64,000 bases of DNA from Maritalea porphyrae (GTDB taxonomy: Bacteria; Pseudomonadota; Alphaproteobacteria; Rhizobiales; Devosiaceae): positions 808,039-872,038 of the forward strand of contig NZ_BSNI01000002.1 of the NCBI RefSeq assembly GCF_030159895.1. The letters run 5' to 3'. How positions within the stretch are numbered: the first letter of the stretch is position 1; each line of letters begins with the position of its first letter. The position numbers and the translations under genes are program-made. This document shows, piece after piece, positions 1 to 64,000 of this stretch. The notes under the pieces were generated by a model. The model saw nothing but the letters and a program-made list of their open reading frames with translations. It was not told the origin of the DNA and searched no databases.

Positions 1-335
1 TCCTCCAGATCAAGTAGCAAGCGCCCATCACGCACTTCGACAGTGAAGGTGCGTGTTTCACCCTCGTCAGCACCCTGTGCTTGACCGGAACTGAGTGAAA
101 TCACCCAATTGTGCAATGGGCAGGTGACACAGCCATCGTGCACAATGCCTTGGCTGAGCGGCCCATGCTTGTGTGGACACTTATCTTCCAAAGCAAAAAA
201 CTGGTCATCTTGGGTGCGGAAAATTGCGATAGTGAGATCGCCTTTTTTGACGCAGCGCGCGCCACGTTGTGGCACTTCTTCGGTTGCGCCTACATCAATC
301 CAGTCTTGCGACATTGCTACATTTACAGCGCTCAT
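1..335 (-). CDS. nirD: Nitrite reductase [NAD(P)H] small subunit, partial (C-terminus off the left edge)
   Basis: Small Rieske-type subunit of assimilatory NADH-dependent nitrite reductase, which works in the cytoplasm with NirB to reduce nitrite to ammonium. I read about 111 residues starting MSAVNVAMSQDW. They contain a Rieske [2Fe-2S] pair, CPHKH near residue 56 and CPLHNW near residue 76, typical of NirD. The start codon overlaps the nirB stop as ATGA (333-335 over 332-334), so the two are translationally coupled. The frame is open to base 1, and roughly the last few residues lie outside the window. As the last visible gene of the nrtA-nrtB-nrtCD-nirB operon, it suggests that an assimilatory nitrate reductase gene may follow beyond the edge (inference). 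Confidence 0.93.
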   Translation of the reverse strand, partial: MSAVNVAMSQDWIDVGATEEVPQRGARCVKKGDLTIAIFRTQDDQFFALEDKCPHKHGPLSQGIVHDGCVTCPLHNWVISLSSGQAQGADEGETRTFTVEVRDGRLLLDLE

Positions 336-2782
336 TCTGCCGCCTCCAAGTCAAGCGTGGCTATTGGTTTGAATTCGTGTTTGTCCTTGCCCGAAACCCG
401 TTCGGACCACGGATCAACTTGCGCAAATTTTTGGCTAAATACAAACCGGTCGAAATAGTCTTTTCTGCGGTCCTCGTCGTCCATGATTTGCTTGCGAATT
501 TCATCCAAGCCTATGCGGGCCGCCCATTTGTAAATCCGCTCAAGGTAGAAGCCTTGCTCGCGATACATTTGTGCGAGTGCAACCACATGTTCCAACGCTT
601 CATTTTCGGTTGTGACCTTGCCCAAAATCTCAGTGCCTTTTATGTCGAGACCGGCTGCGCCTGCGAAGTGAATTTCGTAGCCACTATCAACGCAGATAAT
701 GCCAATGTCTTTGCAGGTCGCTTCGGCGCAGTTTCTAGGGCAGCCTGAAACCGCAAGCTTCAGTTTTGCAGGTGTCCAGGACCCCCACATAAACTTCTCA
801 AGCTTGATGCCTAACCCTGTGCTGTCTTGGGTGCCGAAACGGCACCAGTCGCTGCCAACGCATGTCTTTACCGTGCGCAAACCTTTGGCGTAGGCTTGTC
901 CTGAAACAAATCCTGCCTTTCCAAGATCCGCCCAAACAGCGGGAAGGTCTTCCTTTTTGATGCCCAACATGTCGATGCGTTGACCACCCGTAACTTTGAC
1001 GCTGGGAATATCAAACTTGTCGACCACATCGGCTATGGCGCGTAGCTCAGAGGATGATGTCATGCCGCCCCACATGCGTGGAACCACCGAATAAGTGCCG
1101 TCTTTTTGGATGTTGGCGTGAACACGCTCATTAATGTAGCGAGACTGATAGTCGTCAGCGTAAACGTCAGGCCAATCGCACACCAGATAGTAGTTGAGTG
1201 CTGGGCGACATTTGGCGCAACCGCATGAAGTTTTCCATTCTAGCTCCTGCATCACAGCAGGGATAGATTTTAGCTCTTTTGCTTTGATCAGGCGGCGCAC
1301 ATCGCCATGTCCCAAATCAGTGCACGGGCACATGGATTGCGCAGCATTTGCGCTGAAGTCATCGCCTAAGGTTAGCGCCATCAGCTGCTCAACCAAACCG
1401 GTGCATGTGCCGCAAGACGCTGAAGCCTTAGTGTGGGCGCGCACCTCATCTAGCGAAGTGAGGCCTTTTTCTTGAATAGTTCCGACGATTTTAGATTTGC
1501 AAATGCCATTGCAGCCGCAGATTTCTGCATCATCGGGCAACGCTGCAACGGCCGCCATGGGGTCCATTGCGGCCCCTCCTTGATAGGCTTGGCCGAATAT
1601 CAAGGTATCTCGCATTTCAGAAACGTCTGTTTCTTTCTTCTTCAGGTCGTTAAACCACGCACCATCCGAAGTTTCACCGTAAAGAACCGTGCCAATGATT
1701 TTATTGTCCTGCAAAATGACGCGTTTGTAGATACCCGCATTTGCATCGCGCAAAACGATCTCGTCGCGGTCTTCGCCTTCAGCAAAGTCACCAACCGAGA
1801 ACAAGTCGATGCCCGTAACTTTGAGCTTTGTTGCAGTGTCTTGGTGTTGGAACGATTGGCTGTCGTCACCCGTCAATGTGTGAGCGGCGATACGTGCCAT
1901 TTCGTATAGGGGTGCCACCAAGCCATAGACCTGTCCGTCAATCTCTGCGCATTCGCCCAAAGCCAAAATGTCTGGGTCGCTGGTGCGCATTTGCGGATCA
2001 ACAACAATGCCGCGATTGACGTTTAGATCTGCTTCGGAGCCCAAAATGCCATTGGGGCGAATGCCTACCGCCATCACAACAAGCGAGCAATCGATCACTT
2101 CGCCATTTTCGAGCTCAAGTCCTTCGACCTTTTTGTCGCCCAAAATGCGTTTGGTGTTTGCTTGGGTTTTCACCGCAATGCCGCGGCTTTCCATTTCCTT
2201 TTGCAATAAGTAGCCAGCAGATGGATCTAGCTGGCGCTCCATCAAGGTTGGCATCAAGTGTACGACAGTTACGTCCATGCCACGCGCCTGAAGACCTGCC
2301 GCGGCTTCCAAACCAAGCAAGCCGCCGCCAATGACGACGGCTTTGTCGCGAGCTTGCGCCGCCAACATCATAGCGGTCACATCGTCCAAATCGCGGTAAG
2401 ACAAAACGCCAGCCATATCGTGGCCGGGGACAGGAATGATAAATGGGTTTGAACCGGTGGCAATTGCCAGCTTGTCGTAGCTTTCGGTTGTGCCTTGGTC
2501 TGAGGTGACGGTTTTATTTTCCCGGTCGATCTCAACGATCTTGTGGCCTTTGTACAGCATGATCCCATGCTTGATGTACCAACCGTCACCATGGATGATG
2601 ATTTCTTCAAAGCTCTTTTCGCCTGATAGGACAGGCGATAGCATGATCCGGTCATAATTGACGCGCGGCTCAGCGTTGAAAATGGTGACGTCATAAGCGT
2701 CAGGGGCCATTTCAAATAGATGCTCCAGCATACGCCCCGGCGCCATGCCATTGCCGATAATAACGAGTTTTTGTTTCTTCAT
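332..2782 (-). CDS. nirB: Assimilatory nitrite reductase [NAD(P)H] large subunit
   Basis: Catalytic subunit that reduces nitrite to ammonium using NAD(P)H, FAD, [2Fe-2S] centres and a siroheme-[4Fe-4S] cluster. The protein has 816 residues, the usual NirB length. Visible parts: an N-terminal FAD-binding segment (GNGMAPGR, residues 11-18), an NAD-binding GGGLLGLEAA (152-161), a first BFD-type [2Fe-2S] domain (C422, C424, C457, C460), a second Cys-rich BFD-like segment (C485, C487, C520, C522, C525), and the siroheme/4Fe-4S cysteines C641-x5-C647 and C681-x3-C685. A strong GGAGG lies 5 bases before the ATG. The gene sits 9 bases after nrtCD and overlaps nirD by ATGA. All cofactor ligands are present, so it should be active. 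Confidence 0.97.
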   Translation of the reverse strand: MKKQKLVIIGNGMAPGRMLEHLFEMAPDAYDVTIFNAEPRVNYDRIMLSPVLSGEKSFEEIIIHGDGWYIKHGIMLYKGHKIVEIDRENKTVTSDQGTTESYDKLAIATGSNPFIIPVPGHDMAGVLSYRDLDDVTAMMLAAQARDKAVVIGGGLLGLEAAAGLQARGMDVTVVHLMPTLMERQLDPSAGYLLQKEMESRGIAVKTQANTKRILGDKKVEGLELENGEVIDCSLVVMAVGIRPNGILGSEADLNVNRGIVVDPQMRTSDPDILALGECAEIDGQVYGLVAPLYEMARIAAHTLTGDDSQSFQHQDTATKLKVTGIDLFSVGDFAEGEDRDEIVLRDANAGIYKRVILQDNKIIGTVLYGETSDGAWFNDLKKKETDVSEMRDTLIFGQAYQGGAAMDPMAAVAALPDDAEICGCNGICKSKIVGTIQEKGLTSLDEVRAHTKASASCGTCTGLVEQLMALTLGDDFSANAAQSMCPCTDLGHGDVRRLIKAKELKSIPAVMQELEWKTSCGCAKCRPALNYYLVCDWPDVYADDYQSRYINERVHANIQKDGTYSVVPRMWGGMTSSSELRAIADVVDKFDIPSVKVTGGQRIDMLGIKKEDLPAVWADLGKAGFVSGQAYAKGLRTVKTCVGSDWCRFGTQDSTGLGIKLEKFMWGSWTPAKLKLAVSGCPRNCAEATCKDIGIICVDSGYEIHFAGAAGLDIKGTEILGKVTTENEALEHVVALAQMYREQGFYLERIYKWAARIGLDEIRKQIMDDEDRRKDYFDRFVFSQKFAQVDPWSERVSGKDKHEFKPIATLDLEAAE

Positions 2783-2791
2783 TTTTGCCTC

Positions 2792-4546
2792 CTACTCAGC
2801 CGCAGCAATTGATGCTGCACGCTGGCGCGCAATGCGCGCGGCACGTTTTTCTTTAATGGCAGATAGCTGATCTTCGCTTGGGTCGGCGCCACCTTCATAA
2901 GCTTCCAAGAACTCCAATAGTTCTTCGCGGTAAGCGTAGTAATCAGGGTGATCAAGCAAGACTTTGCGCGAACGCGGTCGTGGCAAATCAACTTCCATAA
3001 TGTTGCCGATTTTGGCGTTCGGGCCGTTCGACATCATCACCACGCGGTCGGCCAACAAAATCGCTTCGTCAACGTCGTGGGTTACGCAAATTGCGGTCAC
3101 TTGGGTGCGCTTCCACACATCCATCAGCACGTCCTGCAATTCCCAGCGTGTTAGACTGTCGAGCATCCCAAACGGCTCATCAAGCAATAAAAGTTTTGGC
3201 GAAAGGGCAAATGCACGGGCAATGCCAACACGCTGTTTCATGCCGTTGGACAAGTCACCCGCAAGGCGTTGCATGCTGTCGGCAAGGCCAAGCTTGGAAA
3301 GGTAATATTCAACCACATCGCGACGTTCAGCTGCGCTGGCGTTTGGATATACTTTATCAACGCCCAGCTCCACATTTTCATAGGCGGTAAGCCACGGCAT
3401 GAGGTTAGGTGCCTGGAACACCACCGCCTTGTCTGGGCCCGCATTGGAGATGTGATGGCCATCCAAAATAATGCCGCCTTCTGTGATCTTATTTAGACCC
3501 GCAGCCATCGACAAAACCGTCGACTTGCCGCAACCAGAGTGACCAATCAGGGTAATGAATTCACCTTTTTTGATTTTCATGTCGAACCCGTCGACAACGG
3601 TTAGCGGGCCTTTTGGTGTTGGATAGACCTTGGTGAGTTCAGAGAACTCCAGATAGCGTTCCTCGCGCCCAGTCGCAGACATCTCCGCATAGGCTTTCGG
3701 CAAGGCTTCTTTTTTACCTAGCCGCACCGGTTCGATATTTGGCAGCGCTACAAGTTCATCGCTCTCCTGTGCTTCAGCCCCAACAGTTATCAAATAGTCG
3801 GTTACTGCCGCTCGCAGCTTGATAAACCGCTCATCATTGTTCATTGCTGTACGGTCGCGTGGACGCTCGATATTTACCTCAAAGTGAGGTCCAAGCGTCG
3901 CATCAGGGCCGGGGTTTAATGGAATAATCCGGTCCGCTAGCAAAATCGCTTCATCCACATCGTTGGTGATCAGGATGATTGTCTTTTTCTCACGTTCGCA
4001 AATGTCTGCAAACTCATCTTGAAGCTTTGAGCGGGTGAGGGCATCAAGTGCTGATAGTGGTTCATCAAGCAGCAAAATCTCTGGCTGCATCGCAAGCGCG
4101 CGCGCCACAGAAACCCGTTGCCGCATACCACCAGACAACTCAGCGGGTCGTCGGTTTGTCGCATGGCTTAATCCAACCATGTCGATGTACCGATCAACGA
4201 TTTCTTTGCGTTCAGCCTTAGGCTTGTCTTTGAAGACTTGATCAACAGCCAAGCTGACATTGCCTTCAACCGTAAGCCAAGGCATCAAAGAGTAAGATTG
4301 AAACACCACGCCACGTTCTGCGCCGGGGCCATCAATTTCTTGCCCACGATAAATAACGCCACCGCTGGTGGGTTCTTGCAGCCCAGCAAGGGCAGAGATC
4401 AGCGTCGTTTTGCCGGTGCCGGAGAACCCAACAATTGCAATGAATTCTCCTTCTTCGACCTTTAGATCAATGTCAGTGAGGACCCTCTGACACTGGTCTC
4501 CTTCGCCGAAATGCACCGACAATTTCGAAATTTCTAATATCGACAT
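2792..4546 (-). CDS. Nitrate ABC transporter ATP-binding protein, two ATPase domains fused (NrtC/NrtD-type)
   Basis: Provides both ATPase halves of the nitrate importer in one chain of 584 residues. Domain 1 (about 1-250) has Walker A GFSGTGKTT (40-48), Q83, signature LSGGM (137-141) and Walker B LLLDEP. Domain 2 (about 297-545) has Walker A GHSGCGKST (335-343), Q378, Walker B LLLLDEP and switch His490. Two positions deviate: the switch histidine of domain 1 is Asn195 (ITNDVDEA), and the signature of domain 2 is LSNGM (432-436). In a head-to-tail dimer both changes fall in the same composite ATP site. The double-domain form differs from cyanobacterial NrtC (ATPase plus binding domain) and NrtD (single ATPase). 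The Shine-Dalgarno AGGAGG overlaps the nrtB stop codon. Nitrate rather than cyanate or sulfonate is inferred from nirBD in the same operon. Confidence 0.93.
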   Translation of the reverse strand: MSILEISKLSVHFGEGDQCQRVLTDIDLKVEEGEFIAIVGFSGTGKTTLISALAGLQEPTSGGVIYRGQEIDGPGAERGVVFQSYSLMPWLTVEGNVSLAVDQVFKDKPKAERKEIVDRYIDMVGLSHATNRRPAELSGGMRQRVSVARALAMQPEILLLDEPLSALDALTRSKLQDEFADICEREKKTIILITNDVDEAILLADRIIPLNPGPDATLGPHFEVNIERPRDRTAMNNDERFIKLRAAVTDYLITVGAEAQESDELVALPNIEPVRLGKKEALPKAYAEMSATGREERYLEFSELTKVYPTPKGPLTVVDGFDMKIKKGEFITLIGHSGCGKSTVLSMAAGLNKITEGGIILDGHHISNAGPDKAVVFQAPNLMPWLTAYENVELGVDKVYPNASAAERRDVVEYYLSKLGLADSMQRLAGDLSNGMKQRVGIARAFALSPKLLLLDEPFGMLDSLTRWELQDVLMDVWKRTQVTAICVTHDVDEAILLADRVVMMSNGPNAKIGNIMEVDLPRPRSRKVLLDHPDYYAYREELLEFLEAYEGGADPSEDQLSAIKEKRAARIARQRAASIAAAE

Positions 4547-4559
4547 TGTGTACTCCCTC

Positions 4560-5636
4560 CTAGCGGTTTGCTGAGAAGGTGAAGGCGCGTTGCAACGCGA
4601 ACATCAGGCGATCAAGCATGAATCCAACAATGCCAATGGTCAGCACAGCAACCATGATCTTTGCCAAGCTTTGCGAAGAGCCGTTTTGGAACTCGTCCCA
4701 TACGAATTTGCCCAAGCCTGGGTTCTGCGCCAGCATTTCAGCCGCGATCAAAACCATCCAACCCACGCCAAGGGACAAGCGTAGACCAGTAAAGATGAGT
4801 GGCAAAGAAGATGGCAGAACCAGTTTAGTGATTGTTTTGTATGTCGGGAGCTGAAGCACTTTACCCACATTCATCAACTCTTTGTCGACCGATGCAACAC
4901 CCAGAGCGGTGTTGATCAAGGATGGCCACAAGGAACAAAGCGTCACTGTCACCGCAGAAGTCACCATAGACTTGGAAAGCCAATCAACTGGGTTCACATA
5001 AGTCGCCGAGATGATCATGGTCACAATTGGCAGCCACGCGAGCGGTGAAACAGGCTTAAAAATCTGAATCAGCGGATTTATGGCGCCATTAAATGTCTTT
5101 GAAAGACCAGATGCGATGCCTAGTGGCACGGCGATGATGGTGGCGATGATAAACCCTAATGCCACGGTAAATAGCGACGTGAAGATTTGATCGATATAGG
5201 TGGGTTTGCCGGTATATGTCCGGTTTTTGACCTTGTCGTTTTTCCCCTCAGCGATCAGTTTGGCGTTGCGCTCGTCCTGGCGCTGATAAAAAGCCGCTGC
5301 TTTTTCGCGTTCTCGTACATGATCTGCCCACAAATTTTGCGTTTGTTCGAAAACCTGCACCGGGCCGGGTATCGCGCCGAGCGATGTCTGAACGGTTGGC
5401 GCAAGTGCTGCCCAAGCGAGCAAAAACACCGTGATGCCTAAAACTGGGACCATTAATACCTGTTTGAGAACAGGCAGTTGTTCACGTGGGCTTTCGCCGG
5501 CGGCCATTTTCAATAGTGGCGTCAACCACGCAAAGCCCAAGGCCTCGAGCCAAGAGCTTGCTTTATTGATCCATGTTAGAGCGCTTTTGCGAATTGTGCT
5601 TTCTGGCCGCGCAGTTTGAGTGGAAATATCAGTCAT
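4560..5636 (-). CDS. nrtB: Nitrate ABC transporter permease
   Basis: Inner-membrane channel subunit of the nitrate importer, 358 residues. It has a long N-terminal arm (a hydrophobic stretch near residues 58-80 followed by a charged linker of about 60 residues) and then the BPD_transp_1 core with several membrane helices. The EAA-type cytoplasmic loop is recognisable near residue 245 (ALGVASVDKELMNVGKVLQL). It resembles NrtB/SsuC/TauC permeases, and the substrate is inferred from the nirBD neighbours. The stop is 13 bases before nrtCD, whose ribosome site overlaps it. An 83-base gap upstream separates it from nrtA and holds a strong hairpin. Confidence 0.93.
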   Translation of the reverse strand: MTDISTQTARPESTIRKSALTWINKASSWLEALGFAWLTPLLKMAAGESPREQLPVLKQVLMVPVLGITVFLLAWAALAPTVQTSLGAIPGPVQVFEQTQNLWADHVREREKAAAFYQRQDERNAKLIAEGKNDKVKNRTYTGKPTYIDQIFTSLFTVALGFIIATIIAVPLGIASGLSKTFNGAINPLIQIFKPVSPLAWLPIVTMIISATYVNPVDWLSKSMVTSAVTVTLCSLWPSLINTALGVASVDKELMNVGKVLQLPTYKTITKLVLPSSLPLIFTGLRLSLGVGWMVLIAAEMLAQNPGLGKFVWDEFQNGSSQSLAKIMVAVLTIGIVGFMLDRLMFALQRAFTFSANR

Positions 5637-5667
5637 GTTTGTCGAACCTTATTTTACGTGGAAATGT

Positions 5668-5708
5668 CGCTGGCTGGTGGATTGTTTGGGGCCATCCGCC
5701 AGCCAGCG
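5668..5708 (-). promoter_or_regulatory. Intercistronic stem-loop between nrtA and nrtB
   Basis: Two 15-base arms (5668-5682 and 5694-5708) pair at 14 of 15 positions around an 11-base loop. In the transcript orientation the single mismatch is C against A. There is no T-run after it, so it is more likely an mRNA 3'-end protector or partial attenuator than a full terminator. Its position after the binding-protein gene fits the common excess of binding protein over permease (inference). Confidence 0.7.
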
Positions 5709-5719
5709 CCCTCCTTGCC

Positions 5720-7108
5720 CTAGCTGCCGTTTTGTTCGACAAGCTGACCGGTCTTAAGGCCGATTTCTAAGCTGTCGAGATAGGCATTGGGCTGTTTTGC
5801 ATCGAATGGAATGCCGTCAATTATGTCGGAGCCAGGTGTTGGGGCTTTATAGCCGTCGCTATCCCAAGGAACCTCTGCCTCTGCCACATAGCCTTCTTCC
5901 AAAAGCATTTTGGCAGCTTCCAAATAGATGTCTGGGCGATAGACACTTTTGGCAACATCGTCATACCAAGTGTCGTCTTTTTGCTCCGCAATCTGCCCCC
6001 AGCGACGCATTTGGGTTAGGTACCAAACAGCATCTGAGTAGAACGGGTAAGTCGCGTTGTAGCGATAGAACACATTGAAATCAGGCACAGAGCGTTTGTC
6101 GCCCTTTTCATATTCAAATGTGCCCGTCATCGAGTTGGCAATAACTTCAGCATCAGCGCCCACATATTCAGAGCGAGACAAAATCTCCACCGCTTCTGCA
6201 CGGTTTGCGTTGTCATTCTCATCTAGCCATTTTGCGGCGCGGATAAGAGCTTTGGTAAGCGCAAGCGTTGTGTTTGGATTTTCTTCTGTGAACTCTTTGG
6301 TGAGACCAAAGACCTTCTCAGGGTTATTTTTCCAAATCTCAAAGTCAGTGATCACCGGCACGCCAATGCCTTTGAACACCGCCGCTTGGTTCCAAGGTTC
6401 ACCAACGCAATAGCCGTGGATAGTACCGGCTTCCAACGTGGCTGGCATTTGTGGGGGCGGCGTTACTGACAGCAAAGCATCAGCATCGATTTGACCAGAT
6501 ACATCGGAAGGAGAATAGAACCCAGGGTGGATGCCACCTGCCGCTAGCCAGTAACGCAATTCGTAATTGTGTGTGGACACAGGGAAAACCATGCCCATAT
6601 TGAAATTCTTACCCTCTGCTTCGAAGGCTTCAACAACTGGCTTCAGTGAAGCCGCGCTGATCGGATGAACCGGTTTGCCATCTGCGTCATATTCAAGGTG
6701 CGGCTTCATCATTTCCCAAACTTCGTTTGAAACGGTGATGCCGTTGCCATTCAAGTCCATCGAAAATGGCGTCACAATATGTGCTTTAGTGCCGTACCCA
6801 ATGGTTGCAGCCAAAGGTTGACCTGCCAACATGTGTGCGCCATCAAGTTCGCCAGTGATGGTGCGATCAAGTAGGACTTTCCAGTTCGCTTGCGGCTCGA
6901 GAGTTACGAACAGGCCCTCATCTTCAAAAAAGCCTTTCTCATAGGCAATGGCCAACGGTGCCATGTCCGTGAGCTTGATAAAGCCCAAGCGCAGCTCGTC
7001 CTTTTCTACGTCCAGCATGTCAGCAAAAGCGTCGTTACTTAGTGCGAAGATTGCGGCAGCACTGGTGAGCATTGCAGCGGCAAGTTGAGGGACAATAGAT
7101 TTCTTCAT
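5720..7108 (-). CDS. nrtA: Nitrate ABC transporter substrate-binding protein
   Basis: Periplasmic nitrate/nitrite-binding component (NrtA/CmpA family), 462 residues from the chosen ATG. Its signal peptide is positively charged, then hydrophobic, with a probable cleavage after DAFA (about residue 30). No lipobox cysteine is seen, so the protein is soluble rather than a lipoprotein. The mature start [24 protein letters not shown] is typical of the family. The reading frame is open further upstream to 7267. A TTG at 7126 with AGGA six bases before it is a competitive alternative start and would add six residues. First gene of the nitrate operon, divergent from a LysR regulator. Confidence 0.93.
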
Positions 7109-7246
7109 TGTTTTAGCAGGCGTCAATTTCGGTCCTTTCTGGGGCCGGTGTCGGGAGGAGTTCGACCCGTTTCGCGTCAGTATGGTTGACCTAAATTTAA
7201 GATGCCAAAACCACGTGATGTTGTCTGCTGCTAAAAATTCCGCTAA

Positions 7247-7267
7247 GTGTTGCAAAAAATGCAACAC
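7247..7267. promoter_or_regulatory. LysR-type operator candidate between nrtA and the LysR gene
   Basis: Perfect inverted repeat GTGTTGCA-AAAAA-TGCAACAC. Its core TTGC-N7-GCAA fits the T-N11-A box typical of LysR regulators. It lies 17 bases before the LysR ATG and about 120-140 bases before nrtA, the usual place for an autoregulatory and divergent-activation site. The binding protein is inferred. Confidence 0.7.
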
Positions 7268-7284
7268 GCTAGGATTTTGTTGAA

Positions 7285-8175
7285 ATGCGGCACATGCTTG
7301 CGCTCAAATATATTGATGCAGTGGCCAAAGCGGGCTCCATCCGGGCGGCAGCTGAAATTCTGGCCATCACACCTTCTGCATTGAACCGACGTATTTTGGC
7401 TGTGGAAGAAGAGTTGGGAATCGAGATTTTCGAACGTCACTCTTTAGGTGTACGGCTCAACAGTGCGGGCGAGTTGTTTATCCAGCACATCCGATCTCAA
7501 ATGGCAGATCTGGAGCGTGTCCGTTCGCGGATAGCGGACCTATCCGGCGTTCGGCTGGGGCATGTACGCATTGCCACCACAAAGGAAATTGGCGCGAACC
7601 TTTTGCCTAAGCTGGTCCAAGACTATCGCACAAACTTCCCAGGCGTGACCTTTGCGATTGAAACCTTTGCGCGCAACGAAGTTGAACGGCAATTGCACAA
7701 TCTAGATGCGGACATTGCGATTGTGTTTCAGCCTTTGCGCCTAGCTGATGTGCATACGCTTATTCACACGCAACAGGAAATCCACTGTCTAATGTCGACG
7801 GCCCACCCATTGGCAAAGCGCAGCGCACTTCGGCTCGTTGATTGTTTGGAGTACGGCGCGATTCTGCCGCCACGAGGAGACGGAGTGCGTGAACTCATAG
7901 AGGCAGCGGCTGTTCGTAAAGGTCTAAATTGCGTGCCAGCAGTAGAGGCCGATGACGCAACGCTTGTAAAGAATATTGCAAGTCTGAATGGCGGGATCGC
8001 GTTTTCCTATGCGCATGCCGACGACAATCAAGGCAATGGCGATTTGGTTCGTATTCCCTTGCACCAAGGAGAGGTTGAGCCAGGATTCTTGTTCGTTGGG
8101 CAACTGCACAAACGGACTTTGCCGGTGGCGGTGAGCAAATTTGTTGAGGAAATGCGCAAGGCAATCGATCAATAA
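7285..8175 (+). CDS. LysR family transcriptional regulator, probable regulator of the nitrate operon
   Basis: DNA-binding regulator of 296 residues, the usual LTTR length. The N-terminal winged helix-turn-helix covers about residues 3-62 ([21 protein letters not shown], then [21 protein letters not shown]), followed by a linker helix and a periplasmic-binding-type effector domain (about 90-290). It is transcribed away from nrtA with a T-N11-A palindrome between, which supports control of the nitrate genes and itself. The effector cannot be read from the sequence. It could instead, or also, control the amino-acid binding protein 98 bases downstream. Confidence 0.88.
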
Positions 8176-8272
8176 TTTGCGCTTGCTCAAGATTGCTTCA
8201 ATGTTTTGAATGTAAGTTGCTTCGTAGTCGTTTTGCGTGACAATTAATCAACTGCAAGGGATCATAGGATCT

Positions 8273-9292
8273 ATGCGCCGAAGTTTTCAGCTCCTAGCAT
8301 TGTTAGCGTACATCGTGATGTCTGTTTCTGCTGCTCAAGCAGGTACCCTTGAGACAATCAAAGAACGCGGGACACTCAACTGCGGTGTAAATACAGGACT
8401 TGCCGGTTTTGCGCAGCAGGACAGTCGAGGCAACTGGTCCGGGTTTGACGTTGATTTCTGTCGAGCAGTTTCCGCCGCAATTTTTGGTGATGGAGATGCG
8501 GTCAGATTTGTTGCACTAACAGCAAAGCAAAGATTTGAAGCGCTGCAATCCGGCGAGATTGATCTTTTGTCGCGCAACACCACATGGACATTTTCGCGAG
8601 ACACCAAGCTGCATCTGAGTTTCGCTGGTACATCCTATTATGATGGTCAAGGTTTTCTAATTCCAAAACGCACCAAGATCGAAACCGCCTTGGACCTAAA
8701 TGGCGCGCGGATTTGTGTGCAAGTGGGCACAACGACTGAGCTCAATCTTTCGGATTATTTCCAAGCTAACAAAATTCGATATATTCCAGTGCGATTTGAA
8801 GATGCAACGAGCGCTGAAGTGTTATACGCCACGGGCGAATGTGACGTTTATACCGCAGATGCTTCAGCGCTCGCCGCGACTCGAGCGAAATTAGATAACC
8901 CCGAAGATCACACCATTTTGCCCGAGATTATTTCCAAAGAGCCACTTGGCCCAGTGGTAAATCAAGGGGACGAAAATTGGGTCGATTTAGTGCGCTGGAC
9001 GCTCAACGCCTTGATTGCCGCCGAGGAGTTGGGCATCACGTCGCAAAATGTTGAGACGCTGGCCGCAACCACAACCCATCGCGACATCGGCCGGCTGCTG
9101 GGCACGCAAGATGGTTTGGGCTCGCATTTGGGCGTAGAAGTCGATTGGGTTGTTTCCGTTGTAAAGGCCGTTGGTAATTACGAGGAAATATTCGACCGCA
9201 ATATTGGGCTTGATACGCCGATTGGGCTAACGCGTGGACTAAATGCCCAATGGCAAAAAGGTGGATTGCTCTACGCGCCACCCTTCCGTTGA
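8273..9292 (+). CDS. Amino-acid ABC transporter substrate-binding protein (AapJ/BztA-like), orphan
   Basis: Periplasmic binding protein of the general L-amino-acid family, 339 residues. A signal peptide of about 24 residues ends SAAQA, followed by GTLETIKERGTLNCGVNTGLAGF, the hallmark N-terminus of AapJ/BztA. The SBP_bac_3 fold covers the rest. The ATG at 8273 was chosen because the signal peptide begins there; an open frame extends to 8237. AapJ normally precedes permease genes aapQ and aapM and the ATPase gene aapP. None is present here: a diguanylate cyclase follows on the other strand. It may feed a transporter encoded elsewhere or act as a sensor component. Confidence 0.88.
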   Translation: MRRSFQLLALLAYIVMSVSAAQAGTLETIKERGTLNCGVNTGLAGFAQQDSRGNWSGFDVDFCRAVSAAIFGDGDAVRFVALTAKQRFEALQSGEIDLLSRNTTWTFSRDTKLHLSFAGTSYYDGQGFLIPKRTKIETALDLNGARICVQVGTTTELNLSDYFQANKIRYIPVRFEDATSAEVLYATGECDVYTADASALAATRAKLDNPEDHTILPEIISKEPLGPVVNQGDENWVDLVRWTLNALIAAEELGITSQNVETLAATTTHRDIGRLLGTQDGLGSHLGVEVDWVVSVVKAVGNYEEIFDRNIGLDTPIGLTRGLNAQWQKGGLLYAPPFR

Positions 9293-9303
9293 GAACGTGG
9301 AAC

Positions 9304-10812
9304 TTAGCTTGCGTGCGATTGAAATTCTGCTGGTGCGTCGTCATGCGTCACCCGATCTTCGGCAAATGTTGCACGACTACCGCCTTGGCGCTTTGAGTGA
9401 TACATTGCCTCATCGGCGCGCCGCATCACATCTGGCGCGGTCCTGCCATCCTTTGGCGCATTTGCAATGCCAATTGAGCAGCCAACGCTTAGTTCCCCAT
9501 AAGGTGTTGAGATTGGCCAAGACGAAAGGTCGACCAGCTCTTGCGCAAGTTGCTGGGTGATGTTGCGCCCAAAATTTTGTTTCAAAAGGACCATAAATTC
9601 ATCGCCACCGACACGCGCAACAGTGCCGAATTCGCCAACGGCTTCTTGGTAACGTTTGGCAATTTCAACCAAAATCATATCGCCGGCGGCATGTCCGAAA
9701 TTGTCGTTGAGGGGCTTGAACTTGTCCAAATCAATGGTCAAAAGCGTAAACGGTTTCGCATGGCAGTTCTTTGCCGCTTTGTCGATCATCTCATCAAATT
9801 TGGACCGATTTGCGAGGTTGGTTAGCCCGCAATGACGCGCCATGAATCTATTGCGTCGGTTGACCAAACCCAAAGTGGTCAAAACGCTTGCAAACTTGGT
9901 TGCGACCAAGATGGTCGATATCAAAATGATCAACAAAAGTGCGATCAGATAGGGCGTTGCGTCCTGCAAAATTGTAAGTTTCGGCGATGTCGCATCCCAT
10001 TCCAACAGGGCGGCAGCTGGCAAATTGCCGTTTGGCAGTAGCAATGAAGTTTTCCCCATTTCCGCATCTTGCAATGCGGCTGGATAAAGGTTTTGCATGC
10101 CAATTTGAGATGCGGTTTGCGAAAAGTACAAGTTTGGAATGGGAATTGCCGCAACCGATATGAAGGGATGCTCGGAATCGATGCGCATATAACTGGTCAT
10201 TGCCAAAATTGGCTGAGCGACGATCAAGTGCAGTTTGCCATCAAAGTACCTAAAGGCAAAAACCGTCATCGCCTTTTCATCATATAGGAAATGTGAAGGC
10301 ACAACATAGCCGTCTTGAGAAGGCGCCTTCATTTCATCGAACGTCTGATAAACGTCCTGCACCAAATCGTTGGCGGTTGTGATTAGTCGCTGAGCATACT
10401 TTATTCGGTCTTTGGGCGCACTCACGCTGAATTGAGTTTCTGCGTAAACCAAATTGCTCTCATCATCGATGATTGAGAATACAGAAAAAGGCTCACGCGC
10501 CATTTTTAGGCCGATTAACTTGTCGAACTCTCGCGCATCATTAAGTGGCTTTTTTGTTTCCAAAAACAGCTGATCAGATTTCACTATCCTTTGTTGGGCG
10601 GCGATGGCGTTGTCGGCAACTCGCTGCACGTCAAAGGCAACCAATTGCAGCTCGCGCGTTGTGCTGATGTCATTTGCCGCTTCACCCGCAAATTGCACAG
10701 TCAGGTAAACCGCACCCACAAATGCCGCCACGAATGCAAAACAGCCCAGCCATACATTGCGCACCAATCGCGCGGTATGCCCTCTGTTTTCTTTTTCGAT
10801 ATTCGCGGCCAT
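9304..10812 (-). CDS. Membrane diguanylate cyclase with periplasmic CHASE4-like sensor
   Basis: Synthesises cyclic di-GMP from GTP. The 502-residue protein has a first membrane helix (about 18-42), a periplasmic sensor of about 230 residues resembling CHASE4 (with the FSIIDDESNLVYAE stretch), a second membrane helix (about 288-308) and a C-terminal GGDEF domain. The active-site loop RVGGDEF is intact and the preceding DLDKFKPLNDNFGHAAGD is canonical. I see no RxxD inhibitory site in the expected place five residues before GGDEF, so product feedback may be absent. There is no EAL domain. The stop lies 11 bases from the convergent binding-protein gene, suggesting no shared operon. Confidence 0.93.
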   Translation of the reverse strand: MAANIEKENRGHTARLVRNVWLGCFAFVAAFVGAVYLTVQFAGEAANDISTTRELQLVAFDVQRVADNAIAAQQRIVKSDQLFLETKKPLNDAREFDKLIGLKMAREPFSVFSIIDDESNLVYAETQFSVSAPKDRIKYAQRLITTANDLVQDVYQTFDEMKAPSQDGYVVPSHFLYDEKAMTVFAFRYFDGKLHLIVAQPILAMTSYMRIDSEHPFISVAAIPIPNLYFSQTASQIGMQNLYPAALQDAEMGKTSLLLPNGNLPAAALLEWDATSPKLTILQDATPYLIALLLIILISTILVATKFASVLTTLGLVNRRNRFMARHCGLTNLANRSKFDEMIDKAAKNCHAKPFTLLTIDLDKFKPLNDNFGHAAGDMILVEIAKRYQEAVGEFGTVARVGGDEFMVLLKQNFGRNITQQLAQELVDLSSWPISTPYGELSVGCSIGIANAPKDGRTAPDVMRRADEAMYHSKRQGGSRATFAEDRVTHDDAPAEFQSHAS

Positions 10813-10888
10813 TCTTGAAATCCACTTTCAGCAAGTAGCGGATTATAGGGGAATGGCGCTTAAAGCTTTGCTAAATCGGCAGGTTTGT

Positions 10889-11461
10889 TTAGTGGCCTGC
10901 CAAAGGATGGGAGCTGACCCACAATTCAGTGGTTTCTTCTTCGCTTATGACTTTTGAGAAATGTTTGACGCTGGTGTCATGATGAATGCTGTCCCCAGCA
11001 ACCAACATGTGAACGGCATCACCCAAATGATATTCCAGCTCGCCAGAAATCAAATAGCAAAACACTTCGCCCTTGTGGTGCATATGTTCGGACACATGTC
11101 CGGGCGGGCGGTGGATGATACACGGATAGAACAAAGAACCTGAAAAGCCTGGCCCCAGTTTTTCGTACCAACGGCCAGCCTCGCCCAAGCTATAGCTTTG
11201 CCGATGTTCGGCTTTGGTGACCGCTTCAAAACTCTCTGACACGTTTAGCAATTGTTCAATGCTGGTGTTGAGAGACGTTGCAATGCGCATGAACGATGAC
11301 AAGGAGGGCGCGCATATGCCGCGTTCGACTTGTGAGATAAATCCAACCGTCAATTCTGTCTCTTGGGCCACTTGAACAAGTGTTTTGCTAAGAGCTTTGC
11401 GGCGGCGTCTGATCGAACTGCCGATCTGTTCGTTACTCGGTTCTGGTCGTTGTGCGTTCAA
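10889..11461 (-). CDS. XRE-family regulator with C-terminal cupin domain
   Basis: Repressor-type regulator of the HTH_3 plus Cupin_2 class (PuuR-like architecture), 190 residues from the start chosen here. The helix-turn-helix is IGSSIRRRRKALSKTLVQVAQ followed by TVGFISQVERG. The cupin (about residues 110-180) contains SEHMHHKGEVFCYLISGELEY. The frame is open to 11653 but the extra N-terminus resembles no family member and would cross the divergent promoter. A TTG at 11461 preceded by GGAAG at five bases gives the usual length, so I take it as the start. It faces a peptide ABC operon across a perfect palindrome and is its likely regulator. Confidence 0.85.
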   Translation of the reverse strand: MNAQRPEPSNEQIGSSIRRRRKALSKTLVQVAQETELTVGFISQVERGICAPSLSSFMRIATSLNTSIEQLLNVSESFEAVTKAEHRQSYSLGEAGRWYEKLGPGFSGSLFYPCIIHRPPGHVSEHMHHKGEVFCYLISGELEYHLGDAVHMLVAGDSIHHDTSVKHFSKVISEEETTELWVSSHPLAGH

Positions 11462-11558
11462 TTTTTCTTCCGATGATCCATTCGCAAAGCCCGACGCGCT
11501 GCATTCAGCGTGCAACTTGCACTGTGAAATCACATCGCGCAAGGGCTGTTGAATTTTT

Positions 11559-11576
11559 ACTAAAATAAATTTTAGT
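11559..11576. promoter_or_regulatory. Perfect AT-rich palindrome, candidate operator of the XRE-cupin regulator
   Basis: ACTAAAATAAATTTTAGT: two 8-base arms with a 2-base spacer, in the middle of the roughly 207-base divergent region between the regulator start (11461) and the peptide SBP start (11669). A palindrome this perfect between a repressor and its presumed target is a strong operator candidate. Binding itself is inferred. Confidence 0.72.
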
Positions 11577-11668
11577 TTGACTTCAAAGTTGGATAGTGCG
11601 TATTTTGATATTGGATACAATCTGCAATGCGTAACAACGCATCTCATCTGCAAGGGAGGAAATGCACG

Positions 11669-13246
11669 ATGAAAAAAATCCTTATGGCAACCGTGGCGGC
11701 TACAGCCTTGATGTCAGCGTTCCCAGCAATCGCGCTGGAGCGCGGTGGTTCGCTCACATTTGCCCGTTATGACGATTCGACGCTGATCGACCCGATTTAT
11801 GCGGATCGAAATCCCGATATTTGGATGGTCACTAACCTCTATGACACTTTGTTGCGCACCGAAGCCGATGGAAAAACCATCACCTCAGGCCTGGCTGCCA
11901 GCTACAAAGTGGCGGAAGATGGTCTGAGTGTTGAGCTAACACTTCGCGACGGCATCAAATTCTCTGATGGCTCAGCAATTGAGGGCAAAGACGTTGTTTT
12001 CTCACTCAATCGTGCGGCGAACCCAGATCTTAGCCCGTGGGCTGGGCTTCTCGCTTCAATCGATAACGTGACCTCTGAAGGTAACAAGGTCACCATCGGT
12101 CTGAAAAACTCTGACCCAACAATTGTGTTGATGTTGGCAACTTTTAACACAGCGATTGTTTCTGCTGATGCATTTGAATCAGCTGCCGGCGAAACAGATC
12201 AGGACAAAGCCAAAGCACTATCGATGGAAGGCTTTGTTGGTTCAGGTCCGTTTGTGATGAAAGCGCACCAGCGTGGTTCAATGATGCAATTCGCAGCGAA
12301 CTCTCATTATTGGCGTGAAGGTGAAGACGGCAAACCTCTACCATATATTGATGGCATCAACTTCCTTGTCATCCCAGACGATGCAACCCGCATTTTGAAG
12401 TTGCAGGCTGGCGAGGTTGACGCGGCAGAGTTTATTCCTTTTGCGCGCGTTTCTGAAATGCAAGCAGATGCCAACATCAATATGGAGTTGTTCCCATCAA
12501 CACGCATTATCTACTCACCAATTAACACGCGACCAGAGCGTGCGGATGGTAGCGCCAACCCATTGTCTGATCTCAAATTGCGCCAGGCATTAAACTATGC
12601 AACCAACAAAGATGCGCTGGTACAACTTGTCTTGCACGGCGCTGGAAAGCCGGTTAGCTCTGGCTTGATGGCATCGACCACGCAGCTTGCAACAGATAAT
12701 GGTCCGATCTATCAATATGATTTGGAAAAGGCCAAAGCGCTGGTTGCAGAAGCGGGAGCCGAAGGCACCGAGATCACCCTAACCACTCTCGCAGGTTCCG
12801 CAGATGACGGCATTATCCTAGCGGCGTTGCAACAGATGTGGTCAGACATCGGTATCAAGCTAAACGTCGAGCAAGTTGATGGCCCAACACGTGGCGCAAA
12901 GAACCGATCTGGTGATTTTGATATCCACACCTATGGTTGGGTGAACGACGTGAATGATCCGGCACAAGTTGCGGGCTGGCTTGGTTACAACCCGACGGCA
13001 AAAGCTGTTGGAACCGGCTGGAACAATGATGAGTTCAACAGTCTCTATGAAGCGTCAAATACCGAAATGGATCCTGCGAAACGTGCTGAACAATATGCAC
13101 GGATGCAGGAAATCTATGCGGCTGAAGCGCCATTATTGTTCATGTATGAAACCCCGTTTGCAGTTGCCTTGTCTCAAGACATTAAGGGCTATGTGCAAAC
13201 GCCATTGGGCAATAACGAGTTCGCGACAACTTGGATTGATCGCTAA
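11669..13246 (+). CDS. Peptide/opine ABC transporter substrate-binding protein (SBP_bac_5, DppA-like)
   Basis: Periplasmic binding protein of the dipeptide/oligopeptide/nickel class, 525 residues. A signal peptide MKKILMATVAATALMSAFPAIA is followed by LERGGSLTFARYDD. The SBP_bac_5 body includes DGLSVELTLRDGIKFSDG and a C-terminal FALATTW-like end. A strong AAGGGAGGA lies 8 bases before the ATG, which fixes the start despite an upstream in-frame ATG at 11627. First gene of an operon with two permeases, two ATPases and a proline aminopeptidase. Peptide specificity is suggested by the peptidase but not proved. Confidence 0.92.
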   Translation: MKKILMATVAATALMSAFPAIALERGGSLTFARYDDSTLIDPIYADRNPDIWMVTNLYDTLLRTEADGKTITSGLAASYKVAEDGLSVELTLRDGIKFSDGSAIEGKDVVFSLNRAANPDLSPWAGLLASIDNVTSEGNKVTIGLKNSDPTIVLMLATFNTAIVSADAFESAAGETDQDKAKALSMEGFVGSGPFVMKAHQRGSMMQFAANSHYWREGEDGKPLPYIDGINFLVIPDDATRILKLQAGEVDAAEFIPFARVSEMQADANINMELFPSTRIIYSPINTRPERADGSANPLSDLKLRQALNYATNKDALVQLVLHGAGKPVSSGLMASTTQLATDNGPIYQYDLEKAKALVAEAGAEGTEITLTTLAGSADDGIILAALQQMWSDIGIKLNVEQVDGPTRGAKNRSGDFDIHTYGWVNDVNDPAQVAGWLGYNPTAKAVGTGWNNDEFNSLYEASNTEMDPAKRAEQYARMQEIYAAEAPLLFMYETPFAVALSQDIKGYVQTPLGNNEFATTWIDR

Positions 13247-13269
13247 TAAATTACCCCTCGACTAACCCT

Positions 13270-13296
13270 CATGCGGGCGCTTTTAGCGTCCGCATG
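13270..13296 (+). promoter_or_regulatory. Intercistronic stem-loop after the peptide SBP gene
   Basis: CATGCGGGCGC, a TTTTA loop, then GCGTCCGCATG: an 11-base stem with one G-T pair, midway in the 74-base gap between SBP and first permease. No T-run follows, so it is more likely a transcript stabiliser than a terminator. The same arrangement is seen after the other two operon-leading SBP genes of the window. Confidence 0.7.
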
Positions 13297-13320
13297 AACC
13301 CCCATTGAGGACTTTTCTCT

Positions 13321-14262
13321 ATGTCGTCGCTTTCCTATTTCATTTCGCGACTTTTGCAGATCATTCCGACCTTTTTGATCGTGATGGTCATTATCTTTTT
13401 GCTTGTGCGCGCATTGCCAGGGGATCCAGCCATTGCAATGGCTGATGCCAAAGCAACCGCCGAACAACTTGAGCAAATCCGCGAACGTCTTGGCTTGCAT
13501 GAGCCGATTTGGGTTCAGTTCGCATATTTTGTGAAGAATGTTTTCACTGGCAACCTTGGCGACAGCATCTTGATGAAAGCGCCTGTTACCGAAGTCATAC
13601 TAGAAAGGTTGCCCGCTTCAGGATTTCTTGCCCTGTACGCCGTCTTGTTCTCTCTATTAATTGCAGGACCTCTGGCCTTTGTCGCTGCGCTAAATCGCAA
13701 TGGTTGGATTGATGTCGGTATTCGCTCAGTATTTCAAATTGGTCTATCGACCCCGGTTTTTTACATCGGTTTGCTGTTGCTTACCTTCTTGGCGGCGCAG
13801 ATGCGCTGGTTCCCTGTGGGTGGATATGGAACGACGTTTTGGGAGCACATGTATCATTTGCTTCTGCCAGCGCTCACCGTGGCGCTCTATACCTCTGCAA
13901 TCATCATGCGCAATCTGCGCTCGTCGGTCATCGAAGTGATGGATGCAGAATATGTGCAATTTGCAAGAGCCAAAGGCTTGCCCGAACATGTGATTTTGGG
14001 GCGCCACATTTTGCGCAATGCACTTATCTCAACAGTGACGCTGCTAGGTCTGTCCATTGGCAATTTGATGAGTGGCACATTGGTGACTGAAACCGTGTTT
14101 GCTGTGCCCGGTGTTGGACGTTTGATGCTCGACGCCATTTTTGCGCGCGACTACCCGCTCATCCAAGGTCTTACCCTAACATTTGCGGTTTTGGTTTCAC
14201 TGATCTTTTTGCTCACCGACATGATTCAAGCCATGCTTGATCCAAGATTGCGGGTGTCATGA
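13321..14262 (+). CDS. Peptide ABC transporter permease (DppB-like)
   Basis: First inner-membrane permease of the peptide importer, 313 residues with six predicted membrane helices. The N-terminal ISRLLQIIPTFLIVMVIIFLLVRALPGDP is the classic DppB/GsiC signature, and the EAA loop is YVQFARAKGLPEHVILGRHILRN. A GAGGA sits 9 bases before the ATG. The stop codon TGA overlaps the start of the next permease (ATGA), indicating coupled translation of the two membrane subunits. Confidence 0.94.
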   Translation: MSSLSYFISRLLQIIPTFLIVMVIIFLLVRALPGDPAIAMADAKATAEQLEQIRERLGLHEPIWVQFAYFVKNVFTGNLGDSILMKAPVTEVILERLPASGFLALYAVLFSLLIAGPLAFVAALNRNGWIDVGIRSVFQIGLSTPVFYIGLLLLTFLAAQMRWFPVGGYGTTFWEHMYHLLLPALTVALYTSAIIMRNLRSSVIEVMDAEYVQFARAKGLPEHVILGRHILRNALISTVTLLGLSIGNLMSGTLVTETVFAVPGVGRLMLDAIFARDYPLIQGLTLTFAVLVSLIFLLTDMIQAMLDPRLRVS

Positions 14263-15104
14263 TGACCAGTTCATTCTCCTTGCGCAAAAGCCAATTGTTT
14301 GTCTTGCTGCGTCCCGGTTTTCTTGTCGGGTTGGCCATTTTGCTCAGCTCAATTGCACTCGCGCTTTTCCCAAGCTTTTTTGCGCCATTTGATCCGAATG
14401 CGTTCAACTATTCAGCGCTGAAACAACCACCGTCCGCTGAACATTGGTTTGGCACAGACAATTTGGGCCGCGACACGTTTTCTCGTGTCATATGGGCCTA
14501 TTCCGTCAATATACAAATGGCGTTTGTTGCCACGATATTCGCACTGATAATCGGCGTAACTGTTGGTTCGCTAGTCGGTTACTATGGTGGCATAGCCGAC
14601 GCAATTTTTGGTCGCTGTGTGGACGCGATTATCACCTTTCCTTTCTTGGTGTTGGTGATTGCGGTTGTTGCCGTCTTGGGACCGGGTCTTACCAATATGT
14701 ACATTGCCATCACATTGGTCGGTTGGGTCTACTACGCACGTCTAATGCGCGCCGAAATCATGGGGCAGTTGGCCAATGATTATGCAGCGGCTGGCAAAGT
14801 GATGGGTTACTCAGATCGTCGCATTATTTTTCGGCATTTGCTGCCAAACGCCATTACGCCCGTAATTGTCTATTGGATGACCGATATGGCACTGGCCATT
14901 TTGCTTGGCTCATCGCTGGGCTATCTGGGCCTTGGCGCACAGCCGCCTCAAGCCGAATGGGGTGTACTCATCGCCGAGGGCCGAAACTTCATTACAACTG
15001 CATGGTGGCTAAGTCTGATGCCCGGCATTGCTATCGTTCTGACCGGGCTAGGGTTTTCACTGGTCGGCGACGGCATTGCCGATCTCATGCGGCCAAGGGG
15101 GTAG
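14259..15104 (+). CDS. Peptide ABC transporter permease (DppC-like)
   Basis: Second inner-membrane permease, 281 residues. The N-terminal membrane helix leads to the conserved SAEHWFGTDNLGRDTFSRVIW of DppC-family permeases. The transport core follows, with an EAA loop DYAAAGKVMGYSDRRIIFRHLLPN and the end LGLGAQPPQAEWGVLI. The start overlaps the dppB-like stop; a second ATG at 14262 would remove one residue. It pairs with the upstream permease to form the channel. Confidence 0.94.
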   Translation: MMTSSFSLRKSQLFVLLRPGFLVGLAILLSSIALALFPSFFAPFDPNAFNYSALKQPPSAEHWFGTDNLGRDTFSRVIWAYSVNIQMAFVATIFALIIGVTVGSLVGYYGGIADAIFGRCVDAIITFPFLVLVIAVVAVLGPGLTNMYIAITLVGWVYYARLMRAEIMGQLANDYAAAGKVMGYSDRRIIFRHLLPNAITPVIVYWMTDMALAILLGSSLGYLGLGAQPPQAEWGVLIAEGRNFITTAWWLSLMPGIAIVLTGLGFSLVGDGIADLMRPRG

Positions 15105-15109
15105 GGAAT

Positions 15110-16123
15110 ATGTTAGAAAATGCGCACATCACGAGCGCCCACCCCCGCATTCTTGACGTCAAAAACCTTTCGACAAGTTTTGACGTAGCGGGCAAACAGC
15201 TTAAGGCCGTCGACAATGTCAGTTTCCACCTTAATCAGGGTGAAGTGCTGGGTATTGTGGGTGAAAGCGGTTCGGGAAAGTCGATCACGCTAAGGTCGAT
15301 CATTGGTCTATCGCGCCGATACGGCGAAGTGACGGGAGAGGTGAATTGGCAAGGGGAAAACCTTGTCGCTATGCTTGAACGCGACTTGCGCAAGGTGCGC
15401 GGTAAAGACATCGCGATGATTTTCCAAGAACCTATGTCATCGCTTAATCCCTTGCTGACTGTCGGGCTGCAAATTGGCGAAAATCTCGTCGAACATACTA
15501 GCCTGGACAAACCGGGTCGTCGTCGCCGTTCCATCGAATTGTTGGAAATGGTGGGCATTCCCGATGCTGAAAATCGGCTGAATGACTACCCCCACCAGTT
15601 TTCCGGTGGCATGCGCCAACGGGTGATGATCGCCATCGCGCTTGCCTCCAATCCCAAGCTATTGTTGGCGGACGAACCGACAACTGCACTTGATGTCACC
15701 ATTCAAAAGCAAATCCTAAAACTGATTTTGGATTTGTCCAAAGACCTTGGCATGGCTGTGATTTTGGTTACCCACGATTTAGGTGTTGCTGCGCAAACAT
15801 GCGATCGCTTGGCGGTCATGTATGGTGGCAAATTGGTGGAAACAGGCGCAACGCGAGAGGTGCTGCGTGCGCCAAAGCATCGATATACAATGGGTTTGCT
15901 TCAGTCAGTTCCCGAAAATATCGAGCCGCGAACACCACTGTTTTCATTGCCCGGCACGCCGCCCAGTCTAATGAATTTGCCCCTTGGTTGTGCATTTGCA
16001 CCCCGATGTGCGCATAGCGTTGCTGACTGTGCGGAAAAGAAGCCACCTCTGATTGGCGAACAGCATCAAGTCGCTTGCTTTAACCCCACAAATTCTGGTG
16101 AAGCAACCAAGGGGGTGGCGTAA
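15110..16123 (+). CDS. Peptide ABC transporter ATP-binding protein (DppD-like)
   Basis: First cytoplasmic ATPase of the importer, 337 residues. Walker A is GESGSGKS (about residues 48-55), the signature FSGGMRQRV, Walker [13 protein letters not shown] and the switch [10 protein letters not shown]. The C-terminal oligopeptide-transporter extension carries the cysteine cluster that ligates an iron-sulfur centre in related Opp/Dpp ATPases ([14 protein letters not shown] and a later Cys). The ATG at 15110 follows GTAGGGA. An open frame upstream inside dppC was rejected. The stop overlaps the next start as TAATG. Confidence 0.93.
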
Positions 16124-17115
16124 TGAGTGAGCCTGTACTTCAAACCGAAAACCTGGTTTTACATTTCAAAAAAGATCGTTCCTTGCTCGACATGTTTTTG
16201 GCTAAATCTGCAAAGGCTGTCCAAGCCCTTAATGGGGTTTCACTCGCGCTGCAAAAAGGCGAAACGCTTGGCATTGTGGGTGAAAGCGGTTGCGGTAAAT
16301 CTACCTTGGCCCGCGCCATTGCCGGGCTTTATAAACCCCAGTCTGGCGACATTTCATTTCACGGTCGTTCAACCGCTTCGAACAAGGGGGCCGCGTTGCG
16401 CGAGTTTAACCGCCGCGTACAGATGATTTTTCAGGACCCTTATTCTTCACTCAATCCGCGCTTGCGGGTTGGGGACATGCTGCGTGAGGCGCTGACGGTT
16501 CACAATATGTGTCCGCCTGAAGCGGTGGGCGCTCGCATCGATGAACTTTTGGATTTGGTGCGACTACCTCGCGATGCGGCTGAGAAACTGCCGCACGAGT
16601 TTTCGGGTGGTCAACGTCAGCGCATCGCCATCGCGCGCGCATTGAGCGTGGAACCTGAAGTGCTGATCGCGGACGAATTGGTATCGGCACTTGATGTGTC
16701 AGTGCAGGCGCAGGTGGTAAATTTGCTACTCAGCTTACAAGATGAGTTGGGCTTAACGGTCTTGTTCGTTGCCCATGACTTGCGCTTGGTTCGGCATGTT
16801 TCCCATCGTGTGGCGGTAATTTATCTTGGTTCTGTCGTCGAGATTGGTGATGCCAAGGGCTTGTTTGCCAATCCAAAGCATCCCTATTCTCAAGCGCTAC
16901 TGAGCGCTGCGCCGTCCCTAAATCCGGACGAAAAAGGAAATGAGATTGTGCTTACTGGCGAACTGCCCAGTCCACTAAACATCCCTTCAGGCTGTGCATT
17001 CCATGGCCGCTGCCCAATTGCGCAGGACATCTGTCGCGAGCGAAAGCCAATACTTGAAGGTAATCCAAAATCCGGGCAAGTTGCCTGCCACCTGGTGGAA
17101 CCCACAGCAAACTAG
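16123..17115 (+). CDS. Peptide ABC transporter ATP-binding protein (DppF-like)
   Basis: Second ATPase, 330 residues, forming a heterodimer with the DppD-like protein. Walker A GESGCGKST, signature FSGGQRQRI, Walker B VLIADELVSALD and switch VAHDLRLVRH are all present. The Walker B region reads DELVSALD where DEPTSALD is most common, but the catalytic glutamate is retained. The C-terminus has the oligo_HPY cysteine motif CAFHGRCPIAQDIC. It starts within the preceding stop codon (TAATG). Confidence 0.93.
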   Translation: MSEPVLQTENLVLHFKKDRSLLDMFLAKSAKAVQALNGVSLALQKGETLGIVGESGCGKSTLARAIAGLYKPQSGDISFHGRSTASNKGAALREFNRRVQMIFQDPYSSLNPRLRVGDMLREALTVHNMCPPEAVGARIDELLDLVRLPRDAAEKLPHEFSGGQRQRIAIARALSVEPEVLIADELVSALDVSVQAQVVNLLLSLQDELGLTVLFVAHDLRLVRHVSHRVAVIYLGSVVEIGDAKGLFANPKHPYSQALLSAAPSLNPDEKGNEIVLTGELPSPLNIPSGCAFHGRCPIAQDICRERKPILEGNPKSGQVACHLVEPTAN

Positions 17116-17122
17116 GATCAAT

Positions 17123-18916
17123 ATGCTCAAACAATTTTCGTTGCAAAAAGAACGACTGGACGCCATTCGCGCCGCGCTGAAATCCAATGGCTTTGACGGG
17201 CTGATTGTTCCGCGATTTGACGCGCATATGGCAGAATATATTGCGCCATGCGACCGTCGGCTTGAATGGGCAACGGGTTTTTCAGGCTCGGCCGGCGTTG
17301 CACTGATCACGTTGGATCAAGCGATAATCTTTGTTGATGGCCGATATACAGTGCAAGTGCGCGAACAATGCCCTGAAGAGTTGTTCCAATATCGTCATTT
17401 GCATGATGAGCCGCTGGCTGCATGGTTTAGTGAAAGCACGGAGCGCAACAAATCCTATGCCTTTGACCCTATGCATATTCCGTTCACTTGGCACCGAGCT
17501 TTTCGCGAGGCTGTGCAAAAGTCGCATAACTTCTTGGTCGCCACTGAAGGCAATCTCATAGATCAATTGTGGGATGACCAGCCAGCACCTTCGGATGCGC
17601 AAGCCAGACCTTTTGGCGAAGCACTTTGTGGGGAACACTCCTTGGTGAAACGGCAACAGATTGCAGCCAAACTAAGTCAATCGGGCGCTGACATTCTGAT
17701 CGAAAATCAACCTGACAATATTGCGTGGTTGCTTAATATTCGAGGAGATGACATTGCCTACAACCCATTTGTCAATTCGTTCCTAACATTAGACAAAGAT
17801 GGTGAAGTCATTTGGTTTGTCGACCAGCAAAAAATTCCCCAAGATCGTTCCAGCTTCGAACTGGATGGTGTGAATTTTCGCGCACCTAGTGACTTTCTAA
17901 GCGCAGTCGAAACGGCCGCATCAAACGGCCAGCGCTTAAGCTGCGATCCAACAATGGTGCCCGTCGCCGTCAAGTTTGCCGCGCAAGCCTCGCCGAAAAT
18001 CGTGAAGCAATCTAGCCCGATCACCCTGGCCAAGGCGCAAAAAAATGAAATTGAGCTGCAAGGTATGCGCGAATGTCACGTTGCTGATGGTGTGGCTTGG
18101 GTGCAGTTGGGTCATTGGCTCGAAACCAATGTTGGTCCGCGGCAGGCGAGCGGAGAGCTGCTATCCGAACTTGAAGCGGCGCGACAAATTGAACGTTTCC
18201 GCGAAGAGCTGGATGGCTATGAACAGCTAAGCTTTGACGTGATTTCGGGTTCTGGTCCCAATGGTGCAATGTGCCACTATAAGGTCAACGAACGGTCCAA
18301 CCGGGCGATTGGGCAAAACGATGTCTATCTACACGATTCTGGCGGGCAGTTCATTAACGGCACGACTGATGCGACCCGCACATTCATTTTTCAGCAACAA
18401 GATGATGAGTTCTGTAAGAATTACACAGCCGTGCTCAAAGGCTTTATTGCGCTGGCACAAGTGCGCTTCCCCAAGAAAACTTATGGCCATCATCTTGATG
18501 CCATCGCCCGCGCACCGCTATGGGCGTTGCATAAAGACTATGATCATGGCACCGGCCACGGGGTTGGGCACAATCTTTCTGTGCACGAACAGCCGCAACG
18601 CATTGGCCGCGCCATCAACGAAGTCGAATTGGTGCCCGGCATGGTGTTGAGCAACGAACCAGGTTTCTACGTTGCTGGTGAATATGGCATCCGCATCGAA
18701 AATCTGTTTGAGATTGTCGAGGCAGGCGAAGGCTTTTTACGTTTTGAAACTTTGTCCATGATTCCCATTTCGACAAAACCTGTAGTGCGTGAAATGTTGA
18801 CCAACGGCGAGCTCAAATGGCTCAATAACTACCATGCGTTGGTGCGTGAAAAGCTCTCGCCAATTATCCCTAGTGACTTGACTGATTACTTGGAAGAGGT
18901 CACAGCCGCAATTTAG
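17123..18916 (+). CDS. Xaa-Pro aminopeptidase (M24B family, large form)
   Basis: Metallopeptidase that removes an N-terminal residue next to proline, probably cytoplasmic. The protein has 597 residues, matching the long three-domain aminopeptidase P form: two creatinase-like N-terminal domains (about 1-300) and the pita-bread catalytic domain. Visible metal-ligand regions are DSGGQFINGTTDATRTF (two Asp), GHGVGHNLSVHEQP (His), LSNEPGFY (Glu) and GIRIENLFE (Glu). The start was set at 17123 because the longer open frame would overlap the ATPase gene by over 120 bases. It is the last gene of the peptide operon, 7 bases after the ATPase, so imported proline-containing peptides are a likely substrate (inference). 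Confidence 0.92.
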   Translation: MLKQFSLQKERLDAIRAALKSNGFDGLIVPRFDAHMAEYIAPCDRRLEWATGFSGSAGVALITLDQAIIFVDGRYTVQVREQCPEELFQYRHLHDEPLAAWFSESTERNKSYAFDPMHIPFTWHRAFREAVQKSHNFLVATEGNLIDQLWDDQPAPSDAQARPFGEALCGEHSLVKRQQIAAKLSQSGADILIENQPDNIAWLLNIRGDDIAYNPFVNSFLTLDKDGEVIWFVDQQKIPQDRSSFELDGVNFRAPSDFLSAVETAASNGQRLSCDPTMVPVAVKFAAQASPKIVKQSSPITLAKAQKNEIELQGMRECHVADGVAWVQLGHWLETNVGPRQASGELLSELEAARQIERFREELDGYEQLSFDVISGSGPNGAMCHYKVNERSNRAIGQNDVYLHDSGGQFINGTTDATRTFIFQQQDDEFCKNYTAVLKGFIALAQVRFPKKTYGHHLDAIARAPLWALHKDYDHGTGHGVGHNLSVHEQPQRIGRAINEVELVPGMVLSNEPGFYVAGEYGIRIENLFEIVEAGEGFLRFETLSMIPISTKPVVREMLTNGELKWLNNYHALVREKLSPIIPSDLTDYLEEVTAAI

Positions 18917-18935
18917 GTCCAAGTAGAGCGAAGTT

Positions 18936-19643
18936 TCAGCGAACGGGGCGCACATTGTCATCAAAGTGGACATGGCGTCGGCGAAAGGTTTTGCCTTCGA
19001 CAAACGTTGGGGCGCTTATTCGATCCATGCGGAAATGTCGAAAATCATTACGTTCTGGATCCCATGCAACAAGATACCAAAGTGGGGGCAGAATGAGCAT
19101 TGCCTGCGGTTCGACGCAGCGGGTGCTAGTTGCCCCTTTCGCGTCTTGATAGGCAAATCTCAAGTATAACCGTTTTAAGAAAGCGGTTTCGAACGCGGGC
19201 AACAATTCAGCATCCATTTTGCCCACATTGCTGGTGTCAATTTGCGGTGCGAGTGTCCCTATATAGAGGCAATCCAAGAACCTTCGCAGGTCACGCACTT
19301 TGTCGGGCGGCAGTGCTTTTTCGATTTTTTCCAGCCCACGATCAGCAAGGCCCGCAAATGGCAGATTACCAGCGGCGCGCATGGAAGCGACGCTGATGAG
19401 GAGCGCAAAAACTTCCGCAACGGAAAGGCGTGCTGTTGTTTGTAGGGACTGCGGGTCAAGCTGCAGCCCGCCACCTCGGCCAGTTTCAGAGTGGATGACA
19501 AAGCCTTCATCGCGCAAGCTGCAAATATCACGCAAAATCGTGCGCCTAGATGCACCAACCTCCTCAGATAGTTGGGCGACAGTTGATGTACCATTGCGCC
19601 GTAAACTGCGCACGATGGCGTCTTTTCGCATGCGAACGTTCAT
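18936..19643 (-). CDS. YafY-type WYL-domain transcriptional regulator
   Basis: DeoR-like helix-turn-helix regulator with a WYL effector domain, 235 residues. The N-terminal HTH_11 is MRKDAIVRSLRRNGTSTVAQ to SRRTILRDICSLRDEGF; the GRGGGLQL wing follows. The C-terminal WYL region reads LPPLWYLVAWDPERNDFRHFRMDRI. AGGAATGACAA precedes the ATG at 19643; a second in-frame ATG lies four codons later. It is divergent from an epoxide-hydrolase-like gene, with a perfect 11-base inverted repeat 18 bases from its own start, so autoregulation and control of the neighbour are likely. Confidence 0.9.
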   Translation of the reverse strand: MNVRMRKDAIVRSLRRNGTSTVAQLSEEVGASRRTILRDICSLRDEGFVIHSETGRGGGLQLDPQSLQTTARLSVAEVFALLISVASMRAAGNLPFAGLADRGLEKIEKALPPDKVRDLRRFLDCLYIGTLAPQIDTSNVGKMDAELLPAFETAFLKRLYLRFAYQDAKGATSTRCVEPQAMLILPPLWYLVAWDPERNDFRHFRMDRISAPTFVEGKTFRRRHVHFDDNVRPVR

Positions 19644-19660
19644 TTGTCATTCCTGACATT

Positions 19661-19687
19661 AAATAGTGCCAGAATTTGGCACTATTT
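19661..19687. promoter_or_regulatory. Perfect 11-bp inverted repeat, candidate WYL-regulator operator
   Basis: Left arm AAATAGTGCCA (19661-19671), 5-base spacer, right arm TGGCACTATTT (19677-19687), with no mismatch. It lies between two divergent starts (19643 and 19731). Palindromes with TGGCA or TGTCA half-sites are usual for this regulator class. Assignment to the adjacent gene product is inference. Confidence 0.78.
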
Positions 19688-19730
19688 GAGTTTACGCACT
19701 TGTTGAACATATCAGCAAGGAGAAAATGTT

Positions 19731-20675
19731 ATGTCAGTTTCAGGTGATTTCCCAACACCAACTATGGTCTCGCTCAATGGCGTGGAAATCGAAGTATTTG
19801 AAGCGGGTCGTAAGAATTTGGGCAACCCAATTGTGCTTTGTCACGGTTGGCCCGAGCACGCTTTTTCATGGCGTCATCAAATGCCAATTCTCGCAGACGC
19901 GGGATATCATGTCATTGTGCCCAACCAGCGCGGTTACGGTAACTCATCTTGCCCCACCGAAGTGTCAGCGTATGACATCGAGCATCTTACGGGCGACCTT
20001 TGTGGGTTACTTGATCATTTTGGCTATGATGATGCCGTTTTCATGGGGCATGACTGGGGTGCAAACGTGGTTTGGTCGATGGCGCTGCTTCATCCCGAGC
20101 GCGTGAAGAAGATCATAAATCTTGCTTTACCTTACCAGGCGCGAACCGAAAAACCTTGGATTGAGTTGATGGAAGAGTTCTTTGGTGGGGACCATTATTT
20201 CGTGCACTTCAACCGGCAGCCGGGCGTCGCAGATGCGGTGCTGGATCAAAATACACACCAATTTCTGCGCAATATTTTCCGCAAGAACGTACCGCCGATG
20301 CCTCCTGAACCGGGCATGATGATGATCAATCTCGCTCTGGCGGGTGAGCCGTTGGGGGACCCAGTGATGGATAAAGGTGAGCTGGCGGTATTTGCCCAGT
20401 CGTTTGAGAAAACGGGATTTACCAGCAGCATAAACTGGTACCGAAATCTAGATCGGAACTGGCATATCCTAGCCGACATTGACCCCATTGTTAAAATGCC
20501 TGCGCTTATGATTTATGGTGACCGCGATGTTATTCCGAAATCAGAGAACCTAGCCGACTTCGTGCCAAATGTTGATGTGGTGAGTTTGGATTGCGGCCAC
20601 TGGATCCAACAAGAAAAGCCAGATGAGACAAATGCGGCAATCTTGAAATGGCTTGGAGACACACCTACAAGTTAG
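19731..20675 (+). CDS. Alpha/beta hydrolase, epoxide-hydrolase-like
   Basis: 314-residue hydrolase of the epoxide hydrolase subgroup. The oxyanion motif HGWPEHAFSW (about residues 38-47) and the nucleophile elbow GHDWGA with Asp108 rather than Ser indicate an epoxide hydrolase or haloalkane-dehalogenase-like ester intermediate. The catalytic His is in DCGHWIQQEKP near the C-terminus, and a plausible acid is in MIYGDRDVIP. HGWP favours epoxide hydrolase over dehalogenase. Start chosen at ATG 19731 with AAGGAG upstream. Divergently controlled with the WYL regulator. The natural substrate is unknown. Confidence 0.85.
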   Translation: MSVSGDFPTPTMVSLNGVEIEVFEAGRKNLGNPIVLCHGWPEHAFSWRHQMPILADAGYHVIVPNQRGYGNSSCPTEVSAYDIEHLTGDLCGLLDHFGYDDAVFMGHDWGANVVWSMALLHPERVKKIINLALPYQARTEKPWIELMEEFFGGDHYFVHFNRQPGVADAVLDQNTHQFLRNIFRKNVPPMPPEPGMMMINLALAGEPLGDPVMDKGELAVFAQSFEKTGFTSSINWYRNLDRNWHILADIDPIVKMPALMIYGDRDVIPKSENLADFVPNVDVVSLDCGHWIQQEKPDETNAAILKWLGDTPTS

Positions 20676-20697
20676 CGCTCAAACAAGCCAAAACTCT

Positions 20698-20728
20698 TTC
20701 CGCTCTCTGGGCTCTTCGGAGAGCGGAA
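20698..20728 (+). terminator. Hairpin downstream of the epoxide-hydrolase-like gene
   Basis: TTCCGCTCTC (20698-20707) and GAGAGCGGAA (20719-20728) form a perfect 10-base stem with an 11-base loop, 23 bases after the stop codon. It has the position of a terminator but no T-run follows, so termination is only probable. Confidence 0.5.
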
Positions 20729-20752
20729 CCCAACCGTCGAAAGCTGTTATAG

Positions 20753-21322
20753 ATGGACGAAGTTCGCTTTTTCACGACACAAGAGGAGTTTGCTGATTGG
20801 TTGGAGAAAAACCACAGCGATATGAGCGAGCTTTGGGTTGGCTACTACAAAAAAGACACAGGTCGTCCAAGTTTGACCTGGTCGCAGTCTGTTGATGCAG
20901 CCCTTTGTTATGGATGGATCGATGGTGTGCGAAAGTCCATCGATGCGCAAAGCTACAAAATTCGATTTACACCCCGAAACCCCAAAAGTGTCTGGAGCGC
21001 GGTCAACGTCAAAAAAGTCAAAGAGCTCATCAAGCTTGGCAAAATGAAGCCAGCAGGCTTGGCACTTTACAACATAAGAGAAGACAAAGAGGGGTACACG
21101 TCAAACAGTAGACGCATGACGCTCGACCCCAATTTTGAAGAGCAACTTAAAGCCAGCGAGACAGCCTGGGCATTCTTTTCTGACTTGGCACCATCCTACA
21201 AGCGCGACTCAATTTGGTGGGTCATGAGTGCCAAAAAGGAAGAAACCCGGCTGAAACGGTTTGAAATCTTGCTTAGCTCTGCGAAGGCTCGCGAGAAAAT
21301 TCCGATGCTTCGAAAATATTGA
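20753..21322 (+). CDS. YdeI/OmpD-associated family protein
   Basis: 189-residue cytoplasmic protein of the YdeI/OmpD-associated family. It has the typical N-terminus with FADWLEKNHSDMSELWVGYYKK, the LTWSQSVDAALCYGWIDG block and the FTPRNPKSVWS block, and a C-terminus rich in Lys/Arg. The molecular function of the family is not established; some members are labelled bacteriocin-protection proteins on thin evidence. It stands alone between a hydrolase and a GntR regulator, with a weak ribosome site. Confidence 0.82.
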   Translation: MDEVRFFTTQEEFADWLEKNHSDMSELWVGYYKKDTGRPSLTWSQSVDAALCYGWIDGVRKSIDAQSYKIRFTPRNPKSVWSAVNVKKVKELIKLGKMKPAGLALYNIREDKEGYTSNSRRMTLDPNFEEQLKASETAWAFFSDLAPSYKRDSIWWVMSAKKEETRLKRFEILLSSAKAREKIPMLRKY

Positions 21323-21410
21323 GCTCAGTTCCTATTAGAACTTGTTGAGCGCGCGACCAGCCCAATTTGACGGGATCTTCCGCAAAACAATAGGTTTTCA
21401 CAAAAGACGT

Positions 21411-21493
21411 AAGTTGTCTGACCTTTAGTGAAAAGTTGAACACTTATTGGCATTTTATGTCCATTCAATGTTGACTCTTAAAGTTGTCAGACA
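21411..21493. promoter_or_regulatory. Repeated AAGTTGTCWGAC motif, candidate FadR/GntR operators
   Basis: AAGTTGTCTGAC at 21411-21422 and AAGTTGTCAGAC at 21481-21492, exactly 70 bases apart on the same strand. Each contains the palindrome GTC-N-GAC, which resembles half-symmetric operators of FCD-type GntR regulators. They lie just upstream of such a regulator (start 21526), the second ending 33 bases before it. Autoregulation is inferred. Confidence 0.6.
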
Positions 21494-21525
21494 TATTACA
21501 TCATATAAATACGAGGAGTGGGCCG

Positions 21526-22281
21526 TTGGCTGCTGTGAAGTCGAAATCGAAAAAGCACGATGATCAAAAGAGCGCTGCGAAGCTATTGCCCAAGATTGAG
21601 CGCAAGAGCCGCACGGCAGAAGTATTGGACGCTTTGGTGCAAATGATTGAAGCAGCGGATCTGCAAATTGGGGATGCTTTGCCATCGGAGACTTTGCTTG
21701 CCGATCAATTGGGCGTTGGCCGTTCCACTATCCGCGAAGCCCTAAATCGGTGGGAAGGGTTGGGGCTTGTGCGCCGCCGCCGCGGGTCCGGTACATACAT
21801 CACTGCCAACATTAAGTCGTCAAAAGGCTTGGGTTCAACCACCACAAAGCTTGAAGCCGAAGGCTTGCTTAGAATTCTGGATGTGCGTCGTACATTGGAA
21901 AAAGAAGTGGTGCAACGCGCAGCGCAAAACATTTCAGATGGGCAAATTGAGAAGATGCGCGCCGCTTATAAGAAGATGGAACGTTTGGTCAATGATGGCT
22001 TGCGTTGGCGCGAGGCAGACCACGAATTTCACGCTGTAATTTATGAGGCAAGCGGCAACACCATGTTTGGGCAAGTCATTCGCGATGTGGATGATGCATT
22101 TCACGCGTCCAAAGTGGACAATTCGCCATTTGAAGATCCTGCATTTGGTTTTCGTTCGGTGCCACTGCACGCCAATTTATGCGAGGCGATCGCGCGGCGA
22201 TCAGCTGACGACGCCGTCACCGCAATAATTGAAATATTGGATTTGGTGGAACGGGAGGTCCGCTCAGTCTCACAGAGCTAA
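21526..22281 (+). CDS. FadR-subfamily GntR transcriptional regulator
   Basis: 251-residue regulator with an N-terminal winged helix (LQIGDALPSETLLADQLGVG then STIREALNRWEGLGLVRRRRGSGTYI) and a C-terminal all-helical FCD domain. The FCD metal-binding residues appear as Asp/His in READHEFHAVIYEASGN and a later His in PLHANLCEAI. The start is a TTG at 21526 with GAGGAG seven bases upstream; an open frame runs to 21484 but lacks such a site. It precedes the second peptide ABC operon by 135 bases in the same orientation and is its likely regulator. Confidence 0.88.
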   Translation: MAAVKSKSKKHDDQKSAAKLLPKIERKSRTAEVLDALVQMIEAADLQIGDALPSETLLADQLGVGRSTIREALNRWEGLGLVRRRRGSGTYITANIKSSKGLGSTTTKLEAEGLLRILDVRRTLEKEVVQRAAQNISDGQIEKMRAAYKKMERLVNDGLRWREADHEFHAVIYEASGNTMFGQVIRDVDDAFHASKVDNSPFEDPAFGFRSVPLHANLCEAIARRSADDAVTAIIEILDLVEREVRSVSQS

Positions 22282-22356
22282 CAACGATCCCTTTGAGCGC
22301 GATGCGGGTCGAACAATAACAATCTAGCGCACCCAAATTTCAAAGCATGCAGATGA

Positions 22357-22378
22357 CTCAAAAAACTTCATTTTTGAG
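22357..22378. promoter_or_regulatory. Inverted repeat upstream of the second peptide SBP gene
   Basis: CTCAAAAA (22357-22364), 6-base loop, TTTTTGAG (22371-22378), perfect. It sits in the 135-base gap between the GntR gene and the SBP gene. It may be a weak terminator for the regulator or an operator; the sequence alone does not decide. Confidence 0.4.
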
Positions 22379-22416
22379 AGCGGGAAAGCTGTGTCTGCGC
22401 ACAAAGGGAGAAGAAA

Positions 22417-24021
22417 ATGAAACGCATAATGAAATTTGCTGGGCTGTTGGCAGCCGGGCTGATGTTGGGACAGGGGCCCGTTGTTGCTGAAACCGGCATC
22501 ACCGGCTTCCATGATTCAACGTCGGGCACATATATGGACTATATGAAAACGGTCTATGCACGTGCTGGTAAGCCTGAATTACTGCAATTGCCGCTCACCG
22601 CTTTCGACAAAGAATATGATCTTGTTGGTCTTGCCGCTGAAAGCTGGTCGCAATCCGAGGATGGACTAACATGGACCATCAATCTGCGGAATAATTTGAC
22701 TTGGTCCGATGGCCATCCTCTCACTTCAGAAGACTATTTGTTCTCGCTACAACGTGCGGCCACATCAGGATATGACTTTGCCTGGTATTGGGATTTCGCT
22801 GGCGGTATTAAAAACTGGAAACCAGTAACCGAAGGCAGCGCAGATGTTGCTGAATTGGGTCTTGGCGCACCAGATGAGCATACGCTGACGGTGACAACAG
22901 AAACAGCAAAACCCTATCTGCCGAGCGTGATTTCGCTTTGGTATCCGGTGCCAAAACACATTTGGGATGAGCACGGTGACGACTATGCCGCAAATGTGGA
23001 CACGCTAGTGTCTTCAGGCGCGTTCAAGCTGGACAGCTGGGAAAAATCCACCAACAAAATGGTGTTCTCAAAACGTGCTGATTATGCCGGGCCATGGCCT
23101 GCACAAATCGACAAGGTGACCATTGATCCTTCTGTTGGCGCACCAGAAGTTGGCTTCCCTGCTTACTTGGCGGGCGATACGGACCTAACAAACCTGAACG
23201 CTGGGCAAATCCCGTTTGCTGAAGCAAAATTCAAAGAGCAATTGCGTACCAATGCAATCTTTGCGGTGTCCTACTTCTCGTTCGACCTAGAAGCAGAACC
23301 ATTCAACAATATCGACGTGCGTAAAGCGCTTTGGTACGCGGTTGACCGTGAGGAGATGACCTCAACCGTGCTGAAAAACCTAGCCATTCCAGCCAAATCT
23401 TTGCTGGCCCCGGGTTTCCCAGGTTACAATGAAGGCTTGACCCAATACGCCACTTTTGACCCAGAAAAAGCTCGAGAGCACCTGGCAAAAGCTGGCTATC
23501 CAAACGGCGAAGGCTTTCCAAAAGTAGAAGTGTGGTACCGCAAACAAGGTGGCTATAATGGCGCAATTACCGCACCAATGCTGCAATATTTGCAAGCCGA
23601 ATATAAAGAGCATCTCGGCATTGAGATGGACATCAAGGTGATGAGCATCCAGGAATGGATGGACGCGTTGCTCAATAAGAAAAACTCATTGTTCTTGTCA
23701 CCATATGAGTTTGACTATCTCGACCCATCAAACTTCTACGGCATTTTCTACAACGGCGGCCGCCACTCGCACCACCTCGCATCATATGACGAGCTGGTCG
23801 CTCAAGCAGACAGCAACCCAAACTGGGAAACTCGCCTCGAACTCTATGAAAAAGCTGAAATGGAGTTGATCAACAATGTGTCGATTATTCCACTAATGCA
23901 CCCGATCACAACTTCACTCATCAAAAACGAAGTGAAGGGTGAAGGTACCTCGCCAAACAAGCTTGGTTTCTCACCATTGGATGCCCGCATTACCTACTTC
24001 TATACACACGTAACGAAGTAG
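22417..24021 (+). CDS. Peptide ABC transporter substrate-binding protein (SBP_bac_5, OppA/AppA-like)
   Basis: Periplasmic binding protein of 534 residues with a signal peptide MKRIMKFAGLLAAGLMLG ending near VVA, followed by ETGITGFHDS. The SBP_bac_5 body is clear from DGLTWTINLRNNLTWSDGHPL and LRTNAIFAVSYFSFDLEAEPF. AAAGGGAGAAG lies just before the ATG. First gene of an operon with order SBP, two ATPases, two permeases and an aminotransferase, which differs from the gene order of the first peptide operon, so the two are not recent duplicates. The ligand is unknown. Confidence 0.92.
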   Translation: MKRIMKFAGLLAAGLMLGQGPVVAETGITGFHDSTSGTYMDYMKTVYARAGKPELLQLPLTAFDKEYDLVGLAAESWSQSEDGLTWTINLRNNLTWSDGHPLTSEDYLFSLQRAATSGYDFAWYWDFAGGIKNWKPVTEGSADVAELGLGAPDEHTLTVTTETAKPYLPSVISLWYPVPKHIWDEHGDDYAANVDTLVSSGAFKLDSWEKSTNKMVFSKRADYAGPWPAQIDKVTIDPSVGAPEVGFPAYLAGDTDLTNLNAGQIPFAEAKFKEQLRTNAIFAVSYFSFDLEAEPFNNIDVRKALWYAVDREEMTSTVLKNLAIPAKSLLAPGFPGYNEGLTQYATFDPEKAREHLAKAGYPNGEGFPKVEVWYRKQGGYNGAITAPMLQYLQAEYKEHLGIEMDIKVMSIQEWMDALLNKKNSLFLSPYEFDYLDPSNFYGIFYNGGRHSHHLASYDELVAQADSNPNWETRLELYEKAEMELINNVSIIPLMHPITTSLIKNEVKGEGTSPNKLGFSPLDARITYFYTHVTK

Positions 24022-24033
24022 GCTGCAAAGGCT

Positions 24034-24073
24034 GCAGCGTCCTGTATCTCCTCCCGACGGGGCAGGGCGCTGC
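24034..24073 (+). promoter_or_regulatory. Intercistronic stem-loop after the second peptide SBP gene
   Basis: GCAGCGTCCTG (24034-24044) pairs with CAGGGCGCTGC (24063-24073) over 11 bases with one T-G pair. The 18-base loop contains a smaller CCC/GGG helix. It begins 12 bases after the SBP stop and has no T-run. Same placement as at 5668-5708 and 13270-13296. Confidence 0.7.
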
Positions 24074-24106
24074 GGCCAGCAAATTTGAGTGGAATTGGTG
24101 AGCGAA

Positions 24107-25072
24107 ATGCCTCTTGTAGAAATAGAAAATTTAAGCGTCAGCTTTTCAAGTCCCGATGGGCAAGTGCAAGCGGTAAGAGACGTATCTCTAACTTTGGAGC
24201 ACGGCCAGTCCCTCGGCATTGTTGGTGAATCTGGTTCTGGGAAGTCAGTTTCGCTTATGGCGTTGTTGCGATTGCTGCCAACTCAATCAGCAACGGTTCG
24301 GGCGACAAAGCTTAGGCTTGATGGCGTCGATATGCTCACCTGTCCCAAAAATGAACTAGCGGGAGTGCGGGGCAAGGTCGCCTCATTGATATTCCAAGAT
24401 CCGATGGCATCGTTTGATCCCTTGTTCAAAATTGCCGATCAACTCACTGAAACGGTGCTTGCGCACTTTGATGTCAGCAAATCTGAGGCAGAGCAACGAG
24501 TATTGTCGATGTTGAACAGAGTGGAGATGCCGGATCCAAACCGGGTCATGTCCAGCTACCCCCACCAACTTTCTGGTGGCATGTTGCAACGCGCGATGAT
24601 CGCAATGGCCCTGATATGCGAACCCAAAATTCTAATTGCCGATGAACCAACAACGGCGCTCGACGTTACGGTGCAAGCGCAAATTCTGCAATTGATAGGT
24701 GATCTGCAACAAGAAACAGGTATGGGCCTTATCATGATCACTCATGACCTAGGTGTAGTAGCAGAAACCGTCAATGATATCGTGGTGATGTATGGCGGCA
24801 AGGTGATGGAACAAACAACGGTGTTTGATTTGTTCGAGGCACCACGTCACCCATACGCACAAGCCTTACTCGCCAGCATTCCAGGGCAAGTGGCAGGAAA
24901 GCGCAAACTGAGAGAAATTCCCGGCCAAGCGCCCAATCCGCTCGCGCCGCCGGCAGGGTGTCCATTTCATTTCAGGTGTGAAAAAGCTGACGCCAAATGC
25001 GTTGAGCAAATGCCTGTTCTGCAACGCTTCGGCCCAAACCATGCAACAGCATGCCTAAAGGTGATGTCATGA
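24107..25072 (+). CDS. Peptide ABC transporter ATP-binding protein (OppD-like)
   Basis: ATPase of the second peptide importer, about 321 residues from ATG 24107. GTG codons at 24089 and 24098 are alternative starts and the sequence does not settle the choice. Walker [11 protein letters not shown], signature LSGGMLQRA, Walker [13 protein letters not shown] and switch ITHDLGVVAE are present. The C-terminal oligo_HPY extension has CPFHFRCEKADAKC. The signature carries Leu-Gln after GGM, a common variant in this subfamily. The stop overlaps the next start as ATGA. Confidence 0.92.
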   Translation: MPLVEIENLSVSFSSPDGQVQAVRDVSLTLEHGQSLGIVGESGSGKSVSLMALLRLLPTQSATVRATKLRLDGVDMLTCPKNELAGVRGKVASLIFQDPMASFDPLFKIADQLTETVLAHFDVSKSEAEQRVLSMLNRVEMPDPNRVMSSYPHQLSGGMLQRAMIAMALICEPKILIADEPTTALDVTVQAQILQLIGDLQQETGMGLIMITHDLGVVAETVNDIVVMYGGKVMEQTTVFDLFEAPRHPYAQALLASIPGQVAGKRKLREIPGQAPNPLAPPAGCPFHFRCEKADAKCVEQMPVLQRFGPNHATACLKVMS

Positions 25073-26028
25073 ACAACGCTTTGGAACTCAGGGGCCTGAA
25101 TAAGAGTTTTTACAAAAAACAGGGTGGTTTGGGGCTCTTTGGCTCAAATTTGGTTGAGCATCGCGCGGTTGACGATGTCTCGATCAAAATACCGGAACGC
25201 AAAATTGTTGGTTTGGTCGGCGAAAGTGGATCAGGCAAATCAACTGTCGGTTTGATGGCCATGCGGCTACTTGAACCTTCAGACGGTGCGATAATTCTCA
25301 ACGGAACGGACATCACTAAACTGTCGTCTGACGAGTTGAAGCCGCATCGTGCGCAGATGCAGATCATTTTTCAGGATAGCTACTCGTCGCTCAACCCAAT
25401 GATGACTTTGTGGGAGATTGTTGCGGAGCCATTTGTTATTCACAAAATGCACGACACAAAAACCCGTCGTGCCAAAGCGAATGAGCTGTTGGAAATCGTG
25501 GGGCTGGGCGGCATGTTTGCCAATCGATACCCGCATGAGCTTTCAGGTGGGCAAAGGCAGCGTGTTTCGATTGCCCACGCGCTCGCGCTCAAGCCAAAAG
25601 TGTTGATCGCAGATGAACCCACATCGGCCTTAGACGTGTCAGTAAAAGCGCAGGTGATTAATCTGCTACATGATCTGAGCGACGAAATGGGGTTGTCCAT
25701 CCTTTTCATCAGCCATGAACTATCGGTTGTCAGATCGTTGGTTGATGAAATCGTGGTGATGCATCGCGGGCGGATTGTGGAGCATGCTGAAACCGAGCAG
25801 ATTTTCCAAAACGCGCAGCACCCATATACGCAATCATTGTTGGACAGCATTCCGGTTCTAAACCCCAAATTGCGGAAGCGCAGAAGTTTCCGCTCGCAAG
25901 AGGATATTGCGGCCGAAATACCAAAGCTGCCGTTAGCGCAGTTTACCTCGCAATCTAATCCAAAGATGGCGCAAATTGCGCACGGGCATTTGGTCGAAGC
26001 AATTCCAATGGAAGGAGCATCATCATGA
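25069..26028 (+). CDS. Peptide ABC transporter ATP-binding protein (OppF-like)
   Basis: Second ATPase, 319 residues from the ATG that overlaps the OppD-like stop. Walker [10 protein letters not shown], signature LSGGQRQRV, Walker B VLIADEPTSALD and switch ISHELSVVRS are intact. It lacks the usual C-terminal CxFxxRC cysteine cluster; the tail instead runs RKRRSFRSQEDIAAEIPKLP, so the iron-sulfur type extension of other family members is missing here. The stop overlaps the start of the following permease (ATGA). Confidence 0.92.
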   Translation: MNNALELRGLNKSFYKKQGGLGLFGSNLVEHRAVDDVSIKIPERKIVGLVGESGSGKSTVGLMAMRLLEPSDGAIILNGTDITKLSSDELKPHRAQMQIIFQDSYSSLNPMMTLWEIVAEPFVIHKMHDTKTRRAKANELLEIVGLGGMFANRYPHELSGGQRQRVSIAHALALKPKVLIADEPTSALDVSVKAQVINLLHDLSDEMGLSILFISHELSVVRSLVDEIVVMHRGRIVEHAETEQIFQNAQHPYTQSLLDSIPVLNPKLRKRRSFRSQEDIAAEIPKLPLAQFTSQSNPKMAQIAHGHLVEAIPMEGASS

Positions 26029-26951
26029 TCGGCTATATCGTACGTCGCCTATTGTCGATCAGCGTCACTTTTGTGGTTGTATCGATCCTTGTTTTTGTAA
26101 TGATGCATGCCATTCCGGGCGGGCCATTTGACGCGACCGAAATGCCAGTTTCTGAAGCGGTGCGTGCAAAGATCATGGCCCAATATGGATTGGATCAACC
26201 GCTCTACATGCAGTACCTAAAATATATGTGGGGCGTGTTGCACTTTGATTTTGGGGTGCCATTTCAAAGCCCAGGTGAAACCGTGATTGAATTGCTGAGC
26301 CGCGCCTGGATTCCAAGTTTGGTGCTTGGTGGAGCAGGCGTTTTAATTGGCGCACCCTTAGGGATCATCCTTGGCCTATGCGCCGCGCTCAACCGTAATA
26401 GCTGGATAGACTATTTGGCGTCTGCATTGGCGACGCTTGGGCTCACCATACCCGTATTTGTGATTTCGATGTTGCTCATTCTTGTCTTCGCGGTTTGGCT
26501 GGGCTGGCTGCCGGCAAGCGGTTGGGGAAGCCCCGAGAGCTGGATATTGCCGATTATTGCCTATGCAGCAATTCCGCTAGCAACTTATGCGCGTTATACG
26601 CGTTCGGCGATGCTCGATACCCTCAATAAGCCGTTCGTGACCGTGTTGCGTGCAAAGGGCCTTTCCGAGCGAGATGTGATTTTCAAACATGTCCTGCGCA
26701 ACTCAGCCATTCCCATGGTCACGGTGTTTTTGCCCATGTTTATCGGCACAGCGACAGGCAGTATCTTTGTTGAAGCCATGTTCCGGGTGCCTGGACTTGG
26801 TGCCTATTTTGTGTCGAGCATTGAATCTCGAGACTACCCGCTGGAAATGGCGTTGGTTCTGATCATTACACTTATGTTTTGTGTCGCCTATTTTCTGGCA
26901 GACATTGCCTATGCGCTCCTTAATCCGCGCATTCGACTTGGGGGGAAATAG
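26025..26951 (+). CDS. Peptide ABC transporter permease (OppB-like)
   Basis: Inner-membrane permease of 308 residues. The N-terminus IVRRLLSISVTFVVVSILVFVMMHAIPGGPF is the usual OppB/DppB signature. Six membrane helices and the EAA loop FVTVLRAKGLSERDVIFKHVLRN are visible. It begins within the stop of the ATPase gene and is followed after 3 bases by the second permease. Confidence 0.93.
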   Translation: MIGYIVRRLLSISVTFVVVSILVFVMMHAIPGGPFDATEMPVSEAVRAKIMAQYGLDQPLYMQYLKYMWGVLHFDFGVPFQSPGETVIELLSRAWIPSLVLGGAGVLIGAPLGIILGLCAALNRNSWIDYLASALATLGLTIPVFVISMLLILVFAVWLGWLPASGWGSPESWILPIIAYAAIPLATYARYTRSAMLDTLNKPFVTVLRAKGLSERDVIFKHVLRNSAIPMVTVFLPMFIGTATGSIFVEAMFRVPGLGAYFVSSIESRDYPLEMALVLIITLMFCVAYFLADIAYALLNPRIRLGGK

Positions 26952-26954
26952 CAA

Positions 26955-27848
26955 ATGGCCAATTCTCAATTGACGTTGACGGGCAATGATGCCCCAATTT
27001 CTCGCGGCGCGGCCTATTATGCTTGGCATCGCTTCTTAGCAAACAAGGGGGCGGTGTTTTCCGGCGTATTGCTGTTGTTTATTCTTTTGGTTGCCGTGTT
27101 TGCACCATTCCTTACAGGTGCAGAGCCAAACGAGCAGAAATTTCTAACAAACACCTTGGCCTTCCCCTCTGCCCAACATTGGTTTGGTATTGATGATTTG
27201 GGTCGCGACTATTTTTCCCGCATTATTCATGGTGCGCGCGTTTCCATTTCAATCGGTTTGGCTGCCGCGACATTTAGTGTCGTCATAGGTTTGCCGCTTG
27301 GGGCGTTGGCTGGATTTTTCGGCGGAAAAGTCGATTGGATTATCATGCGGATAATTGAAATTTTCTCCGTTGTGCCGCCGCTATTGGCCGCTTTGTTGCT
27401 GGCCGCGCTTACCAAAGGTGGCTACTTCAATATCGTTTTGATCGCCGCATTGTTTGGCTGGGTACAGGTGTGCTTGATGGTGCGCGCGCAAGTAATGGCA
27501 TTTCGTTCCAAAGAGTTTATTCGAGCCGCTCAAGCGCTGGGTGGTTCGACCTGGTACATCATTTTTCGCCACATCATTCCAAATTCAATCTCACCGGTAA
27601 TTGTGGGGTTTGTTTTGGCAATACCACTTGCCATGATGCTAGAAGCAGGCTTGAGCTTTTTAGGCGTGGGTATTCCACCACCGACACCAAGTTGGGGGCA
27701 GATGATTAATCTGGGTATCAATTTTATGTTCTATTATTGGCATCTTGCCCTGTTTCCAACGCTGGCCTTGGCGATCACCGTATTGGTTGTCACCATGTTT
27801 GCTGATGGGCTTCGCGATGCACTTGATCCAACACTGAAGGGTCGCTGA
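26955..27848 (+). CDS. Peptide ABC transporter permease (OppC-like)
   Basis: Second permease, 297 residues. It has a cytoplasmic N-terminal segment, a first membrane helix (GVLLLFILLVAVFAPFL) and the family signature FPSAQHWFGIDDLGRDYFSRII. The EAA loop is FIRAAQALGGSTWYIIFRHIIPN and the end is LSFLGVGIPPPTPSWGQMI. A GGGGGGA ribosome site lies inside the end of the previous gene. It forms the channel with the OppB-like subunit. Confidence 0.93.
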   Translation: MANSQLTLTGNDAPISRGAAYYAWHRFLANKGAVFSGVLLLFILLVAVFAPFLTGAEPNEQKFLTNTLAFPSAQHWFGIDDLGRDYFSRIIHGARVSISIGLAAATFSVVIGLPLGALAGFFGGKVDWIIMRIIEIFSVVPPLLAALLLAALTKGGYFNIVLIAALFGWVQVCLMVRAQVMAFRSKEFIRAAQALGGSTWYIIFRHIIPNSISPVIVGFVLAIPLAMMLEAGLSFLGVGIPPPTPSWGQMINLGINFMFYYWHLALFPTLALAITVLVVTMFADGLRDALDPTLKGR

Positions 27849-27850
27849 GT

Positions 27851-29029
27851 ATGACGACGAATTTTGCCGACTATTTTTTGTTGCAGGAGGGCTTAACCTT
27901 TCTCAATCACGGCTCGTTTGGCTCCTGTCCCAAGCCTGTATTTCAAAACTATCAGGACTGGCAATTGCGGTTGGAAAACCAGCCAGTCGCCTTTCTTGAT
28001 CAAGAGCGCGACTTAATTACAAATCTCTCAAAACCCAGAGAGGCATTGGCAAAAGAGTTTAACACTTCGGCTCAAAATCTCGTGCGCGTGACCAATGCAA
28101 CAACGGGCTTAAATGCGATCGCACGTTCGATTGCGTTGGCCGAAGGCGACGAAATTCTAACGACCGATCATGAATACGCAGCCGTTGAAAATACCTGGGA
28201 ATTTTTGGTGCGCAAGGTCGGTGCAAAAATCGTTCGTGCACAAGTGACGTTGCCGCTTGCAAGCGAAGACGTGTTCTTTGAAGATCTTGTCTCTCAAATG
28301 AGCAAGCGCACCAAAATTTTGCTGCTCAGTCACATCACATCACCAACAGCGCTTCGTTTTCCAATAAAGCGGGTCATTGATGAAGCACGCAAACGCGGCA
28401 TCATTACCGTGATTGATGGCGCCCACGCGCCGGGACTGATCGATCTGGATTTGGATGCGCTTGGCGCAGATTTTTACGTGGGCAATTGCCATAAATGGTT
28501 GCTAGCGCCAAAAGGCGCTGGCTTTTTGTGGGCGCACCCCAACTGGCACCAAAAGCTGGAACCTTTGGTGATTAGCCACGGCTGGAACGTGAAGGATCGC
28601 AAAGAAGATCGCACAGCGTTTCTAGACAGTTTTGAAATTCAAGGCACACAAGACCCGTCCGCCTGGCTGGCGGTCCCCGCAGCGCTAGAGTTTCGCAAAA
28701 CCCACAATTGGGCTGAGGTCAGCAAAGCGTGCAATCAGCGTGCGCAAGAGCTAGCACAACGCGTGGCCGCGTTTACAAAACTGCCATCCTTGAGTACGCC
28801 AGAATTCTGCGCGCCACAAATGGTCGCAATGCCTGTGCCCAAGACCGACCCGCGTAAGCTCAAAGCATTTCTTCTGAACGAACGAAAAGTCGAAATCCCA
28901 GTTTTTAGCTGGCAGGACCAAACAATCGTTCGGGTGTCGATCGCGGCGTATAACAGTCAGAAAGATGCAGATAATTTGCTTGCGGCACTGCAAATCTACT
29001 TTGCCGACAGCACATCAAACACCCGCTGA
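27851..29029 (+). CDS. PLP-dependent aminotransferase class V, isopenicillin-N-epimerase-like
   Basis: 392-residue fold-type I PLP enzyme. HGSFGSCP (20-27) is typical of the isopenicillin N epimerase (CefD)-like subgroup. Cofactor residues include Asp189 in VIDGAHA and the Schiff-base Lys215 in NCHKWLLAPKGAGF. The name of the subgroup does not imply beta-lactam synthesis: many members have unknown substrates, including cysteine-desulfurase-like and racemase activities. It starts 2 bases after the oppC-like stop, so it belongs to the peptide operon, which suggests that it acts on an imported amino acid or peptide-derived compound (inference). Confidence 0.87.
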   Translation: MTTNFADYFLLQEGLTFLNHGSFGSCPKPVFQNYQDWQLRLENQPVAFLDQERDLITNLSKPREALAKEFNTSAQNLVRVTNATTGLNAIARSIALAEGDEILTTDHEYAAVENTWEFLVRKVGAKIVRAQVTLPLASEDVFFEDLVSQMSKRTKILLLSHITSPTALRFPIKRVIDEARKRGIITVIDGAHAPGLIDLDLDALGADFYVGNCHKWLLAPKGAGFLWAHPNWHQKLEPLVISHGWNVKDRKEDRTAFLDSFEIQGTQDPSAWLAVPAALEFRKTHNWAEVSKACNQRAQELAQRVAAFTKLPSLSTPEFCAPQMVAMPVPKTDPRKLKAFLLNERKVEIPVFSWQDQTIVRVSIAAYNSQKDADNLLAALQIYFADSTSNTR

Positions 29030-29088
29030 TGATATCAACGCGCGCAAACCCATGGAATAGAGCAAGCAACTGCTTTATGTAGTGTTCT

Positions 29089-29613
29089 ATGTCGTTGAGT
29101 GTTGATCCATCGCAGAGTGAACCAAAAAGCCAGATACTATCTCGGCTGGTTCACTTATGGGCGATGTTCGGCGGTGTAGCGCTGTTTTTTGTTGTTGCAG
29201 TAAACTTCCTCTCAAGCCTTGGCGCGATGTTCGGCTACCCCATTCCCGGCGATCTCGAACTCACCGAGATGGGTGTCGCTATCGCTGCATTTGCCTTTTT
29301 GCCTTTTTGCCAACTGCACGGCGCAAACGTCACCGCCGATATTTTTACGGCCAAAGCATCGCCACGACTGATCGCTGCGCTTAAAGCATTTGCCAGCATG
29401 GTCGCCTTGGCTTTCTCGCTCATTCTTTTGTGGCGTATGAGCTTTGGTCTGCTGGACCAATACCGATATGGCTACACCACTTCAATTCTGCGTTTGCCCC
29501 ATTGGCTGGCATTCGTCCCAATCCTCATCTCGCTTAGCCTGCTTGTTGCCACATCGATGCTTACGCTGCGGCATAGCCTGCATGAGGCCAAAACTGGTGG
29601 CGCAAATGATTGA
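29089..29613 (+). CDS. TRAP transporter small permease (DctQ-type)
   Basis: 174-residue membrane protein with four predicted helices (about 28-50, 65-85, 100-122, 143-165), the DctQ pattern. The region GDLELTEMGVAIAAFAFLPFCQLHGANVTADIF is characteristic of TRAP Q subunits. It overlaps the DctM-type gene by 8 bases, so the pair is coupled. It lies 59 bases after the aminotransferase gene. No P subunit gene is found near it. Confidence 0.88.
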   Translation: MSLSVDPSQSEPKSQILSRLVHLWAMFGGVALFFVVAVNFLSSLGAMFGYPIPGDLELTEMGVAIAAFAFLPFCQLHGANVTADIFTAKASPRLIAALKAFASMVALAFSLILLWRMSFGLLDQYRYGYTTSILRLPHWLAFVPILISLSLLVATSMLTLRHSLHEAKTGGAND

Positions 29614-30961
29614 TGCATTGCTGATCGGTTTTGCCGGTCTGGGCGCGCTAGTTGTGTTGATCGTATTGCGCATGCCCGTCGCCTACGCCATGATTTTGGT
29701 TGGTGGGATCGGCGTAACACTTCTAAATGGCACTGACATATTTTTGAGCCAACTCAAAACCCTCGCCTATGGACAATTCTCCATTTACGACCTGTCGGTT
29801 TTGCCCATGTTTGTGCTGATGGGGGCACTGGCAACGCGCGCTGGATTAAGCCATGATTTGTTTCGTGCCGCAAAGGCTTGGTTCGGCCAATTTAGAGGCG
29901 GCTCCGCTATGGCCGCCGTTGCTGCTTGCGCTGGATTTGGTGCGGTCTGCGGATCGTCTTTAGCCACGGCATCCACCATGGGCAAAGTGGCGCTGCCGCA
30001 GTTGCGAGAACAGAAATACTCGGGGGCATTGGCCACCGGCACCCTCGCTGCCGGCGGTGTGTTGGGTATTCTCATCCCCCCATCGGTCGTTCTGATCATT
30101 TATTCAATTATTGTTGAAGCCAATGTTGTCACTATGTTCATGGCAGCGTTGGTTCCTGGTATATTGGCGGTGATCTTGTTCATTTTGGCCATCAGCATTT
30201 ACGCGCGGATTTTCCCGGGCGCCGCGCCAAATGCCGAACGCGTTTCGACTAAAGAATGGATGGCGGCGACCTTTGGTGTTGCGCCCGTAATTGGCATATT
30301 TGGTTTGGTCATTGGCGGCATGTATCTGGGGTGGTTCAACCCAACCCCGGCCGCTGCTGTTGGCGTTGTTCTGGTGTTGGCATATGGCGGCTTGCGCAAA
30401 TCCATTAGGTTCGAGCAACTCCGTGAAGCGATTGAAGAAACCGCCAAAACAACGGGCATGATCTATCTGATCTTATTGGGCGCTGAAATGCTCAAAATAT
30501 TCATGTCACGTGCGGGCGTGCCACAGGCGATGGCTGAATGGATGGCCACATCTGGCCTGCCACCATTGTTGGTGCTGGGCATATTGCTCATTAGTCTCAT
30601 TGCGCTTGGCTGCTTGATGGATTCTTTGTCGATGATTTTGCTCGCCATCCCGTTCTTCTGGCCCGTGCTTTTGGAACTCAATGGCGGCGATTATCAGCTC
30701 GCTGCGGGATCTGGCTTTGGCATGAGTTCCGACGAGCTCAAAATCTGGTTTGGGCTCTTGGCGTTGATTGTCGTTGAATTGGGATTAATCACGCCACCCG
30801 TCGGGCTAAATGTGTTCGTCATCTCGTCCATCGCCGAAGATGTGCCAATGTCGGAGACCTTTAAGGGTGTGTTGCCATTCTTTTTAGCCGAATTGGTTCG
30901 CGTTGGATTGCTAATCGCCTTTCCAATACTGGTGTTATGGCTGCCACGGCTGTTGATTTGA
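29606..30961 (+). CDS. TRAP transporter large permease (DctM-type)
   Basis: 451-residue multi-spanning membrane protein forming the sodium-coupled translocation channel of a TRAP importer. Typical stretches are LRMPVAYAMILVGGIGV, SVLPMFVLMGALATRAGLS, CAGFGAVCGSSLATASTMG and LAAGGVLGILIPPSVVLIIYS. The ATG at 29606 lies inside the end of the DctQ gene; a longer open frame to 29444 is not supported. The M subunit is intact. A TRAP system also needs a periplasmic P protein, which is not encoded in the window. Confidence 0.92.
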   Translation: MIDALLIGFAGLGALVVLIVLRMPVAYAMILVGGIGVTLLNGTDIFLSQLKTLAYGQFSIYDLSVLPMFVLMGALATRAGLSHDLFRAAKAWFGQFRGGSAMAAVAACAGFGAVCGSSLATASTMGKVALPQLREQKYSGALATGTLAAGGVLGILIPPSVVLIIYSIIVEANVVTMFMAALVPGILAVILFILAISIYARIFPGAAPNAERVSTKEWMAATFGVAPVIGIFGLVIGGMYLGWFNPTPAAAVGVVLVLAYGGLRKSIRFEQLREAIEETAKTTGMIYLILLGAEMLKIFMSRAGVPQAMAEWMATSGLPPLLVLGILLISLIALGCLMDSLSMILLAIPFFWPVLLELNGGDYQLAAGSGFGMSSDELKIWFGLLALIVVELGLITPPVGLNVFVISSIAEDVPMSETFKGVLPFFLAELVRVGLLIAFPILVLWLPRLLI

Positions 30962-30978
30962 TTTTTCGGGTGATGTGT

Positions 30979-31065
30979 TGGTGCCCTGGAGAAGACTCGA
31001 ACTTCCACTTCCTTGCGAAAACTAGCACCTGAAGCTAGCGCGTCTACCAATTCCGCCACCAGGGC
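30979..31065 (-). tRNA. tRNA-Leu, anticodon CAG
   Basis: 87 bases including the encoded CCA. Reading the minus strand: acceptor GCCCTGG pairs with CCAGGGC, the D arm includes GGAATTGGTAGACGC, and the anticodon stem CTAGC/GCTAG encloses the loop TTCAGGT with anticodon CAG. A long variable arm (class II) follows and then a GTTCGAGT T arm. It decodes CUG leucine codons. It lies alone, antisense to its neighbours, just after the TRAP genes. Confidence 0.95.
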
Positions 31066-31263
31066 AACACCATCAATTTCTCTATTTATCAGGCTCTGAT
31101 TTGTCAATCTGAAGGATGCCGAGCCAGCGGTAATTTGTTTGCGTCAATTATTCGCGTGTCTAAACCCTCGACAAAGCCAATAGGATCAAGCTAAACAAAG
31201 GCCAACCAAGCGTTGAGGGCTTGGCATGTCTAATCGCGCAATGGATTAAAGGTTCAAAAAAAG

Positions 31264-32238
31264 ATGAGCGACAATGCGGGCAAATTGATCACAATTTTTG
31301 GTGGTTCTGGTTTTGTTGGGCGCCAAGTGGTGCAAGAACTTGCAAAGCAGGGACATCGCATTCGCGTGGCCGTTCGTCGTCCCGATCTTGCCGGCGATGT
31401 TAAGCCACTAGGTGGCGTTGGCCAAGTTGTGCCCATTCAAGCCAATGTGCGCTATCGCGATTCAGTTATCCGTGCAGTCAAGGGCGCAGACATTGTTATC
31501 AACCTCACGGGCATCTTGTTTGAAAGTGGAAAGCAGAATTTCCACGCTGTGCAAACCGAAGGTGCAAAGAACGTTGCTGAAGCTGCAAAAGTGGCAGGTG
31601 TTGAAACGCTTGTTCACATGTCGGCCATTGGCGCAGACAAAGACTCTCAAAGCGAATATGCGCGCTCAAAAGCTCTTGGTGAAGAAGCTGTTCTAAAAGA
31701 ATTTCCAAAAGCTGTGATCATTCGCCCATCCATCATTTTTGGATTGGACGATGGCTTCTTCAATTTGTTCGGTGCGATTGCACGGCTTTCCCCAATTTTG
31801 CCATTGGTTGGTGGCGACACCAAGATGCAGCCAATTTATGTTGGTGACGTAGCCGAAGCATTTGCTGTTGCTGCAATGGGCGGCGTAAAAGGCGGCAAGG
31901 TCTACGAAATTGGTGGGCCACAAGTTGAAACAATGCGCGAACTGCTTGAGCGCCTGCTCGCAGAAACCGGCCGGAACAATCTGTTGTTGCCTGTGCCAAC
32001 GCCAATTGCCAAATTCATTGGTTCGGTGCTTCAGATCTTGCCGAACCCTTGGTTGACTTCGGATCAGGTCACCTTGCTTCAATATGACAATGTGGTCTCC
32101 GAAGAAGCGCAAAAGCAGAAACGCACACTAGGCGCTTTTGGCGTTGAAGCAACGACTATGGCAGCAATTTTGCCGACTTATATGTGGCGTTTCCGCAAAA
32201 ACGGCCAATATGAAGAAAATATGCCGACGACCAATTAG
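31264..32238 (+). CDS. Complex I NDUFA9-family NAD(P)-binding protein
   Basis: 324-residue atypical short-chain dehydrogenase of the NDUFA9 (39 kDa) family. The nucleotide-binding motif is FGGSGFVGRQVV (about residues 12-23). The catalytic YxxxK is represented by YARSK near residue 137. In alphaproteobacteria and mitochondria these proteins are associated with complex I, probably structurally or in assembly. Here it is away from nuo genes and convergent with uppP. Confidence 0.85.
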   Translation: MSDNAGKLITIFGGSGFVGRQVVQELAKQGHRIRVAVRRPDLAGDVKPLGGVGQVVPIQANVRYRDSVIRAVKGADIVINLTGILFESGKQNFHAVQTEGAKNVAEAAKVAGVETLVHMSAIGADKDSQSEYARSKALGEEAVLKEFPKAVIIRPSIIFGLDDGFFNLFGAIARLSPILPLVGGDTKMQPIYVGDVAEAFAVAAMGGVKGGKVYEIGGPQVETMRELLERLLAETGRNNLLLPVPTPIAKFIGSVLQILPNPWLTSDQVTLLQYDNVVSEEAQKQKRTLGAFGVEATTMAAILPTYMWRFRKNGQYEENMPTTN

Positions 32239-32252
32239 GTCTGTTTGATTTG

Positions 32253-32285
32253 GTTTGCGCTTAGCCTACGAGGCCAAGCGCAAAC
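32253..32285. terminator. Hairpin between convergent NDUFA9-like gene and uppP
   Basis: GTTTGCGCTT (32253-32262) and AAGCGCAAAC (32276-32285) pair perfectly, with an inner GCCT/AGGC helix. The hairpin covers the last codons of uppP and sits just beyond the NDUFA9-like stop, so it could serve transcripts from both sides. There is no T-run on either strand, which limits confidence. Confidence 0.45.
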
Positions 32286-33073
32286 AACCCAACAACACCA
32301 GCGATAATTCGCCACCAGCCAAAAAGCGCAAAGCCGTATTTCGACACGAAATCCAACAGGTAGCGCACAACAATCGCCCCCACAATAAACGCAGCGGCAA
32401 AGCCGACGGCTATATCAAGTCCAGCGTCAAAAGTGATTAGATCGATATTTTTGTATAAATCATATCCAAATGCCCCTGTCATAATGGGCAGGGCAATAAA
32501 GAATGTGAATTCGGCGGCTGAGCGTTTGTCTGTGCCCATGAGCATCGAGCCAACAATTGTTGCGCCCGAACGCGAAACGCCTGGTACCAAGGCCAACATT
32601 TGAAATATGCCGATGCTAAAACAAAGCGGCAGCGGATATTCGTAAATGTCAGTGTATTTTGGCTTCAATTTCATGCGATCAACGATCAGCAAGATGATGC
32701 CACCAGTAATCAACATTGAACAAATGATGAGTGGCGTGTTGTAGAGCACCGTCTTGATATAGCCATGCAACATGACCCCAGCCAGTGCCGCTGGAACCGA
32801 AGCCAGCAATACACCCAACGCAAATTTGAGCGCATAAGGTTTGCCACGCAGGGCATCAATGGCCAAATCCAATAGTTTTTTGAAATAGATGGTCACAATT
32901 GCCAGAATTGCGCCCAATTGAATGAGTACTTCAAAAGAGCTGCCTGGGTTCTCAAATCCAAGCCATTCACCAAGTAGGAGGATATGGGCGGTGGAGGACA
33001 CAGGTAAAAACTCTGTTAACCCTTCAACAATCCCGAGTAGCAGGGGCACAAAAATGCCTTGATCGGCGGCCAT
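32261..33073 (-). CDS. uppP: Undecaprenyl-diphosphate phosphatase
   Basis: Membrane phosphatase of the BacA/UppP family that recycles the lipid carrier for peptidoglycan and other cell-wall polymers. 270 residues with about eight membrane helices. Both catalytic motifs are seen: EGLTEFLPVSSTAH near the N-terminus and PGVSRSGATI near residue 160. AGGAG lies five bases before ATG 33073, which is preferred to the in-frame TTG at 33088. Some members confer bacitracin tolerance. Convergent with the NDUFA9-like gene. Confidence 0.95.
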   Translation of the reverse strand: MAADQGIFVPLLLGIVEGLTEFLPVSSTAHILLLGEWLGFENPGSSFEVLIQLGAILAIVTIYFKKLLDLAIDALRGKPYALKFALGVLLASVPAALAGVMLHGYIKTVLYNTPLIICSMLITGGIILLIVDRMKLKPKYTDIYEYPLPLCFSIGIFQMLALVPGVSRSGATIVGSMLMGTDKRSAAEFTFFIALPIMTGAFGYDLYKNIDLITFDAGLDIAVGFAAAFIVGAIVVRYLLDFVSKYGFALFGWWRIIAGVVGLFALGLVG

Positions 33074-33191
33074 GAGTTCTCCTATCAATTGGCGAAAATT
33101 TGGCGCAAATTAACGTTAAGATGTTATCGTATCTCTAACGCTTTTTGCTCTCGCTGCAAAACACCAACTAAAACCACAATGGGGTCGAAAA

Positions 33192-33869
33192 ATGTCTCAG
33201 CCAAAATTGCTCCATTATACGCTTGATCCAACGTCTCGCTTGGTGCGGCTTATGTGCGCGGAGTATGGCGTGGACGTTGAACTGGTGCACATAAAAGCGT
33301 GGCGTCGCGAACCGGATTTTTTGGAGGTCAACCCAAGTGGTGACGTCCCAGTGTTGCATGTGGATGATCAACTAACGCTGGTTGGCGCAAGTGCGGTCAT
33401 TTATTTTGTCGAAGAACAATTCGGCGCACAACCTGTCTTGTTGCCAACAGATCCAATTGGCAGAGCTGAAACCCGTCGTCTTGTCGATTGGACGCTCAAT
33501 AAGCTTGCAGACGACGTCACCCGTTACATTGTTGAAGAGAAGTACATCAAGAACGATTTGCCGGGTGGGACGCCAGATACATCAGTCTTACGCGCCGCAA
33601 GGGCAAATCTCACTGAGCATTTGACCTACTTCAACTATCTGTTGGCCACGCGCCGTTGGCTGGCTGGTGACGAGATGACCTTGGCCGACTTTGCATTGGC
33701 GGCTCAAATCTCGACGCTTGATTATCTTTCAGAAATGCCGTGGGACACTGTGCCGGAAGTCAAAGACTGGTATCAACGTCTCAAGTCTCGTCCTGCTTTC
33801 CGCACGCTTTTGCTGGACCGGGTAGTGGGAATGCCTGCCTCTGCAAATTACGCGGACCTTGATTTTTGA
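33192..33869 (+). CDS. Glutathione S-transferase family protein
   Basis: 225 residues: an N-terminal thioredoxin-fold domain (LLHYTLDPTSRLVRLMCAEYG) with a glutathione-binding segment NPSGDVPVLHVDDQLTLVGASAVIYF (about 40-65), then an all-helical C-terminal domain with WLAGDEMTLADFALAAQ, the usual N-capping box and hydrophobic staple. The thiol-activating residue is not certain from the sequence. The stop overlaps the queG start (TTGA), so it is co-translated with the tRNA-modification gene, an arrangement I recall in other Rhizobiales. Confidence 0.9.
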   Translation: MSQPKLLHYTLDPTSRLVRLMCAEYGVDVELVHIKAWRREPDFLEVNPSGDVPVLHVDDQLTLVGASAVIYFVEEQFGAQPVLLPTDPIGRAETRRLVDWTLNKLADDVTRYIVEEKYIKNDLPGGTPDTSVLRAARANLTEHLTYFNYLLATRRWLAGDEMTLADFALAAQISTLDYLSEMPWDTVPEVKDWYQRLKSRPAFRTLLLDRVVGMPASANYADLDF

Positions 33870-34993
33870 GCCAAGTGGCCACCGATAAACTCATTGTTGA
33901 GCTTAAAGCCCGTGCTGAAAAGCTCGGGTTTGTACAATTTGGCATTGGGCCAGCAGACGCGCCAGAATCCTGGCAGCAAAACCTCACAAATGCCATCTCG
34001 GAACAATGGCACGGCGATATGGAATGGATGGCCGAAACACTGGACCGTCGCATTAGTCCAAAAGCACTTTGGCCCGAGGCTAAGTCTGCAATTGTGTTGG
34101 CCTATAATTACACGCCAGATAGCAATCCAATGGATATGCTAGCGCAAACGGACAAAGGTATTGTCTCAGTTTATGCGCGCAACAAAGATTATCACGACAT
34201 CATCAAAGGCAAGCTGAAAGAAATCGCCGGCGTCCTCGCTCGGCGTGGTGAGGCCGAAGTAAAGGTGTTTGTTGATACTGCACCCTTGATGGAAAAACCA
34301 TTGGCGCAGCAAGCAGGCATTGGTTGGCAAGGCAAACACACGGTTTTGGTTTCAAAATCCGAAGGTTGCTGGTTGTTCCTTGGAACAATTCTCACGGACC
34401 TTGAGTTAGAAAACACAGCACCTGAAATAGACCATTGTGGTTCTTGCACAAGATGCTTGGACATATGCCCCACAAACGCATTCCCAGCGCCCTATAAGTT
34501 GGATGCACGCAAGTGCATTGCCTATCTCACCAATGAATTCAAGGGCGTGATCCCACAAGAATTTCGCAAACCAATTGGCAATCGCATTTATGGTTGTGAT
34601 GACTGCTTGGCGGTTTGCCCGTGGAACAAATTTGCAAAAACCACTGCGGATCAGAAATTGCAGATGCGCGATGATTTGCGTAGCCCCGACTTGATCGAAT
34701 TGGCAAAGTTAGACGATGAAGCATTTCGAAAGTTCTTTTCTGGTTCGCCGGTGAAACGTTTGGGGCGCGATGCATTTCTGCGCAACGTCCTGATTGCTAT
34801 GGGAAATGCCGCGGGGCACGAAATGAGCGAACATATTGAGCCTCACACAAGTGACAAAAATCCAATTGTGCGCGGTGCTGCAATTTGGGCGCTTAAACAG
34901 CACTTGAGCGAAAACGCGTTTGATCGATACAAGGTGAGGGCCCTGAAAGGCGAAACAGACGACACTGTAATTGCCGAATGGCACGGGACATAA
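33866..34993 (+). CDS. queG: Epoxyqueuosine reductase
   Basis: Cobalamin-dependent iron-sulfur enzyme that carries out the last step of queuosine synthesis in tRNA, reducing epoxyqueuosine. 375 residues. The catalytic Asp lies in VDTAPLMEKPLAQQAGIGWQGKHT (Asp137). Two [4Fe-4S] clusters are marked by C191, C194, C197, C201 and C244, C247, C251 plus a further Cys. A C-terminal HEAT-like segment follows (NAAGHEMSEHIEPHT, IVRGAAIWALKQHL). The start is a TTG overlapping the GST stop; GTG at 33875 is an alternative. Confidence 0.95.
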   Translation: MSQVATDKLIVELKARAEKLGFVQFGIGPADAPESWQQNLTNAISEQWHGDMEWMAETLDRRISPKALWPEAKSAIVLAYNYTPDSNPMDMLAQTDKGIVSVYARNKDYHDIIKGKLKEIAGVLARRGEAEVKVFVDTAPLMEKPLAQQAGIGWQGKHTVLVSKSEGCWLFLGTILTDLELENTAPEIDHCGSCTRCLDICPTNAFPAPYKLDARKCIAYLTNEFKGVIPQEFRKPIGNRIYGCDDCLAVCPWNKFAKTTADQKLQMRDDLRSPDLIELAKLDDEAFRKFFSGSPVKRLGRDAFLRNVLIAMGNAAGHEMSEHIEPHTSDKNPIVRGAAIWALKQHLSENAFDRYKVRALKGETDDTVIAEWHGT

Positions 34994-34996
34994 TTG

Positions 34997-35854
34997 ATGA
35001 AGCTATTGATTTTTGGCATGGGCTATTCTGGCAAAGCGATTGCGCAACGATGGCCAGGCGAAGTTGTTGGCACAACGCGTTCAGCCGAGCGGGTGGCTGA
35101 GCTTAAAAAAGATGGATTTGAAGCTGTAGTTTTCAATGGTCAGCTAACCGATGAGTTGGCAGCGCATTTGCGTTCCGCGACCCATATTGTGCTGTCGGCG
35201 TCACCTTCCGAACAGGGTGACCCGGTTCTGAATGCGATCCCTGATTTTTTTGAAAAAGCTGCCGCGCTAAAATGGCTGGGCTATCTTTCTACTGTTGGTG
35301 TTTATGGCGATTTCGACGGGGCTTGGATTTCGGAAGACACAAAACCAAACCCGGTTTCTAAACGCGGCAAATGGCGTGTGGACGCTGAACAGAAATGGGC
35401 AGAATATGCGCGGAAAGTTGGTGTATCTTTCGCCATATTCCGGCTCGCTGGCATCTATGGGCCAGGGCGTTCAACCTTTGACAAATTACGCAACGGTAAG
35501 TCGCGCCGGATCGTGAAGCCGGGCCAAGTTTTCAATCGTATTCATGTTGAAGACATTGCCCAAATTGTAAATGCAGCCGCCGCAATGCAGGCAACTGGTG
35601 TGTTTAACGGCGCTGACGATGAGCCAGCACCGCCAAATTTGGTGATTGAACATGCGGCCCAAATGCTTGGTATTGACCCACCACCCGAAGAGCCGTTTGA
35701 AACCGCAGACATGACGCCGATGGCGCGCTCGTTCTACGGTGATAACAAACGATGCGGCAATTCGCGGCTCAAAAAGGACCTGGGGCTGTCGTTGAAATAC
35801 CCCACCTATCGCGAAGGTTTGCAGTCTATTCTTGAACAAGAGAATTCAAAATAG
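34997..35854 (+). CDS. NAD-dependent epimerase/dehydratase-like SDR protein
   Basis: 285-residue extended SDR-like protein resembling YeeZ. The nucleotide-binding motif is FGMGYSGKAIA (a GxGxxG variant). YLSTVGVYGDFDGAWISED matches the active region, but the usual YxxxK appears only as a loose form after KRGKWRVDAEQKW, so catalytic activity is uncertain. It lies 3 bases after queG and belongs to the GST-queG operon. Its 3' end overlaps the opposing hydrolase gene by 29 bases. No substrate can be proposed. Confidence 0.8.
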   Translation: MKLLIFGMGYSGKAIAQRWPGEVVGTTRSAERVAELKKDGFEAVVFNGQLTDELAAHLRSATHIVLSASPSEQGDPVLNAIPDFFEKAAALKWLGYLSTVGVYGDFDGAWISEDTKPNPVSKRGKWRVDAEQKWAEYARKVGVSFAIFRLAGIYGPGRSTFDKLRNGKSRRIVKPGQVFNRIHVEDIAQIVNAAAAMQATGVFNGADDEPAPPNLVIEHAAQMLGIDPPPEEPFETADMTPMARSFYGDNKRCGNSRLKKDLGLSLKYPTYREGLQSILEQENSK

Positions 35855-36605
35855 AGGCCATCAATTCAAGGTCTTGCGGCCGTGAAAGACGGTGATCGCC
35901 ATCGGGCACAAGGGTCAGCGTTGCCTCATCTAGCATGAGATGTTGCAGCAGGCGCTGCGCATGCCCTGGTGGCACATCTGGGTCCTGCTGACCTTGCAAT
36001 ATATGAACCGGACAACCCGTTTCCAAAGGCGCGCCAAACAATAGGTGCTGTTCGCCATCATCCATGAGCTTCTGTGTGTAAATGTAAGGCTCTTCAGAAT
36101 AGGCGCTCGGCACTTCAATGTGCCCATCGCTCTTCATTTTTGCCAATTGCTGGTCGCTAAACCGTTGCGGCACCAGTTCTTTGGTTATGTCGACCGCTGG
36201 CGCAATCAGCAGCATGGCTTTGATCAGATTGCCCTTACCGGATTTCGTCAAATGCCGATTGAGCAACATCGCCAGCCAACCGCCCATTGAAGAGCCAATC
36301 AAAATCTGCGGTCCAACTGCGTAGTTCTCAAAAACCGCTATTGCATCTTCCAGCCATGTGCTGATGCAAGCTTGCATGAAATCACCGGAGGATCGGCCAT
36401 GGGCAGTATAATCAAAGCGTGTGACCGCGAGACCATTATCATGGCCAAAAGCATCAACTGCTTGAGCCTTTTGACCCGCCATATCCGAATTGTAACCGCC
36501 CAACCAAAATAGACCGGGTGAACCGCCTTCTCTGGCCAAAACCGCTAATTCGCGGGGGGATTCTTGATTGACGATCGTCAATTTGTTGAGCGGTGGTTGA
36601 TCCAT
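35826..36605 (-). CDS. Alpha/beta hydrolase (ABHD10-like)
   Basis: 259-residue serine hydrolase. Nucleophile elbow GSSMGGW, probable acid in LQGQQDPDVPPGHAQRLL, catalytic His in PDGDHRLSRPQDLE. The N-terminal LFWLGGYNSDMAGQKAQ and RFDYTAHGRSSGDF resemble thioesterase-like ABHD10 proteins. The frame is open to 36800, but that would overlap infC, and similarity begins only after the Met at 36605, so I use that start. It is convergent with the SDR gene (29-base overlap) and divergent from infC. Confidence 0.82.
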   Translation of the reverse strand: MDQPPLNKLTIVNQESPRELAVLAREGGSPGLFWLGGYNSDMAGQKAQAVDAFGHDNGLAVTRFDYTAHGRSSGDFMQACISTWLEDAIAVFENYAVGPQILIGSSMGGWLAMLLNRHLTKSGKGNLIKAMLLIAPAVDITKELVPQRFSDQQLAKMKSDGHIEVPSAYSEEPYIYTQKLMDDGEQHLLFGAPLETGCPVHILQGQQDPDVPPGHAQRLLQHLMLDEATLTLVPDGDHRLSRPQDLELMASILNSLVQE

Positions 36606-36767
36606 ATGGCCGTCGATTCGCACTAAAACAGAGCTATTTGATAAAAGAGCTGCAACTATTTCGCAATCCAACAGCAAATATGCGGTTTCACGGTTGACTT
36701 TAAAGCGATTTAACCAGATTTTATGCGCGTAAATCCAAATGGTTTCACAAAAGAAGGAAAAGTCACC

Positions 36768-37313
36768 ATTCGTCGTCCACAAAGACCCGTGCAGCCTCAA
36801 AAAGATGGCCCGCGCTCAAATCGAGAAATTACCTCCCCTGATGTTCAACTCATCGATGAAGAAGGCACCAACCACGGTACAGTGAGTACACGTGATGCAT
36901 TGGAACGTGCCCGCGATGCTGGCCTTGACCTTGTGGAGATATCGCCCAACGCGAAACCGCCGGTTTGTAAGATTTTGGACTTGGGCAAGTACAAATATGC
37001 AGCTCAAAAGAAGGCGGCTGAAGCGCGCAAAAAGCAAAAGATTATTGATGTCAAAGAGATCAAGATGCGTCCAAACACGGACACGCATGATTTCGACGTT
37101 AAGATGCGTAATGTTGTGAAATTCTTGGAAGGTGGCGACAAAGTGAAAGTCACCATGCGTTTCCGTGGTCGCGAAATGGCTCACCAAGAATTGGGCCTAC
37201 AATTGCTCCACAAAGTGCGCGATCAAGTTACCGAAATTTCAAAGGTTGAGGCACAGCCAAAAACCGAAGGTCGCCAAATGATTATGATCTTGGCGCCAAC
37301 CGCTCAGAAATAA
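36768..37313 (+). CDS. infC: Translation initiation factor IF-3, probable AUU start
   Basis: Binds the 30S subunit, prevents premature 50S joining and proofreads the start codon. The N-terminal domain (GPRSNREI and [21 protein letters not shown]), linker and C-terminal domain ([41 protein letters not shown]) are all present. An upstream ATG at 36723 exists, but an ATT at 36768 with AAGGA nine bases before it gives a 181-residue protein beginning IRRPQRP, which matches the usual IF-3 N-terminus and length. An AUU start is the known basis of infC autoregulation in E. coli. Confidence 0.92.
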
Positions 37314-37336
37314 GCGGTGCAATCCAACGAATTTTG

Positions 37337-37359
37337 ACGGGCCTTCGGGCCCGTTTTTT
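37337..37359 (+). terminator. Rho-independent terminator of infC
   Basis: ACGGGCC, loop TTCG, GGCCCGT followed by six T residues, 23 bases after the infC stop. Stem, tetraloop and U-tract are all ideal. Confidence 0.95.
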
Positions 37360-37430
37360 GTTTCTAACTTGAATTTTCTCGCCTTTACCGTCACCATTTT
37401 TTTGAAATGAATGCGGATTGAACAGAAACA

Positions 37431-37844
37431 ATGCTGAAAACAATTATACGATACGGAACGGTGTTGGGCGTCCTTTTGCTTCTGTTGGAATTTTTGCGCC
37501 GTGCCAACACAGTTGGCATCGTCAGTAGTGAATTCTATCTCGCAGTTATCGCCATCGTTTTTCTCATCGGCGGCTTTGCACTGGCTTGGTCATTCATTCA
37601 CTTCAAGTCAAAGCGCAGACGCCCCGCACCCGCCGCAATTCGGCATACGGACGATCTCAGCGCACGTGAGCGCGATGTGCTTTCTTATTTGGTGCATGGC
37701 TTTTCCAATGCCGAAATCGCACAATCCTTGGGCGTGACGCAAAACACGGTGAAAACCCATGTCAAAAATCTTTTCGTAAAACTTGACGTCACCAACCGTA
37801 CAGAAGCTGCCGCAGAAGCGAAAATGCGCGGGTTCATAGACTGA
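37431..37844 (+). CDS. Membrane-tethered LuxR-type helix-turn-helix protein
   Basis: 137-residue protein with two N-terminal membrane helices (about 10-24 and 36-58), a basic linker KSKRRRPAPA and a C-terminal LuxR/GerE helix-turn-helix (LSARERDVLSYLVHGFSNAEIAQSLGVTQ then NTVKTHVKNLF). It has no receiver domain, so it is a membrane-anchored DNA-binding protein rather than a response regulator. It is followed by a DUF4199-like membrane protein in the same orientation, a probable partner. Confidence 0.85.
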   Translation: MLKTIIRYGTVLGVLLLLLEFLRRANTVGIVSSEFYLAVIAIVFLIGGFALAWSFIHFKSKRRRPAPAAIRHTDDLSARERDVLSYLVHGFSNAEIAQSLGVTQNTVKTHVKNLFVKLDVTNRTEAAAEAKMRGFID

Positions 37845-37926
37845 AAAGCACCAAATTCACCCTTTTGGGTGATGACGTGGCCTTGGCTTTGCGCTGTGCT
37901 AGAGTTCTCACATCAGGGAGTGAAAA

Positions 37927-38460
37927 ATGATCAATGCGATTTTGAAATGGGGACTGATCTGCGGCGGCGTGATGACGGTGTTTCTATATGCACCGTACTT
38001 CATGTTCTTCCAAAACGGGCCTGTTGACTATGCGATGGCCGAAGTGGCGGGCTATATCGGCATGATTGCCGCGTTGCTCGTGATTGTTCTGGCAATTAAT
38101 GCGCACTTTAAAGATGCAGCGCCTGACACTAGCATTTGGCAGCGGCTAAAGCTTGGGCTTGGCGTAACGCTTATTGCCGGCGCGATATTTGGACTAACCA
38201 ATAATATTTATACCTTCTGGATCAACCCAGATTTCATGAACGATTATTACGCCTACTACATTTCCCAGTTTCCGGTGCAAGAGGGCCCCGAGTTCGAAAA
38301 AGCTGTAGCGGAGGCTGAGGCGCAAAAAGAAATGTTCTCCTCGCCTATTATGCAGTTTCTAGTTATGGGCGCGACAGTCTGGATGATTGGGATTGTGGTT
38401 TCGATTTTGGCAAGTATTGGCCATTGGTATTTAACGCGCCGGAAAGCGCAAACAGCATAG
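37927..38460 (+). CDS. DUF4199-like four-helix membrane protein
   Basis: 177 residues with four predicted membrane helices (about 6-28, 40-62, 76-100, 143-168) and an acidic loop rich in Glu/Ala (EKAVAEAEAQKE). The overall pattern resembles DUF4199, a family of unknown function. It lies 82 bases after the tethered LuxR-type gene and 11 bases before a VOC gene, suggesting a three-gene unit. Possibly a sensor or modulator for the membrane HTH protein (inference). Confidence 0.7.
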   Translation: MINAILKWGLICGGVMTVFLYAPYFMFFQNGPVDYAMAEVAGYIGMIAALLVIVLAINAHFKDAAPDTSIWQRLKLGLGVTLIAGAIFGLTNNIYTFWINPDFMNDYYAYYISQFPVQEGPEFEKAVAEAEAQKEMFSSPIMQFLVMGATVWMIGIVVSILASIGHWYLTRRKAQTA

Positions 38461-38471
38461 AGGGTATAAAA

Positions 38472-38807
38472 ATGGAATTAGGACGGTTTTCAGTTAGTTT
38501 GAATGTTAAGGACATCAAAAAGTCCAAAGAGTTCTATTTATCACTTGGCTTTGAAATAGTCGCAGGTGTGGAAGAGCAGAATTGGCTGGTATTGCAGAAT
38601 GGCGATGCAAAGGTCGGCATCTTTCAAGGAATGTTTGATACGAATATCATGACGTTCAACCCTAAAGACATTGCGCCAATCCACAAGAAGCTTGATGAGC
38701 TAGGTGTGGAATATTCACGCCAAATGGGTGGGCAGGACTATCCGAAAATGGCCATGTTCCAAGACCCCGACGGAAACAATATCTTGATTGATCAACACGA
38801 CGAGTAG
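38472..38807 (+). CDS. VOC (glyoxalase/bleomycin-resistance-like) family protein
   Basis: 111-residue single-unit VOC protein: FSVSLNVKDIKKSKEFYLSLGFEIV forms the first beta-alpha-beta-beta-beta module, and MAMFQDPDGNNILIDQ ends the second. The family includes metal-dependent isomerases, dioxygenases and binding proteins; the metal ligands are not clear here. ATG 38472 was chosen over an open frame that starts inside the previous gene. Confidence 0.82.
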   Translation: MELGRFSVSLNVKDIKKSKEFYLSLGFEIVAGVEEQNWLVLQNGDAKVGIFQGMFDTNIMTFNPKDIAPIHKKLDELGVEYSRQMGGQDYPKMAMFQDPDGNNILIDQHDE

Positions 38808-38836
38808 ATTGTTGTTACCGGCATTCGATTCAATGC

Positions 38837-38865
38837 TTGCATATTGGAAATAGTGGGATTATAAC
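38837..38865 (+). promoter_or_regulatory. Sigma-70-type promoter candidate for rpmI-rplT
   Basis: TTGCAT (38837-38842), a 17-base spacer, TATAAC (38860-38865). The spacing is ideal, with 5 of 6 matches at -10 and 4 of 6 at -35. Predicted start near 38872, giving a leader of about 100 bases before rpmI. Confidence 0.6.
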
Positions 38866-38877
38866 CCTGAACTTCAA

Positions 38878-38940
38878 GCGGGTCGGCCGGCCAAAGGGTA
38901 TGCCGTGTTGATCCAAAATGCTGAACCCGCCTAGTGGGTT
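38878..38940 (+). promoter_or_regulatory. rpmI leader with two competing pairings
   Basis: GCGGGT (38878-38883) can pair with ACCCGC (38925-38930), while AACCC (38924-38928) can instead pair with GGGTT (38936-38940) in a short hairpin close to the ribosome site. The two are mutually exclusive. An autoregulatory leader bound by L20 is known in other bacteria; homology to those leaders is not shown here. Confidence 0.4.
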
Positions 38941-38972
38941 AAACCAATAGGCAAAGAATAAGGACGAGCAAA

Positions 38973-39170
38973 ATGCCCAAACTGAAGACAAAGTCAGGCG
39001 CAAAAAAGCGCTTTAAAGTGACTGGCACTGGCAAAGTCATGGCAGCAGCAGCTGGCAAACGTCACCGTTTGATCAGCCATAATGGTAAATATATTCGCCA
39101 AAATCGTGGCACCAGTGCGATGTGCGCACAGGATGCACGTACGGTGAAAAAATTCATGCCTTACGCCTAA
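38973..39170 (+). CDS. rpmI: 50S ribosomal protein L35
   Basis: 65-residue basic ribosomal protein, full length. [21 protein letters not shown] is the classic L35 N-terminus, with GKRHRLI and [14 protein letters not shown]-like segments after it. AAGGACGAG lies just upstream. Followed after 25 bases by rplT, the conserved ribosomal pair. Confidence 0.98.
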
Positions 39171-39195
39171 CCACGACTTTTAAGGAAACAGTTCC

Positions 39196-39597
39196 ATGTC
39201 ACGTGTAAAAAGAGGCGTAACTTCTCACGCCCGTCATAAGAAAACAATTAAAGCTGCAAAAGGCTATTACGGCCGTCGTAAGAATACGATCCGTATTGCT
39301 AAACAGGCAGTTGAAAAAGCTGGCCAGTACGCATATCGCGACCGTAAAGCAAGAAAGCGGAATTTCCGCGCTTTGTGGATCCAGCGTATCAACGCTGCTG
39401 TGCGCGAGCATGGCCTAACATACGGTCGATTTATCGACGGCCTCAGCAAGGCTGAGGTTGCGGTGGACCGTAAAGTGCTCGCTGATTTGGCAGTACGCAA
39501 CCCAGAAAGCTTCGCTGCTTTGGTTGCAACTGCAAAAAGCGCACTTGGCTACCTCAAAGAAGTTGACGCAGTAACCCACGAGCGGGTTTCAGCGTAA
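39196..39597 (+). CDS. rplT: 50S ribosomal protein L20
   Basis: 133-residue protein needed for early 50S assembly. [28 protein letters not shown] and [31 protein letters not shown] are diagnostic. L20 is a known translational repressor of its own operon in other bacteria. The C-terminus has a short extension ([12 protein letters not shown]) after the conserved core. Confidence 0.98.
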
Positions 39598-39630
39598 AGC
39601 TTTCTTCCTCACTTACTGAGGCCGAATTAT

Positions 39631-39669
39631 AAGCCTTGTGCCGCTCCCAAAAGGGGTGGCGCAGGGCTT
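39631..39669 (+). terminator. Long stem-loop between rplT and pheS
   Basis: AAGCCT-TGTGCC-(G)CTCCC / GGGG-T-GGCGCA-GGGCTT folds as a long, mostly continuous helix capped by AAAA, beginning 34 bases after rplT. The following sequence (TTGTGCATTTGT) is T-rich but not a clean U-tract. It may terminate or attenuate read-through from the ribosomal genes into pheS. A second small hairpin TGAGTC/GACTCA lies at 39715-39733. Confidence 0.55.
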
Positions 39670-39765
39670 TGTGCATTTGTAAGGTGCGCAACAAATCACC
39701 GACAAAGAAATTAATGAGTCTAAACAGGACTCAGCTTCGATGCATGAGGGGACAAGAGGTCCAAA

Positions 39766-40866
39766 ATGAACGACGTAATCTCACTTGATACGCTGCGCGA
39801 ACAAATCACCGCCGACATTGAAAACGCAAGTGATGAGAAGGCGCTGGACGCTGTGCGTGTCGCAGCGCTTGGCAAAAAGGGTTCTGTTTCCGAGCAGCTC
39901 AAATCTTTGGGCAAAATGTCCCCAGAGGAGCGCAAAAGTGCAGGACCGGCGATCAACGGTTTGAAAAACGATATGGCGGCGCTCATTGAGGCGAAGTCTG
40001 CTGAGCTAAAAAAAGCGGCGCTGGAAGCGCGCTTGGCGTCAGAAAAAGTTGATGTGACACTGCCATTGCAGCCTGGTCCAATGCAGCGTGGTTCCATCCA
40101 CCCTGTGTCGCAAACACTGGACGAGATTACAGCTATCTTTTCTGACATGGGTTTTGCGATTGCTGAAGGTCCGGACATTGAAAGCGATTACTATAATTTC
40201 ACCGCGCTGAACTTCCCAGAAGGTCACCCGGCCCGTGAAATGCATGACACCTTCTTCATGAAAGCCAAAGAAGGCGACGACAACGGCAGCAAAATGGTGC
40301 TGCGCACGCACACTTCACCTGTGCAAATCCGTACAATGGAAAACCAAGAGCCACCAATCCGAGTGGTGATCCCCGGTCGCACTTATCGTTGCGACAGTGA
40401 CCAGACCCACACACCAATGTTTCACCAGCTTGAAGGTTTGGTGATTGACAAATCATCGCACATTGGCCAGTTGCGCTGGGTACTAGAAGAGTTCCTCAAA
40501 GCCTATTTCGAAGTGGACAATGTAAAAACCCGCTTCCGTCCATCCTTCTTCCCGTTCACCGAGCCATCAATGGAAGTCGACGTGCAATGCGATCGTTCCG
40601 GCAAGGAAGTGAAAATTGGCGAAGGCAATGATTGGCTGGAGATTTTGGGTTGCGGCATGGTCCATCCAAATGTGATCCGCAATTGCGGACTTGATCCAGA
40701 TATCTACCAAGGGTTTGCATGGGGCATGGGAATCGATCGTATCGCGATGCTGAAATATGGCATGCCTGACCTGCGCGACTTTTTCGATGCCGACAAACGT
40801 TGGATGGAGCATTATGGCTTCCGCCCTCTTGATCTACCAACATTGTTTGGGGGCCTTTCATCGTGA
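39766..40866 (+). CDS. pheS: Phenylalanine--tRNA ligase alpha subunit
   Basis: Class II synthetase catalytic subunit that charges tRNA-Phe as an alpha2-beta2 enzyme with PheT. 366 residues. An N-terminal coiled-coil arm (to about residue 95) precedes the catalytic core [19 protein letters not shown], motif 2 region [17 protein letters not shown] and motif 3 region [17 protein letters not shown]. The stop TGA overlaps the GTG of the following exonuclease-ASCH gene, so the next gene is translationally coupled. pheT does not follow directly, which is unusual. Confidence 0.97.
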
Positions 40867-41879
40867 CATCAACGTCGAACGATATGGACAATGCGGTCTA
40901 TATCGTCACTGACATTGAAGCAGATGGCCTTAGCCCGTTGCGCAACTCAATGCTGAGTTTTGCATCTGTGGCGATGAACCGTCGCGGCGATTTTTTGGGT
41001 GAGTTTGAAGTCGTGTTGGAACCGCGTGCGGATCGCGAGCAGGACCCGCACACAATGGAATGGTGGAAGACCGAACCAGAGGCCTACAAAGCCGCCACGA
41101 CAAATGCAGTTGCGCCAGAAAAGGCGATGGCAGACTTTGTTGCGTGGGTGAAGGGGTTTGAAGGACGTCGGGTATTTGCTGCGGCACCGCTCATTTTTGA
41201 CGGCCCGTTTGTGGACCACTATCTCGATACCTATTTGGGCTTGCGGGCTTTCGCAACGCCGAACCATTCAGAAAATGTATTTGCTGGCGGCTGCGCAGAC
41301 ATTTACGCCATGGCGGGTGTAATCGCCAACTCGCCGCATGAAAAATGGACGACCCGTGGCGTTCCGGATAGCTGGATCGGCAACCAACCGCACACACACT
41401 ACGCTATTGATGATGCCCGTGGTTTTGCCCATTTGTTGAAGCGAATTTTCATCGTTGGTGGTTTGGCCGCAAAATATCGCAATTTGGAGATTGCTGAGTT
41501 TGGCGATGGGCAAGAGTTGCGCGATGAATTGGTTGGGTTGATTGTTGAAGGCAAAAAAACGGCAACTTGCGGATCGCTCTCGATCTACGAGGAAGAGGGC
41601 GAGCCGTTGCCCAAAGTGGGAGAACAATTCATTGTTCCGGATTGGAATGGCAACCCGCGCTGCATCATCCAAGCCACATCTGTGGAAGTGAATAGCTTTG
41701 ACGAAGTGGATGAAGACTTTGCGCGCGCCGAAGGCGAGGGCGACCTTTCATTTGAGTTTTGGCGCCAAGCCCACATTGATTTTTTCACCCGCAATGGCGG
41801 GTATTCACCTGATATGAAACTGGTTTGCGAACGCTTTGAATTAGTTGAAGTGTTCGAACAAGAAACGACAAAAGAGTAG
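40863..41879 (+). CDS. DEDDh 3'-5' exonuclease fused to an ASCH domain, inserted between pheS and pheT
   Basis: 338-residue two-domain protein. The N-terminal part (about 10-195) is a DnaQ-fold exonuclease: D17 and E19 in VTDIEADG, candidate motif II Asp113 or Asp118 in [11 protein letters not shown], and H179-x-A-x-x-D184 in HYAIDDA. It most resembles Rv2179c-type exoribonucleases. The C-terminal part (about 205-335) is a YhfF-like ASCH domain, with GKKTAT (230-235), [18 protein letters not shown] and a [12 protein letters not shown] end. ASCH domains have an RNA-binding PUA-like fold and some are nucleases or amidohydrolases. The start overlaps pheS (GTGA), ATG 40884 being an alternative, and pheT starts 5 bases later, so it is expressed with PheRS. 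A role in tRNA or RNA quality control is speculation. Confidence 0.85.
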
Positions 41880-41883
41880 ACCG

Positions 41884-44310
41884 ATGAAATTCACAATTGA
41901 TTGGCTCAAAGATCATCTCGACACCAAAGCGTCAAACGATGAGATCATTGAAACCCTCACCATGATCGGCTTGGAAGTCGAAGAGGTTGAAGACCAAGCA
42001 AAAGTTTTGAACGACTTCACGGTCTGCGAAGTGATAAGTGCTGAAAAGCACCCAAATGCCGACAAATTGCGCGTCTGCATGGTTAATACAGGCTCAGGCG
42101 ATCCGGTGAAGGTTGTTTGTGGCGCGCCGAACGCGCGCACAGGCATGAAGGGCGTATTTGCTGCAGTGGGCACATATGTGCCAGGCGTCGATTTCACCCT
42201 GACCAAAGGCAATATTCGGGGTGAAGAAAGTAACGGGATGTTGTGCTCTGAACGCGAGCTGATGCTGTCGGACGAACATGATGGCATTATTGATCTGCCA
42301 GAGGACGCGCCGGTTGGCACCAAATTTGTTGACTATGCAGGCATTGACGATGTGGTCGTTGATATCGCAATTACACCAAACCGAGGTGATGCAACAGGCA
42401 TTTATGGCATTGCGCGCGACTTGGCTGCTGCAGGCATCGGCGAATTGAAAGACGGCATAGTGGCACCTGTTCCCGCTACGTTGAATGGGGAAGGCGACAT
42501 CTCCGTTGACTTCCGCTTTGGCGAGGGCGAGCCGCAGGCTTGTAAAATGTTTGCAGGACGTTTGTTCAAAGGCGTGAAAAACGGTCCCTCACCAGAGTGG
42601 TTGCAAAAGCGCTTGATCGCGATTGGCTTGCGCCCAATTAATGCGCTTGCCGATATTACCAACTATATTTCATATGATCGCGGTCGCCCGCTGCATGCTT
42701 ATGATGCTGACAAAATCAATGGTCAGTTCCATGCGCGAAACGCCAAAAAGGGTGAGAAGATTCTCGCGCTTGATGGCAAGACCTACGAACTTGACGAGAC
42801 CATGTGTATCTTGGCCGACGACAATGGCCCGCTCTGTATTGGCGGCATTATGGGCGGCGAGGAAAGCGGATGTACTGAGGACACCACAAATATCTTCATG
42901 GAATGCGCTTGGTGGGAACCATTGCTAATTGCGCAAACCGGTCGTAAAACGGGCATCGTTTCGGATGCGCGCTATCGCTTGGAACGTCATGCAGACCCTG
43001 AGTTTGTATTGCCGGGCATCGAACTTGCAACCAAAATGATCTTGGAAATTTGTGGCGGCGAAGTGCACGAAGTAACCGTAGCCGGTGAAGTAAAATCACC
43101 TGAAAAAGTTATCGAGTTTCCACTAGCTGAAATCACCCGTTTGACAGGTCTGAAAGTGCCATTTGCAGAAGCAAAAGCAATTCTAACACGGCTTGGTTTC
43201 TGGGTTGCTGGTTCAGGCGATGTGGTCAAAGTTAATGTGCCTTCATATCGTCCAGACATTGAAGGCAAAGCCGATTTGGTGGAAGAAGTGATGCGAATCG
43301 TTGGCGTTGATAAAGTGCCGGTTGATCCTTTGCCTCGTCTTTCAGGCGTTGCGCCGAAAATGCTCACAACCATTCAAAACCGTCGTCGCATTGCACGTCG
43401 CACATTGGCTGCTCGCGGTTTCCACGAGGCCGTCACCTGGTCGTTCATTTCAGAAAAAGAAGCCACTTTGTTTGGCGGTGGCGCTGACGAATTGAAATTG
43501 GAAAACCCAATTGTTTCTGACCTCACAGATATGCGTCCGTCATTGTTGCCCGGTCTTTTGGCAGCCGTTGGCCGCAATGCAAATCGCGGATTTGCGGATG
43601 TGGCGCTTTTTGAGGTCGGTCAGGTCTTTAAAAATGACAGCATTGACGGTCAACTCAACTACGCAACTGGCGTACGTGCAGGCACGGCTAAGTTTGCCCA
43701 AGTTGGGCGCGACTGGCAGGGCAAAGCCAACAAAGTTGATGTGTTTGATGCAAAAGCCGATGCGCTTGGTGCTCTTGATGCGTTGGGCATGGATGTGAAC
43801 AACATTCAAGTTGTGGCCGAGCCTGCCGATTGGGCCCACCCAGGACGCGCTGGTCGCTTGCAACTGGGGCCAAAAATGATCTTGGGTTGGTTTGGCGAAT
43901 TGCACCCAGCGCTGATTTCCGAGCTTGATTTAACCGGACCGGTTGTTGCATTTGAATTGAACTTGGATGCAATCCCGTCACCACGTAAAAAGGCGAGCAA
44001 AGCAAAAGGCGCGTTGGACATCTCTGATTTGCAACCCGTTCGTCGCGACTTCGCCTTCCTTGCGGATCGCAATGTTGAAGCAGGTAAGCTCGTCAAAGCA
44101 GCAAATTCGGCAGACAAAAAACTAATTCAGTCCACCTCGATCTTTGACGTTTTTGAAGGCGAACATGTGGGCGAAGGTAAAAAATCTGTCGCCATTGAAG
44201 TCACATTGCAGCCACGTCAAAAAACGCTGACGGACGAAGAAATCGAAGCGGTGAGCAATAAAATCATCGCAGCGGTTGAAAAAGCAACCGGCGCGATGTT
44301 GCGCGGGTAA
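41884..44310 (+). CDS. pheT: Phenylalanine--tRNA ligase beta subunit
   Basis: 808-residue beta subunit that carries the editing and tRNA-binding parts of PheRS. MKFTIDWLKDHLDTKASNDEI opens the protein; a tRNA-binding OB domain (about 43-150, VCEVISAEKHPNADKLRVC), B3/B4 editing domain, B5 domain, a catalytic-like core without activity, and a C-terminal FDX-ACB domain (PVRRDFAFLADRNVEAGKLVKAA) can be followed. Length is normal. ATG 41884 was chosen; the open frame upstream lies in the exonuclease-ASCH gene. Confidence 0.97.
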   Translation: MKFTIDWLKDHLDTKASNDEIIETLTMIGLEVEEVEDQAKVLNDFTVCEVISAEKHPNADKLRVCMVNTGSGDPVKVVCGAPNARTGMKGVFAAVGTYVPGVDFTLTKGNIRGEESNGMLCSERELMLSDEHDGIIDLPEDAPVGTKFVDYAGIDDVVVDIAITPNRGDATGIYGIARDLAAAGIGELKDGIVAPVPATLNGEGDISVDFRFGEGEPQACKMFAGRLFKGVKNGPSPEWLQKRLIAIGLRPINALADITNYISYDRGRPLHAYDADKINGQFHARNAKKGEKILALDGKTYELDETMCILADDNGPLCIGGIMGGEESGCTEDTTNIFMECAWWEPLLIAQTGRKTGIVSDARYRLERHADPEFVLPGIELATKMILEICGGEVHEVTVAGEVKSPEKVIEFPLAEITRLTGLKVPFAEAKAILTRLGFWVAGSGDVVKVNVPSYRPDIEGKADLVEEVMRIVGVDKVPVDPLPRLSGVAPKMLTTIQNRRRIARRTLAARGFHEAVTWSFISEKEATLFGGGADELKLENPIVSDLTDMRPSLLPGLLAAVGRNANRGFADVALFEVGQVFKNDSIDGQLNYATGVRAGTAKFAQVGRDWQGKANKVDVFDAKADALGALDALGMDVNNIQVVAEPADWAHPGRAGRLQLGPKMILGWFGELHPALISELDLTGPVVAFELNLDAIPSPRKKASKAKGALDISDLQPVRRDFAFLADRNVEAGKLVKAANSADKKLIQSTSIFDVFEGEHVGEGKKSVAIEVTLQPRQKTLTDEEIEAVSNKIIAAVEKATGAMLRG

Positions 44311-44335
44311 CCAAGTTAGTAACCGTCAGTTGCAA

Positions 44336-45529
44336 ATGAAAAGAATCGTCTCGCCGCACCCCATCTTCCTCAAACCAGAAGAAGGTTTAAGGCGACGACC
44401 GTATATGTCGGAGTTGAGTCGGCCAGACTTCTTTTGGGAGGGCTTTGACGAATTTGGACTTTTCTACGATGTTTTCCGCGACATCAATGATGCGCGCATT
44501 TGGTTTGTTGGACCAAGTCCGGCCAATTTGAAAGGCGAGTTAGAAGCAGCAATTGTTGTCGGGGACCAATCTGGCGTTGTAGCTAAACTGCAGTTTCAAA
44601 AAAGCCGGTCAGCGTGTGTAGCATATGTTGATCTTCCCGAAGAAGATGTAGGCCTGACTATGAGGATTGGGACCCAAACCCTGCGTGCCACCATAGGCAG
44701 AAACCTATCTAGCGACTTCGCTGGGATGCGCGTGTTGTGCTGCATCAATAACGACAACGATTTGAATTGGATAGCGGATTGGGCCAAGTTCTACCAAAAA
44801 GAGCATGCAGCAAATGCGGTAGTAGTCTTTGATAACAATTCGAGCAGATACACCAAGAGTGAGCTATCCGCGGCCCTTGAAGGTGTTGAGGGTTTGGATC
44901 AATCCATTGTTGTTGATTGGCCATTTCACTTCGGCACGATGGACAAGATTGCACAAGATAATGGGCAAAATGGATATGTACGCTTTGCCCAGCCGGTTAT
45001 GTATATGTCGCTGTATCTTCGTATGGCGTCTAAGGCGCGTTCAATTTTAAATGTCGATATTGACGAACTTGTACTGTCCAACAAAGGTCGGTCGATATTT
45101 GAGGCGACCGAAAAGCGGTGGTTCGGGTGTACAAAGTTTCACAGATATCTCGTTGAAAATGTCTTGGCTCCCGGCAGCCCTGGTAACAATTCAGTCAGTT
45201 TTTCAGATTTTGTGTACAGAAGCCGGAAGCAACTGGGCCCGCAAGATAAATTTAAAAAGTGGGCAATGTCACCAGGGCGGGTGAAACCAAGGCAGCTTGT
45301 CGCACAACCCAATACTCATTGGGTTGACGGTGTTTGGAACCCATATCCGGTTTCACGGGAGTTCAAGTGTTATCATTTTGCAGGCATCAATACCGGCTGG
45401 CGCGCAAACACGCAAAAAGGTGAGTTGCGTGAATGGCAACATGAAAGGCATCTCGCACAAAATTTTGATCCGGAACTTCATCTAAAGGATGAAATCCTAG
45501 CCGAAAAACTAGACGAGATTTTTGGGTAA
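44336..45529 (+). CDS. GT92-like glycosyltransferase (first of a related pair)
   Basis: 397-residue protein that I match only by pattern to the glycosyltransferase family 92/DUF23-like group. Supporting motifs are NNDNDLNWIADWAKFYQKEHAA with VVFDNNSS (nucleotide-sugar binding start) and the DxD-like VDIDELV (about residue 240). HWVDGVWNPYPVSR and FAGINTGW follow near the C-terminus. No signal peptide or membrane helix is visible, so it would act in the cytoplasm. The ATG at 44336 lacks a clear ribosome site. It shares motifs and order with the next gene, and both precede an O-antigen-ligase-like gene. The sugar and acceptor are unknown. Confidence 0.65.
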   Translation: MKRIVSPHPIFLKPEEGLRRRPYMSELSRPDFFWEGFDEFGLFYDVFRDINDARIWFVGPSPANLKGELEAAIVVGDQSGVVAKLQFQKSRSACVAYVDLPEEDVGLTMRIGTQTLRATIGRNLSSDFAGMRVLCCINNDNDLNWIADWAKFYQKEHAANAVVVFDNNSSRYTKSELSAALEGVEGLDQSIVVDWPFHFGTMDKIAQDNGQNGYVRFAQPVMYMSLYLRMASKARSILNVDIDELVLSNKGRSIFEATEKRWFGCTKFHRYLVENVLAPGSPGNNSVSFSDFVYRSRKQLGPQDKFKKWAMSPGRVKPRQLVAQPNTHWVDGVWNPYPVSREFKCYHFAGINTGWRANTQKGELREWQHERHLAQNFDPELHLKDEILAEKLDEIFG

Positions 45530-45533
45530 GCAA

Positions 45534-46697
45534 ATGGACAGAGCATCAACGGGGAGTCTTCGGAACTCGCACTCTAGCAAAAAAATGGACATCAAACTGT
45601 CTACCGTGCGTTTAAATTCGAATAGCGATGTCAAACGGCTTCCTCGTTCGCCTAATCGGATCCGTCCCGAAAAGTTCATAGGTAATTTTGACGCCCAAAC
45701 GCTTTATTTTGACTGTTTCTATAGCAATGACGGTGGCGAAGTGCTTTGCATTGGACCGGCACCGACGAATTTGAAGAAATACTACAAGCGAGCAACGTAC
45801 CGTGCTCTACCGTCGGGTCATGACGTAAAAGCCAAACACTTCTTTTCCCTGTCAGTTATGTCGACGCGCCTACAAAATGTGCCAATAGGGACGACCCACA
45901 TTGAGATGTGTTTTGCTAACGAAAACTTTCAAATTCAGGTGCAACCGTCACTTTCCAATGAATTTTCGAATGAGAATATCTTATTCACTCTTTCAAAGAA
46001 CAATGATCTTGCGTGGATAAAGTATTGGGCAGATTATCACGTACGACATCACGGTGTGAGTGCTATTGTCTTTTTTGACAATGGATCAAATGCCTACAAT
46101 GTTGATGCCATCCACTCCTGTCTGGCTGATATCCCTGGGTTGGAAAAAACATGTGTGATTTCAGTCCCTTATCCATATGGTTACAAAGACGATATTTTGA
46201 AAGTCAACCCATATTGGCCACAGTTTTTGCAGGTCTCGTGTATGAGTATTGTATTGCGGCGAATTGGTGTACATGCAAACTCAATTGTGAATTTGGACAT
46301 CGATGAACTTGCCGTTTCTGATGGCCAAATATGTAGCTTGGTAAAATCAACAGATATAGGCATTCTTTCCATGAAAGGGGTATGGATCGAGCCAATCGCA
46401 GAGGAAGGTTCCGACCAGGTTGATCATCGCTCATTTTCAACAGTTAAAAAAAATCCAGAAGAATCGTATGTCAGTGCCGGCAAATGGGTAATTGATCCGT
46501 CACGAAAATGGCTAGCAAAACACAATGTCTTCCCGTATATGCATTGGATTGAAGGGCGTCCGCTTTTAGGTCGCCGATATATTGGGAACGCACACTTTTT
46601 GCATTTTAAAGCGATCAACACTGGCTGGAAAGTCAATCGACATAAACCCCAATTGTTTGATGACTTGATCCACGAGAAGCAGCCGATTAAATGGTAA
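45534..46697 (+). CDS. GT92-like glycosyltransferase (second of a related pair)
   Basis: 387 residues, a divergent relative of the preceding protein. Parallel motifs are SKNNDLAWIKYWADYHVRHHG with IVFFDNGSN, the DxD-like LDIDELAVSDG, HWIEGRPLLGRRYIG and FKAINTGWKVN. The stop overlaps the start of the membrane protein gene by 7 bases. The start 45534 follows the previous stop by 4 bases, so the three genes form one unit. The base composition looks slightly more AT-rich than the neighbouring synthetase and fumarase genes (by eye). Confidence 0.65.
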   Translation: MDRASTGSLRNSHSSKKMDIKLSTVRLNSNSDVKRLPRSPNRIRPEKFIGNFDAQTLYFDCFYSNDGGEVLCIGPAPTNLKKYYKRATYRALPSGHDVKAKHFFSLSVMSTRLQNVPIGTTHIEMCFANENFQIQVQPSLSNEFSNENILFTLSKNNDLAWIKYWADYHVRHHGVSAIVFFDNGSNAYNVDAIHSCLADIPGLEKTCVISVPYPYGYKDDILKVNPYWPQFLQVSCMSIVLRRIGVHANSIVNLDIDELAVSDGQICSLVKSTDIGILSMKGVWIEPIAEEGSDQVDHRSFSTVKKNPEESYVSAGKWVIDPSRKWLAKHNVFPYMHWIEGRPLLGRRYIGNAHFLHFKAINTGWKVNRHKPQLFDDLIHEKQPIKW

Positions 46698-47932
46698 ATA
46701 GAACCCGATCTCTGCAGTCGTTCTGGCCACAATTTGGCTTGGCACTACTGTTGGCGACAACCTTTCTTATACCGCTTCTGTTCGGATCGATTTCAATTGT
46801 TTTAGCGCTTCTGCTGTCGCTTGCTGCAGCAATCAGCTTCTACTTCAGCGGTGCACGTGCGCGGTTTACCTGGCAGCCAACCCTTGCGGCGCTGCTTTGC
46901 GGGTTTATGCTTCTAGGTGTTGCCTTTGCAATCAATGCAGACACGCCAAATGATATGTCGTTTCTAGTCAGCTTTTTGGGCCTAGCTTTACCCATTCTGC
47001 TCTACCAATACCTGAACAATTTGCCTAAACCGCCTTCCTTCTTCAGGATTGCTGTTTATTGTGCACTGGGTTGTTTACTGGGATTGCTGTTTGCGCACGC
47101 GCAGCGATATGGGTTGGGAATTGGCCGTACGGTCGCAGTTTCAGCAGGTCCCAACGCGGTCGCGCGAGTAGCCGCCGTGCTTGGTTTCCTTGCCTTGGTC
47201 GGTGTTCGACCTGACCTTCGTTCTTTGTCCAATTTGGTTTTTTGCGCGGCGTGGGTTGCGTCCTTACTCATCATAATACTAGCGGGATCTCGTGGCACAC
47301 TGCTTGCGGTGCCGATAATGTCGTTGGTGGCACTGGCTGTCGCCCTGCCGCAGCTATGGCGGCAATCAAAGCGGGCGACCGTCACAGTCCTGGGTGTCAT
47401 TGTCGGTGTGCTTTTAATCATCGTGTATGTTGACCCAAACGGGTTTATTACCCGATTTGTGCAAACCATGGCAGAACTCGCCGCTGGCCGTCTGCCCGGG
47501 CACTCGTCTGAATTGCGGTACGAAATGTTAGTTGGCGCATGGAATGGCTTTTGGCAATCGCCGCTCGTAGGACATGGTTGGGCAGGGCATTGGGAGGCTT
47601 TGGTGTCAAATCATCCTACGCCAGAGATATTTGCGCCAGTGAAGCAATATTTCTCCTATCACAATGACGTTGCCGATTTTGCGGTTGCTGGCGGAATTCT
47701 AGGGCTCATGGCCTACGCCATCATCATTGCTGCGCCAATTATAAATCTGGCGATCGATCCGAAATTGCGCGCCAACCCCCGCGCTGTTTATGGTTTGGTT
47801 TTGTTGCCGGCTGCATACATTGTATTCGGCCTAACCGATTTTGTGTTTGGATTTGACCTTCTTACTACACTATATGGGTTCTCACTGGCCTTCCTATTGG
47901 CTGCAGCCAAAGCGTCGCAGGTTCCGAGTTAA
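46691..47932 (+). CDS. O-antigen ligase/polymerase-like (Wzy/WaaL-type) membrane protein
   Basis: 413-residue polytopic membrane protein with about ten helices and a periplasmic loop between about 265 and 320. The loop region GHSSELRYEMLVGAWNGFWQSPLVGHGW and YHNDVADFAVAGGILGL matches the Wzy_C/O-antigen ligase domain, whose conserved Arg and His residues are present. Either polymerisation or ligation of a glycan is possible and the sequence does not separate the two. With the two upstream glycosyltransferases it makes a small surface-polysaccharide module. Confidence 0.8.
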   Translation: MVNRTRSLQSFWPQFGLALLLATTFLIPLLFGSISIVLALLLSLAAAISFYFSGARARFTWQPTLAALLCGFMLLGVAFAINADTPNDMSFLVSFLGLALPILLYQYLNNLPKPPSFFRIAVYCALGCLLGLLFAHAQRYGLGIGRTVAVSAGPNAVARVAAVLGFLALVGVRPDLRSLSNLVFCAAWVASLLIIILAGSRGTLLAVPIMSLVALAVALPQLWRQSKRATVTVLGVIVGVLLIIVYVDPNGFITRFVQTMAELAAGRLPGHSSELRYEMLVGAWNGFWQSPLVGHGWAGHWEALVSNHPTPEIFAPVKQYFSYHNDVADFAVAGGILGLMAYAIIIAAPIINLAIDPKLRANPRAVYGLVLLPAAYIVFGLTDFVFGFDLLTTLYGFSLAFLLAAAKASQVPS

Positions 47933-48013
47933 ACCAAAGGTTTGGTTGAAAATTAACCCAACTCGTGGGACAAGCGATCAACATTATTTCTCCTTGGTCG
48001 CGAGGGTTCCAAA

Positions 48014-49537
48014 ATGCCTGCAATTAAAAAAGAAGATTTCATCCAGTCCATTGCGGACGGTTTTCAGTTCATTTCTTATTACCATCCGCTGGATTATGTC
48101 CAAGCCGTGGCTAAAGCCTATGAAAAGGAAGAAAACCCGGCAGCAAAGGATGCGATCGCGCAGATTTTGACCAACTCGCGCATGTGTGCGGAGGGGCATA
48201 GGCCAATTTGTCAGGATACTGGCATTGCCTTGGTGTTCTTGGAAATTGGCCAAGATGTGCGCTGGGACACAGATATGACCATCGACGAAATGGTCAACGA
48301 AGGTGTGCGCCAAGCCTACACGGGTGTTGAAGAGAACTTGTTGCGCGCCTCGATTTTGATGGACCCTGCGGGAAAGCGTAACAATTCCGGCGACAATGCA
48401 CCAGCGGTAATCCATTACGAAATGGTTGCAGGTGACAAAGTTGACGTAACCGTTGCAGCAAAAGGCGGGGGATCAGAGAACAAAGCCAAATTGGCAATGC
48501 TTAACCCGTCTGACGATATCGTCGAATGGGTGCTGAAAACCGTGCCCACACTGGGTGCTGGCTGGTGCCCGCCGGGCGTGCTTGGTCTAGGCATTGGTGG
48601 AACGCCAGAAAAGGCCATGTATTTGGCGAAAAAATCATTGATGGCACCGGTCAACATTCAAGAACTCATTGAACGCGGCCCGAACTCTACCGCAGAGGAA
48701 TTGCGGCTTGAACTGTTTGAAAAGGTCAACGCGTTAGGCATCGGTGCGCAAGGCTTGGGCGGTCTGACGACGGTCGTTGATGTGAAGGTGCTTGACTTGC
48801 CAACGCACGCAGCTTCGAAACCGGTTGGTTTGGCACCAAACTGCGCGGCCAACCGCCATGTACATTTTACACTTGATGGTACTGGCGCAGCCGATCTGAC
48901 GCCGCCACCATTGAGCGCATGGCCGGATATTGGATGGACCCCATCTAGTGAGGCAAAGTCAGTTGACCTTGGCAAATTGACAAAAGAAGAAGTCGCCACT
49001 TGGAAACAGGGTAATCGTTTGTTGCTCAACGGCAAGATCCTTACTGGTCGAGACGCCGCCCATAAGCGTATTCAATCGCTTTATGAAAGCGGCGAAGGGT
49101 TGCCAGATGGCGTCGATTTCACTGACCGTGTGATTTACTATGTGGGGCCGGTGGATCCGGTTGGAGAAGAAGCCGTGGGACCTGCGGGACCGACGACCGC
49201 CACGCGCATGGACAAGTTTACTGAGATGATGCTCGACAAAACTGGTCTTGTTGCAATGATCGGCAAAGCCGAACGCGGTCCATCTGGTTTGGACGCGATC
49301 AAAAAGCACAAAGCAGCCTATTTGATGGCCACTGGCGGTGCGGCATACCTGATCTCAAAAGCCATTCGCTCGTCGCGCGTAGTGGCATTTGAAGAGCTTG
49401 GTATGGAAGCCATTTACGAATTTGAAGTAGAAAATATGCCAGTAACAGTAGCAGTGGATGCCACTGGTGAAAGCGTGCACAATATTGCACCTGCTATTTG
49501 GCGCAAAAAGATCGGTAAACTTCCGGAGCCAGCATGA
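48014..49537 (+). CDS. Fumarate hydratase, class I
   Basis: Oxygen-sensitive [4Fe-4S] enzyme interconverting fumarate and malate in the TCA cycle, 507 residues in a single chain (alpha and beta parts fused, FumA-like). CAEGHRPICQDTGIALVF and GAGWCPPGVLGLGIGGTPEKA mark cysteines of the cluster region. The C-terminal part has VGPVDPVGEEAVGPAGPTTATRMDKF and GKAERGPSGLDAIKKHKAAYLMATGGAAYL. The single-chain length matches the family. A GAGG lies upstream of ATG 48014. The stop overlaps the following GNAT gene (ATGA). Confidence 0.95.
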   Translation: MPAIKKEDFIQSIADGFQFISYYHPLDYVQAVAKAYEKEENPAAKDAIAQILTNSRMCAEGHRPICQDTGIALVFLEIGQDVRWDTDMTIDEMVNEGVRQAYTGVEENLLRASILMDPAGKRNNSGDNAPAVIHYEMVAGDKVDVTVAAKGGGSENKAKLAMLNPSDDIVEWVLKTVPTLGAGWCPPGVLGLGIGGTPEKAMYLAKKSLMAPVNIQELIERGPNSTAEELRLELFEKVNALGIGAQGLGGLTTVVDVKVLDLPTHAASKPVGLAPNCAANRHVHFTLDGTGAADLTPPPLSAWPDIGWTPSSEAKSVDLGKLTKEEVATWKQGNRLLLNGKILTGRDAAHKRIQSLYESGEGLPDGVDFTDRVIYYVGPVDPVGEEAVGPAGPTTATRMDKFTEMMLDKTGLVAMIGKAERGPSGLDAIKKHKAAYLMATGGAAYLISKAIRSSRVVAFEELGMEAIYEFEVENMPVTVAVDATGESVHNIAPAIWRKKIGKLPEPA

Positions 49538-49992
49538 GCCTTGTCGAGCGCGAAATTCGTACCTCAGATTTAGATCTTATTTGCCACCATCGGTTTGAGA
49601 TGTTCCGCGATATTGGGGAGCCGCTCGAAAACATTGAGGCGATGATTGTCGAGTTTCGCAAGTGGTTAAATCCGCGACTTCACAATGGTGAGTATTTCGG
49701 GTTCATCCTTGAAGAAAGCGGCAAGCCGGCCGGTGGAATTGGCTTGTCGATTATCGACTGGGCGCCGCACGTGTTGCACCCTAAGGATCACTTACGAGGT
49801 TATATTTCCAACGTCTATGTGGAACATCATTGTCGACGCCAAGGTATTGCCAGTCGCCTGATGGCGTTGGGGGAAGCCGAGCTCAAAAAACGCGGTGCAA
49901 GCCTGATAGTTTTGCATGCATCAGATGCCGGTCGTGAAATCTACGATAAATCGGGATGGAAGCAATCAAGCGAAATGATCAAGCACGTCTAG
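49534..49992 (+). CDS. GNAT family N-acetyltransferase (downstream of fumarase)
   Basis: 152-residue acetyl-CoA-dependent transferase. The acetyl-CoA loop is RRQGIASRLMALGEAELKKRGA (motif A R-x-x-G-I-A), preceded by the beta-strand ISNVYVEHHC and ended by YDKSGWKQSSEMIKHV. The substrate is unknown. It is translationally coupled to the fumarase gene and its last 27 bases overlap the opposing GNAT gene. Confidence 0.87.
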   Translation: MSLVEREIRTSDLDLICHHRFEMFRDIGEPLENIEAMIVEFRKWLNPRLHNGEYFGFILEESGKPAGGIGLSIIDWAPHVLHPKDHLRGYISNVYVEHHCRRQGIASRLMALGEAELKKRGASLIVLHASDAGREIYDKSGWKQSSEMIKHV

Positions 49993-50457
49993 CGTTCTTT
50001 CCATTTCGAATACTTCAATTGGGACTTCGCCTTTGTGCGTTTGTCCCATTTTTGTTTCCATTCTGGAAACGCGCCAATCGTTACGCTCATAAAAGCGTCG
50101 CGCCGCATCATTGCCTACAAGACAATTTAACGTGATGCGCACTGCCCCTTCGGCGCGCAACTTTGCTTCGGCCAACGCCAACAGTTTCTGACCAACACCT
50201 TTGCCGCGCTGCTGACTGTCGACAAATAACTGAGACAATCTTGCTTCTTTTGCAACGACAAGGCCAACAATGTCGAGTTCATCCAACGCAATAATGATGT
50301 TTGGATAGAATGCATTAATGCGGTCTTGCATAAACCTGACATCGCGAAATTTTGCGATGTCAGGATGTTGATGCGGAGCCTGTGTTTCGTGCCAGATGCG
50401 GTGATAGAGTGAGGCGATCTGTTTAAGCTCATCGGGGCGCGCGACACGAAAGTCCAT
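49966..50457 (-). CDS. GNAT family N-acetyltransferase (AKR operon)
   Basis: 163-residue N-acetyltransferase. SQLFVDSQQRGKGVGQKLLALAEAKLRAEGA is the acetyl-CoA-binding segment and RRFYERNDWRVSRMETKM the C-terminal part. The Met at 50457 is chosen because the protein similarity starts at DFRVARPDELKQIASLYHRIW. It lies 30 bases after the aldo-keto reductase stop on the same strand, probably in one operon. Substrate unknown. Unrelated in detail to the opposing GNAT gene. Confidence 0.87.
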   Translation of the reverse strand: MDFRVARPDELKQIASLYHRIWHETQAPHQHPDIAKFRDVRFMQDRINAFYPNIIIALDELDIVGLVVAKEARLSQLFVDSQQRGKGVGQKLLALAEAKLRAEGAVRITLNCLVGNDAARRFYERNDWRVSRMETKMGQTHKGEVPIEVFEMERTLDVLDHFA

Positions 50458-50486
50458 ATTGCCAAGCTCTGTGTTTAGGACGGCGG

Positions 50487-51524
50487 CTAGCGCAACCAAC
50501 CGCCTGGTTGAGGATGCAGGTCCATCATGCCGCCTTTTGCTGCATCGTCAATAATTTTTAGCTCATCATCACTAAGTTCGAGATTGCTCAGAGCGCCCAA
50601 ATTGTCTTTGAGTTGTTCAAGCGTGCGCACACCGATCAATGCCGAGGTCATTTCTTCACGGCGAAGGACCCAAGCCAGAGCCAACTGCACCAAGGTTTGG
50701 CCACGTTTGTCAGCCAAGTCCTGCAATGCATCGACAGCAGCGAGAACCCCAGTTTCAAGATGTCTGCCAAACAATGATGAACCTGGCTCCGTTGCGCGCG
50801 TGCCAGTTGCTTTGTCTTTAGAATATTTGCCGCTCAATACACCTTGCGCAAGAGGCGAGAAGGCAATGCAGCCGACACCCAATTCGCCTAGCGTGTCCAA
50901 GGTTCCATCATCCTCGATCCACCGGTTCAGGATTGAATAGCTTGGTTGATGGATGGTGAGTGGTACACCCATTTCATTCAAGATGCGGCTTGCCTCGATT
51001 GTTTCTTTTTTTGGATAGGATGAAACACCGACATAAAGTGCTTTGCCTTGATGGTATAGCGACGCAAGCGCCCCCATTGTCTCTTCCAATGGTGTTTCTG
51101 GGTCAAACCGGTGTGAATAAAAAATGTCAAAGTAATCGACGTTGCAGCGTTTCAAACTCTGATCACAACTGGCTATGAGATATTTGCGGGACCCAAATTC
51201 TCCATATGGACCGGGCCACATATCATATCCTGCTTTTGAAGAAATGATCATCTCATCCCGGTATGGTGCAAAATCGCGAACCATCATTTGCCCAAACAAT
51301 TCTTCAGATGACCCGGGAGGCGGGCCATAATTGTTTGCCAAGTCAAAATGAGTGACGCCTTGATCAAATGCGTAGCTCAAGATTTTAAATGCGCTGGGGT
51401 AGTCACGAGTGCCGCCGAAATTCTGCCACAGGCCAAGGCTAATCGCTGGTAGTTTCAATCCCGAGCGACCAGTTCTGCGGTATTGCATATTGTCATATCT
51501 ATCTTCGCTAGCTCGGTACGCCAT
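50487..51524 (-). CDS. Aldo/keto reductase, YghZ-like
   Basis: 345-residue NADPH-dependent reductase of the AKR14/YghZ (L-glyceraldehyde 3-phosphate reductase) type. The N-terminal MQYRRTGRSGLKLPAISLGLWQNFGG and catalytic residues Asp/Tyr in DLANNYGPPPGSSEE, Lys in ISSKAGYDMWPGPYG and His in FYSHRFDPETPLEETMGAL are present. C-terminal cofactor segment ALIGVRTLEQLKDNLGAL. AGGAG precedes ATG 51524 by six bases. In E. coli the homolog detoxifies methylglyoxal; the substrate here is inferred. Confidence 0.9.
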   Translation of the reverse strand: MAYRASEDRYDNMQYRRTGRSGLKLPAISLGLWQNFGGTRDYPSAFKILSYAFDQGVTHFDLANNYGPPPGSSEELFGQMMVRDFAPYRDEMIISSKAGYDMWPGPYGEFGSRKYLIASCDQSLKRCNVDYFDIFYSHRFDPETPLEETMGALASLYHQGKALYVGVSSYPKKETIEASRILNEMGVPLTIHQPSYSILNRWIEDDGTLDTLGELGVGCIAFSPLAQGVLSGKYSKDKATGTRATEPGSSLFGRHLETGVLAAVDALQDLADKRGQTLVQLALAWVLRREEMTSALIGVRTLEQLKDNLGALSNLELSDDELKIIDDAAKGGMMDLHPQPGGWLR

Positions 51525-51699
51525 TTGGTTCTCCTGCAAATCGATTAAATTGTTCCGATGGTAGGATTAGTCTATTGGAGTAGGTCTAAGGCAAGGCAAA
51601 AAATCAAAAGAATTTGGTGCGCGCGGTTAGGACTTGGCCAAAAGCGCAAGTTTTGCTAAACCCCAACGTCGGCTTGCATGAGATCTAAGGTAGATAGAT

Positions 51700-52713
51700 A
51701 TGTCTGAATTCAAAGTGGTTGCACTGTACAAATTTGTGGCGCTACCGGACTATCGTGATTTGCGCGATCCGATTTATGACTTTTGTGTTCAACATGGGAT
51801 CAAGGGAGCGCTGCTTCTTGCCGAAGAAGGCATAAACGGCACCGTCGCAGGCACACCTGAATCCGTTGACAAGCTGGTTGAATATTTAGAGCGCGGCAAT
51901 CTGTTCAAAGGGCGGTTCAAAGGCGGAGAGGTGAAGTTCTCCGCAGCAAGCGAAATGCCTTTTATGCGCATGAAAGTGAAGTTGAAAAAAGAAATTGTTA
52001 CCCTTCGCGCGCCGGAAGCCGATCCCACCAAGGTCGTGGGTACCTATGTTGAACCAGAAAACTGGAACGATGTCATATCAGACGACGAGACAGTGGTTCT
52101 GGATACGCGCAACGATTATGAAGTCGCAATTGGAACCTTTGAAGGGGCGGTTGATCCGCAAACTGAGAATTTCACGCAGTTCAAAGACTTTGTCGAAAAG
52201 AACCTTGATCCGAAGAAAAACAAAAAAGTTGCAATGTTCTGTACTGGCGGCATTCGATGCGAAAAAGCGTCGGCCTATATGCTCGCAAAGGGGTTCGAGG
52301 AGGTTTATCACCTCAAGGGCGGTATCCTAAAATACTTGGAAGAAACGCCTCAAGACAAAAGCATGTGGAATGGCGAGTGCTTTGTTTTTGACGAACGCGT
52401 TTCGGTTGGCCATGGCCTTGTGGAAGGTGACCTTACGCTTTGTCGCGCGTGCCGTTTCCCATTGTCGCCCGAAGACATGCAACACAAGGATTTTATCGAG
52501 GGCCAACAGTGTCACCATTGCGTTGATAAAATTAGCGAGAAGAGCAAAGCGCGGGCGGCAGAGCGTGAAAAACAAATCCGTTTGGCCCAAGAGCGTGGTC
52601 AGGAACATATCGGCGATCAGGCCAAAAGGTTTGCTGAACTTAACAAAGAACGCATGAAGCAATTGCGCGAAGAGCAAAGAAAGCTCAACGCCAAGGAAGA
52701 TCAAGCGAGCTAG
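51700..52713 (+). CDS. trhO: Oxygen-dependent tRNA uridine(34) hydroxylase
   Basis: Rhodanese-family enzyme (YceA/TrhO) that makes 5-hydroxyuridine at the wobble position of some tRNAs. 337 residues. An N-terminal acylphosphatase-like domain with LLAEEGINGTVAG precedes the rhodanese domain, whose active loop is FCTGGIRCEKASAYML (Cys181, Cys187). A C-terminal Cys-rich knuckle is present (CRACRFPLSPEDMQ and QCHHC). The tail is a highly charged helix rich in Glu, Lys and Arg. Convergent with the LytTR gene. Confidence 0.94.
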   Translation: MSEFKVVALYKFVALPDYRDLRDPIYDFCVQHGIKGALLLAEEGINGTVAGTPESVDKLVEYLERGNLFKGRFKGGEVKFSAASEMPFMRMKVKLKKEIVTLRAPEADPTKVVGTYVEPENWNDVISDDETVVLDTRNDYEVAIGTFEGAVDPQTENFTQFKDFVEKNLDPKKNKKVAMFCTGGIRCEKASAYMLAKGFEEVYHLKGGILKYLEETPQDKSMWNGECFVFDERVSVGHGLVEGDLTLCRACRFPLSPEDMQHKDFIEGQQCHHCVDKISEKSKARAAEREKQIRLAQERGQEHIGDQAKRFAELNKERMKQLREEQRKLNAKEDQAS

Positions 52714-52719
52714 ACTGCA

Positions 52720-53493
52720 TCAGGTGAGAATGCCGGCGTCTTTCGCAGCTTGCACTTGGCCACGGCTAACCGGCAATTTGGTGCCATCTAACATCTCAAC
52801 GATATAGTTGCCATTTTGCCGGTCTACGCGTTTGATGCCATCCCGTGCAATCCAATGGGACCGGTGGATCTTTAGTCCATCAACCCCTTCGGCTTCTTTC
52901 ATTGCGTCGCTCATGCGCATCAGAAGTAGTTCCTGTCCGCGAGATGTGACCACATTCACATAATGGTCTTGCATCGACATATAGAGCAACTGTCCGCGAT
53001 TTTGGATTTGTAAGCGGGCCAAAATCTCGATTTGTTTTGATGCACCCGGTCGGTCCTCACGCAAAAACAATACGTGTAAGGCGGCAACACAAATTGAAAT
53101 CAACACGCAATACACTGCCGTCAGGATGCCGGAGAAACCATCAATATCCCAGTCTCCAATCACCACGGCGTTGACGACGTAAACGACAATTGAAACCAAC
53201 ATGCCCGAACCAATTCCGGCACATAAGATCACAAGCCAGACATTTGGGGATTTCCAAACCTGATTGATCAGATTGACAGCGAGTCCGCCGCCAAAGGCGC
53301 CAGCTGCATATCCTAAAAAGACCATGCAGATCCAATAGGCGACGCGCGGTATAGGTTCGAAATAGTCGAATGTTGAAAACGGGCCGACCAACCCCAGCAT
53401 AATCCCAAGGATTGCCATCGCCGCAAGTGCCTTAGGCGCTGTGAAAAGCGCACGCATTTCGCGAAGCGTCAATTGCAAGGCGTTGCCAATCAC
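52720..53493 (-). CDS. Membrane protein with C-terminal LytTR DNA-binding domain
   Basis: 257 residues. Four or so membrane helices (about 20-40, 52-75, 87-110, 122-145) are followed by a LytTR domain (about 158-255) with LLYMSMQDHYVNVVTSRGQELLLMRMSDAMKEAE and IHRSHWIARDGIKRV, the typical DNA-binding core. Membrane-anchored LytTR proteins act as one-component regulators. GTG start with AGGGATGG eight bases upstream. Targets are unknown; the divergent gene at 53604 is the nearest candidate. Confidence 0.87.
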   Translation of the reverse strand: MIGNALQLTLREMRALFTAPKALAAMAILGIMLGLVGPFSTFDYFEPIPRVAYWICMVFLGYAAGAFGGGLAVNLINQVWKSPNVWLVILCAGIGSGMLVSIVVYVVNAVVIGDWDIDGFSGILTAVYCVLISICVAALHVLFLREDRPGASKQIEILARLQIQNRGQLLYMSMQDHYVNVVTSRGQELLLMRMSDAMKEAEGVDGLKIHRSHWIARDGIKRVDRQNGNYIVEMLDGTKLPVSRGQVQAAKDAGILT

Positions 53494-53603
53494 GAACCAT
53501 CCCTTTCATTCGCGAACCGATCATTGTTTCAAAGACTTTTGCCGAGATAGTCCTGCGAATGCAAGTAGCGCTTTTATCATTTGAAAAAAATAGGACGGAA
53601 CAC

Positions 53604-54116
53604 GTGAAGCTTAGCATATTCTTTGAAATCCCATTTGCCGTTCAAGTGCATATGGTTTGTGCAATCGCCAGTTTAATTCTGGGGCTTTATGTGCTCTTGA
53701 ACAAAAAGGGTAACGCACATCATCGAGTGCTTGGCTGGGTTTGGGTTGTCCTGATGTTGGGGGCGGCGATCAGTGCCGCGTTCATTCATCAATTGCGCAT
53801 GATTTGGATATTTAGCCCCATACACATCTTTGTGCCTGTCACCTTTATTGGGCTTTATCAAGCGATCAGCCATGCGCGGGCAGGGCGAATTGCTGCACAC
53901 CGGGCGTCAATGCGGTCCATGTATTGGGGCGCGCTATGCATCCCCTTTACGTTTGCCCTACTTCCTGATCGCGTGCTTGCACACATTTTTGGTTTGAGAG
54001 ATTTGGAGTGGATACCGATGGCAATCGTTGCAACAATTGTACTGGGCGTCGGCGCCTATTACCGCTGGGAAGGATTTTGGCGGAGATCAATTCAACGTTT
54101 GAGATCGGCCAATTGA
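53604..54116 (+). CDS. DUF2306-like membrane protein
   Basis: 170-residue membrane protein with four to five helices. The motif LYVLLNKKGNAHHRVLGWVWVVLMLGAAISAAFIHQ contains the conserved His-rich segment of DUF2306 proteins, and RIAAHRASMRSMYWGAL follows. Function unknown; His residues inside a membrane protein might bind heme or metal (inference). A GTG at 53604 with AGGACGG upstream is preferred over the open frame start at 53559. The last 25 bases overlap the opposing TetR gene. Confidence 0.78.
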   Translation: MKLSIFFEIPFAVQVHMVCAIASLILGLYVLLNKKGNAHHRVLGWVWVVLMLGAAISAAFIHQLRMIWIFSPIHIFVPVTFIGLYQAISHARAGRIAAHRASMRSMYWGALCIPFTFALLPDRVLAHIFGLRDLEWIPMAIVATIVLGVGAYYRWEGFWRRSIQRLRSAN

Positions 54117-54664
54117 TCGACGAACTCAATGTAGGTTTGACTATGGATTGGGTTCGCATCATATCGGGAAATGGAATAGACGCCCAAAAGCATCAGGTAA
54201 ATTTGGTGAGCAAGTGAATGAGCTTCTTGCTCACCATAGCCGATGTCGACAAGCAGACCCGCAACAAACTTGATGCGTGTGTTTTCGGTCTTTGATATGA
54301 GCGCAGCAACTTTCTCATCTTGTCCTGCCCAAGCGCGCAAAGCGCCTTCCACTGCAATGGCATCCAGTCCGTGAGTGCGCGTTTCAGTGGCTATGCGCCC
54401 AAGTTGCCTTAGTTGTTCGTCTGCCGGTATACCCGCTTCGCGCAATTGCTCAATAATTGTGCGCGTACCCTGCTGATCCCAAAAGTCGAGCATTTCGACA
54501 AGCAGTGCCCCACGATCAGCAAAGTGCCAGTAGAATGACCCTTTGGTGGTACCAAGCTGTTTTGCAATGCGTTCAACCTTGACCCCGTCAACGCCCTTGT
54601 CCCCCAAGGTTTGGAATGCGGCCAAAATCCAATCTTGCTTGTCGTGTTTTGCTTTTCTGCCCAT
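54092..54664 (-). CDS. TetR family transcriptional regulator
   Basis: 190-residue repressor with the N-terminal TetR helix-turn-helix WILAAFQTLGDKGVDGVKVERIAKQLG then TTKGSFYWHFADRGALLVEML. The C-terminal ligand-binding half has the LRQLGRIATETRTHGLDAIAVEGALRAWAGQDEKV pattern of the TetR_C class. Two near-identical palindromes lie between it and the divergent membrane protein gene, so it probably represses both. Its 3' end overlaps the DUF2306-like gene by 25 bases. Confidence 0.93.
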   Translation of the reverse strand: MGRKAKHDKQDWILAAFQTLGDKGVDGVKVERIAKQLGTTKGSFYWHFADRGALLVEMLDFWDQQGTRTIIEQLREAGIPADEQLRQLGRIATETRTHGLDAIAVEGALRAWAGQDEKVAALISKTENTRIKFVAGLLVDIGYGEQEAHSLAHQIYLMLLGVYSISRYDANPIHSQTYIEFVDQLADLKR

Positions 54665-54689
54665 CGGGTTAACCCTGCGTCAATTTAAC

Positions 54690-54742
54690 ATACGGAGCCG
54701 TATTGTATTGCGGCCGGCACTGATTTAAATACGGATGCGTAT
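54690..54742. promoter_or_regulatory. Two tandem TetR-type palindromes (operator candidates)
   Basis: ATACGGAGCCGTAT (54690-54703) and ATACGGATGCGTAT (54729-54742) match at 12 of 14 positions and are each palindromic. The centres are 39 bases apart. They lie in the 100-base gap between the TetR start (54664) and the membrane gene start (54765). The second covers an upstream ATG at 54735, which argues that translation does not begin there. Confidence 0.8.
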
Positions 54743-54764
54743 GTTATGGCAGGGAGCCGCACTC

Positions 54765-55172
54765 ATGAACAGCTTTTTTAAACAAAACAATATGTGGCTC
54801 TTAGCCGCTGCATTGCTTTCCTTTGCAACAACCGCGTTGCACGTCGTTGGGGGAACACCAGAGATTATGTCGCCGCTCAACGCTTCGAATGCGCCAGAAT
54901 TGTCAAAAGGCATTGCCGAAGTCATGTGGAACCAAATCACATTGTTGTTGATTGTGGGCGGTTGGGTGTTTTGGCGCGCTGCAAGGACCTCTAAAGCGCC
55001 AACGGAATTATCGCTAACAATTATTGCTCTTTATTCGGGCATAACAATTCTCTTCATCGCCTCTGGCATCAATCTATTTGCTAGTGTTTGGGTTATGCCG
55101 CAGTGGACCTTGTTTTTGGCCATGGTTTTGCTTGCGATTGTTGGGCTCTATCGCAAAGGCACTGCGGCATAA
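54765..55172 (+). CDS. Small four-helix membrane protein under TetR control
   Basis: 135 residues with four predicted membrane helices (about 10-26, 58-75, 87-105, 110-128). I do not recognise a family. The gene starts at 54765 with GGGAG eight bases upstream; an earlier ATG lies inside a palindromic operator. The divergent TetR regulator and doubled operator suggest inducible expression, for example in response to a small molecule, but no transport motif is visible. Confidence 0.7.
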   Translation: MNSFFKQNNMWLLAAALLSFATTALHVVGGTPEIMSPLNASNAPELSKGIAEVMWNQITLLLIVGGWVFWRAARTSKAPTELSLTIIALYSGITILFIASGINLFASVWVMPQWTLFLAMVLLAIVGLYRKGTAA

Positions 55173-55236
55173 AGCGTATTTGCCTCACGTTCAATCCATG
55201 TAAGATCAGCCCACTGGCAGGGGAAAGGTGTAGCAC

Positions 55237-55794
55237 GTGATCAAACCCATAAAGAAGAAACTACTGAACTGGATGCTCTCCGGTTACAAATCGCGCAAAC
55301 GCGCGGGGTTTCAAAACACAGCGGAACAAGCTTTGGCCAGTGCAAAGCGGCAAATCGCGCGCTCACGGTATGCCTTCATCGTCACTAATTCGGACAATGA
55401 AGCTGCTCCTGATGCACGGTTGGTCGAGCCAATATTTGATGATCAAAGCTTCACATTTTGGGTCGGCACCAGCCCGTCCTCTCGCAAAGTGAAGCAAGTG
55501 CATGCAAACCCGCAGGTAACGCTGGCCTTTTCCAGTACAAAGGATAATTCAAACCTGATTGTAAAAGCGACCGCAAGCATTGTTGACGACGTCGCAACGC
55601 GAGCCAAAAAATGGAAGCCTTATTGGCGTCTATTCTTTCCAGAAGGGCCAAAGGCGGACGACTATATTTTAATCAAGCTCGATGCTGTCGAATTAGAAGT
55701 GCTTGATTTTTCCCAAAACGTCGTACCCGAGCCTTTCGGCTTAATCCCCCAAAAGCTTATAAGAGTTGGCAATAAATGGGAGATGGCTCGTTAG
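55237..55794 (+). CDS. Pyridoxamine 5'-phosphate oxidase-like flavin-binding protein
   Basis: 185-residue FMN-binding split-barrel protein. ARSRYAFIVTNSDNEAAPDARLVEPIF, then FWVGTSPSSRKVKQVHANPQVTLAF give the PNPOx-like core. The family is functionally diverse, from pyridoxine oxidase to general-stress FMN proteins and heme-related proteins; no specific role is claimed. GTG start. Its last 4 bases overlap the convergent hydrolase gene. Confidence 0.8.
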   Translation: MIKPIKKKLLNWMLSGYKSRKRAGFQNTAEQALASAKRQIARSRYAFIVTNSDNEAAPDARLVEPIFDDQSFTFWVGTSPSSRKVKQVHANPQVTLAFSSTKDNSNLIVKATASIVDDVATRAKKWKPYWRLFFPEGPKADDYILIKLDAVELEVLDFSQNVVPEPFGLIPQKLIRVGNKWEMAR

Positions 55795-56597
55795 GCCTTG
55801 GCGAAGTGTTTGAGCAGTTCACTGCGGACAAGATCGGGGGCGTCTAGGTTTGCGCAGTGGCCCGCATTTTCGATCTCCACCAGTTTGAAGTTCTCTAGTG
55901 CGTGCATTCGTTCCAAAGTTGGGCCCAATTCTGAATTCACCGTTTTGTCCTTGGCCCCTCTCAACATCAATAGTGGCTTTTTGAAAGCAATTGCGTTGTC
56001 AATGAGATCGTATTTGCCAATCTCCGCTGAAATTCGTGCCACGACCTGTAAATTGGATTCGGCGTAAATCTTGTGAACAATCGCTTGCACATCTGGGTTA
56101 TCTGAAGTGCTTTTCGCCCCCATTGCAGCAACAATTCTGCTCCCTAACAACTTAAGCATTCGGGGCAAAAGCCAAATGGCAATTGGTGATGAATTGAGCG
56201 CATACGCGGTGCCAAAGCTTGCAAAAGTTGCTAATCGGTTGCTGTGTTCTCCCATCAGTTGCAGGCCGATAACTCCTCCCAACGAGTTGCCAACAAAGTG
56301 CACTTGATCTAAGCCCATATGGTCCAAAACAGCTATTACGTCACTCGCCAGTTCTGGGATTGAAAATTCGAGAAGGTTTGGGTCAACCAGCAACTGCGAC
56401 TGTCCGTGGCCACGCAAATCCGGAACAATTACATAGAAACCCTGTTGGGCAAAATATTCAGCATCCGAAATGAACTGAGTGCCGTTCGCGGCAAGACCGT
56501 GGCATATCACCAAAGGCAAATCGGATTTATCGCCATATGTTGTGAACGCAATATGGTGGCCCTTGCGTTCTATAAAATTTTTGGCCCGATCATTCAC
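55791..56597 (-). CDS. Alpha/beta hydrolase (tandem pair, second gene)
   Basis: 268-residue serine hydrolase. Oxyanion region CHGLAANGTQF, nucleophile elbow GNSLGGV, acid in LRGAKDKTVNSE, catalytic His in AGHCANLDAPDLVR. It is similar throughout to the preceding gene on the strand (56609-57472), so the pair is a tandem duplication. The pattern LRGHGQS and DVIAVLDHMGLDQVHFVGNS is typical of the 3-oxoadipate enol-lactonase/haloperoxidase-like group, but the substrate is unknown. Confidence 0.85.
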   Translation of the reverse strand: MNDRAKNFIERKGHHIAFTTYGDKSDLPLVICHGLAANGTQFISDAEYFAQQGFYVIVPDLRGHGQSQLLVDPNLLEFSIPELASDVIAVLDHMGLDQVHFVGNSLGGVIGLQLMGEHSNRLATFASFGTAYALNSSPIAIWLLPRMLKLLGSRIVAAMGAKSTSDNPDVQAIVHKIYAESNLQVVARISAEIGKYDLIDNAIAFKKPLLMLRGAKDKTVNSELGPTLERMHALENFKLVEIENAGHCANLDAPDLVRSELLKHFAKA

Positions 56598-56608
56598 TGT
56601 TCCGCGTC

Positions 56609-57472
56609 CTAGGTCGTCGCCAGTGGCGCGTGCAATTTGAAAAAGCCAAGCAACGCGATGCGCACTTCTTGTTGCGCGTCCAAATTGGCACAGTGACCGC
56701 CTCTTGGAATATCCATATAAGCAAAATTCTGTTGCTTCTTCATCTCATGCATTGTGGTCATAAGCGCTGCATTGACCAACACATCTTCACCGCCACGCAG
56801 CATCAAAATGGGTTTTTGGAAGGACTTTGCGTTCTTAATCAGGTCATAATTGCCAACATTCTTTGCCGTATAGCTCACAGCAGTAATGTCGTAATCATCA
56901 AGTAATTCATGAACCAATTCCTGCGCAGAGCGTCGTTTTGACGTGCTGCCTGCAATGATTTTGTCTACCCATTCAGGCCCAATGAAATCATAGATTTTTG
57001 GCACAGCATCTGCCGGAAAGCGCGGGGTAGAGAGCGCATAGGAGGTGCCAAAAGTAGTAAATGTGATGAACCGATCAGCGTGTGTTGGTAGCAAATGCAG
57101 AGCTAGAATGCCGCCAAGCGAATTTCCGACATAATGGACCGCTTCAACGCTCGCATCATCCAAAATGGCGATAAGGTCGTTCGCCATATTGGGAATGGAA
57201 AACTCATCAACTTTGAGATTTTTCGGCACACTGGACCTTCCGTGCCCACGTAGGTCCGGCAAGATGACGCGAAAACCATGTTCAACAAAGAAAAGCGCAT
57301 CGTCTGAAAACTGCCGTCCGCTTGATGCAAGCCCGTGGCAAAGTACAATGGTCGGTGCATCTTTGGCGCCAATGTCGCAATAGGAAATATCAAACCGGCC
57401 AACCGAAACGGTTTTTGCTGGCAACAATGGTAGGCTTTCCCGTGCAACCGGGTCGTCAGAAATCGCGTTCAT
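56609..57472 (-). CDS. Alpha/beta hydrolase (tandem pair, first gene)
   Basis: 287-residue paralog of the next gene. CHGLASSGRQF, nucleophile elbow GNSLGGI, acid in LRGGEDVLVNAAL and His in GGHCANLDAQQEVR align with the same features of its partner. The N-terminus is about 20 residues longer. AAGGAATAAA precedes the ATG at 57472. It lies 17 bases after mbfA and 11 bases before its paralog, so the three probably share a transcript. Confidence 0.85.
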   Translation of the reverse strand: MNAISDDPVARESLPLLPAKTVSVGRFDISYCDIGAKDAPTIVLCHGLASSGRQFSDDALFFVEHGFRVILPDLRGHGRSSVPKNLKVDEFSIPNMANDLIAILDDASVEAVHYVGNSLGGILALHLLPTHADRFITFTTFGTSYALSTPRFPADAVPKIYDFIGPEWVDKIIAGSTSKRRSAQELVHELLDDYDITAVSYTAKNVGNYDLIKNAKSFQKPILMLRGGEDVLVNAALMTTMHEMKKQQNFAYMDIPRGGHCANLDAQQEVRIALLGFFKLHAPLATT

Positions 57473-57489
57473 TTTATTCCTTTAATGTG

Positions 57490-58539
57490 CTAGCCGGCAT
57501 TGCCAATGAGTATGCCTGCAGCAAACACTAATGACCCACCAAACACAACTTGCATCACCGCACGCCAGAATGGCGTATCCATATATTTGTTTTGGATCCA
57601 GGCAATTGCCCACAATTCAATAAAGACAACAACTATGGCGGTAATTGTAGCAGTCCAAAAATCTGTGATCAGATAGGGTAATGCGTGTCCCAATCCGCCG
57701 ATTGTCGTCATAATGCCCGAGGCAAAGCCGCGCTTTATCGGCGAGCCACGACCTGTAAGTTTACCATCATCGGACGCTGCTTCAGTGAAACCCATCGAAA
57801 TGCCCGCACCAATTGATGCGGCCAAGCCAACTAAGAAAGTCTCCCACGTGTTTTGTGTCGCAAATGCTGCCGCAAATATCGGGGCCAGGGTCGACACAGA
57901 GCCATCCATTAGTCCCGCTAGGCCAGGCTGCACATAAGTTAGCAAGAATTTGCGATGCGCTTGGTCTTTTTCGTCCGCAATTGCATCGTCGTGCAGGTGC
58001 GTTTCCTCAAGTTCGTTCGCAGCGCGTTTGTGATGCTGTTCTGCGATTGCGAGATCGCCCAATAGCTTTCTAATGCTTGCATCCTTGGTGCGCTTAACGG
58101 CTTCGAGGTAGAAGTTTTGCGCGGCCTCTTCCATTTCCCAAGCCTGTTGACGAATGGTCTCAAGCGGTAGGTTTTTCACCAGCCAAACGGGTTTGCGGTC
58201 TAAAAAGCCTCGCACATGCTCGCGTCGCACCAGTGGAATATTGCTACCAAATTTCTTCTCATAGGCTGCAATCAGTCGGTGGCGGTGCTCGTTCTCTTCT
58301 TCGACCATGCCGTCGAACACGGCAGCGCTTGCTGGGTACTCTTCGCGAAGCATCTCGGCGTAAGCGGCGTAAATGCGCGCATCATCTTCTTCAGAAGAAA
58401 TAGCCAGCGCTAATATTTCTGCTTCGCTCAACTCGTCAAAATGTCTTTTTTGCCAACCTAGAACACGTCGCAACATGTTGTCTTCACCTCTGAGAGCGAT
58501 AGAATCTTCAATATGATTTTGGTTTGTAGTTTGTGTCAT
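57490..58539 (-). CDS. mbfA: Membrane-bound ferritin-like iron transporter (MbfA-type)
   Basis: 349-residue fusion of an N-terminal ferritin-like/rubrerythrin domain and a C-terminal VIT1/CCC1 domain, the MbfA architecture. The di-iron helices show SSEEDDARIYAAYAEML, VEEENEHRHRLIAAYE, EMEEAAQNFYLEAV and AIAEQHHKRAANELEE, the ExxH-type ligands of the family. The VIT1 part begins with QPGLAGLMDGSVSTLAPIFAAAF and has five predicted helices. MbfA exports iron in Agrobacterium and Bradyrhizobium and is controlled by Irr there; I see no clear Irr box upstream. ATG 58539 was chosen; an in-frame TTG lies 9 bases upstream. Confidence 0.92.
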   Translation of the reverse strand: MTQTTNQNHIEDSIALRGEDNMLRRVLGWQKRHFDELSEAEILALAISSEEDDARIYAAYAEMLREEYPASAAVFDGMVEEENEHRHRLIAAYEKKFGSNIPLVRREHVRGFLDRKPVWLVKNLPLETIRQQAWEMEEAAQNFYLEAVKRTKDASIRKLLGDLAIAEQHHKRAANELEETHLHDDAIADEKDQAHRKFLLTYVQPGLAGLMDGSVSTLAPIFAAAFATQNTWETFLVGLAASIGAGISMGFTEAASDDGKLTGRGSPIKRGFASGIMTTIGGLGHALPYLITDFWTATITAIVVVFIELWAIAWIQNKYMDTPFWRAVMQVVFGGSLVFAAGILIGNAG

Positions 58540-58735
58540 GGCGGGCAATGGATCAACCTATATGTGGCTGTTTCTTGTGCGACCATTGGCAGCTTGTGAT
58601 TGACCGCAATTTGCGCAGCAATTTTGGCGGCTTTGAATATGCCCAAACATGCAATCTAGCCTTGGTTTTCACCAATTTCGCCAACTCGTGCAATTTCTCT
58701 TTTCGTGTCGCAATAAAGCTGATAATCAGCGCCCT

Positions 58736-60538
58736 ATGACTGACTTGAAACACATTCGCAATTTCTCCATCGTGGCTCACATCGACCACGGCAAATCCAC
58801 TTTGGCTGACCGGTTGATTCAAAAAACTGGCGGACTGGCTGAGCGTGAGATGCAGCAGCAAGTTCTCGACAGCATGGATATTGAGCGAGAGCGTGGCATT
58901 ACCATTAAAGCCCAAACCGTTCGCTTGTCCTACAAGGCAAACAATGGCGAGACATATGTGCTCAATCTGATCGATACACCGGGACACGTAGATTTTGCCT
59001 ACGAAGTGAACCGGTCACTCGCAGCCTGTGAAGGCTCGCTGCTGGTGGTTGATGCCTCACAAGGTGTGGAAGCTCAAACACTAGCCAACGTGTATCAGGC
59101 AATCGAAGTAGACCACGAAATCGTTCCGGTCCTCAACAAGATCGATCTGCCCGCGGCTGAACCCGATCGGGTCAAGCAGCAAATCGAAGACGTGATCGGA
59201 CTAGATGCAACCGATGCGGTTGAGATTTCAGCCAAAACAGGCATCGGCATTGATGATGTGCTTGAAGCTATCGTTGAGCGCTTGCCATCACCCATCGGCG
59301 ACCGTGATGCGCCGCTCAAAGCGATGTTGGTGGACAGTTGGTACGATGCCTATCTAGGTGTGATTGTTTTGATCCGCGTGATTGATGGCACCATCAAAAA
59401 GGGCCAGAAGGTCAAAATGATGAATACCGGCGCGATCTATGATTTGGATCGTGTGGGTGTGTTCACGCCTAAGCTTGTCGAGATGCCAGAACTTGGTCCC
59501 GGTGAAATTGGATTTATCACTGCCTCGATCAAAGAAGTTGCCGACACTAACGTTGGTGACACAATCACTGACGCGAAGAAACCATGCGCTCAAGCGCTTG
59601 AAGGTTTCCGCCCGGCGCAGCCCGTTGTGTTCTGCGGTTTGTTCCCTGTGGATGCAAATGACTTTGAAGATTTGCGTGCGGCGATGGGCAAGCTGCGTCT
59701 CAATGATGCGAGTTTCTCATATGAAATGGAAACTTCCGCCGCTTTGGGCTTCGGCTTCCGTTGTGGCTTTTTGGGATTGTTGCACCTTGAGATTATTCAA
59801 GAGCGCTTGAGCCGCGAATTCGATCTTGATTTGATCGCAACAGCGCCAAGCGTTGTTTATGAACTTGGGCTTCGCGATGGCAGCGAAACACAACTTCACA
59901 ACCCGGCAGATATGCCAGATGTGATGAAGATTGAAGAGATCCGCGAGCCGTGGATCAAAGCCAACATCCTCACGCCAGATGAGTATTTGGGACCGATCCT
60001 GAAACTATGTCAGGACCGCCGAGGCATTCAAACCGACCTAACTTATGTCGGCACACGTGCCATGGTGCAGTATGATTTGCCGCTAAACGAAGTCGTGTTT
60101 GATTTTTATGATCGCCTGAAGTCGATCTCTAAAGGCTATGCGAGTTTTGACTATCAAATCTCGGACTATCGCGCCGGCGATTTGGTGAAAATGTCTGTGC
60201 TCGTAAATGGCGAACCTGTTGATGCGCTTTCAATGTTGGTGCACCGTTCTGCCGCTGAAGCGCGCGGCCGTGTCATGTGTGAGAAGCTCAAAGAACTGAT
60301 CCCACAACACTTGTTCAAAATACCGATTCAGGCAGCAATTGGCGGCAAAGTTATTGCCCGTGAGACAATCTCTGCTTTGCGTAAAGACGTTACTGCGAAA
60401 TGCTATGGTGGTGATGCCACGCGTAAGCGGAAGCTATTGGACAAGCAAAAAGCTGGTAAGAAAAAGATGCGCCAATTCGGCAAGGTTGAAATTCCACAAG
60501 AAGCGTTCATCAAAGCGCTTAAAATGGGTGACAACTAA
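58736..60538 (+). CDS. lepA: Elongation factor 4
   Basis: 600-residue ribosomal GTPase (EF4) that acts on translocation under stress. G1 motif [10 protein letters not shown]2 region [15 protein letters not shown]3 DTPGHVDF, G4 NKIDLP, and the LepA-specific C-terminus [25 protein letters not shown] are all present. The open frame continues upstream to 58649 but the family begins at [19 protein letters not shown]. The next gene starts 1 base after the stop. Confidence 0.97.
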
Positions 60539-60539
60539 A

Positions 60540-60956
60540 ATGTCGAAATCGCGCTTCCATCTTGCCTATCATGTCACAGACTTAGATGAAGCGCGCGCTT
60601 TCTACGCCGGTTTGCTTGGGTGCGCTGAAGGGCGCAGCACCGACACATGGGTGGATTTTGATTTCTTCGGCCATCAAATATCGCTGCATTTGGGCAAGCC
60701 ATTTCCTGTTGCGAACACAGGCAAAGTTGGCGAGCACATGGTGCCGATGCCACATTTAGGGGTTATTCTGCCAAAAGCGGAATGGGATGCGTTGGCTGCA
60801 AAGCTGCAATCTGCACAAATTGAATTTGTGATTGAACCGACAACACGTTTTGCCGGTGAACCTGGTGAACAATCCACAATGTTCTTCTTCGACCCATCGG
60901 GAAACCCGATCGAGGTAAAGGGCTTTGCAGATTTTGACGGCATATTTGCCGACTAG
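60540..60956 (+). CDS. VOC family protein downstream of lepA
   Basis: 138-residue glyoxalase-fold protein. FHLAYHVTDLDEARAFYAGLLGCAEG and EQSTMFFFDPSGNPIEVKGF are the two VOC half-repeats. Metal-ligand candidates are His in LAYHVTD, Glu in GNPIEVK and the central FGHQISLH. It starts directly after the lepA stop, so it is co-transcribed. The substrate is unknown. Convergent with speB. Confidence 0.85.
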   Translation: MSKSRFHLAYHVTDLDEARAFYAGLLGCAEGRSTDTWVDFDFFGHQISLHLGKPFPVANTGKVGEHMVPMPHLGVILPKAEWDALAAKLQSAQIEFVIEPTTRFAGEPGEQSTMFFFDPSGNPIEVKGFADFDGIFAD

Positions 60957-60974
60957 CACTAAACGCAAATTTGC

Positions 60975-61826
60975 TTAAGCGACCATACCCATCAATCGAT
61001 AAACGATCTGCGCGGTGGTGAAGTCCCACGCTTGGCTGTCGCGATTGGGTGCTAATTCTACAATATCCATGCCGACACATTTGCGACCCTTCAAAGCGGA
61101 TCGCACGATGTTTAGTGCCTGATAGTAGCCCAAGCCACCGGGAACTGGCGTGCCGGTTGCGGGCATGATTGAAGGGTCCAAGCCGTCCACATCAAAACTG
61201 ATGTAAACGTCGTTTGGAAAATCTTTGGGCAATGTCACCGAGTGAATATTGTTCGTCACCAGCTCTTCGCCATCAACAAAAGCTACAGCAAATTTTTCTC
61301 GGCCTTCGACCTCCTGCTGGCATAGCGCACGCACGCCAAACTGTGCCAGGGAATGACCTTCTTCACAAAGCAAATTCATGACAGATGCATGTGAGTGCTT
61401 TTCGCCTTGGTAGGCGATGCGCAGGTCAGCGTGTGCATCGATCTGAATGATCCCGACTTTGCGGCCGAGTGCTTCGGCGACACCGCTGACCGCCCCATAT
61501 GTCAGGGAATGCTCGCCACCAAGCGTAACCGGAACTTTGCCTTGTGCCGCGATGGTCGCGGTTTGGCGGGCTAGTCTGGCCATAACTTCAGGGAGCTGGC
61601 CATCACAGTGGATTGGGTCAACTGTTGCGATGCCGTGCACGCAGGGTTCGCCCTCAGGGCATATGCGCTCAAGTTCATTCGATGCCTCAATAATTGCTTC
61701 TGGACCACCCGCGGTGCCAGAGCCGTAAGAAACGGTACGTTCTAACGGCATCGGAACAATTACAAATTTCGCGCCCGCTATGTTGCGCTCAGCGGATGTC
61801 AATTCACTGTCAAGAAAATCAACCAT
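60975..61826 (-). CDS. speB: Agmatinase/ureohydrolase family protein
   Basis: 283-residue Mn-dependent ureohydrolase that would convert agmatine to putrescine and urea. Metal ligands are His106 in GGEHSLTY, Asp130/His132/Asp134 in DAHADLR and Asp212/Asp214 in FDVDGLDPS. AAGGACTTG precedes the ATG at 61826. It lies 11 bases after nspC, in the polyamine operon, so putrescine for carboxynorspermidine synthesis is a sensible product. Related family members use other guanidino compounds; agmatine is inferred from context. Confidence 0.9.
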   Translation of the reverse strand: MVDFLDSELTSAERNIAGAKFVIVPMPLERTVSYGSGTAGGPEAIIEASNELERICPEGEPCVHGIATVDPIHCDGQLPEVMARLARQTATIAAQGKVPVTLGGEHSLTYGAVSGVAEALGRKVGIIQIDAHADLRIAYQGEKHSHASVMNLLCEEGHSLAQFGVRALCQQEVEGREKFAVAFVDGEELVTNNIHSVTLPKDFPNDVYISFDVDGLDPSIMPATGTPVPGGLGYYQALNIVRSALKGRKCVGMDIVELAPNRDSQAWDFTTAQIVYRLMGMVA

Positions 61827-61837
61827 TCAGCAAGTCC

Positions 61838-63022
61838 TTATGAAAGCCGTTGTTCAAAATCTACAAAGCCAAACTGCTTTATGATCCGAGTTCGATTGGT
61901 AGCTGAATTCCAAACAGCAATTGACGGCAAGGGCACGCCGTTAAAGGTGTTGGTTTTGACCATTGAATAATGAGCCTGGTCCAAAAATGCGAACCTGTCA
62001 CCAATCTCAAACGGTTTGGCCGGCTGGTAATTGCCAATCACGTCCCCTGCGAGACAAGAGGGGCCACCCAACAAAAAGCTCTGCCCGTTTTGTTTTTCAC
62101 CCAGCATTGCGGGTCGATAGGGGGCTTCAATAACGTCCGGCATGTGGCATGTCGCCGATATATCTGTGATTGCCAATTGTTTATCATTGGTCGTTAGGTC
62201 GAGTATTTCACCAACCAATATGCCCGCGTCAATTGCACATGCTTCGCCGGGCTCTAGATAGACATCCACATCAAATTCGTTTCGAATATCTTTGATGAAG
62301 CTGATCAACCCATCCCGATTATAGTCAGGCCGTGTGATGTGGTGTCCGCCGCCGAAATTGATCCATTTGAGGTTCTTCAAAAAGGGCTTGAGTTTGGGAA
62401 GCACAGCAGCCCAGGTCCGTTCCAGCGGCTCAAAACCTTGCTCACACAAAGTGTGCATGTGTACGCCGTCGATCCCATCAAAATCAGACGCATTCAGTTG
62501 GGATGCCGGTATGCCCAGCCGCGAACAGGGTGCACAAGGATCATACTTTTCGGTATGGCCCTCCGAATGTTCTGGGTTAACCCTCAATCCAATCGAGACA
62601 TTTTGGTTTGCTGAGCGAGCATTTTCAACAATTGAAGCGAAACGATTTTTTTGTGCGACCGAGTTGAATATCAAGTGATCGCTCAGATTAATAATCTCAG
62701 GTAGATCCTGTGCTTTGTAGCCGGCACAAAACGTTGTCAGCGATCCGCCGAAATGTTTGGCGGCCAATTGTGCTTCATGAAGACCCGAAGCACAGGTGCC
62801 ATCCAAATATTTTTGTACCAGGGGCGCCAGAGCAAACATTGAAAACGCCTTTAGCGCCAATAAAACCTTGGCGCCAGACTGTTCTTTTACATCCGCCAAG
62901 ATGGCGAGGTTGCGTTCTATGGCAACCTCGTCCACCACAAAACAGGGCGACGGCACAGAATAAAGGTCGAATTTTGCAAACTCGCCTTCATCGCCACTTT
63001 GCGGCAATCCCAAATCGCTCAT
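61838..63022 (-). CDS. nspC: Carboxynorspermidine/carboxyspermidine decarboxylase
   Basis: 394-residue PLP decarboxylase of the alanine-racemase fold (fold III). Lys58 in LLALKAF is the Schiff-base lysine. HMHTLCEQGFEPL, NFGGGHHITRPDYN and YLEPGEACAIDAG carry the cofactor and substrate residues, with a Cys near the end in GGPSCLAGDVIGNY. It removes the carboxyl group from carboxyspermidine or carboxynorspermidine, the last step of the aspartate-semialdehyde-based polyamine route. It is preceded by the matching dehydrogenase 21 bases upstream. Confidence 0.94.
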   Translation of the reverse strand: MSDLGLPQSGDEGEFAKFDLYSVPSPCFVVDEVAIERNLAILADVKEQSGAKVLLALKAFSMFALAPLVQKYLDGTCASGLHEAQLAAKHFGGSLTTFCAGYKAQDLPEIINLSDHLIFNSVAQKNRFASIVENARSANQNVSIGLRVNPEHSEGHTEKYDPCAPCSRLGIPASQLNASDFDGIDGVHMHTLCEQGFEPLERTWAAVLPKLKPFLKNLKWINFGGGHHITRPDYNRDGLISFIKDIRNEFDVDVYLEPGEACAIDAGILVGEILDLTTNDKQLAITDISATCHMPDVIEAPYRPAMLGEKQNGQSFLLGGPSCLAGDVIGNYQPAKPFEIGDRFAFLDQAHYSMVKTNTFNGVPLPSIAVWNSATNRTRIIKQFGFVDFEQRLS

Positions 63023-63043
63023 CGCCCAGCCTCTTCGTCTTGA

Positions 63044-64000
63044 TTAGAACTGAACTGGACCAGAAAGTTCTTTTACTTCCCAAGGCAAGCCGTGGCTGTT
63101 CAGCATGTCCATAAAGTCATCAGGATCAAGCTGTTCCATGTTCCACACGCCTGGTTCATTCCAATTGCCTTTAAGGAATTGCGCTGCGCCAATCATGGCT
63201 GGTACACCGGTTGTGTAGGCAACAGCTTGTGAACCGACCTCCGCATAGCATTCTTCATGGTCACAATTATTGTAGATGTAGAATGTTTTCTCGCCAGAAC
63301 CGTCTTTGGCTTGGCCGGTTGCGATATCACCGATACAGGTTTTGCCCTTAGTCAATTCACCCAAGTCGCTGGGGTCCGGCAGCACGGTCGCCAAGAACTG
63401 CAATGGAATGATTTCTTTGCCATCGTGTACAACTGGCTCAATTGATGTCATCCCAATATTTTGAAGAACGGTGACATGGTTGATATAGGCATCACCAAAT
63501 GTCATCCAGAACCGCGCGCGTTCAATCTCTGGGAAGTGCGTCTTAAGGCTCTCCAGTTCTTCGTGATACATCAAATACATGTTCTTCTCGCCCACTTCTG
63601 GAAAGTCGAAGCTGTATTTTGTTGTCATTGCAGGGGTTTCCACCCAGTCACCATTTTCCCAGTGGCGGGCAGGGGCCGTCACCTCACGGATGTTGATTTC
63701 CGGATTGAAGTTGGTCGCAAACGCTTTGCCGTTGTCACCGCCATTGCAGTCTAGAATGTCGATCTGACGGATCGTGTCTAGCTTGTGCTTCTTGAGCCAT
63801 GTTGCAAATACAGATGTCACGCCGGGGTCAAAGCCTGAGCCCAAAATTGCAGTTAGACCAGCTTCCTTGAACTTGTCCTGATAGGCCCATTGCCAGTGAT
63901 ACTCAAACTTGGCTTCATCTTCGGGCTCATAGTTTGCAGTATCAAGATAGTTTGCGCCCGCTTTCAGGCACGCATCCATGATTGCCAAATCCTGATAAGG
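63044..64000 (-). CDS. Carboxynorspermidine synthase (saccharopine-dehydrogenase-like), partial at right edge
   Basis: The C-terminal part (about 318 residues) of the NADPH-dependent carboxynorspermidine/carboxyspermidine dehydrogenase, which joins putrescine or diaminopropane to aspartate semialdehyde. The visible start PYQDLAIMDACLKAGANYLDTANYEPEDEAKFEYHW is internal: the Rossmann nucleotide-binding region lies beyond the window. GSGFDPGVTSVFATWLKKH and NNCDHEECYAEVGSQAVAYTTGVPAMIGA are typical of the family. It precedes nspC and speB on the minus strand. Confidence 0.93.
   Translation of the reverse strand, partial: PYQDLAIMDACLKAGANYLDTANYEPEDEAKFEYHWQWAYQDKFKEAGLTAILGSGFDPGVTSVFATWLKKHKLDTIRQIDILDCNGGDNGKAFATNFNPEINIREVTAPARHWENGDWVETPAMTTKYSFDFPEVGEKNMYLMYHEELESLKTHFPEIERARFWMTFGDAYINHVTVLQNIGMTSIEPVVHDGKEIIPLQFLATVLPDPSDLGELTKGKTCIGDIATGQAKDGSGEKTFYIYNNCDHEECYAEVGSQAVAYTTGVPAMIGAAQFLKGNWNEPGVWNMEQLDPDDFMDMLNSHGLPWEVKELSGPVQF

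Follow-up and report, generated by a model that had tools for sequence, protein, structure and literature searches.

Between pheS and pheT of Maritalea porphyrae lies a gene in which a DEDDh 3'-5' exonuclease-like domain (here called Exo) is fused to an ASCH domain, and the same two domains were fused a second time, independently and in the opposite order, in another genus of the Devosiaceae. The pheS-pheT gap in which they meet is a cargo slot that tolerates many unrelated genes, so that its location beside an essential synthetase operon says little about the role of the product. We consider it about an even chance that the gene encodes an accessory two-domain nuclease, in which ASCH would select a base or an RNA end and which would be housed in pheST for its expression. 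The gene was analysed within a 64,000-nucleotide stretch of the M. porphyrae genome (assembly GCF_030159895.1, contig NZ_BSNI01000002.1), referred to below as the window, and the coordinates of its features are given in Table 1.

Table 1. Features of the pheS-pheT region, in window coordinates.
Feature	Position	Strand	Evidence
pheS, upstream slot border	39766..40866	+	TIGR00468, 333 bits against a cut-off of 237
Exo-ASCH fusion gene, 338 aa, GTG start, TAG stop	40863..41879	+	ORF; full-length match in 6/6 genus genomes
DEDDh 3'-5' exonuclease-like domain, Rv2179c-like, about residues 10-200	40890..41462	+	PF16473 (below cut-off), PADLOC models, 7t2s
ExoI motif D17-x-E19	40911..40919	+	58/58
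Likely ExoII aspartate D113 (FDG)	41199..41201	+	58/58
ExoIII motif H179-x-A-x-x-D184	41397..41414	+	H179, A181, D184 each 58/58
ASCH domain, 1t62/3s9x type, about residues 213-330	41499..41852	+	PF04266, 1t62, 3s9x
ASCH motif K232-T-A-T235	41556..41567	+	Aligned with YqfB K21, T24
ASCH E290-G-E292	41730..41738	+	55/55 each; E290 aligned with YqfB E74
pheT, downstream slot border	41884..44310	+	TIGR00472, 754 bits against a cut-off of 403

The placement between pheS and pheT and the GTGA overlap, both described in the initial annotation, were verified by the open reading frame and by TIGRFam models of the two flanking genes. The GTG start codon of the fusion (40863-40865) overlaps the pheS stop codon TGA (40864-40866) in a four-base stretch; at the other end, the TAG finishes at 41879 and the ATG of pheT begins at 41884, which leaves four bases between them. 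Both the overlap and the short spacer are preserved across six genomes of the genus (genus code g1), with G115 deviating at the stop. The Exo-ASCH stop of G115 (L003, about 6014-6038) is lost, giving a 345-aa protein whose frame crosses the ATG of pheT. Both halves are under purifying selection within the genus, with dN/dS values of 0.03-0.17 for Exo and 0.05-0.14 for ASCH in pairs with computable dS, and their rates are mostly higher than those of pheS and pheT, silent sites being near saturation in most of the genus pairs from which these comparisons come. The AlphaFold structure predicted for the fusion, built from three close sequences, had a mean pLDDT of 32.8. Rfam at gathering level gave no match in the slot or the pheS leader and a single one in the window, a tRNA at 30982-31065. 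On the 3' side of pheT (window 44318-47932) there are two ORFs without Pfam match, alike by eye, followed by an O-antigen-ligase-like gene.

The Exo half carries what we take to be the DxE, D and HxAxxD motifs of DEDDh enzymes. The residues D17, E19, D113, H179 and D184 are invariant in all 58 distinct relatives, a set that leaves out fragments and matches with internal stops. D118 is likewise invariant and is an alternative candidate for the ExoII aspartate beside D113; an hhalign alignment to RNase T, itself not significant, sets FD on FD. The Rv2179c-like family PF16473 scored 23.9 bits on the whole protein and 26.1 bits on the Exo half alone, both under its cut-off of 27, and was matched by 13 of 13 aligned Exo relatives (best E 2.3e-7). 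The PADLOC models "Effector/Exonuclease" and DEDDh also matched the Exo half, with E 4e-10 and E 6e-5, respectively. The initial call of a DEDDh exonuclease, made from D17, E19, H179 and D184, is upheld by the invariance of these four residues, with PF16473 itself remaining below cut-off. Comparison of Exo with E. coli DnaQ, RNase T, ExoX and Orn by hhalign gave probabilities of at most 1.4%, and TIGR01298 (RNase T) did not match the window protein at E <= 1.

The ASCH half was recognized by PF04266 over residues 219-329 (E 2e-23, 83.5 bits), far above the cut-off of 21.2 bits, and the HMM search thus agrees with the domain assignment of the initial annotation. ASCH is a PUA-like base-binding fold. 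The closest solved chains, 1t62 (E 2e-28) and 3s9x (E 2.3e-22), cover most of this half. K232, C236, E290, E292, H304 and R310 are invariant among 55 sequences, of which 46 carry Thr at position 235, eight Ser and one Ala.

Within the Devosiaceae, a search with the fusion protein found a match in 101 of 136 genomes (93 of 119 among those at least 90% complete). By tallies counted by hand from the match rows, 94 genomes have Exo, 72 have ASCH, 65 have both and 35 match neither domain. The expectation that some relatives would hold only one of the two domains at this locus was borne out, since Exo occurs without ASCH in the slot in 30 of the 94 Exo genomes, and ASCH is found alone in seven (G045, G079, G098, G118, G121, G124 and G129). 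The two domains sit at one place in 64 of the 65 genomes that have both, 63 of these on one contig and one (G065) over two contig ends; in the remaining genome (G006) ASCH lies on a different contig and shares just 34% identity. Exo-ASCH in one frame is found in six genomes, which are all six of the window's genus. The opposite order, ASCH-Exo in one frame, occurs in 46 genomes, all of genus code g5, perhaps Devosia; the sequences of 11 were examined directly, and the other 35 are assigned from the equal lengths of the open frames that hold the two halves. Separate genes are present in 12 genomes, 11 with both in one gap at a distance of 3 to 903 bases, plus G065. Among the matches listed, 92 of 95 Exo or fusion genes are located no more than 3 kb downstream of pheS and on the same strand; the exceptions are G065, an additional copy in G010, and G071, an ASCH-Exo genome in which pheS was not found. 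The 2.8-kb gap of G002 (L059, 1637-4103) holds two tandem Exo genes, an ASCH gene and further ORFs. In G062 and G082 (L080, L081) the Exo gene of the slot is split into fragments that lie in different frames, which looks like decay.

Wide gaps between pheS and pheT are not peculiar to genomes with these two domains. In a hand-chosen sample of the family, 43 of 59 gaps measured at least 200 bases, 35 of them with Exo or ASCH and eight with neither. Outside the family, 80 genomes of the order were sampled, and after removal of seven without pheT in the fetched stretch, 73 genomes from 64 genera were counted. The two genes lie within 200 bases of each other in 43 of these and are at least 200 bases apart in 30, a measure that uses pheS-pheT gap lengths alone and no control gene pair. 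Of these 30 wide gaps, three contain ASCH, one contains Exo and 26 contain neither; an ORF of at least 70 aa was called in 24 of the 26, and 12 of the 26 gave a Pfam match to something else, one of them marginal. Tenants scanned in and outside the family had a Pfam match in 16 of 29 cases, and include DUF559 nucleases, LysE, YetF, a histidine phosphatase, a protoglobin receptor, a cation exporter, DUF922, DUF1330, an AraC regulator beside a methyltransferase, DUF2442-BrnA and DUF4160. Some tenants resemble toxin-antitoxin genes, namely a DUF2442-BrnA antitoxin fusion (L090, 2228-2848) and a DUF2442 gene beside a gene that clusters with a DUF4160 gene (L069, 5072-5552). Related tenants also occur at L163, L148, L125 and L190 (families f35, f45, f10 and f22), and the Pfam DUF559 nuclease was identified in the two that were scanned. 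Exo itself is inside the gap in families f1, f15 and f27, and ASCH in f1, f19, f23, f29 and f35; ASCH is found just 3' of pheT in ten loci of f44.

These observations bear directly on the suggestion, made in the initial annotation, that co-location with pheST points to a role in tRNA metabolism. Under this explanation the fusion would act on tRNA, trimming or editing its 3' ends or its modified bases, and would lie in pheST because of a working link with the phenylalanyl-tRNA synthetase. The repeated occurrence of Exo and ASCH at pheST in several families fits such a link. RNase T belongs to the DEDDh superfamily, and nothing in the genome reaches the RNase T cut-off, the one TIGR01298 match (C2:405169, 24.7 bits against 246.2) lying elsewhere than the fusion, which leaves room for a trimming enzyme. 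RNA binding by PUA-like domains, described in the available text of PMC5615036 and PMC7641849, is also in keeping with it. Against this, the gap hosts unrelated genes in other families, which makes co-location with pheST weak evidence for a tRNA role and weakens the original step; moreover, 35 of the 136 family genomes do without either domain. Order-level relatives also occur without pheS or pheT within 1.5 kb (Exo at L049 and L054, ASCH at L046 and L047). No Pfam family recurred in more than two of 36 proteins neighbouring Exo at 20 loci outside the slot, a crude test in which the longest ORFs were taken, the wrong strand beat Exo in several loci and some of the 39 picks were exchanged or removed by hand; GidB and an EngA-type GTPase were each seen once. 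Searches of the genome with the TmcA_N and HIGH_NTase1 profiles, in which positive controls worked, gave no match, and this also speaks against tRNA modification as the context, TmcA and TmcAL being what we take to be the makers of ac4C. We therefore regard a dedicated tRNA function as improbable.

Of four plasmid contexts inspected, one is without annotation and three have unlike neighbours; on a Paenarthrobacter plasmid the Exo relative overlaps a NUDIX gene by eight bases. Viral contigs scanned with the Exo and ASCH profiles yielded no confirmed relative. Exo-half relatives with 31-35% identity are present in two large phages, Atu_ph07 of Agrobacterium (490 kb) and Phosso of Sinorhizobium (469 kb; L202). 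In the annotated phage set, ASCH relatives are found in records other than those of the two Exo phages, and in none of the 15 phage and 195 plasmid records matched was 80% of the fusion covered in one place.

Indirect support for a partnership of the two domains comes from their fusion in both orders. ASCH-Exo in 46 genomes and Exo-ASCH in six imply two fusion events, which arose independently; in trees of Exo, of ASCH and of PheS, all of them quickly built and containing some long rows, the two fused forms occupy separate clades. Mapped on the PheS tree, which covers 75 genomes of the family, the arrangement requires two changes, the minimum for three states and one per fusion order, with 12 changes of state for Exo and 19 for ASCH. 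The Exo tree roughly tracks the genera; the ASCH tree is patchier, with an f29 sequence nested inside f1. Co-occurrence of the domains gave a raw Fisher p of 3e-8, a value that ignores kinship; corrected for descent it was not significant, with 3 and 6 well-supported independent pairs and a median p of 1. The class and phylum samples (385 and 398 genomes, E <= 1e-8) contained both halves in no genome except the window's own, and the order sample contained them in two genomes of other families (G149 and G429), where they lie far apart. Since the halves are unpaired outside the family, all evidence of partnership comes from one slot, in which neighbourhood comes easily, and the occurrence of each domain alone indicates that each is dispensable to the other. 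The joint nucleic-acid role that the initial annotation proposed for the two domains thus gains from the opposite-order fusions and loses from the co-occurrence corrected for descent.

The same evidence can be read as an accident of the slot, in which unrelated tenants of a permissive gap were joined by read-through and each half works alone. Slots with Exo alone or ASCH alone (30 and 7 of 136 genomes), the null result after correction for descent and the unpaired halves in the order, class and phylum samples would all follow from it, and G115, whose lost stop lets the fusion frame run over the start of pheT, also counts on its side. On the other hand, fusions of opposite order arose twice and were kept in six of six g1 genomes and in 46 g5 genomes, only 16-40 bases separate the matched parts of the fusions, and selection acts on both halves, as measured in genus g1. 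An accidental origin with no joint function hence seems doubtful to us, to much the same degree as the tRNA function.

The initial annotation had further pointed to modified cytidines, a lead for which the ac4C amidohydrolase YqfB of E. coli provides the reference. A weak hhalign match (33%) places Lys21, Thr24 and Glu74 of YqfB on K232, T235 and E290, with K232 present in 55 of 55 sequences. The position of Arg26 corresponds to G237, which is Gly in 42 and Arg in none of the 55, and that of His70 to F286; replacement of Arg26 abolishes YqfB activity according to the available text of PMC6972931. Because the Arg26 position is Gly, hydrolysis of the YqfB type by the ASCH of the fusion is unlikely, and this lead is weakened, the aligned triad notwithstanding, also by the failure to find TmcA or TmcAL. 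A nucleoside clean-up system, in which Exo would free nucleotides for a YqfB-like small-molecule amidohydrolase, can draw on the aligned Lys-Thr-Glu triad and on the NUDIX overlap of the Paenarthrobacter plasmid, but with the Arg and His positions changed, Ser or Ala at position 235 in nine sequences and a weak alignment to begin with, it is the least credible of the explanations considered.

We thus favour an accessory two-domain nuclease, with a probability of about 0.5, a figure at which the opposite-order fusions on one side are balanced by the null result after correction for descent and the unpaired halves outside the family on the other. In this nuclease the DEDDh domain, judging by its invariant active-site residues, would remove nucleotides from 3' ends, and ASCH would determine which substrate is taken, by holding either a base, which may be modified, or the end of an RNA. 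Through the four-base stop/start overlap, the fusion would probably be made whenever pheST is made. That the domains occupy one slot in roughly half of the family genomes and were fused in both orders lends indirect support to their working together; no partnership with the synthetase need be assumed. As for the target, which may be bulk RNA, stress-damaged RNA or phage nucleic acid, we lean away from tRNA-Phe and towards RNA or nucleic acid of foreign origin. A more speculative extension, which we put forward tentatively and hold to be considerably less likely than the nuclease itself, is that the gap is a standing slot of the Hyphomicrobiales in which the Devosiaceae twice built a base-reading exonuclease that breaks down RNA, or nucleic acid of foreign origin, when it carries a particular base state, and that is tied to the pheST operon so that its level follows translation capacity.

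The domains are known and the architecture is new; the openly accessible literature yielded no account of the fusion, the slot or a link between ASCH and the synthetase, nor any report of this pattern of reuse. That one pair of domains was joined in both orders is a good genomic hint at cooperation between an ASCH and a DEDDh nuclease that are both orphans, and the double fusion offers a concrete way into the ASCH type of 1t62 and 3s9x. The slot carries a warning for the Hyphomicrobiales as well, namely that adjoining an essential translation gene is no evidence of a role in translation.

Among known systems, 1t62 and 3s9x match the ASCH half strongly in sequence, but are chains of 166 and 159 residues without exonuclease, titled "conserved hypothetical protein" and "ASCH domain"; to our knowledge, this ASCH type has been solved without being given a role. 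The Rv2179c-like 3'-5' exoribonucleases of PF16473 share the DEDDh residues in the same order and are matched by all the aligned Exo relatives, whereas the window protein scores under the curated cut-off, is fused to ASCH and is embedded in pheST. YqfB aligns at its Lys-Thr-Glu triad and differs in that its essential Arg and its His are not kept. Among solved structures, 7t2s matches the sequence of Exo best (E 0.01 with Exo alone, 1e-5 with a profile); the available text of PMC12345164 and PMC11981726 describes it as E. coli Cap18, a predicted DEDDh exonuclease associated with CBASS. The window genome differs from that setting in having no match to SMODS (PF18144), the sole CD-NTase model searched, and in the neighbours of the fusion, which are pheS and pheT. 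Defence models applied to 32 slot tenants gave one match, mad2, which by that library makes the slot unlike a defence island; a defence use of Exo is nevertheless thinkable from the Cap18 link and the PADLOC effector-exonuclease model. Finally, ZmASCH of Zymomonas mobilis, for which Tyr47, Lys53 and Ser128 would be the residues to compare, has the ASCH superfamily in common with the fusion and is an ASCH protein that, according to the available text of PMC5615036, cleaves RNA.
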